26,229 nucleotides of DNA, taken from a virus. The stretch's first letter is position 1, and each line of letters starts with the position of its first letter. The stretch lies in the IMG/VR virus record IMGVR_UViG_3300038786_000076, positions 1 to 26,229 of that record; one strand, given 5' to 3'. A program made the position numbers and the translations under genes. The notes under the pieces are model-generated. The model had not been told where the DNA came from. It searched no databases and was given only the letters and a program-made list of their open reading frames with translations. Shown in pieces: positions 1 through 26,229 of this stretch.

Positions 1-2
1 AT

Positions 3-80
3 CAACCTGTCTTTATAGCAGGTATTACCAGTAAACTAAACCTGAATAATTTAATATTAGCTCTATATGATGACGTTTAA
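3..80 (+). CDS. 3' end of an unidentified protein (partial)
   Basis: The third frame is open from the left edge of the window to a TAA at 78-80 and reads about 25 residues ending in LILALYDDV. The other two forward frames close within the first 33 bases. The piece is too short to assign a family, and no start lies inside the window. The open frame at the edge and the next rightward gene at 249 make the end of an upstream phage gene plausible, but 25 open codons can occur by chance. Confidence 0.25.
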   Translation, partial: QPVFIAGITSKLNLNNLILALYDDV

Positions 81-134
81 GACGCGATAAACAGACTTTT
101 GTGCATGGTTATAGGTTTGGCCGACCTTCAAGGA

Positions 135-207
135 TTGATAATAGGTATCTGATTACTGTTATATAGATTAAAGCTTTGAATGATGTAGTGACCCATCCAT
201 GCACTAC
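135..207 (+). promoter_or_regulatory. Candidate promoter and inverted repeat before the first gene
   Basis: The gap 81-248 has no gene. It holds a weak sigma70-like pair, TTGATA at 135-140 and TTATAT at 159-164 with an 18-base spacer. It also holds an inverted repeat GTAGTG/CACTAC at 185-190 and 202-207 with an 11-base loop. Both lie upstream of the gene at 249, which has a strong AAAGGAG ribosome site. The hairpin has no following T run, so it is not a standard terminator; it could be an operator or a leader hairpin. Confidence 0.3.
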
Positions 208-248
208 GTCTTAGTTGATACTATGGAATTTAATAAAGGAGAAATGCA

Positions 249-665
249 ATGATTAAATTGAGCACAAGTTTGATCTACAAGTCTGGATCAAGCCAAGAAA
301 GAGGAATGATACTTTCTCAAGCAATAGAGGCGGCAAAAGAAATAGGGGAAATAAGTCAGGTTTCTTCGTTTTTAGGAGACCTATTAAAAGGCAATAAGCA
401 GCCAGCAATTATCCTAAACACTGTCGAAGGTGGTACTAGTATTGCTGACTTTACAACTGACCAACTAGACGAATTCAGAGGGAATGCTGATCCTGATTTT
501 ATTAGTTTTATGGATGAAAATTATGGTGATGTGCTTGTTTTGATCAAAAGTAATAATAACGATCCAAAAGATAGAGTTTTACATGTGATGAAATATTCTA
601 CAGACTTTTGCGATTCTGTGGGCGTCTTGGCTGAATTTAACGCCTACCATCACATGAATAGTTAA
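249..665 (+). CDS. Hypothetical protein, 138 aa
   Basis: I do not recognise this protein. It is soluble, mildly acidic, and has no signal peptide or membrane segment. The N-terminal third looks helical (SQAIEAAKEIGEI), followed by a strand-like segment (PAIILNTVEG) and a second one (GDVLVLIKSN). The ATG at 249 follows AAAGGAG at a good distance, so the start is well supported. It is the first complete gene of a cluster of unassigned rightward genes upstream of terS, a common location for accessory phage genes. A 24-base repeat shared with 7492-7515 lies 15 bases after its stop. Confidence 0.75.
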   Translation: MIKLSTSLIYKSGSSQERGMILSQAIEAAKEIGEISQVSSFLGDLLKGNKQPAIILNTVEGGTSIADFTTDQLDEFRGNADPDFISFMDENYGDVLVLIKSNNNDPKDRVLHVMKYSTDFCDSVGVLAEFNAYHHMNS

Positions 666-680
666 CACCAATTAAAAGAC

Positions 681-704
681 GCTAATCAATAGTTACAAAC
701 GATT
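681..704 (+). repeat. Dispersed 24-bp repeat, copy 1
   Basis: This segment begins GCTAATCAATAG and ends AAACGATT. It matches 7492-7515 at 20 of 24 positions, with the only differences in four adjacent central bases. Both copies lie 15-20 bases after the stop codon of a gene and at the start of a noncoding stretch. The conserved outer parts with a variable centre suggest a two-part protein-binding or RNA signal; its function is unknown. Confidence 0.55.
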
Positions 705-764
705 GGCGCAATTATTTAGATAGGCTAAGATTTAGGTAAGTTAATTAAACAACTGGAGAATAAA

Positions 765-1010
765 ATGATAATTATCACAAACTACGCAAGCGAGTCTGAG
801 CAGTTCGCGACGTCACTAAGCCATGAGGATTTAACGGATATGTTTAGCAAGGGCGCAAAAGTAAGCGCCGTATATCCTGAGATGGATAGCGACAAACAGA
901 AAGTATCATGGATTGCGGAGCCATCTGCATTGAGAACAATATCAGCATACTGCAAAAAACACGGTCACTTGTTCTTGGCTATAAACTTTGTGCTTAGTAG
1001 ATTCAACTGA
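765..1010 (+). CDS. Hypothetical protein, 81 aa
   Basis: I do not recognise a family. The protein starts with a strand-like MIIITNYASE and ends with a hydrophobic, helix-like stretch (GHLFLAINFVLSRFN) too short and interrupted to call a membrane anchor. The ATG at 765 follows CTGGAGAATAAA, a normal ribosome site. The 17 bases TTAGGTAAGTTAATTAA upstream recur before the next gene, suggesting that the leader regions of these small genes arose by duplication. The stop is followed by a strong hairpin at 1022-1046. Confidence 0.7.
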   Translation: MIIITNYASESEQFATSLSHEDLTDMFSKGAKVSAVYPEMDSDKQKVSWIAEPSALRTISAYCKKHGHLFLAINFVLSRFN

Positions 1011-1021
1011 TTTTATTTGTG

Positions 1022-1046
1022 ATGCCTATATTATTTGTATAGGCAT
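1022..1046 (+). other. Perfect 9-bp intercistronic hairpin
   Basis: ATGCCTATA at 1022-1030 pairs perfectly with TATAGGCAT at 1038-1046 across a 7-base loop. There is no T run after it, so it is not a canonical terminator. It sits between the genes at 765 and 1079 and may stabilise the upstream message or set relative expression. Confidence 0.5.
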
Positions 1047-1051
1047 TAGGT

Positions 1052-1072
1052 AAGTTAATTAATTGAGGAGTA
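1052..1072 (+). repeat. Duplicated ribosome-binding leader, copy 1
   Basis: The 21 bases at 1052-1072, containing AAGTTAATTAATTGAGGAG, are identical to 1257-1277. Each copy carries the GAGGAG Shine-Dalgarno element of the gene that follows (ATG at 1079 and ATG at 1284). A third, partial relative (TTAGGTAAGTTAATTAA) lies at 732-748 before the gene at 765. Confidence 0.7.
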
Positions 1073-1078
1073 GGAAAG

Positions 1079-1267
1079 ATGAATGACATAAGTGTTTACG
1101 CTCAAGCTGTAACTGTAAAAACAGAGGACGGACGCGATACTAGAGAAATACTAAAAGTTGAATCAGTTGGTCATAACTCAAGACGCGTTATGACGGTTGA
1201 TAAAGATATGTCATTTGTATCTTATTGCTTTGGTGAAATTGTAGCTGAGTATAAAGAAGTTAATTAA
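1079..1267 (+). CDS. Hypothetical protein, 62 aa
   Basis: This small soluble protein is not recognised. It appears rich in beta strands (YAQAVTVKT, REILKVESV, RRVMTVDKD, GEIVAEYKEV), which fits a small barrel or sheet fold, but that is only a reading of residue pattern. The ATG at 1079 follows GAGGAGTAGGAAAG. Its last codons and stop overlap the second copy of the 21-base leader repeat that carries the ribosome site of the next gene, so the two genes are likely co-expressed. Confidence 0.7.
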   Translation: MNDISVYAQAVTVKTEDGRDTREILKVESVGHNSRRVMTVDKDMSFVSYCFGEIVAEYKEVN

Positions 1268-1277
1268 TTGAGGAGTA
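1257..1277 (+). repeat. Duplicated ribosome-binding leader, copy 2
   Basis: This is an exact copy of 1052-1072. It overlaps the last codons of the 62-aa gene and supplies GAGGAG, 8 bases before the ATG at 1284. Here the repeat is partly coding (the Val-Asn end of the upstream protein), which shows that the copy is tolerated in translation. Confidence 0.7.
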
Positions 1278-1283
1278 AATATT

Positions 1284-1448
1284 ATGAACATGTGGGCAGC
1301 AATAAATATATTTTTACTTTTAGCAAGTGCGTGCTGTTTTATATCAGCATATAGAAAGACATCTAACAACAAGGCGATCAATTTAGTAATAGCCGGCTTG
1401 TTAATCTGCGCAACCGCAACAGCAAGTGCTTTAATTTATGTAGCATAA
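1284..1448 (+). CDS. Small two-helix membrane protein, 54 aa (holin-like candidate)
   Basis: The frame from ATG 1284 to TAA 1446-1448 encodes 54 residues that form two hydrophobic segments, about residues 4-23 (WAAINIFLLLASACCFISAY) and 31-54, joined by a short basic hinge RKTSNNK. The start is well supported by GAGGAG 8 bases upstream, within the duplicated leader. Two-helix proteins of this size include class II holins, and no other holin or endolysin is visible here. The protein could equally be a membrane-acting accessory or exclusion factor. No family was recognised. Confidence 0.7.
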   Translation: MNMWAAINIFLLLASACCFISAYRKTSNNKAINLVIAGLLICATATASALIYVA

Positions 1449-1461
1449 AAGGAATAAGACA

Positions 1462-2232
1462 ATGAGAAAATTAACACTTGAACAGATGTACAAAATTATC
1501 AACGATGCGCCGATGGATGCCAGATGTTACTTGTTGAAAGAAGCGACTAAACCGGTTTCATATTCAGACATGACAGCGACATCATCAACTATGTGGACTA
1601 GCCTACAGGCATTACAATCAGAAATAAACACCAGAGAAAAAGTGAATGCTATTGTTGAGGCTGTGAATTACTACGCAGACGGTCAATTTAAGTGCGCAGG
1701 GTATGTTGCTGAAGGAATAAATACACAGGCAACAACAACATTTAATAACAAACCAAGTGAGCATCTTTTTAATATTATCTGTAAAAATAACGAATACAAT
1801 CAGTGCATCAAAGAAATGTCTGAAGCCGCTTGGATGAATCAAGACGAACTAGGAGAGCCGCAAAGCTACGAAGCGCACAAACAAGCTGTTAAGGATATGG
1901 AGGAAGATGACAAAGCTGCTGGGTATATATTAACAAGCGGAGATCTGATGTCTCATCTCAGACGGTTTGAAAGCGGAGTTACATTTTACACAAAGAAGAA
2001 TCATGTTGAATACGTTAAAATTAACAAAGCCAGTGACATTGCGCGTTATATCTTCCGGTTATTTACTCTCCAAGAATCGCAAGAAGTAAAGGCGGCAAAA
2101 GAGCGCGAAGAAAAGGCTAAAGCTTTGTTTGAGCTGGCCTGTGATAATTTGTGGGGGCGCTCCAGCGATCAATCAAAAGAGTCATTCTGTAAATTAGTTG
2201 ATGCAGGGGCACAAATTCCAAAAGGATATTAG
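1462..2232 (+). CDS. Hypothetical protein, 256 aa
   Basis: This is the largest gene of the left cluster and I do not recognise it. It is soluble and mostly helical by residue pattern. It has an acidic middle (MEEDDKAAGY), a segment around residues 165-195 that could be a small sheet (GVTFYTKKNHVEYVKI), and a charged helical stretch (VKAAKEREEKAKALFEL) near the C-terminus that could form a coiled coil. The ATG at 1462 follows AAAGGAATAAGACA. A 31-codon gene begins 3 bases after its stop. Its position just before terS fits an accessory or packaging-related role, but nothing in the sequence proves either. Confidence 0.75.
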   Translation: MRKLTLEQMYKIINDAPMDARCYLLKEATKPVSYSDMTATSSTMWTSLQALQSEINTREKVNAIVEAVNYYADGQFKCAGYVAEGINTQATTTFNNKPSEHLFNIICKNNEYNQCIKEMSEAAWMNQDELGEPQSYEAHKQAVKDMEEDDKAAGYILTSGDLMSHLRRFESGVTFYTKKNHVEYVKINKASDIARYIFRLFTLQESQEVKAAKEREEKAKALFELACDNLWGRSSDQSKESFCKLVDAGAQIPKGY

Positions 2233-2234
2233 TA

Positions 2235-2330
2235 ATGATAGCCAGGATATTATCAACGCTAATTTTTATCGGTGGATTTATTTTTATAGGTGCGTTTTTG
2301 TTGCGGTACGGGCTTAATGTGATTGCATAA
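2235..2330 (+). CDS. Tiny single-pass membrane protein, 31 aa
   Basis: ATG 2235 to TAA 2328-2330 encodes 31 residues. Nearly all of the span from residue 4 to 22 is hydrophobic (RILSTLIFIGGFIFIGAFLL), followed by an arginine, so the likely form is one membrane helix. The preceding gene ends 3 bases upstream, and AAAGGA at 2221-2226 can serve as ribosome site. Small single-helix proteins are frequent in phages and rarely annotated. The role is unknown; a partner of the two-helix protein at 1284 in lysis is one possibility. Confidence 0.5.
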   Translation: MIARILSTLIFIGGFIFIGAFLLRYGLNVIA

Positions 2331-2338
2331 TATTAACT

Positions 2339-2363
2339 AAAGGCTGCTTAATTGTAGCCTTTT
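2339..2363 (+). terminator. Hairpin terminator after the left gene cluster
   Basis: AAAGGCT at 2339-2345 pairs with AGCCTTT at 2356-2362 across a 10-base loop, followed by only one more T and then GC. It is a weak intrinsic-terminator shape placed just after the stop at 2330. Its right arm overlaps the -35 region of the next promoter. Confidence 0.45.
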
Positions 2364-2380
2364 GCTATTAAGAGTATAAT
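2352..2380 (+). promoter_or_regulatory. Sigma70-like promoter for the packaging operon
   Basis: TTGTAG at 2352-2357 and a perfect TATAAT at 2375-2380 are separated by 17 bases. The terS start lies 36 bases after the -10 box. The position directly after a terminator-like hairpin and before terS supports a real promoter for terS, terL, portal and MuF. Confidence 0.6.
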
Positions 2381-2415
2381 GGTGTAACGGCAGAGCCAAT
2401 ATGAGAGGTCACAGA

Positions 2416-2880
2416 GTGGCTACAGGAAGACCAACAAAGTATAAAGCTGAATACTGCAAACAGGCAGAGAAGCTATGTGATAAAGGATTCATAGACACTG
2501 ATATAGCAGATTTCTTTGCTGTTGATGTTGCAACTATTAATCGGTGGAAACTCAAATACCCTATATTTTGCGAGTCCCTAAAAAAGGGCAAACGACACTC
2601 TGATAGTAAAGTTGTTGATTCACTTTACAAGCGAGCGCTTGGGTATGAATTCGTGGAAACAAAAGAAGAAAGTGGTGATAGCGGTAAAAAGACAACTATC
2701 ACAACAAGGCAGATGGCAGGGGATACAACTGCACAAATATTCTGGCTTAAAAATAGAGATCCTGAGAATTGGCGCAACAATCCAGAGCCAGCAGATGAAG
2801 GAACAAGCGGCGATCCATTGACGATTAATTTCAATGTTTCCGATCCAGTTGGAAAGGTTAAGGTGGTCAGGGGTGAATGA
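2416..2880 (+). CDS. terS: Terminase small subunit
   Basis: TerS recognises phage DNA and delivers it to the large subunit for packaging. The protein begins VATGRPTKY and carries a helix-turn-helix (about residues 20-45: KGFIDTDIADFFAVDVATINRWK), then a helical region, and ends with the DPENWRNN motif typical of this terminase small-subunit group. I place the start at GTG 2416 because GAGAGG lies 7 bases upstream and because relatives begin close to the ATGRPTKY motif. An in-frame ATG at 2401 has no comparable ribosome site. The product is about 154 residues. It overlaps the start of terL by 8 bases if terL starts at GTG 2873. Confidence 0.88.
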   Translation: MATGRPTKYKAEYCKQAEKLCDKGFIDTDIADFFAVDVATINRWKLKYPIFCESLKKGKRHSDSKVVDSLYKRALGYEFVETKEESGDSGKKTTITTRQMAGDTTAQIFWLKNRDPENWRNNPEPADEGTSGDPLTINFNVSDPVGKVKVVRGE

Positions 2881-4969
2881 TTTACGCCTAAGTGCGCCGC
2901 AGAATATATTCCTAAACGGACTTAATACAAAGTTTAGGGGTTATGTTGGTGGGTTCGGTTGTGTGCATCCAGAAACTAAGATACACACAGAATATGGGCT
3001 TATGCGTATTTGCGATATAGATCGTCCAATGCGCGTTTTAAGCTGGAATGAGAATAGTCAACAATTCCAGCTTTCTTTAACCGGGGGATCGTACCCAAAA
3101 GGAAAGGCGAATCTATTCCGAGTTGTAACGCAGCTAGGAGAATTTGTTGCATCCGAACATCACCGTTCTCTTTGCGCTGACGGTAAGTATCGACAAGTTG
3201 GCTCTCTTTGCGCTGGAGACGTGTTGAATTCATTCTCTCAATCCCAGCTTCAGACCAGCAAGGGACTTTTCCTGAAATCGTTGCCTTTAGGTGATCTGCA
3301 TTGCTCGAAAATACTCGAAGATTTGATGGGTGGTTATGCAGATGCAGCCCGTCAATATGGTCAACAACTTCTTCAGGGCGAAGGCTTCGACCTAGAGATT
3401 TTCCAGCAACAAGGCGATGCTCATAAATCGATCCTGACTTTCGACCATGATAACCATCAGGGCAAGGAGTTGTCACGTAGCCGTCTAAGTCTATTGATCT
3501 CCCACCTTTCCAAGACGAGTTATAAGCGCCTTTTCTCGCGCCCTGTGGAAGCCGAGGTAGATCAAACTTTGCCATCGTCTTCTGCACGTACTTGCTGTTG
3601 TCACCACAAAGCTCTGCAACTTGATGAGACGTGCGAGTTCCATCGCAAAGCACAGCAACAATCTTCTGTCGTTCGTTCATATTCATGCTCCTTATCCGAA
3701 ACCACCATATTATCAACAGAGAGGCTGAATTGCAAGTCGTCTTATTGGGATATGCAGGTTCTTGACACAAACAACTATGTGACCGAAGATGGATGTATTC
3801 ACCACAATAGCGGAAAAACTTTCGTTGGATGCTTGGACTTGATTAACTTCTTCGCAAAACACCCAGGCACAAGGCAGGGGTATTTCGGTCCAACTTATCC
3901 AGCAATAAGGGACATTTTTTACCCGACATTTAGTGAAGCTGCTGAAATGATGGGCTTTAGATGTGACATTAAAGAATCCAACAAAGAGGTTCACTTATAC
4001 AGGGGTCGCAAGTATTACGGCACTGTGATCTGTCGCTCAATGGATAATCCAAAGACAATAATCGGCTTTAAAATCTCAAGGGCTTTGTGTGATGAGTTAG
4101 ACGTACTCGACAAAGTAAAGGCTAGGCAGGCGTGGGATAAAATCATCGCTCGTATGCGACTTGTCATACCTGGTGAGCAAAACTCAATAGGCGTAACAAC
4201 TACACCTGAAGGGTTTAAGTTTGTTTATGAGCAATTCTATAAAAGCCCTACTGCGTCCTATTCAATGGTGCAGGCTTCGACGTATGAAAACGAGATCTAT
4301 TTGCCTCCTGATTACATATCATCTTTGCGTGAAACATACGACGAGAATTTGATTGATGCTTACCTAGATGGTGAGTTTGTTAACTTAACGGGTGGAACGG
4401 TATATAATCAGTATTCAAAATCTAATGAATCATTTGAAACCGTAACCGATAAAGACAATATTTTATATGTAGGAATGGATTTTAACGTTACTCAAATGGC
4501 GGCGTGTGTATTTGTTTATCGTGGTGATATTCCGCACTGTGTTGATGAATTTAGCGGTTTATACGATACCAGCGACATGATAGAAAATATTATAATGCGC
4601 TATCCAGACAAGAAGATAGTCGTTTACCCAGATGCAAGCGGAAAGAATAGAAAATCAAACGCAGCAGATGAAACGGACATACACTTGCTAAAAAGAGCAG
4701 GCTTTAAAGTTAAGGCTAAAGAAGCAAACCCAAGGGTTAAGACTCGCGTTAACTCAGTAAATGCGATGATGAAGAACGCAAAAGGTGAGCATAGGTTATT
4801 TGTCAATAAGATAAAATGCCCGGAAACTCACGACTGCTTAGAGCAGCAGATTTACAATGATATTGGCGAACCAGACAAGAAAGGCGGTAAGGATCATCAA
4901 AATGACGCCTTTGGATATTTCATAGCGTATGAACACGCGATCAAGAAAAAAGTAACGAGGGTTATATAA
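2873..4969 (+). CDS. terL: Terminase large subunit precursor interrupted by an intein
   Basis: TerL is the packaging motor ATPase and headful nuclease. The reading frame is 698 residues from GTG 2873, which has AAGGTGG 6 bases upstream; an in-frame ATG at 2834 lacks a ribosome site. Residues 1-29 end in GGFG, then a 283-residue intein follows, then SGKTFVG resumes. Joining the exteins gives GGFGSGKT, an intact Walker A, and a mature protein of about 415 residues, normal for this family. The C-extein has a Walker B-like ALCDELD, and nuclease-domain acidic residues in YVGMDF, YPDASG and DHQNDAFGY. The stop overlaps the portal start (TAATG). The insert is required to splice out, because it splits the ATP-binding loop. 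An HNH gene runs antisense inside the intein. Confidence 0.95.
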   Translation: MNDLRLSAPQNIFLNGLNTKFRGYVGGFGCVHPETKIHTEYGLMRICDIDRPMRVLSWNENSQQFQLSLTGGSYPKGKANLFRVVTQLGEFVASEHHRSLCADGKYRQVGSLCAGDVLNSFSQSQLQTSKGLFLKSLPLGDLHCSKILEDLMGGYADAARQYGQQLLQGEGFDLEIFQQQGDAHKSILTFDHDNHQGKELSRSRLSLLISHLSKTSYKRLFSRPVEAEVDQTLPSSSARTCCCHHKALQLDETCEFHRKAQQQSSVVRSYSCSLSETTILSTERLNCKSSYWDMQVLDTNNYVTEDGCIHHNSGKTFVGCLDLINFFAKHPGTRQGYFGPTYPAIRDIFYPTFSEAAEMMGFRCDIKESNKEVHLYRGRKYYGTVICRSMDNPKTIIGFKISRALCDELDVLDKVKARQAWDKIIARMRLVIPGEQNSIGVTTTPEGFKFVYEQFYKSPTASYSMVQASTYENEIYLPPDYISSLRETYDENLIDAYLDGEFVNLTGGTVYNQYSKSNESFETVTDKDNILYVGMDFNVTQMAACVFVYRGDIPHCVDEFSGLYDTSDMIENIIMRYPDKKIVVYPDASGKNRKSNAADETDIHLLKRAGFKVKAKEANPRVKTRVNSVNAMMKNAKGEHRLFVNKIKCPETHDCLEQQIYNDIGEPDKKGGKDHQNDAFGYFIAYEHAIKKKVTRVI
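3000..3680 (-). CDS. HNH homing endonuclease encoded antisense inside the TerL intein
   Basis: This 226-residue protein has the layout of phage homing endonucleases. A helix-turn-helix-like region lies at about residues 12-40 (TSHQVAELCGDNSKYVQKTM), a SSWKGG motif at 55-60, and the HNH core at 87-123: EHRLVAGKSLGRSL, then VVDHIDG with H108, then N116 and N120 in NHPSNLRV. The start is ATG 3680, because AAGGAG at 3688-3693 lies 7 bases upstream; an in-frame ATG at 3686 is too close to it, and the upstream frame to 3770 has no ribosome site. The gene lies wholly within the intein, opposite to terL. Codon position 1 of each frame faces position 1 of the other. It probably cuts intein-free terL at the Walker A site to drive homing; this is inferred, not shown. 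Confidence 0.9.
   Translation of the reverse strand: MNERQKIVAVLCDGTRTSHQVAELCGDNSKYVQKTMAKFDLPRLPQGARKGAYNSSWKGGRSIDLDGYVTTPCPDGYHGRKSGSIYEHRLVAGKSLGRSLRPEEVVDHIDGLHLHNHPSNLRVFSSNADHLKATISGKVPCWSEAGIERMNSTRLQRKESQLVDTYRQRKENGDVRMQQILLAALQLGIDSPFLLGTIPRLKKAGIVDYSHSSLKRALDDLYRKYA
3688..3735 (-). promoter_or_regulatory. Shine-Dalgarno and candidate promoter for the antisense HNH gene
   Basis: On the minus strand AAGGAG (3688-3693) lies 7 bases before ATG 3680, a nearly ideal ribosome site in a region that is also sense coding. Further upstream are TTGCAA (3730-3735) and GATAAT (3709-3714) with a short 15-base spacer; shifting the -10 to TAATAT gives a 17-base spacer. The ribosome site is convincing; the promoter is only a candidate. 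Confidence 0.5.
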
Positions 4970-6372
4970 TGGCAACAGGCACAAACACAGGCATTACAGC
5001 GCAGCATCCAGAATATATGCGACTGCTCCCGTTGTGGACTGAGATTAGAGCGGTCCTAAATGGAAAGCAGGCAGTTGTCGAATTAAAGCTACCAACTCCG
5101 ATCTACACAGACACGGTATCAGGCACAACTAAAACTGACCACTATAAGATCCAACAGCGCATAGAAACATATTTAATGCGTGGTCGTTTGTTCAATGCTA
5201 CAGCCAGAACACACGATAGCTATACAGGCATGGTTTGGTCACATCAACCAGAGTATGAGTTGCCTCCTGCAATGGCTTACGTTGATGATTACTTGCGTGA
5301 TAACGTGCAAAAGGTTGTTGCTGATGTAACTAGCACTGGCAGATATGGCGTATTGCTAGATTCAGACGGAGTTGAAACGGCAACTAAAGGCGAGCAAGAC
5401 AAAGGGATCGGCGTTCCTCAGTGGATCTTGTTTAGATCAGAGCAGATTATCTACTGGCGTGAAAATGAGATCCGACTTGCTGAAACTTACGAGAAGCGCA
5501 AAGGTGATCTTGATTACGAGGAAACATTGCAGATTAGAAGATTGGTTTTAATAGATAATGTTTATCATAACCAGGTGTGGAGAGACAACGATTTAGTTGA
5601 TGACGTTGTGCCTACTGTAAACGGATCGGCGCTTAATTATATTCCATTCCAGTATTTCGGGTCAGACGATAACAGCGAAGCAGCAACAAAACCACCAATG
5701 CACGATCTAGCAAGTTATAACATCGGGCACTTTATGCTTGATTGTGATAACCGGGACAACTTGCATTATCACGGGCAAGGCATGACGAATGTTTTCGTCG
5801 ATGATGGCGATGAGTTCACAACGCGCAATCCAAACGGGTTGAACGTTGGCGCTAAAGGGCAGAACCAATTCGGCAAAGATGACCGGGTTGAAATATTGCA
5901 GTTAGAAGCTACAGGCGCAATTGCTACAGAAATGGAACGAGACGAAAAGCGCATGATTATGATCGGCGCTCAGTTGGTGCAAGATACAAGTGGAAATCAA
6001 ACGCTAGGAGCTAAAAAGATCGAGGCAGGCGCGAGTATATCAACACTCAAGCGCATCTCTATGAACGTGTCAGAGGGCGTTACACAACTGCTTAACTGGC
6101 AAGCTGAGATGACCGGGCAAACTCCTGATATTGTTTATACTCTAAACACTGAGTTTATAACTGACGACATGACTCCTGAGATGTTAACCGCGCATTTATC
6201 ACTTGTGCAGATGGGCGCATTACCACTAACAACTCTCAACGAATCAGCGAGAAAAGCAGGACTAACTAAAAAGACAGATGAGGAGCTAGAGCAAGAGTTA
6301 GGAGAGCAGGCTTTTAACGTCGGCGGCACAAGTCAGGATGAAGCGGCAGCACTTGCGGCTAATGAGGTGTAG
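4969..6372 (+). CDS. Portal protein, DUF4055 family
   Basis: The portal ring forms the DNA channel at the capsid vertex and docks the terminase. This 467-residue protein resembles the DUF4055 family of phage portals: an N-terminal segment with HPEYMRLLPLWTEIRAVLNG, the RGRLFNATARTHDSYTGMVW region, and a central SYNIGHFMLDCDNRDNLHYH stretch. The C-terminal part (LGAKKIEAGASISTLKRISMNVSEG) is the helical stem and wing region of the family. The length matches the family. Its ATG overlaps the terL stop by one base (TAATG), which implies translational coupling. Placement directly between terL and the MuF gene supports the call. Confidence 0.88.
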   Translation: MATGTNTGITAQHPEYMRLLPLWTEIRAVLNGKQAVVELKLPTPIYTDTVSGTTKTDHYKIQQRIETYLMRGRLFNATARTHDSYTGMVWSHQPEYELPPAMAYVDDYLRDNVQKVVADVTSTGRYGVLLDSDGVETATKGEQDKGIGVPQWILFRSEQIIYWRENEIRLAETYEKRKGDLDYEETLQIRRLVLIDNVYHNQVWRDNDLVDDVVPTVNGSALNYIPFQYFGSDDNSEAATKPPMHDLASYNIGHFMLDCDNRDNLHYHGQGMTNVFVDDGDEFTTRNPNGLNVGAKGQNQFGKDDRVEILQLEATGAIATEMERDEKRMIMIGAQLVQDTSGNQTLGAKKIEAGASISTLKRISMNVSEGVTQLLNWQAEMTGQTPDIVYTLNTEFITDDMTPEMLTAHLSLVQMGALPLTTLNESARKAGLTKKTDEELEQELGEQAFNVGGTSQDEAAALAANEV

Positions 6373-6374
6373 TA

Positions 6375-7472
6375 ATGGCTACCGTTGATAAGTTAACGAC
6401 AATATATAGCGCTCACTCAACCTATCTTGAACGCGTTGCTGCTAAGTTCGGTAATGATGTTGTTCCGTACCTTGAGAGTATTGAGAAGCGCATAAGTAAA
6501 ACATTAAGCGCAATGCCTAATAAAACGCTGACACCTCAAGAAACCGCAGCTATACGCGCAGAGATTGACTCTATAACACGCGAGGAGCTAAAGGCGTACA
6601 CTACTCAATATAAGATTGATAACCGTGAGATAGGACAACACCAGGTCGCATTTGATGCGAAAACCTTGGAGAGTGTTATAACTGGATATGAGGCATCCAT
6701 TCCTTCAGCTGGAATTGTTAATAAGCTGGCTGTAAAGACTCCTATTAGCGTTGGGTTTGGTCAGTTTTCAACTTACAACCGCTATATAGCAAACTACTGG
6801 CAGCAATACACGAAAGTTATTAATGACACTGTATCGGCTGGTTTTATATCTGGTGGCACAAATAGAGAGATAGCAAAGAACATACTTAGTCAAATTACAA
6901 TCGGAACCGATGGCGGTGATCTTGCAAAAGCTCAACGCGCAGCAAAGACGATGGCAAGGACTGGCACTAATCACTACGCAACGCAATCAACAATTGCATT
7001 TGTAGATAAAAACGATGAAGTGTTGATTGGCTATAGGATGATCTCAACGCTTGATGGCGTCACATCACGTCAATGTAGCGCGCTAGATCAAATTGTATTC
7101 AAGAAAGACGATCCAAACATTCCTTGGCCTCCAGGTCATCCTAATTGTCGTCGAAGAGTTACTTATGAGGTAGACGGTCGATATCGCTACGATGATTCAG
7201 CAAGCACACGACCATCAAACTTTAGAGATGCAGAAGGTACGCGAGATCCGAAACGCGTTAGCAGCAAAAAGACCTATCACGAATCACTCAAGGCTATGAG
7301 TAAAGAGGATCGCAACTCTATTTTAGGCGCACCACTTGGTAATGCTTTATCTAAAATGAGCCCTGAAGAATTCTCAAAGAATCTGATTAACTCAACTTAT
7401 GAACCTTTGTCGATCGCTGATATGAAAGAGAACAGCAATAACGCAATAGGTATAATTTTAAAGCAGCAATAG
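6375..7472 (+). CDS. MuF-like minor head protein
   Basis: MuF/SPP1 gp7-like proteins bind the portal and are carried in the head in few copies. The diagnostic region lies around residues 225-265: YRMISTLDGVTSRQCSALD, then the cysteine- and proline-containing WPPGHPNCRRRVTY. The N-terminal half is helical. The C-terminal 100 residues are charged and carry no recognised toxin domain. The ATG at 6375 follows GAGGTG, and only 2 bases separate it from the portal stop. The gene ends a packaging and portal transcription unit; a 423-base gap follows. Confidence 0.88.
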   Translation: MATVDKLTTIYSAHSTYLERVAAKFGNDVVPYLESIEKRISKTLSAMPNKTLTPQETAAIRAEIDSITREELKAYTTQYKIDNREIGQHQVAFDAKTLESVITGYEASIPSAGIVNKLAVKTPISVGFGQFSTYNRYIANYWQQYTKVINDTVSAGFISGGTNREIAKNILSQITIGTDGGDLAKAQRAAKTMARTGTNHYATQSTIAFVDKNDEVLIGYRMISTLDGVTSRQCSALDQIVFKKDDPNIPWPPGHPNCRRRVTYEVDGRYRYDDSASTRPSNFRDAEGTRDPKRVSSKKTYHESLKAMSKEDRNSILGAPLGNALSKMSPEEFSKNLINSTYEPLSIADMKENSNNAIGIILKQQ

Positions 7473-7491
7473 AAATGACCTATTAATAATA

Positions 7492-7515
7492 GCTAATCAA
7501 TAGGGTTAAACGATT
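7492..7515 (+). repeat. Dispersed 24-bp repeat, copy 2
   Basis: This copy matches 681-704 at 20 of 24 positions, with identical first 12 bases (GCTAATCAATAG) and last 8 bases (AAACGATT). It lies 20 bases after the MuF stop, at the start of the noncoding region before the capsid cassette. Its role is unknown. Confidence 0.55.
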
Positions 7516-7572
7516 ATACTAATAATGGAACATGCGTTATTATTTAGTTACTTTAAATAAACGAGTTAACAG

Positions 7573-7723
7573 AATTGCACAGTAAGATGACTGGTTTAGC
7601 TGCAATTGCAGCTTAAAAGAGCAGGGCGGTTCGATTCCGCATGGGTTGCTGACATCTGGTGAAGGACACGGTTCAAATCCGTGACTGGCGAAAGCCTAAG
7701 AGAGTGATCCGCTTGGTACGGAT
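7573..7723 (+). other. Structured noncoding region with tRNA T-arm-like hairpins
   Basis: Four hairpins lie here with no gene. AGCTGCAATTGCAGCT at 7598-7613 is a perfect palindrome. GCGG, loop TTCGATT, CCGC (7626-7640) and CACGG, loop TTCAAAT, CCGTG (7667-7683) both look like tRNA T arms, the second with a perfect 5-bp stem and a 7-base loop. ATCCG, loop of 7, CGGAT (7707-7723) is anticodon-arm-like. I could not close an acceptor stem around either T arm, so these are not whole tRNA genes. They may be remnants of tRNA insertions or RNA-processing elements in the 3' tail of the portal-MuF message. Confidence 0.5.
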
Positions 7724-7752
7724 AAGCATGACACTGCGAAAGAATAGATTAT

Positions 7753-7779
7753 AAAGCCTCTTCAATGAGGCTTTATTTT
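7753..7779 (+). terminator. Intrinsic terminator ending the packaging-head operon
   Basis: AAAGCCTC (7753-7760) pairs perfectly with GAGGCTTT (7767-7774) across a 6-base loop and is followed by ATTTT. It separates the portal-MuF unit from the capsid promoter downstream. Confidence 0.8.
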
Positions 7780-7786
7780 GGGTGGT

Positions 7787-7838
7787 ATGTTGCACAAAAT
7801 GCAACATCAAATGCGCATTATTGCACTAATTGCAATAA
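7787..7838 (+). promoter_or_regulatory. Two operator-like inverted repeats at the capsid promoter
   Basis: Two palindromes share the core TTGCA, 5 bases, TGCAA. The first has perfect 8-bp arms ATGTTGCA/TGCAACAT (7787-7794 and 7800-7807). The second has perfect 8-bp arms TTATTGCA/TGCAATAA (7818-7825 and 7831-7838), extending to CGC/GCG after one mismatch. Their centres are 31 bp apart, close to three helical turns, so a dimeric protein would sit on the same face at both. The second site covers the -35 box and spacer of the promoter at 7821-7848, as expected for a repressor site. Confidence 0.6.
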
Positions 7839-7848
7839 AGCGTATAAT
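7821..7848 (+). promoter_or_regulatory. Sigma70-like promoter for the scaffold-capsid cassette
   Basis: TTGCAC at 7821-7826 and a perfect TATAAT at 7843-7848 are 16 bases apart. The scaffold gene begins 48 bases downstream. The promoter follows a strong terminator and carries an operator-like palindrome over its -35 region, so this cassette is probably transcribed and controlled on its own. Confidence 0.7.
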
Positions 7849-7895
7849 GTATAAATAAAGCGCAGAGCGCATAACGAAACCAGAGGTTTTAACAA

Positions 7896-8546
7896 ATGAA
7901 CGCAGAAGAATTTAAAGCAGCAGTTGAAGCGGTAGACTTAACGGCAGTAGATGCCACGGCGCAGATTTTAGAGCTTAATAAAGGGCTGATGAATAGCAAT
8001 ACAACGCTATTAGATGAATCCAAGCTTAACAAGACCAAGGCGCAAGAAGCTAACGAAGCAACAGAGGCGGCTAGATCTGCTGCGCTTGTGGCTGAAGAGG
8101 CTAGATTAGCAGCCGTTGGAACTGAGGAAGAAAAAAGCCGACATCAAGAGAAAAAGCTAGCAGAAAGCGTTGCTGCTGAAAAATCTATCTCTGCAAAGTG
8201 GAAAGATGCAGTTGAAGCTCGCGACAAAGGCGATGTGATTAATGACATTCTTTCTGGAATAGATCCAAAACAAAAAGCATTTGTTAAAACACATTTAGAG
8301 AACAGCGTGTCAATTTCGTATGATGAGAACGGCGCGGCATTAGTAAGCATTAAAGACGGTGATAATAATTATTCATCGGCTAAAGACTTTTTCAGCGGAG
8401 TTGATGGGTCTGACACATGGAAACATGCGTTATTAGCTACGAGCCTTAGCGGAGCAGGGACGCAGCAAAGTACCACACCAGGATCGGGCGGAAAAAAATA
8501 TGGCGACATGTCTTTTGAAGAACGAGCAAAATTTAACTCTCAATAA
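7896..8546 (+). CDS. Capsid scaffolding protein
   Basis: This 216-residue protein has the features of phage scaffolds. It is highly charged and helical with a long coiled-coil-like middle (EANEATEAARSAALVAEEAR and following, about residues 48-115), low aromatic content, and a flexible Gly/Ser/Thr-rich segment near the C-terminus (GAGTQQSTTPGSGGKK). It lies directly before the major capsid gene. The ATG follows CAGAGGTTTTAACAA. The family cannot be named from sequence alone because scaffolds diverge quickly; the call rests on composition and position. Confidence 0.8.
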   Translation: MNAEEFKAAVEAVDLTAVDATAQILELNKGLMNSNTTLLDESKLNKTKAQEANEATEAARSAALVAEEARLAAVGTEEEKSRHQEKKLAESVAAEKSISAKWKDAVEARDKGDVINDILSGIDPKQKAFVKTHLENSVSISYDENGAALVSIKDGDNNYSSAKDFFSGVDGSDTWKHALLATSLSGAGTQQSTTPGSGGKKYGDMSFEERAKFNSQ

Positions 8547-8562
8547 TAAAAGGTAATTCAAA

Positions 8563-9510
8563 ATGGCTACAGGCGATTTTCAAGTATTTAACGGTAGCGC
8601 GTATAACGCATTCAAGAACACTTTACAACAAGAAGTTGAGCTATTTAACGGCGCAACACGTAACGCAATTGTGTTGGCTTCGGTGATGTTCTCAGGCGAC
8701 AAGAACGAGTTAGCAGCGTTTGAGTCTATTGCCTCACTAGTTGGCAATCGTGACCCTTCTGCTGTTGGTGCAAACTCAGAACACGCACTAGCTGAGCTAT
8801 TAAAGATCGACATTAAAGTCGGTTGGGGCTTGCCTAATATCACCTATACAAACGCTTCTTTTGATTGGACTCAGCGAGATCCAGCTCAGGCCGGCACTTT
8901 GTTCGGTGAAGAAGTTGCAAAGGGCGCAATGGCTTATATGCTTAACTCTGCATTAACTGCTTATGTTGCAGCGGTAGACAATGCTGATGTTGCTTACGTC
9001 GGCACGGCGGCAGTTGCAAGTTTAGAAAGCTTAAACTTAGGCGCTGGTAAGTATGGCGACCGTCAGGCAGACATTGCAGCGTGGGTAATGCACTCTAAGT
9101 CAGTTAATGACATTTACGGTCAAGCGCTAGCTAACAGCAATCAACTATTCACATTCGGTAATATTCGAGTTGTTGAAGATGGTCACGGGCGTCCGTTGGT
9201 GATGACTGATTCAGACGCGCTACACTTTGATAACACTGGCACAGAAAACTATTACCAGTTAGGTATCGTTGTTGGCGGCATCTCTGTTCAAGAGCAGGGC
9301 GATTACCGCAACTACACTGTTACAGATATTGTTCCTGTTAATCCTCGTGAATTGCTAACTGCGACTGGCTCATTTGGTCTTGGCTTGAAAGGTTACACGT
9401 TTAATCCTGCAATCGTTCAACCTGATGATGCAGACCTAGCGTTAATCACTAACTGGACGCGTGTTGGCGGCTTTAAAGATGGCTGCGGCGTGAGAGTCGT
9501 CTCTCTGTAA
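8563..9510 (+). CDS. Major capsid protein
   Basis: This 315-residue protein lies just after the scaffold and is the likely shell subunit, with an HK97-like fold expected. Family-like features are the N-terminal arm (FNGSAYNAFKNTLQQEVELFNGATRNAI), the middle segment PNITYTNASFDWTQRDPAQAG, and AWVMHSKSVNDIYGQALANS, a phrase typical of phage coat proteins. It ends VVEDGHGRPLVMTDSDAL and then a sheet-rich C-terminal region. Its promoter lies before the scaffold gene, and a terminator at 9689 closes the cassette. The stop overlaps the next ATG (TAATG). Confidence 0.85.
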   Translation: MATGDFQVFNGSAYNAFKNTLQQEVELFNGATRNAIVLASVMFSGDKNELAAFESIASLVGNRDPSAVGANSEHALAELLKIDIKVGWGLPNITYTNASFDWTQRDPAQAGTLFGEEVAKGAMAYMLNSALTAYVAAVDNADVAYVGTAAVASLESLNLGAGKYGDRQADIAAWVMHSKSVNDIYGQALANSNQLFTFGNIRVVEDGHGRPLVMTDSDALHFDNTGTENYYQLGIVVGGISVQEQGDYRNYTVTDIVPVNPRELLTATGSFGLGLKGYTFNPAIVQPDDADLALITNWTRVGGFKDGCGVRVVSL

Positions 9511-9683
9511 TGTTTTGTCTAAAGGTTGATTTACGCGGTGTTATTACTGATATAACACCGCAGACCTTTAAGCATATAGCATTCAGTGGCGCGCAGATTA
9601 TCAGCGGTGATAAATACTACATTGATAAAGCTGTCACACTTGGCGCAATAAAGCCTATCCGCAAAAAGCGCAAATCAAAATAA
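9510..9683 (+). CDS. Small basic protein after the capsid gene, 57 aa
   Basis: ATG 9510 overlaps the capsid stop by one base (TAATG) and the frame runs 57 codons to TAA 9681-9683. The protein starts MFCLKVDLRGVITDITP and ends in a basic tail (KPIRKKRKSK). The first half looks like a small beta fold. Coupling to the capsid gene and a terminator 6 bases after its stop suggest expression at capsid level, so a virion or neck role is plausible. No family was recognised. Confidence 0.7.
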   Translation: MFCLKVDLRGVITDITPQTFKHIAFSGAQIISGDKYYIDKAVTLGAIKPIRKKRKSK

Positions 9684-9688
9684 ATATT

Positions 9689-9709
9689 AGGGGCTTCGGC
9701 TCCTTTTTT
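9689..9709 (+). terminator. Intrinsic terminator with a UUCG loop after the capsid cassette
   Basis: AGGGGC and GCTCCT pair (one G-T pair) around a TTCG tetraloop and are followed directly by T residues (9704-9709, the first shared with the stem). This is a textbook strong terminator shape. It closes the scaffold-capsid unit; readthrough or another promoter must serve the genes from 9720, for which I see no clear promoter. Confidence 0.85.
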
Positions 9710-9719
9710 CGAGGTGCTA

Positions 9720-12089
9720 ATGAGCATTAGAAACAACTTGCTAGTTGACATTGTAGATGCTTCCGGTGGCATTGTGCGCAACCATAACAATCGAAACATG
9801 CTGCTAGAAGATTGGTGGTTCAATGTTGGCGGCTCTTACGGCTTTCCTGATATATATCCGCGATATTTCAACACACTAGACCCTGTACTGGCATCATATT
9901 ACCAACTCGCTACGCCTTGGGTTGCCACTGGCGATTTTGAGGTAGAGGTGGAGTTTAGCACTACGAGCGCAGATGCACAGGGATTTATTAGTGCAGTTAC
10001 AGATAACACAGGCTATCTAAGAATACTAAATGGCTATTTAAGGATTCAGGGCGATACAGCCATCCCATTGTCAGACTCAACCATTCAGTTTAACGATGGA
10101 AAACTTCATGTTGCAAAGGTAGTATCAAACGCAGTTGCAACGTCTATTTACGTTGATGGTGCGTTGCTTGTTACTGGAGACAGTGTAGGTGCTTTTAGTG
10201 TTGGGTATATTGGCAAGTACTTCGCTGGTTATTTCAACAGCATCATAGCCAATCCAATATTCCGTGACCTAACAACTCCAAGCAACACGCAGACCTATAA
10301 GCTTGATAGACCTACCGGGGATATTGAGCTATCCCAAGAAGGTAATAATACACTAAACTACGTAAACATCCCTGAGAGCAACCGAGACTTATACAGCCTT
10401 GATGCAGCAGAGGGTGAGTGGCTAGAAGGTGGTGTGCGAGAGTATACTCTTGGGAGTTCTGCTTACGTGCAGTTGCTTAATTGTGAGCTGGCTATAGGTG
10501 ATGTTCTTTCTGTGGTCACCTCGTTTCCTACATCAAATGTAGCAGCCCAAGCGCTTATAGCATCGAGTGTAACTGTCGGTTCCACATCTGTTTTTGCGAT
10601 AGATACAACTGGTCTTATAGTTATTAATTCACCATTCACAAGTAATTCAGTGAAGATTGACGGAGCTGCTTTTATTAGCGGCGACGCATATCCTATTGAC
10701 GGTTTATCACACACTATAGTTATTACGGCTGTAGTTACTACTCCGATAGTTAGAATAGGGACAAATTGGAACGAGGCAAATGGTTGGAGCAATGTGGTTA
10801 AGAATCTGCGGGTTACTAGAGCCAATCCGAGTGAAGCGTTTCCTGATTTGTTTTATCCAATCAATGACGGGTTTAAGAATGATCCAGTGATTGCGCAGAC
10901 AGTGAAGCACAGCCATAAAACGGACGGGACTGAGAGCTATGAAGTGGGGGGTGGGTTCTTGGATTATGAGACCGAGGGGGAAGAGTACACGTGGGATGGA
11001 GTGGATGATGCCGCGACTATTCCGGTGTGGACAGCTACCAATGCCGAGATTAGTTTTACCGCGAATGTAGCGGATATACTGACGAGACATGCGGTGATTA
11101 GTTACGGGAATGACTCGTGGATTCGCTTCAATACGGACGGGACTATAAGCAGTAAGAGCCAGGGGATAACGACTAAGATCTTCGGGGTTGCTAATGATTG
11201 GGGAACCGCTGGTGAGATTGACGTGTTGCTCAAACATAATAGTGCTACGTTATCGACTGAGATATTGATTGATGGGGTGTCGCTAGGAGTGCTAGAACTG
11301 CCGGCTGTGAGGACGTTAACCTATACGGACTTGGGGCATAAAGAGGGCGGTGACGAGATGAAAGGTGTCCTTAAGAATCTGCGCCTGAAAGATTTGGACG
11401 GGATCGCGCCTGAGAGATTTTATCCGCTGGGGAATGGAAGCACTACGGAGCTTACAGAGACCTTGGGTGACGGCTCGCTGAGTGGCACGTTGGTTGGTTT
11501 CGATGTGGCGAATTGGAATGATATCGGGGTGGCACCACAGTACGCAGGTATTGCAGCTTACGATACATTAGCAGAGAGAGCTGCGTTGGCTGGCACGACA
11601 GAGCAAGTTGAAGCTGTTAATTCTTGCGCAGAGGGTGACGTTAGGAATGGTGACTTTAGGTTTGGATTGAACCTTTGGTCTATAAGTGGTGAAGATGCAA
11701 CTCACACGGTCACTTTAGAGAGCGGCGGCGCACGATACGTGAGCGATACAACATCGCCCCAGCTTTCAATGTCTCAAGCTACAATTCTTACAATAGGCGA
11801 TGAGTACACACTGTCTATTAAAACTATAGACCTAGTTAGTGGATCTTTAAAATCCGATTCATTCGGCGGGGCGGTTATTACTGGATCAAGTGGAGAGGTT
11901 GTAGAGTTCAACGCATTAGCCACAACAAGCTCGCTTAGCATTACCAGAAATGAAGCGAACGTCGATGTGCTAATAGACAACATATCAATCCGCAAAGCTT
12001 CCTCAGAGCAAGTGCTTAAAGACACTGTAATGGACGGAACAGCAGTAAACTTTGATGTAGATAACTGGTCAATTTTGGAGATAGCGTAA
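9720..12089 (+). CDS. Large multi-module LamG-like virion protein
   Basis: This protein of about 789 residues is built of beta-sandwich, concanavalin/LamG-like modules with a carbohydrate-binding-like C-terminal part. Phrases typical of LamG modules recur: DGKLHVAKVVSNAVATSIYVDG, VVKNLRVTRANP and GVLKNLRLKDLDG, with FYPINDG and FYPLGNG linkers. The motif FDV.NW occurs near residue 600 and again at the C-terminus. VRNGDFRFGLNLWSISG starts a CBM-like domain. The start is ATG 9720, with GAGG 5 bases before it. It probably acts as a head fibre, decoration or glycan-binding protein. The coding DNA from about 10,860 to 11,520 is richer in G-ending codons (GGG, ACG, CTG) than its flanks, which suggests an acquired module. 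Confidence 0.75.
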   Translation: MSIRNNLLVDIVDASGGIVRNHNNRNMLLEDWWFNVGGSYGFPDIYPRYFNTLDPVLASYYQLATPWVATGDFEVEVEFSTTSADAQGFISAVTDNTGYLRILNGYLRIQGDTAIPLSDSTIQFNDGKLHVAKVVSNAVATSIYVDGALLVTGDSVGAFSVGYIGKYFAGYFNSIIANPIFRDLTTPSNTQTYKLDRPTGDIELSQEGNNTLNYVNIPESNRDLYSLDAAEGEWLEGGVREYTLGSSAYVQLLNCELAIGDVLSVVTSFPTSNVAAQALIASSVTVGSTSVFAIDTTGLIVINSPFTSNSVKIDGAAFISGDAYPIDGLSHTIVITAVVTTPIVRIGTNWNEANGWSNVVKNLRVTRANPSEAFPDLFYPINDGFKNDPVIAQTVKHSHKTDGTESYEVGGGFLDYETEGEEYTWDGVDDAATIPVWTATNAEISFTANVADILTRHAVISYGNDSWIRFNTDGTISSKSQGITTKIFGVANDWGTAGEIDVLLKHNSATLSTEILIDGVSLGVLELPAVRTLTYTDLGHKEGGDEMKGVLKNLRLKDLDGIAPERFYPLGNGSTTELTETLGDGSLSGTLVGFDVANWNDIGVAPQYAGIAAYDTLAERAALAGTTEQVEAVNSCAEGDVRNGDFRFGLNLWSISGEDATHTVTLESGGARYVSDTTSPQLSMSQATILTIGDEYTLSIKTIDLVSGSLKSDSFGGAVITGSSGEVVEFNALATTSSLSITRNEANVDVLIDNISIRKASSEQVLKDTVMDGTAVNFDVDNWSILEIA

Positions 12090-12520
12090 TGTATACAATT
12101 TACACAGTAGAACACTGCCCTGAAGCAATGTTAGCTAAATACCCCACTCCTGCTTTATACGTTGAAGATAGTCTTTATCTATTCGGGGAAACGCTTGAGC
12201 AGATTACTGGCACAGCGGCAGAGTTGATAATTGATGTTGCTAGTTATGGTTTATATATTCCACCTGAGCCTGTTAAAACTTATCAATATGATGAGTTAGG
12301 TGAGCCTGTGCTTGATACCAACGGTGAGCAGGTATTTACGCTCTCTGAGGTGATTATTCCACCTTGTGAAGAAAGAGGCTTGCTAACATGTGAACTCGAT
12401 GCTGAGGTGGATAGGTTGCTATTGCTGATGGATGTTGGCGAAGTGCAGTTGTCTAAGGCGCAAGGGCAATATTTGTATGAAACTAGATTTAAACCAGTTA
12501 GTGAAGAGGTTATTTTATGA
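12089..12520 (+). CDS. Hypothetical virion-associated protein, 143 aa
   Basis: This acidic protein of 143 residues begins MYTIYTVEHCPEAMLAKYP. I do not recognise the family. A proline-rich middle (YIPPEPVKTYQYDELGEPV) looks extended, and the C-terminal part is helical (LDAEVDRLLLLMDVG). It overlaps the LamG gene by one base (TAATG) and the next gene by 4 bases (ATGA), so the three are translationally coupled and probably work together, for example as a fibre with its adaptor or chaperone. Confidence 0.7.
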   Translation: MYTIYTVEHCPEAMLAKYPTPALYVEDSLYLFGETLEQITGTAAELIIDVASYGLYIPPEPVKTYQYDELGEPVLDTNGEQVFTLSEVIIPPCEERGLLTCELDAEVDRLLLLMDVGEVQLSKAQGQYLYETRFKPVSEEVIL

Positions 12521-13209
12521 CGATTAAAACAAGAAACGAATTATTAGAAGGAATATTATCTGAGGTTTCAGGGACTGGCGCTGGTGCGGCAGTGTTGTCT
12601 GTATCCGGTGATATTGTAAGCAATGCAGATCCACTAAATCCTGTTGTTACATTCCCAGTTGACATTACAACTATGCTAAACACTCGCGCGCAGCTAGGGA
12701 ACACAGTAGCAACTGATGGGATAATCACTCCAATTGTATTGGTTGGAACTGGTGACGTGCAGTTGCCTCCACCAGCTTTGCCGCAACCAACAACGGGCGG
12801 AGTTTATAACGGCTATGTCGAGCTTACAGGGCTTAGTATTATATCTGAAAGTGGCGCGGTTACTGTTGTCGGGAGCGAGATAATTATAGGCGCAAGCGGA
12901 GCAGGTGACTACAGGACTCCTCATGCGTGGCTTGATGTTTCAACAGACTCAAATAATAACGTCGTTGGTTTTGTTTTCGCAATTGAAAAGCTATCAACTG
13001 GCCTACTGTCATTCAGTCAGCGAGTGACAGGAAACCGTAGTGCAGCTCATGATCAACAAACTAACATAGCAGGAGGGGGGTTTGTGTCATCTCTTGTTGC
13101 TGGGGATAAAATATCAGTATGGGCTGCTGCATCGGTTAGTTGTAATTTAACAGTTTATGATGCAAATCTAGGCTTGGAAATGGCGATCCCTGCATCGTTT
13201 AAGGTGTAA
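12517..13209 (+). CDS. Fibre/decoration-like protein with a jelly-roll-like C-terminus, 230 aa
   Basis: The N-terminal 55 residues are helical (TRNELLEGILSEVSG), then a beta-rich, Gly/Ser/Thr-rich body follows. The C-terminal 100 residues resemble TNF/C1q-like trimeric jelly rolls found in phage fibres and spore-coat proteins: HAWLDVSTDSNNNVVGFVF, FVSSLVAGDKISVWAA, LTVYDANLGLEM. This is a pattern judgement, not a proven match. The ATG overlaps the previous stop (ATGA). With the LamG protein it forms a block of surface-type proteins between capsid and neck genes, so a head-fibre function is the best inference. Confidence 0.65.
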   Translation: MTIKTRNELLEGILSEVSGTGAGAAVLSVSGDIVSNADPLNPVVTFPVDITTMLNTRAQLGNTVATDGIITPIVLVGTGDVQLPPPALPQPTTGGVYNGYVELTGLSIISESGAVTVVGSEIIIGASGAGDYRTPHAWLDVSTDSNNNVVGFVFAIEKLSTGLLSFSQRVTGNRSAAHDQQTNIAGGGFVSSLVAGDKISVWAAASVSCNLTVYDANLGLEMAIPASFKV

Positions 13210-13212
13210 CTT

Positions 13213-13731
13213 ATGGCTTTAATTTTAGAGGACGGAACAGGCGTGGCAGATGCTTCGTCTTATATTTCAGAAGTAGACGCACAAGCAATGGCTTTACTTT
13301 ATGGCTTAACGCTACCTGCTGTCGTTGCTGATGCAGAGATCGCATTACGGCAGGGCTATTTAAACCTAAATACTCACGAGGCGCAGTTGCAAGGCGCTAG
13401 ATATTACTCTGTGCAAACTGGAATATTTCCTCGCTTTGCCGTTTATGCAAATGGCTTCTTGCTTGATGTTGCAACAATACCTAATGATTTAATATTGGCG
13501 CAGCTATACGCGGCATCTGCAATCTCCGGCGGCGTTGACACAAACGCAGTTGATAACGGGCAAAACTTAGCTTCGTTTGATGTTGCTGACGTTTACAGCG
13601 AGTCGTACCAGGATGGCGCAAGAGTGAAAGTAAACAGCCGCATACAAGGCGTTTATAATTCTCTTCAGCAATATTATAAATCCGCGTTGGTTGGTGGTCA
13701 GAATCATCGTGAATTTGAGTGGTTGACATAA
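13213..13731 (+). CDS. Head-tail connector-like protein (DnaT-like domain family)
   Basis: The start MALILEDGTGVADASSYISEVDAQAMA is characteristic of a family of phage neck proteins often labelled DnaT-like or gp6-like head-tail connectors. The rest is helical with ADAEIALRQGYLNL in the middle. The 172-residue length suits the family. The ribosome site AAGGTG lies in the last codons of the preceding gene. Position after the capsid region and just before other neck genes supports a connector that binds under the portal. Confidence 0.75.
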   Translation: MALILEDGTGVADASSYISEVDAQAMALLYGLTLPAVVADAEIALRQGYLNLNTHEAQLQGARYYSVQTGIFPRFAVYANGFLLDVATIPNDLILAQLYAASAISGGVDTNAVDNGQNLASFDVADVYSESYQDGARVKVNSRIQGVYNSLQQYYKSALVGGQNHREFEWLT

Positions 13732-14102
13732 TGGCAGGGCAAGATATAGCTAACAAAGTTAAATCGGGATTGCTTAAAGCCGGTGTAAAAACCGGTAACG
13801 GCACGAGCACTATTTACTTGAATAAAAAAGTTTATAGCGCAGGCAATCCAATCAACCCACCGACTGAAACTGTCACGCCTATTTTATTAGTCGATGCAAT
13901 CATTAAAGATTTTAATAAAAGTTTAATTGATAATGATTTAATTCGAGGCGGTGATAAACAGCTTGTGTGCAACGGTGATATTGCAATCGTGCAGAATGAC
14001 GAGATTAACGTTAACGGCAAAATTCACGCGGTTATAGCTGTTGATGTTAAAATGCCTGCAAACGTACCACTAGCGTATATAGCGCAGTTGAGAGCGCAGT
14101 AA
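13731..14102 (+). CDS. Putative head closure or neck protein
   Basis: This 123-residue protein begins MAGQDIANKVKSGLLKAG. The ATG at 13731 overlaps the previous stop (TAATG), which I prefer to an in-frame GTG at 13719. It is rich in short strands (TPILLVDAIIKDF, GDIAIVQNDEINVNGKIHAVIAVDV) and could be a small barrel of the head-closure type. The next gene starts by the same one-base overlap. The name rests mainly on gene order between connector and HK97 gp10-like genes. Confidence 0.65.
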   Translation: MAGQDIANKVKSGLLKAGVKTGNGTSTIYLNKKVYSAGNPINPPTETVTPILLVDAIIKDFNKSLIDNDLIRGGDKQLVCNGDIAIVQNDEINVNGKIHAVIAVDVKMPANVPLAYIAQLRAQ

Positions 14103-14509
14103 TGGCGCTTAAAGGGTTAGGTAATGTGCGCAAGGCTTTGGGTGAAGTTGAAAAGCCTTTAAATAAGCATCTAAGAGGTATTTTTCTTCAGGGGCTAGGC
14201 AATATTGCAGGCGGTGGACCTGTTGATGAAGGCCGAGCAAGAAGCAACTGGTTTTTAAAAATCGGATCTCCATCAAATAAAACAACGAAACAAATAAACG
14301 GCGATCCGCACTTAGGCAGGATGTCCACCAATGTTCTTGGAAAGAAGATATTTTACACTAATAATTTGCCGTATATAAGCAAATTAGAGTACGGTGGATT
14401 CCCAGGTAACGGCCCTAAAACAGCGCTAGGTTATAGTGACCAAGCCGTTGGTGGTTGGGTTAGGGTGGAATTACTTAGAATGCGCAAAGGAATAAGGGCT
14501 ATTAAATGA
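14102..14509 (+). CDS. HK97 gp10-like neck/tail component
   Basis: This 135-residue protein has features of the HK97 gp10 family: PVDEGRARSNWFLKIG, which corresponds to the common PVDTGRLRNSW-type phrase, and YTNNLPYISKLEYGG, the family's most recognisable segment. These proteins act at the head-tail junction. It starts by TAATG overlap and its stop overlaps the next start by 4 bases (ATGA). Confidence 0.82.
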   Translation: MALKGLGNVRKALGEVEKPLNKHLRGIFLQGLGNIAGGGPVDEGRARSNWFLKIGSPSNKTTKQINGDPHLGRMSTNVLGKKIFYTNNLPYISKLEYGGFPGNGPKTALGYSDQAVGGWVRVELLRMRKGIRAIK

Positions 14510-14919
14510 GTCAACTATCAATAAGAAACGATTTATTAACGCAGGCAATAGCGACAATCGAAACAGGTTTGGGGCTTGATCTTGTTTATGAGAATAACGA
14601 CTTCGATCCAACTGGATTGGCGGCGTGGTGCTCTTATCACTTCATACCTGCAACTTCTGAATCATGCGGCAAAACTGTCAACTCAAGCGATGAAGAGCGC
14701 GGATTTATTCAGATCTCTGTATACGTTAAAACAAACGCGTTAACCTATGACAATGAACAGTTGACAATCATTGACGAGATAAAGAAAGCGTTCTATTTTG
14801 GCGCGGTGATTGGCGATGTTCAGGTGTTGGAAGTAACGCTCAACAATGGATATACAGTTGAGAGCTACTTCAAGAGGGATGTCACAATTAATTATTCGGC
14901 GTTTACATCAAGGGTATAG
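14506..14919 (+). CDS. Putative tail terminator/completion protein
   Basis: This 137-residue protein has one helix near the N-terminus (IRNDLLTQAIATIETG), then alternating strands including GFIQISVYVKTN and a C-terminal strand (KRDVTINYSAFTSRV). This resembles the fold pattern of gpU-like tail terminators and DUF4128-type proteins, and it has the same place in the gene order, between the gp10-like gene and the tail tube. The exact family is uncertain. It ends the neck cluster; a 200-base gap follows. Confidence 0.68.
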   Translation: MSQLSIRNDLLTQAIATIETGLGLDLVYENNDFDPTGLAAWCSYHFIPATSESCGKTVNSSDEERGFIQISVYVKTNALTYDNEQLTIIDEIKKAFYFGAVIGDVQVLEVTLNNGYTVESYFKRDVTINYSAFTSRV

Positions 14920-14939
14920 AGATGCTGCTTTAGATAGTG

Positions 14940-15050
14940 TGCGATGCTTTTATTTTCATTCATCGCATTCTCTATAGCTTTGGGTTAGTCAGAAGATTGC
15001 GCGGCAATTCATTGGCTAGTTGAACTTTCGGGTTGCATTCCCTAGCCGCC
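14940..15050 (+). other. Structured gap before the tail tube gene
   Basis: No gene is visible between 14920 and 15119. TGCGATG (14940-14946) pairs with CATCGCA (14961-14967). GGCTAG (15014-15019) pairs with CTAGCC (15042-15047), followed by GCC and TTTT, a terminator-like end. Inside that loop, GGG, TTGCATT, CCC (15030-15042) resembles a short T arm, similar to the two T-arm-like hairpins in the gap at 7626-7683. The innermost pairing shares a base with the outer stem, so the two are alternatives. Confidence 0.4.
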
Positions 15051-15051
15051 T

Positions 15052-15080
15052 TTTAACCTTAGCACTTGATGTGCTATAAT
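15052..15080 (+). promoter_or_regulatory. Extended -10 promoter for the tail tube gene
   Basis: A perfect TATAAT at 15075-15080 is preceded by TGC, giving an extended -10 element. The -35 region TTTAAC (15052-15057, 17-base spacer) is poor, as is usual with an extended -10. A palindrome TAGCAC/GTGCTA with a 5-base centre (15060-15076) ends in the -10 box and could be an operator. The tail tube gene starts 40 bases downstream. Confidence 0.6.
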
Positions 15081-15119
15081 GCAATAAACAAACTAAACAA
15101 ATAAAAGAGGTTAAGTATT

Positions 15120-15530
15120 ATGAGTGGAGAATTAAACGGAACGGCGGTCATTGTCTCTGATTCGGCTAACGAGATTGTAGGGCAAGGAGAATGCACGTTA
15201 ACATTCAACGGGACACCTATCGACATCTCCAATAAGTCCAGCGGTGATTACATTGCTTTATTGGATGGCGAGTTAGCAGGTAAACAGTTGCAAGTTTCAA
15301 TGACAATTGTCTATAACGACGATTCAAACTATGAAGCAATGCGAGCTGATGCGCTAGCTGGTGCTCAATCAGTATATAGCATTACATACGGGGCAACAGG
15401 TGAGATCTTCAGTGCTACGTTTGTTCCAACAGGCTTGAGTGATGCGTTACCACATGGAGATAAGGTATCAACAAGCCTTACTTTGATGTCTAGCGGTGTT
15501 GTGACGCACACGCCGGCAACAGTTATTTAA
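15120..15530 (+). CDS. Major tail tube protein
   Basis: This 136-residue protein has the layout of siphovirus tail tube subunits. It starts with a strand-rich region (LNGTAVIVSDSANEIVGQGECTLTF), has the phrase GTPIDISNKSSGDYIALLDG, which resembles the NTTEIDVTTKDSGGW-type loop of the family, and ends with a sheet (STSLTLMSSGVVTHT). It has its own promoter, as expected for a high-copy protein. The ATG follows AGAGGTTAAGTATT. It directly precedes the chaperone and tape measure genes. Confidence 0.83.
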   Translation: MSGELNGTAVIVSDSANEIVGQGECTLTFNGTPIDISNKSSGDYIALLDGELAGKQLQVSMTIVYNDDSNYEAMRADALAGAQSVYSITYGATGEIFSATFVPTGLSDALPHGDKVSTSLTLMSSGVVTHTPATVI

Positions 15531-15540
15531 GGCTTAATAT

Positions 15541-15930
15541 ATGAGACTTTGCTATAAAGAATATCCTTACAAGATGTCTCTAGGAGCAATGAAGCAGTTT
15601 AAGCAAGCCACAGGTAAAGATCTGTGGTGTACTTTGCTGCAATTCATGGAGTGTTACGCAGAAAGCGCGGACCAATCGCTTGTTGCTAGAATGCGTAAAC
15701 TGTATGAAGTTGTTGACTTTGAAACGGCGTCACATATCTTTCACTCATTAATTAGAGCTGAAGATAAATCAATTCCACTTATTGAGATTGAAGATGCGAT
15801 GTTTAAAGTCGGATGGCTTCCTACAGAGCGCGATGGTGACATGTCCGAGCCTTGGCCTTTTGTTTTAGTGCCATTGGCTCACGAAATAAATAAACAGTTC
15901 GAGATGGATGCCAGCGAAGCAAAAAAGTAA
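15541..15930 (+). CDS. Tail assembly chaperone, short form (G-like)
   Basis: This 129-residue protein occupies the slot of lambda gpG between tail tube and tape measure. It begins MRLCYKEYPYKMSLGAMKQFKQATGKDLW, a phrase typical of tail assembly chaperones of this kind, and is helical and acidic. Its last codons are GCA AAA AAG TAA, which contain a slippery heptamer at 15921-15927. A fraction of ribosomes should slip back one base and make the longer form (see 15541-16193). Only 10 bases separate it from the tail tube stop, and its ribosome site is weak, so coupling to the tail tube gene is likely. Confidence 0.83.
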   Translation: MRLCYKEYPYKMSLGAMKQFKQATGKDLWCTLLQFMECYAESADQSLVARMRKLYEVVDFETASHIFHSLIRAEDKSIPLIEIEDAMFKVGWLPTERDGDMSEPWPFVLVPLAHEINKQFEMDASEAKK

Positions 15931-16193
15931 CGTGCAGTTATCAATCACCGATTAAGCGCAAACTTAAATCATTCGAGTTTGACTTTTTCGGCTATTGGAA
16001 ATACTGCGTTAAAGAGCTAAAGATACAACCATATGAAGCGTGGAATCTTGATTTTATAGAGATTAGATGCTTGGCTGAATTGTCGGATAATAAAGCACAG
16101 GATTTATCATTAATGCTAAACTTTGAGCGTAAACAAAATGGCGCTACTAATAAATTTTTATGTATGGCTCAAGGGGTAACTAATGGCAACTGA
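15541..16193 (+). CDS. Tail assembly chaperone, -1 frameshift fusion (GT-like)
   Basis: The frame shifts by -1 at A-AAA-AAG (15921-15927), the slippery sequence also used by E. coli dnaX. After the slip, reading continues at GTA 15927 and stays open for 88 codons to TGA 16191-16193, giving a 217-residue fusion. The extension has no start codon of its own near its beginning. It contains KSFEFDFFGYWKYCVKEL and KIQPYEAWNLDFIEIRCLAEL, the pattern of T-domain extensions that recruit the tape measure protein. It runs over the tape measure start by 11 bases. No strong downstream pseudoknot was seen. The arrangement matches the well-known G/GT strategy of lambda-like tails. Confidence 0.85.
15921..15927 (+). 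promoter_or_regulatory. Slippery site for -1 ribosomal frameshifting
   Basis: A-AAA-AAG lies in phase with the zero-frame codons GCA AAA AAG and is followed at once by the zero-frame stop TAA. Both tRNAs can re-pair after a slip. The long -1 open frame downstream supports its use. Confidence 0.85.
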
Positions 16194-18099
16194 AAAATTA
16201 ATAGTTGAGTTGGATGCTAAGACGCAAAAGCTAGATAAGGCGCTTAAATCTACTGATAAAAAACTTTCTACTTTAGATAAGCAAACTAAAAAGACTGATA
16301 AAAGTTTTGACAAACTATCTAAAACAGCGAGCAATTCTTCCTCTTCATTTATATCATTAAACAAAATGATTGTCGCTGGTTCTGCTGCTATGCTGGCGCT
16401 CAGTGTTGTAACTAAAAAAGCAATAACAATCTCCGACGAGTACAACGTTTCACAAATCAGAACGGAGGCGGTATTAAAAGCAACAGGTAACGCGGCAGGG
16501 TTTACATCTGGGCAATTGAGGGAGCAGGCTGACGCACTTGCATTAACCACGCTTGCATCTACTAAAGGCGTTCAAGAAGCTCAAGCTAAATTATTAACAT
16601 TCAATAAAATCTCTGGTGACATATTCACTGAGACAATAGAACTGTCTCAAGATCTTGCTGAGTTAGGCTTTGGATCTGTCTCCTCATCTGCGCTACAACT
16701 TGGTAAAGCACTCCAGGATCCTGCAACTGGATTAAGTATGCTTAATCGTGTTGGTATAACATTTAGCTCAACTCAAAAAGAACAAATAAAGCTTTTATCA
16801 GAGACAGGAAGGAGCGCAGAGGCTCAAAGGATTATACTTGCAACACTTCAAAAGCAAGTTGGCGGCGTAGGTGCGGCAGTAGCTAAAGACTCACTGGCTG
16901 GCAAGATGGACACAGCTAGTCAGAGGTATGATGAGTTTGCCGAAAATCTAGGCAAAAAGTCAGGGCTGCTAAAGGCTGCAAAATGGTCTGTTGATCAGTT
17001 GGCAGGGTCTTTTGATTATTTGTCTGCTGCACTTGCATTGCCTGATATTGACGACACGCTGGCAACTGCACAGAACACTATGGACGGGTTAAATTCTACT
17101 ATAGGAAAGCAATCGGAAAAGCTTGCTGGCGCAAATAAAGAACTAGAAAGATCTCAAGGAAATTATATAAAGCAGATCGATTCTAGGATGAAAATAAGCA
17201 AGATAGAATCTAACTTAGCAAGGCTCGAAAAAGAAAAAATAAAAAGGGCAGCAGAGCTTGATGCAGCAACTAAAGCGGTCGAAGATAGGGATGAGAAAAT
17301 AGCGCAAGCAAAAATCGACTCTGAAAAAGTCAAGGAAGCAACTATTTTAGAAAATAAAAAAGCTGCTGTTGCTGCTGAAGCTGTGATAGTAAAAAAAGCA
17401 GCGGAAGATGCAGAGGAAAAACGCGCGGCAGCGGAAGCGGTTATAGCTGACAGGCTTGAGACAGATGAACAAAGGCTATTAGATCGATACAATAACGAGC
17501 TAGTTTTAATCGGTGAAAACAACGATTTGAAATTAGGGTTAGAACAAGAGTATCAAGACAATTTAGCAGCAATAAAGCAAGCAGCGGCAGACGCAGACGC
17601 AGTAAGAGAGGTCGAGCTGTCTAGCGTGTTTAGTAATTTGGCTGGCGATGATGCTGATGAGATAGACAAAAAGAACAAAGATAAAGAGAAAAGCGATGCC
17701 GCATATCTTAGTGCTGCGCTATCAATAGGTAATACTCTTGCAGCAGGCAATGAAGATGTGCAAAAACTTTCTATTGTTGCAAACACAGCAGCAGGTATAA
17801 CAAGGCAGTTTTCAGATCTTCCATATCCAGCTGCATTGGCAACATCGGCGGCAATTGCAATCAGCGGACTTACTCAGCTTAGTAACGTTGGCAGCGGCTC
17901 AATATCAGGCGGCACTGGTGCGGCTCCTGCAACTACGCAACCAGAGCCAACAACAGAGCTAACTGTAAGCGACACAGATGCAAGCGGTGCAAGTGCGTCT
18001 CAAATACTAACAATTAAAATAGACTCTGACGACAGTGAGTTAGCGGTTGCTTTAAGTGGTATACTTGGCAAAGCAAAAGTTGACGGGGTAATATCATGA
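16183..18099 (+). CDS. Tape measure protein
   Basis: The tape measure protein sets tail length and is the internal scaffold of the tube. At 638 residues, by the usual rule of about 0.15 nm per residue, it predicts a tail near 95 nm. The N-terminus is a Lys-rich coiled coil (LDKALKSTDKKLSTLDKQTK), followed by a hydrophobic segment at about 62-80 (MIVAGSAAMLALSVV), a region like other phage tape measures (LRTEAVLKATGNAAG-type start; ALQLGKALQDPATGLSML), a long charged coiled coil (about 300-480), and a Ser/Gly/Thr-rich C-terminus. Its start overlaps the frameshift extension. GGGG lies 10 bases before the ATG. Confidence 0.9.
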   Translation: MATEKLIVELDAKTQKLDKALKSTDKKLSTLDKQTKKTDKSFDKLSKTASNSSSSFISLNKMIVAGSAAMLALSVVTKKAITISDEYNVSQIRTEAVLKATGNAAGFTSGQLREQADALALTTLASTKGVQEAQAKLLTFNKISGDIFTETIELSQDLAELGFGSVSSSALQLGKALQDPATGLSMLNRVGITFSSTQKEQIKLLSETGRSAEAQRIILATLQKQVGGVGAAVAKDSLAGKMDTASQRYDEFAENLGKKSGLLKAAKWSVDQLAGSFDYLSAALALPDIDDTLATAQNTMDGLNSTIGKQSEKLAGANKELERSQGNYIKQIDSRMKISKIESNLARLEKEKIKRAAELDAATKAVEDRDEKIAQAKIDSEKVKEATILENKKAAVAAEAVIVKKAAEDAEEKRAAAEAVIADRLETDEQRLLDRYNNELVLIGENNDLKLGLEQEYQDNLAAIKQAAADADAVREVELSSVFSNLAGDDADEIDKKNKDKEKSDAAYLSAALSIGNTLAAGNEDVQKLSIVANTAAGITRQFSDLPYPAALATSAAIAISGLTQLSNVGSGSISGGTGAAPATTQPEPTTELTVSDTDASGASASQILTIKIDSDDSELAVALSGILGKAKVDGVIS

Positions 18100-18923
18100 T
18101 TGTATCTACATCAAACATAGCAAGCACAGCGACTATCACGGCAACACCAGAAAGCGCGTTGCAAGACATCAACGTCATAACAGATGGAGATTATTCAAGC
18201 GTTTATACTGACACGCTTGCTGGTACAGTGCAGATTACTTTCTTATTCGCTGAGCCTACAGCAATAGGCTATATTGCAATAGGTGGCTCTAACATTGGCA
18301 GAAAATCGAAGCTAAAAATAACATCCTCAGATACCGGGCAGCCAATCAACTTCTTAACATCTAACCTATCTCAGCTTGTAACGGCAGATGGTTTTGATTT
18401 TGCTGTATCTCTTGGCAATTCAATAGACGATTCAGCAATGAACTTGTCAGAGTCGCCGGTGCTGATGTATAAGGTTGATATGATCGGGGCTTTGTCCGTG
18501 ACAATAGTTGTTGAGGGTGCCGGTCAGATTTCAATTGCAGAGATCGCAATGGGTGATTACTACGAGATCCCAAGAGGCGAGCAGTCAGGCTACGCTAGAC
18601 CGTGGACAGTTCCTAATATTAAATCACGCTCAACAGTTGGGCTTAATAATTCACCGGTCAACCTGTCGTATGAATCAAGGTCTCTAAGTTGTACGCTGAG
18701 CGTCCCTAACAATATAATGACAGATTTCGCAGGCTGGTATAACTTCATTAATTTTGCTGCAAATAATACTTTTTACGTCCTAGAAGATGATAACAAGTTC
18801 CACTCTTATTCTGGATTCGACGCAGTGCCAGGTATGACAAAAGCGCACAGTCAAACTAGATCGCTTGGGGCTTCATCTATAAGCTTTAAGGCGTTTGCTA
18901 AATCAACAGAGGCATTGTTTTAA
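18096..18923 (+). CDS. Tail protein with a discoidin-like N-terminal half (distal-tail-like)
   Basis: This 275-residue protein follows the tape measure by an ATGA overlap, the position of distal tail proteins. Its first 150 residues are beta-rich and resemble galactose-binding discoidin-type folds (VITDGDYSSVYTDTLAGTVQITFLFAEPTAIGYIAIGGSNIG), then ISIAEIAMGDYYEIPRG. The second half has tail-protein-like SYESRSLSCTLSVP and NTFYVLEDDNKFHSYSGF. I infer a distal tail or baseplate hub adaptor. The start overlaps the previous gene by 4 bases and the stop overlaps the next ATG by one. Confidence 0.7.
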   Translation: MIVSTSNIASTATITATPESALQDINVITDGDYSSVYTDTLAGTVQITFLFAEPTAIGYIAIGGSNIGRKSKLKITSSDTGQPINFLTSNLSQLVTADGFDFAVSLGNSIDDSAMNLSESPVLMYKVDMIGALSVTIVVEGAGQISIAEIAMGDYYEIPRGEQSGYARPWTVPNIKSRSTVGLNNSPVNLSYESRSLSCTLSVPNNIMTDFAGWYNFINFAANNTFYVLEDDNKFHSYSGFDAVPGMTKAHSQTRSLGASSISFKAFAKSTEALF

Positions 18924-21355
18924 TGGCTATTAAAGATAACTTTAAACAGAGTCACTTTGTATTGTATGAATTGCAGTTACCTTATCATACAGTGTGTACA
19001 CCAGTTGAGGGGGTGAATGAGGCTTGGCACACGCCGCTTACTTGCACTGAGCCTGTAAGTGACGCGACCTACTCGCTATGGTTCACTCGAAACACATCAC
19101 CTATCATGTCACCGCCTTCACAGTCAATCGGAATTAAATCCCGGCTAAATAGCTCAGTTTTCCGTGTCGTTCAAAATGGAAGTGAGGCAACACCTCGATT
19201 AAACGTTGCAGAAGGGATGGCAAGTCGCGGCAAGATGTCTGTGACAATGAGCGATTTCGATGGCGATCCTGGCCCAATTAATTTCAGTGATGCTGGCACT
19301 TTTTTCGGTAAACTATTAGCGCGGAATGTTTTAGACGGTAAAAAAATAATCAGCCACTACTACTCAATTACTCCTGAGTCAGCAACGCCGATTGAGGTTG
19401 GCTCCTCTACGCATTTCATAGAATCTTCATCGTTAACTGGTGGCAGATTCTCACTGCAAGCGAAAGATGCCTTAAAAGATTTAGAAGCATTTAGCCAACA
19501 GTTTCCGATACCTACAGAGATCGAGCTAGTTGGAGACATAACAGCAGATACAACAACGGTCACAGTTACAGACGGAAGCAAGGTGTCAATTGATGACGTT
19601 ATTATCATTGACAAGGAATTTATAAAGGTTCAAAGCATCGCAGGAAACGTGCTAACAACTTGCACGAGGGGGTCTACACTTGTTGCTGATGATTTAGTGA
19701 CTGTTATATCCAAAACAGAAAAGGAAGCGCACGCTGACGATTCAGCGGTGCAAATTTGCTATGTAATGAGCAAAACTTTTTTGCCGGATGCGCTAAAAGA
19801 TATCTTTAAAGCGGTAGGGCTTGAGGCGTATATACCAACAGTGCCAGACCAATGGTTCGACGAAATAAATGAATGGAACTCAATCGCGAATCTTTACGGC
19901 GTATTCCACAAGCCAGAGAAGGCGGTAGACTTAATTAACCGCTTGCTAACGGCTTACATGGTTGACATGTGGCTAGATCAACCAACACAAAAAGCAATCG
20001 TCAACGTATCGTCGGCGTGGAAATATGGAGAGCGAATCATTGAAGAAGGAAACGATTTACATGATCTAAAAACTTCAACGCAAGCAAACACGCGATTTAG
20101 CCGAGCGTATATCTACAATAAAAAGTATTACCAAGCAGAACCCGACGACTCAGTAAACTACTCACGGTTGACTTTATATAAAGACTTGGCAACTGAAACT
20201 AGCGATTTATACGGATCTATTAAAGTTAAAGAATTTGAACCGAGCAATTTTATAACGAAAGATAGCGCGTTTTCTTTGGTGTCGCGATACGTTGAAAGGT
20301 TCGCAAAAACTCCACAATTGTTTAGTTTCAAAATGGAGGAGCGAAAGCTAGCAGGGCTGGCGATTGGTGACGTTGTAAGCATTGTTACGAGAGATACACA
20401 ATCAGCAGCAGGATCATATTTAACAGCTAAATCAAGAGCGCAGTTAATAGAGATTAAACCGGGGCTTAATTCTGTTGGGCGCATTTACGACGTTAAAGCG
20501 CTGAGTTACATCCCTAGCTTAATAGGTGTCGGAAGTGATCAGATCTTAAAGTTTATAACTGGATCAGATAACGCACTGCCCAGCTTATTTGTTATAGCAG
20601 GAACTCCAAACATCAGGGTAGATGCTACCTTTATTTTCGACGGCGCAACAATCGGATCTGAATCAACAGATTCAGCTTCAATAAGAGCTGGCGGTTTTAT
20701 AGCAGGAAGCACGATAAAGCTGATATTTACAAACAACTCAAAGATATCAGCAAGAGGCGGTAATGGTGGCGATGCTTACGTGGACTCGTCTATAAATTTC
20801 ACCGGCGGAACTGCTGGCAATGGCGCTAATGGCGGTGCTGTATATCAGTCTGGTGGAGTGATCACTTCTATTTATTTAAACTACGGAGTTGTAGATTCTT
20901 ACTCAACAGCGGCAGAACTATATGCTCCTGGTGGCGGCGGAGGTGGCGCATCTGCTTATAGGTACGAAGAAGACCCTTATAGAGCGTATGGAGCGGCTGC
21001 TTCTGGCTCTGGCGGATCTGGAATACCTAGTGGTGGAGCTGGTGTAGCAACAACATTCAAAGGTGTTGCGGAGCAAGGTTTTGATGGTAGCTTTGAATTT
21101 GGCGGAGCAAGTAAAGCGGCTACTATGAATTACGGGGTGAGGTATATTTCAGCGATTGGCGGCGCAGGCGGCGGCTCTAGCAGTGGCGGCGCAGGAACAA
21201 AGGCATCCAGCGAAGCATCAGTTCTTGTATCCGGCTCAGGAGGCCTTGCTGGCGGCGCAATTAAAGGGACAGGAGTCACTATATACAATCTAGCAGCAAG
21301 CTCAGATAAATTTAAACCAGGCAACTCAGACGCATTCACATTAATTACAGTATAA
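18923..21355 (+). CDS. Tail tip hub protein with a glycine-rich C-terminal domain
   Basis: This 810-residue protein combines a tail hub body with an adhesin-like end. Residues 1-200 are sheet-rich; 200-270 contain a small barrel (GDITADTTTVTVTDGSKV, then FIKVQSIAGNVLTTCTRGS, a phrase common in phage tail tip proteins). Residues 330-560 include AVDLINRLLTAYMVDMWLD and KMEERKLAGLAIGDVVSI, typical of tail-associated hub proteins. From about residue 610 the protein is very rich in glycine, with runs such as GGNGG, APGGGGGGAS, GGAGGGSSSGGAG and GSGGLAGG, like polyglycine-helix adhesins. This end may be the receptor-binding part. It overlaps the previous gene by one base. Confidence 0.78.
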   Translation: MAIKDNFKQSHFVLYELQLPYHTVCTPVEGVNEAWHTPLTCTEPVSDATYSLWFTRNTSPIMSPPSQSIGIKSRLNSSVFRVVQNGSEATPRLNVAEGMASRGKMSVTMSDFDGDPGPINFSDAGTFFGKLLARNVLDGKKIISHYYSITPESATPIEVGSSTHFIESSSLTGGRFSLQAKDALKDLEAFSQQFPIPTEIELVGDITADTTTVTVTDGSKVSIDDVIIIDKEFIKVQSIAGNVLTTCTRGSTLVADDLVTVISKTEKEAHADDSAVQICYVMSKTFLPDALKDIFKAVGLEAYIPTVPDQWFDEINEWNSIANLYGVFHKPEKAVDLINRLLTAYMVDMWLDQPTQKAIVNVSSAWKYGERIIEEGNDLHDLKTSTQANTRFSRAYIYNKKYYQAEPDDSVNYSRLTLYKDLATETSDLYGSIKVKEFEPSNFITKDSAFSLVSRYVERFAKTPQLFSFKMEERKLAGLAIGDVVSIVTRDTQSAAGSYLTAKSRAQLIEIKPGLNSVGRIYDVKALSYIPSLIGVGSDQILKFITGSDNALPSLFVIAGTPNIRVDATFIFDGATIGSESTDSASIRAGGFIAGSTIKLIFTNNSKISARGGNGGDAYVDSSINFTGGTAGNGANGGAVYQSGGVITSIYLNYGVVDSYSTAAELYAPGGGGGGASAYRYEEDPYRAYGAAASGSGGSGIPSGGAGVATTFKGVAEQGFDGSFEFGGASKAATMNYGVRYISAIGGAGGGSSSGGAGTKASSEASVLVSGSGGLAGGAIKGTGVTIYNLAASSDKFKPGNSDAFTLITV

Positions 21356-21367
21356 CGGGATAATAAA

Positions 21368-22636
21368 ATGGTTGATTATGTAAGCACATTTACAGGGACT
21401 GAAGTGGATGATTATCTTCAGTTTTCAAAAACATCTCTTGAGGGGCTGTCATTGCCTTCAGTATCTAGTTTGCGGCTGTTAACTGCAAGCGATGGCGATT
21501 CAGCAAGCGTTTTCATTAACGGGGTAAGTTATTCATATGTCTTTTCATCGTCGTCTTCACAGTCAGATAATGGCGTTACGTGTATCTCTGACTCTAGTTT
21601 GGTAGGAAGATGGCAGCAATCAAGCACTATATTTGATAGTATATTTACTGTAAATGTCCCTACTGACTTTGCAACTCTTGAGTTAGCTGTGCAGTATGCG
21701 TCTAAGTATCGACCTACTTATATAAAGGCTACTGGGCAAGCTCAGAACAGAATCTTTATAAACATTGAGGCTGGCACTACTATAACATCTGGTATTGATG
21801 TTAGAAACCTAGACTTATCTTATATCTGGATAGTATCAGAGGATGCTATTGTCCCTGTTAACTACGACCCCGGCGTTGGTGGTTGGTTTATGTATGCTGA
21901 GAAAGGTGCAGTACAGTGTAGCATTAATACCATATTTGATATGCAAAGCATCGGCTGGGACGCTTACTATGTAAAATGGCATTCAGAAGGCTTTATTCAT
22001 GCTGGCGCTGGCTTTATTAACGCAGCTCATAATAATATAACAGCAAATTCAAGCGGTAGAATTTCAGGGCGCGAGGGGATATTTACCGGAGCTGGTTTAA
22101 ATGGAGCACAAGCTGAAAAATCATCATGGATTCAGTTGAGGGAAGCAGATGTTTCCGGAGCTACGTTGGAAGGTGTATATGCGCTTAACGCTTCAACTAT
22201 AGACGCGAGACAAGTCAATGCTGATAATTGTGGCGGTCACTCTATATTGGCAGAGCTTGCGAGCACAATAAACGCTTTCGGCATGAGTGGCGATAGTTCA
22301 GGAGGGATAACACTAAGAGCATCAGCCTGCTCAACAATAGAAGCAGGTCAATCTACGCTAACAAACTCCGGTGACAGTTGCGCTTTTGCTTCTAATGTAT
22401 CGCGTATTAACATTTCAAAAGCAACATGCACAAACGCAACTAACTCAGTTTGTTTATCATCTAGTGGCTCAACAATTAACGCTGAAAACGTAGACGGAAC
22501 GACAGCAGGAAGTGTAATAGCTGCGTTTAGAGTGCTCAGTGGTGGAATTGTAAACGCGCACAACACCTTTGGGACAATAAGTCTGGCTGCAATAAACACA
22601 ATTGAAGCGAATGGTATAATCTTCAAGCAGACTTAA
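21368..22636 (+). CDS. Beta-helix tail fibre or tail spike
   Basis: This 422-residue protein begins MVDYVSTFTGTEVDDYLQFSKTSL, an N-terminal head seen on many phage fibres. From about residue 95 to the end, short repeating strands with Ser, Asn, Thr, Ala and Gly turns (SSWIQLREADVSGATLEGVYALNASTIDARQVNADNCGG and onward) fit a right-handed parallel beta-helix, the fold of many tail spikes and depolymerases. No catalytic motif is evident. It lies at the end of the tail gene cluster, so host binding is the likely role. The ATG at 21368 follows GGGATAATAAA, 12 bases after the previous stop. Confidence 0.78.
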   Translation: MVDYVSTFTGTEVDDYLQFSKTSLEGLSLPSVSSLRLLTASDGDSASVFINGVSYSYVFSSSSSQSDNGVTCISDSSLVGRWQQSSTIFDSIFTVNVPTDFATLELAVQYASKYRPTYIKATGQAQNRIFINIEAGTTITSGIDVRNLDLSYIWIVSEDAIVPVNYDPGVGGWFMYAEKGAVQCSINTIFDMQSIGWDAYYVKWHSEGFIHAGAGFINAAHNNITANSSGRISGREGIFTGAGLNGAQAEKSSWIQLREADVSGATLEGVYALNASTIDARQVNADNCGGHSILAELASTINAFGMSGDSSGGITLRASACSTIEAGQSTLTNSGDSCAFASNVSRINISKATCTNATNSVCLSSSGSTINAENVDGTTAGSVIAAFRVLSGGIVNAHNTFGTISLAAINTIEANGIIFKQT

Positions 22637-22645
22637 GGTGATTTA

Positions 22646-22909
22646 ATGGATATATTCAAAAGAGTATTACTTGCAGCAAATCAGGCTGCTTGTTTAATCC
22701 TAACCGGTCAGAACGACTTAACTATTAGCGCGTGGGCTTACGTCAAAAAGATTGAAGATGATAAGCATTTTTGCAACAATGCTATTAATAAGCTGTTTTG
22801 GTGGCAGCCTAATCACTGTAAAAACGCACTAATATGGGAAATTGAGGAAGCAAGAAAGCAGCAAGAAAGGTTTAAAGCTGCTTATTTGATAGCTACTCAC
22901 TCAGGCTAA
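22646..22909 (+). CDS. Small phage protein after the fibre gene, 87 aa
   Basis: The protein reads MDIFKRVLLAANQAACLILTGQNDLTISAWAY and has a Trp-rich middle with FWWQPNHCKNA. It weakly resembles a family of small proteins often found after phage tail genes whose members have a DETLSSRA-like region and a conserved NHC-A motif; their function is unknown. Hydrophobicity is confined to residues 6-20 and is not a clear membrane helix. The ATG follows AAGGTGATTTA. Its last 17 bases overlap the end of the oppositely oriented rusA gene, so the two operons converge here. Confidence 0.68.
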   Translation: MDIFKRVLLAANQAACLILTGQNDLTISAWAYVKKIEDDKHFCNNAINKLFWWQPNHCKNALIWEIEEARKQQERFKAAYLIATHSG

Positions 22910-23252
22910 CTTTAATATCTACGCGGCCTCCCTTAACCTTTTCGCCTTTTGTAATTAAAAGGCGAATTACTTGCGCATCATCATTCCAGAAGTTGGCAAG
23001 TGATAGCGCATCAAACAGGCTCTTGCAGAAGTTATCAATATCGTAACGTCTTAATGAAGGTGGATTCAAAACAAGCTCTACACTTACGGGGTTTATTATT
23101 CCTTCATCTGAAAGCCCGATCTCTTTTAGTCGCTCAATAGCTTTGACTCTATAATCACGACCACGCTTTGTTAATATCATTCTATTTCTAAATGGTGACT
23201 TCCACGAGTTAACAGATGGCGGAAATGGCATGGTAAATTCATAATCAGACAT
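22893..23252 (-). CDS. rusA: RusA-type Holliday junction resolvase
   Basis: RusA dimers resolve Holliday junctions made during phage recombination. This 119-residue protein matches the family in length (E. coli RusA is 120). It opens with FTMPFPPSVNSW, and carries the catalytic acidic residues in RRYDIDNFCKSLFDAL (D71 and D73, with K77) and in WNDDAQV (D91/D92). The ATG at 23252 follows AAAGGAG. It is the last gene of the leftward early operon, together with ssb and an ERF gene, a normal recombination set. A perfect 10-bp inverted repeat lies within its 3' end. Confidence 0.93.
   Translation of the reverse strand: MSDYEFTMPFPPSVNSWKSPFRNRMILTKRGRDYRVKAIERLKEIGLSDEGIINPVSVELVLNPPSLRRYDIDNFCKSLFDALSLANFWNDDAQVIRLLITKGEKVKGGRVDIKVSLSE
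22941..22966. repeat. Perfect 10-bp inverted repeat inside rusA
   Basis: TTCGCCTTTT (22941-22950) and AAAAGGCGAA (22957-22966) are perfectly complementary around GTAATT. The repeat lies in the last third of rusA, 32 bases beyond the end of the convergent rightward gene. No T run follows the stem on either strand, but a hairpin here could still slow converging polymerases or shield 3' ends. Confidence 0.6.
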
Positions 23253-23265
23253 TCAACTTTCTCCT

Positions 23266-23571
23266 TTATAGCCCTATAGCTTCATCAATTTCTTTCTGCA
23301 ACTTTCGCTCGTTCATCTTATCTGCAAAAGCTACAAATGCCGATGCCTTTTTGCAGATTGCCGCCCTTGTCTGCTCCTTGCTAATTGGCGATCTTTCCTT
23401 GATTGATTGGTTAAAAACTCGCTCTTTTAATTTTAACTTGTCGCGCTTCATTTCTTCTCTGCAATCTATGCATATGTGCTTTAGCATCTCTCCAGGTGTG
23501 CCAAATGCTTTTAATCTATCTATAACATCAAATTCTCGGCCACACGGACCTAAACATTTTAATTTACCCAT
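23266..23571 (-). CDS. Zinc-ribbon-like hypothetical protein, 101 aa
   Basis: Two cysteine pairs, CLGPC near residues 6-10 and CIDC near residues 34-37, look like a four-cysteine zinc site. The rest is highly charged, Lys/Glu/Arg-rich helix (KRDKLKLKERVFNQSIKER). It lies between ssb and rusA in the leftward operon, so a DNA-related role is plausible, but I do not recognise a family. The ATG at 23571 follows AAGGATAAAATC, and a GC-rich hairpin sits just upstream of that ribosome site. Confidence 0.72.
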   Translation of the reverse strand: MGKLKCLGPCGREFDVIDRLKAFGTPGEMLKHICIDCREEMKRDKLKLKERVFNQSIKERSPISKEQTRAAICKKASAFVAFADKMNERKLQKEIDEAIGL

Positions 23572-23583
23572 GATTTTATCCTT

Positions 23584-23603
23584 AGCCCGGAGTTAACCGG
23601 GCT
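23584..23603 (-). other. GC-rich hairpin before the zinc-ribbon gene
   Basis: AGCCCGG (23584-23590) pairs perfectly with CCGGGCT (23597-23603) across a 6-base loop. On the leftward transcript it lies between the ssb stop and the AAGGAT ribosome site of the next gene. No T run follows on that strand. It may protect or attenuate the ssb message rather than end it. Confidence 0.5.
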
Positions 23604-23615
23604 TTGATTGGTTAA

Positions 23616-24125
23616 CTATCTTTGTTGACCTTGAAGCGGTGCGTCGCCCCATGATTGAGGCGCGGCTTGCTGTGGTTGGTGCTGCGGCGCTGGCTGTTGA
23701 TATGCAGGAGCCATTTGTGGTGCTGCTTGTTGCGCTGGTCTTGGTTGCGCTTGTTGCTGTGGTGCTGCTGATTGCCCTTGATTAACCTTGTTTAGCATTT
23801 CGAGCTTACTATCAAATCCGCGCAAAACAATCTCAGTACTGTATCGATCAGTGCCATCTTGAGCTTGCCATTTACGAGTTTGAAGCTTTCCTTCAATATA
23901 AAGCTTAGATCCTTTTTTTACATATTCACCAACAATCTCAGCTAGTTTGTCAAACACAGCGATTTTATGCCATTCTGTTTTTTCTTTCTTTTCTCCTGTT
24001 TGCTTATCTTTCCATGACTCGCTTGTTGCTAAAGAGAAATTAGCAACTGCTTTACCGTCTGGCATGTAGCGCATTTCTGGATCTTTGCCTAGATTACCGA
24101 TTAAAATAACTTTATTTACTGACAT
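23616..24125 (-). CDS. ssb: Single-stranded DNA-binding protein
   Basis: The first 112 residues are a standard bacterial-type OB fold: [36 protein letters not shown], the aromatic [22 protein letters not shown], and [15 protein letters not shown]. The C-terminal tail is rich in Gln, Ala and Pro ([16 protein letters not shown]). It ends [10 protein letters not shown] and lacks the acidic DDDIPF-type tip that binds host repair proteins in most bacterial SSBs. The stop is clear (TAG at 23616-23618). In the operon with ERF and RusA genes it protects ssDNA during phage replication and recombination. The ATG at 24125 follows CGGAGC. Confidence 0.95.
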
Positions 24126-24172
24126 TTTATTGCTCCGTGTTGTTTAGGCTAGCAATTATACCAGCCTGTTAA

Positions 24173-24691
24173 TTATAAAAAACTTTGTATTTTAGCTTTG
24201 TATGCTGCATTTGTTATTTGATTTAACACTTCAGGATCTGCTTTTACCGCGTCAATCCAAGTTTGATCTGTGTTGGTTATTTTATCCGGTGATTTTACAT
24301 CACAAGCGTCATCATCTGTTTGAGCTAGACCAATTGCTGCGCAGTATGAATAACGGCGAATATATGTAATTGATGCGCCCATTGCTTGTGCAGGATTCTT
24401 ACCTCCACCACCAGCTAACACAGCTTTAGCCATTGTAACTGTTGAAGATATAAAGCCGCCTGATTCATGTGTCAGTATAGTCTCTAATGCAGTTCCTGCT
24501 TCTGTATCAGCAAGCATTTGAATAACCGCGAGCTTATTGTTTGCTAGTGGCTCCTGGGCTGTTTTAATGCACTGAGCTAGGTCTGCGTAGGAATACCCGT
24601 GGCCTGCTTTTGCTTTGAACGCTCCGGTCAATTCACTTTGCATCTTTGAGATTGCGGCGAATAACTCAGGTCGGTTATTTTCAGAAATCAT
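24173..24691 (-). CDS. erf: ERF family single-strand annealing protein
   Basis: ERF proteins anneal complementary single strands in phage recombination and genome circularisation. The key region at residues 99-130 reads NPAQAMGASITYIRRYSYCA and then GLAQTDDDA, the family hallmark. The N-terminal part has the helical AAISKMQSELTGAFK and the YSYADLAQ segment. I place the start at ATG 24691, because GAGG lies 8 bases upstream; the open frame extends 9 codons further without a ribosome site. The 172-residue product is close to the typical core length. It overlaps the 76-aa gene upstream by 11 bases. Confidence 0.92.
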   Translation of the reverse strand: MISENNRPELFAAISKMQSELTGAFKAKAGHGYSYADLAQCIKTAQEPLANNKLAVIQMLADTEAGTALETILTHESGGFISSTVTMAKAVLAGGGGKNPAQAMGASITYIRRYSYCAAIGLAQTDDDACDVKSPDKITNTDQTWIDAVKADPEVLNQITNAAYKAKIQSFL

Positions 24692-24911
24692 GACTGCATC
24701 CTCTTTCTGCTGCTTCAATAATTGAATCGCGCTCTTGATCTGCTGTTAGCTCAAAAAACAAGCTTATTGACTGAAGATTGCCATTATAAATGCGATCAGC
24801 TGCTAATACTAAATCTTCATCTGAAACTTCAGCAAGTTCAGTTCGCAACTCTTTAACGCGATCATCAAACTGGTTTTGTGCTAACTCAATTTTTGCATCT
24901 TTAATGTTCAT
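24681..24911 (-). CDS. Hypothetical early protein, 76 aa
   Basis: This small acidic helical protein (MNIKDAKIELAQNQFDDRVKELRTELAEVSDEDLVLAAD and onward) is not recognised. It ends with an EAAERGCSHDF tail. The ATG at 24911 follows AGGGGAG and overlaps the previous stop (ATGA). Its own end overlaps the erf start by 11 bases, so it is coupled to ERF and may assist recombination or be a neutral small early gene. Confidence 0.7.
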   Translation of the reverse strand: MNIKDAKIELAQNQFDDRVKELRTELAEVSDEDLVLAADRIYNGNLQSISLFFELTADQERDSIIEAAERGCSHDF

Positions 24912-25114
24912 TTTGACTCCCCTAATCCGTGTTTTAAAATCATCTCTAGTCGGTAATCAAATGATTCGTTATTGAAATTGTTCATCTTTGCTTTGATGTG
25001 CCCGTAATAATTAATAATGTAAATTGAAACATAATCGCGGTCAAAGTTAACGGTGACGCAAAAGCCTTGTTTGCGTAGCTTATCTATTACTTGCATACAT
25101 AAAAATAAGTTCAT
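24908..25114 (-). CDS. Hypothetical early protein, 68 aa
   Basis: Starting at ATG 25114, two bases before the upstream stop (TAA-C-ATG), the frame encodes MNLFLCMQVIDKLRKQGFCV and a strand-helix pattern (CVTVNFDRDYVSIYIINYYGHIK). The open frame extends upstream to 25195, but that would overlap the 66-aa gene and has no better ribosome site, so I use 25114. No family was recognised. Confidence 0.6.
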   Translation of the reverse strand: MNLFLCMQVIDKLRKQGFCVTVNFDRDYVSIYIINYYGHIKAKMNNFNNESFDYRLEMILKHGLGESK

Positions 25115-25115
25115 G

Positions 25116-25316
25116 TTAGTCGGCCATTTTGCGACCGTGGCCATAGCCGCGATCATTAGGTGAAAATGTTCTATCTGCGCTAATAGACTGCTCAAGCTTC
25201 TTATTCATGTTGCTGCACATAACGTCAAGAGTTCGGTTCATCTTGTCTTTGCGATCAACCTGATGCGCTTCAGGGTTGCTAACGATGCTAGCAACTAAAT
25301 CTAAGTTGGTTGCCAT
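25116..25316 (-). CDS. Hypothetical early protein, 66 aa
   Basis: I place the start at ATG 25316 (MATNLDLVASIVSNPEAHQV), because GGAGA lies 6 bases upstream; the open frame starts 5 codons earlier. The protein is helical and basic, with a Gly/Arg-rich end (DRGYGHGRKMAD). No family was recognised. It starts 2 bases after the stop of the small membrane-type gene upstream. Confidence 0.65.
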   Translation of the reverse strand: MATNLDLVASIVSNPEAHQVDRKDKMNRTLDVMCSNMNKKLEQSISADRTFSPNDRGYGHGRKMAD

Positions 25317-25318
25317 GA

Positions 25319-25471
25319 TCATTCTCCACACTCTAAATTATTATCAAAAACATAAGTTGCAGACTGGCAATTAACACTGTGCTGCAAAACTTCATCTTGG
25401 TAGTCCATTGTGCCGACTAAACAAAAAGCCGCGAATAATAAGCCTCCCCAAAATAACTCTTTAATTTTCAT
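25319..25471 (-). CDS. Small membrane-anchored protein, 50 aa
   Basis: ATG 25471 to TGA 25319-25321 encodes 50 residues. Residues 6-22 (LFWGGLLFAAFCLVGTM) form one hydrophobic helix, followed by YQDEVLQHSVNCQ and a short C-terminal tail with a second cysteine (NLECGE). This shape, one helix followed by a short polar tail with a conserved-looking Cys pair, recurs in small early phage proteins of unknown function. The ribosome site AAGGAAG lies 5 bases upstream. It is the first gene of the leftward operon, 32 bases after the -10 box. Confidence 0.65.
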   Translation of the reverse strand: MKIKELFWGGLLFAAFCLVGTMDYQDEVLQHSVNCQSATYVFDNNLECGE

Positions 25472-25502
25472 GCTGCTTCCTTGTTTGCGTTTCGATGGCT
25501 TA

Positions 25503-25531
25503 ACAATAGGCTTATTAGATTAAACTGTCAA
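25503..25531 (-). promoter_or_regulatory. Strong promoter for the leftward recombination operon
   Basis: On the minus strand, a perfect TTGACA (25526-25531) and TATTGT (25503-25508) are 17 bases apart, the best promoter in the window. It drives the small membrane gene, the small early genes, erf, ssb and rusA. It lies in a 153-base divergent gap that also feeds the rightward genes at 25625. Confidence 0.8.
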
Positions 25532-25571
25532 ATTATATTTAACGCTTTTTTGCAGTTAATTTATCGTTGCG

Positions 25572-25600
25572 AATATTTAATATAAGGCATACACTATAAC
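25572..25600 (+). promoter_or_regulatory. Candidate rightward promoter of the divergent region
   Basis: TATAAC at 25595-25600 lies 24 bases before the gene at 25625. The matching -35 position (25572-25577, AATATT) is poor, so activation or an unseen element may be needed. The gap from 25472 to 25624 otherwise holds AT-rich sequence and the leftward promoter. Confidence 0.35.
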
Positions 25601-25624
25601 TATCAAATCAACCGGAGTAATAAG

Positions 25625-25765
25625 ATGAATAAGAAACGAGTAACAGTATATTTTCAAGATGAAAGTTTAATAGCGTTTAGAGCTGCATGTAAAAAGAACG
25701 ATGTAACGATGGCAGCTAAACTATTGAAAATGGCGAAGGCATATACAAAAAAGGAATCCAAATGA
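25625..25765 (+). CDS. Tiny ribbon-helix-helix-like protein, 46 aa
   Basis: The frame encodes 46 residues with the pattern of a minimal ribbon-helix-helix DNA-binding protein of the Arc/Mnt kind. A strand KKRVTVYFQ is followed by a helix ESLIAFRAACKKND, a turn, and a helix MAAKLLKMAKAYTKK. The ATG at 25625 has CGGAGTAATAAG upstream, an acceptable ribosome site. It is the first gene right of the divergent promoter region, a typical place for a small phage regulator. The stop overlaps the next gene (ATGA). The fold is inferred from pattern only. Confidence 0.65.
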   Translation: MNKKRVTVYFQDESLIAFRAACKKNDVTMAAKLLKMAKAYTKKESK

Positions 25766-26109
25766 AAAACTATGAAGAAATGAGCGACTTTGAAATAAAT
25801 CAAGCTATTGCTATTGGCATACATTCAAAAATGTCTGTTGGTTACGATTACAGCAAGCATTTATCAGTTTCAACTAGTTACGATGGTGAGCGAGTTATCG
25901 ACTATTGCGGCGCTGAGCTAGACTATTGCAACAACCCTCGTGACGCATGGCCTATTATTTTAGAGAATAAAATATACCTGTATCCATATAACGAGAAATT
26001 ATGGCGAGTGTGCATTGTAACAAGTGGAAAAGTGACTTTGACGGCGATGAATGAAAACCCACTTAGATGCGCTATGATAGTTTATTTAATGAAGAGGGAG
26101 GCAAAATGA
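25762..26109 (+). CDS. NinX-like (DUF2591) phage protein
   Basis: This 115-residue protein matches the pattern of NinX/DUF2591 proteins of lambdoid and related phages. It begins MKNYEEMSDFEINQAIAIGI, has the central phrase DYCNNPRDAWPIILENKI, and ends ENPLRCAMIVYLMK. The molecular role of this family is unknown; members are early genes near replication functions. It overlaps the small regulator gene by 4 bases and the next gene by 4 bases. Confidence 0.85.
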   Translation: MKNYEEMSDFEINQAIAIGIHSKMSVGYDYSKHLSVSTSYDGERVIDYCGAELDYCNNPRDAWPIILENKIYLYPYNEKLWRVCIVTSGKVTLTAMNENPLRCAMIVYLMKREAK

Positions 26110-26229
26110 GTAAATTCACAACTGAAAATAACGCCGTTCAATTTAACCGCAAATGGCATCAGCTTAAAGATGGCGAAAACTTCTGTAATAACACGTTTAG
26201 ACGCAAGGTAAGAGCTGCTAGTGCAACTT
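26106..26229 (+). CDS. Hypothetical protein, 5' part (runs off the window)
   Basis: ATG 26106 overlaps the NinX-like stop (ATGA) and the frame is open to the right edge, giving 41 residues (MSKFTTENNAVQFNRKWHQL and onward). It has the GAGGGAGGCAAA ribosome region upstream. Too little is visible to assign a family. Confidence 0.6.
   Translation, partial: MSKFTTENNAVQFNRKWHQLKDGENFCNNTFRRKVRAASAT

Follow-up and report, generated by a model that had tools for sequence, protein, structure and literature searches.

The large terminase (TerL) gene of the viral DNA described here is interrupted by an intein, and the intein coding sequence carries an HNH endonuclease gene on its opposite strand. About a hundred phages and prophages conserve this back-to-back layout, and both strands are under selection. 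Very probably, these elements form a mobile intein family in which an antisense gene, translated independently, supplies the homing endonuclease instead of a domain of the intein; splicing, expression, cleavage and homing are themselves inferred. The usual view is that an intein either retains its nuclease in frame, as a domain, or loses it, whereas a large family here uses an antisense gene. Within part of the DNA each strand specifies a folded domain of its own; natural examples of such sense/antisense dual coding are rare, and this one leaves a selection signature that can be measured.

Anatomy of the intein-bearing terL

The window, i.e. the whole stretch analyzed, comprises 26,229 nucleotides (positions 1 to 26,229 of IMG/VR virus record IMGVR_UViG_3300038786_000076). 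Its relevant features, with the evidence for each, are:

2401–2880, + strand: small terminase-like gene upstream of terL (ORF list; identity inferred from position and an HTH-like start)
2873–2959, + strand: TerL N-extein, its last residues being Walker A GGFG (translation; joined flanks)
2960–3808, + strand: intein, 283 aa, from C1 to HHN, with +1 Ser (translation, alignment, profile, Foldseek)
2960–3244, + strand: Hint-N half of the splicing domain, residues 1–95 (AlphaFold pLDDT about 87–97 over residues 1–90)
3245–3691, + strand: sense linker, residues 96–244, mostly disordered in the model, carrying the antisense gene (pLDDT; divergence pattern)
3692–3808, + strand: Hint-C half, residues 245–283, blocks F and G (pLDDT 91–94; conserved YWDMQVLDTNNYV...HHN)
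3809–4969, + strand: TerL C-extein, with the remaining ATPase and an RNase H-like nuclease (Pfam Terminase_6N, Terminase_6C)
3000–3680, − strand: HTH-HNH endonuclease gene, 226 aa (ORF, Pfam, phrog, alignment, AlphaFold)
3688–3693, − strand: AAGGAG Shine-Dalgarno sequence, 7 nt from the ATG at 3680
3288–3422, − strand: HNH catalytic core, H88, D107-H108, N116/N120, N127 and H130 (invariant columns; HNH_3 stretch 87–127)
3003–3191, − strand: HNH C-terminal helical domain, residues 164–226, double-coded with Hint-N (pLDDT about 83–97; divergence reduced at every sense codon position)

Translation places an 849-nt insert within the TerL Walker A motif, GGFG^SGKT; the insert stays in frame throughout its 283 codons, with zero stops, and joining the flanks across it yields VGGFG^SGKTFV. 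The N-extein likely starts at GTG 2873, an alternative in-frame ATG lying at 2834. Three hallmarks of an intein are present, namely the junction residues, the Hint fold, and in-frame insertion with element-free homologues, while protein splicing itself is inferred. C1, H282 and N283 are invariant in the intein alignment, as are the splice-junction residues, and among solved structures the alignment profile matches the mini-inteins of DnaB and DnaX. Foldseek searches with the AlphaFold model of the intein returned DnaB and RecA mini-inteins (best E 4e-07, target TM mostly 0.72–0.87). The Pfam intein model gave a weak Hint match on the sense frame, scoring under the family cut-off. The model is confident for residues 1–90 and 245–283, with pLDDT below 50 for residues 98–112 and 142–240.

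The HNH gene lies entirely within the intein coding sequence, and its product is a full-length match to phrog_10730 (E=1.5e-68) and also matches Pfam HNH_3, just below the family cut-off (7.9e-05). Its catalytic residues are invariant across 47 HNH sequences. The AlphaFold model is confident (mean pLDDT 87.7), including the C-terminal domain antisense to Hint-N, and its N-terminal helices are of the HTH type; the top PDB match, I-HmuI, is weak and not significant (E=0.16). The protein thus combines the HNH core and the DNA-binding extension expected of an HNH homing endonuclease, while cleavage of an element-free allele is inferred only, and indirectly, from precise insertion and sporadic distribution. 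Shine-Dalgarno sequences precede family HNH starts in 78 of 101 genes, vs. 35 of 468 control windows, whereas a promoter scan of the HNH strand gave two matches against a mean of 1.7 expected, none better than chance. A longer HNH variant (about 270–330 aa), with a second N-terminal HTH-like segment, occupies nearly all of a ∼336-codon intein at nine loci (L084, L088, L109, L128, L133, L137, L158, L161 and L168).

The initial annotation, made from sequence alone, had placed the intein and the antisense gene at these positions and had described the HNH core, N-terminal HTH, AAGGAG site and open 283-residue sense frame, all of which held. Its view that an antisense HNH gene within the intein takes the place of an in-frame domain also held, with one refinement: the gene is not confined to the linker, as its C-terminal ∼80 codons are antisense to the Hint-N splicing domain (about 3003–3244).

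Selection on both strands

The coordinates dictate how the two frames pair: sense codon position 1 faces antisense position 1, sense position 2 faces antisense position 3, and sense position 3 faces antisense position 2. With this pairing each frame keeps its own wobble, yet every wobble change alters the other protein. Synonymous shuffling of the window's HNH codons predicted 10 sense stops and the reciprocal shuffle 8.5 stops, with 0 observed in both cases. Across 40 sequences, the HNH-codon shuffle predicted 2–11 sense stops per intein, none of which contained any, and the reciprocal shuffle agrees. Taken one by one, some members that are short or rich in GC did not reach significance in the stop test (L017, P=0.10; L023, P=0.22; L148, P=0.09). 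Free-standing HNHs (phiH, Psa21 and L033) contain 2–12 stops in every opposite frame, so an open opposite frame does not come with HNHs of this family in general. A chance antisense ORF is excluded by the codon shuffles together with conservation.

Divergence at sense codon positions 1/2/3, measured in 13 independent pairs, was 0.10/0.04/0.43 at the N-terminal sense-only end and 0.12/0.04/0.34 at the C-terminal one. In the linker (0.12/0.335/0.10) the peak falls at position 2, the antisense wobble, and antisense amino-acid changes are well under expectation (e.g. 13 vs. 38). The Hint-N overlap is slow at all positions (0.07/0.11/0.10); its position 3 differs from that of the single-coded ends with a Fisher P of about 7e-37, with the caveat that position 3 divergence averages over pairs of very different age. 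This pattern indicates that the linker is governed by the HNH frame and the ends by the sense frame, with both frames in control of Hint-N.

Conservation, distribution and mobility of the element

An overlapping antisense HNH was present in 125 of the 128 distinct intein ORFs found via the intein C-terminal block, the other three all being truncated at contig ends, and the same sense/antisense double frame occurs in more than 100 distinct loci, with HNHs falling into 94 clusters at 90% identity. Scanned for separately, the HNH and the intein turned up in the same contigs, each on the strand opposite the other. When the HNH alignment served as the query, 80 further viral loci were detected, along with loci in the bacterial genomes of Enterobacter cloacae, Acinetobacter and others, which rules out an HNH unique to the window's phage. 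Well-scoring HNHs were nearly all antisense inside an ORF of about 550–1,100 aa with an intein profile; only distant ones were free-standing, and plasmids yielded distant HNH matches only. Intein family members without an HNH were restricted to the contig-truncated cases and shortened copies. A lack of conservation of the antisense frame in related inteins had been named at the outset as a finding that would refute the arrangement; conservation is instead overwhelming, as judged by the ORF counts, the shuffles and the divergence.

Isolated phages with the element include seven Pectobacterium phages of the Ymer group, Dickeya phage Setonix and Pseudoalteromonas phage PHS3; prophage carriers include E. 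coli and Enterobacter. The host genes encode TerLs of several families, one RecD-like helicase and one SNF2-like helicase. Insertion is always in P-loop codons and nearly always at the bond G^SGK(S/T), the variants being GANRVGK^TS in one TerL group (L023), FGPAG^TGKT in the RecD-like helicase (L031) and AD^CGLGKT in the SNF2-like helicase (L150). Every subfamily tested uses one and the same antisense phase of the three possible, which suggests, by inference, a single origin of the arrangement.

A natural empty site is provided by the TerL of E. coli AR436, with the prophage of E. coli MEI003 as the filled counterpart. The flanks are 96% identical over 150 nt upstream and 92% identical over 300 nt downstream, and MEI003 differs by exactly 1008 nt inserted at GFG^SGKT. 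Natural intein-free TerLs thus confirm the insertion point given in the initial annotation. Among relatives of the window TerL, 48 sites are empty and 3 occupied (10 more could not be scored), and 779 of 780 E. coli records match the extein only. HNHs from TerLs with at most 25% identity to one another, or with no BLAST match at all, are still 54–59% identical; such high HNH identity where TerLs barely align indicates mobility, and these incongruent identities, together with the other host genes, support horizontal spread of the HNH with its element. Pairwise identities, not groups, serve as evidence here, as single-linkage grouping lumped nearly all exteins into one group. Shortened inteins (146–226 aa) with the HNH partial or lost also occur, including a 146-aa mini-intein of the same family that lacks most of the antisense HNH (L223, ORF 1748–3766, + strand); such partial-loss forms are as the homing-degeneration cycle predicts.

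At L156 (IMGVR_UViG_3300037189_007819) the antisense HNH is present and the TerL sense frame is interrupted inside the intein to give two ORFs, through either a true break or a sequencing error. The TerL ORFs of L034, L144 and L149 carry a second, different intein-like insert further along (profile start near residues 768, 707 and 506, respectively). An uncultured 484-kb phage record (L071, 2001–2282; LR756508.1) contains an intein-like N-terminal block, with 29% identity, within a long unidentified ORF.

Proposed mechanism, rival explanations and related systems

On the sense strand, TerL would be made as one long precursor, from which the two Hint halves are predicted to excise the intein, restoring the P-loop. 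The HTH-HNH nuclease would come from the antisense gene, which has a Shine-Dalgarno sequence to itself; selection on the frame and on the Shine-Dalgarno sequence is shown, and translation is inferred. In mixed infections the nuclease may cut intein-free terL at its P-loop codons, and repair of the cut would copy the entire intein with both frames; we propose that a homing cut would fall near GGTTCGGT^AGCGGAAAA in the intein-free P-loop. Cutting and copying are inferences, drawn from the sporadic occurrence of the element, its exact insertion and its horizontal spread. Under this model, linker sequence would be set by selection on the nuclease, an unbroken TerL merely barring sense stops there, while in Hint-N the same base pairs would constrain both proteins.

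The analysis establishes the anatomy and conservation of the element, selection on both frames, the existence of empty sites and the incongruence of HNH and TerL identities. A bolder reading, towards which the balance tips only slightly, is that these elements represent a widespread class of phage inteins with nuclease and splicing domain genetically entangled, the HNH C-terminal domain and Hint-N sharing base pairs on opposite strands. If so, nuclease loss without damage to splicing would become harder, and the family offers a test of whether entanglement stabilizes a selfish element against nuclease loss. Nuclease dose would also be set apart from TerL expression, and antisense transcription could modulate TerL. 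The separation of nuclease expression from host protein splicing, suggested in the initial annotation, remains an inference, as do homing activity and splicing.

Four alternatives deserve consideration. HNH proteins encoded beside terminase genes can act in packaging (a role mentioned in PMC11855218), and most host genes of the element are TerLs, so that the antisense HNH might be a packaging cofactor, as in HK97-like phages, merely housed in the intein. This is most improbable: nearly all relatives of the window TerL lack both intein and HNH, as the site and record counts above show, the intein with its antisense HNH is also found in RecD-like and SNF2-like helicases, and the element moves between unrelated TerLs. 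Equally hard to sustain is the proposal that the nuclease spreads the intein by cutting elsewhere, at a neighboring or generic site, in the manner of intronless homing. HTH-HNH enzymes are often loose in specificity, and no cleavage site is known; however, invariable insertion in P-loop codons, nearly always at the bond G^SGK, fits a site-specific target.

The remaining alternatives deny function to one of the two frames. Were the sense frame a dead passenger, with terL interrupted by an HNH gene and now an accidentally open pseudogene, the RefSeq marking of MEI003 terL as a pseudogene with an incomplete product and the annotation of only the C-extein half in PHS3 would be expected. This possibility is virtually eliminated by the absence of sense stops from every intein although 2–11 are expected, by normal sense constraint on the single-coded Hint ends (position 3 fastest), by the invariant splice-junction residues and by the presence of the intein in isolated, infecting phages (Ymer genus, PHS3). 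Conversely, the antisense frame could be a relic of a formerly active HNH, conserved as a by-product of sense constraint, and truncated HNH copies do exist (L017, L141, L237, L239 and others). We consider this very improbable as well, given that sense position 2, the antisense wobble, is where linker sequences differ, that antisense amino-acid changes stay below expectation (13 vs. 38 in the example above), and that the catalytic residues are invariant in all 47 sequences.

The preferred reading, an intein with an antisense homing endonuclease gene, can be set against several known systems. The dCTP deaminase intein of cyanophage CL131, with its in-frame HNH_3 domain (PMC6293099), shares the Hint splicing fold, an HNH-type nuclease in intein DNA and a sporadic distribution; unlike such full-length inteins, that of the window has its nuclease as a separate opposite-strand gene with its own ribosome site, partly double-coded with Hint-N. 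A classical full-length intein with in-frame endonuclease was rejected for the window on the weak Hint match of its sense frame, the mostly disordered linker and the HNH on the opposite strand. Split inteins with free-standing endonuclease genes between their halves likewise make the nuclease apart from the splicing protein, but the window intein is contiguous, a single open frame of 283 codons that rules out a split intein, and its nuclease overlaps in antisense. Mycobacteriophage TerL inteins (PMC5050341) likewise reside in the TerL ATPase domain and are mobile between phages; that report does not mention an antisense gene. In nuclear rDNA group I introns (PMC9548176), antisense homing endonuclease genes also lie opposite a self-splicing element, and the question of transcription is common to both, but the host there splices as RNA and the gene occupies a peripheral loop, so that no overlapping protein frame exists.

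Along with the intron genes, the nearest published case is the ShiLan domain, an HNH hidden out of frame within a methylase of a mycobacteriophage (PMC11855218, 2025). It likewise uses a frame other than the open host frame, but it is encoded on the host gene's own strand, and the authors of that report found neither an intein or intron nor a ribosome site. An insertion of this type, on the same strand and without a splicing domain, is ruled out for the window by the opposite strand and the Hint domain. The hidden HNH of Mycobacterium phage ShiLan (L077, about 3001–3219) is a distant relative of the window's antisense HNH. No earlier description of antisense HNH genes in inteins was found in the 5.39 million open-access papers searched (subscription journals and preprints were outside the search, leaving priority uncertain). 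A published family, which would also have refuted the novelty claimed in the initial annotation, was thus not encountered, and its view that this arrangement is not known as an established class is supported within the same limit. The paper on the Ymer genus (PMC11445585) mentions neither intein nor HNH.

An intein with an antisense HNH accounts for TerL genes that are annotated as broken or hypothetical in public genomes. In E. coli MEI003 (L168, 1921–4208; NZ_CP071263.1), RefSeq lists the TerL as "incomplete, missing N-terminus" and the HNH separately (WP_077828224.1), while the locus reads as an intact intein-bearing TerL. In PHS3 (L068, KX912252.1) annotation is limited to the HNH and the C-terminal portion of TerL; in Ymer (L069, OP748252.2) the HNH is missing from the annotation and the whole TerL with its intein appears as a hypothetical protein.
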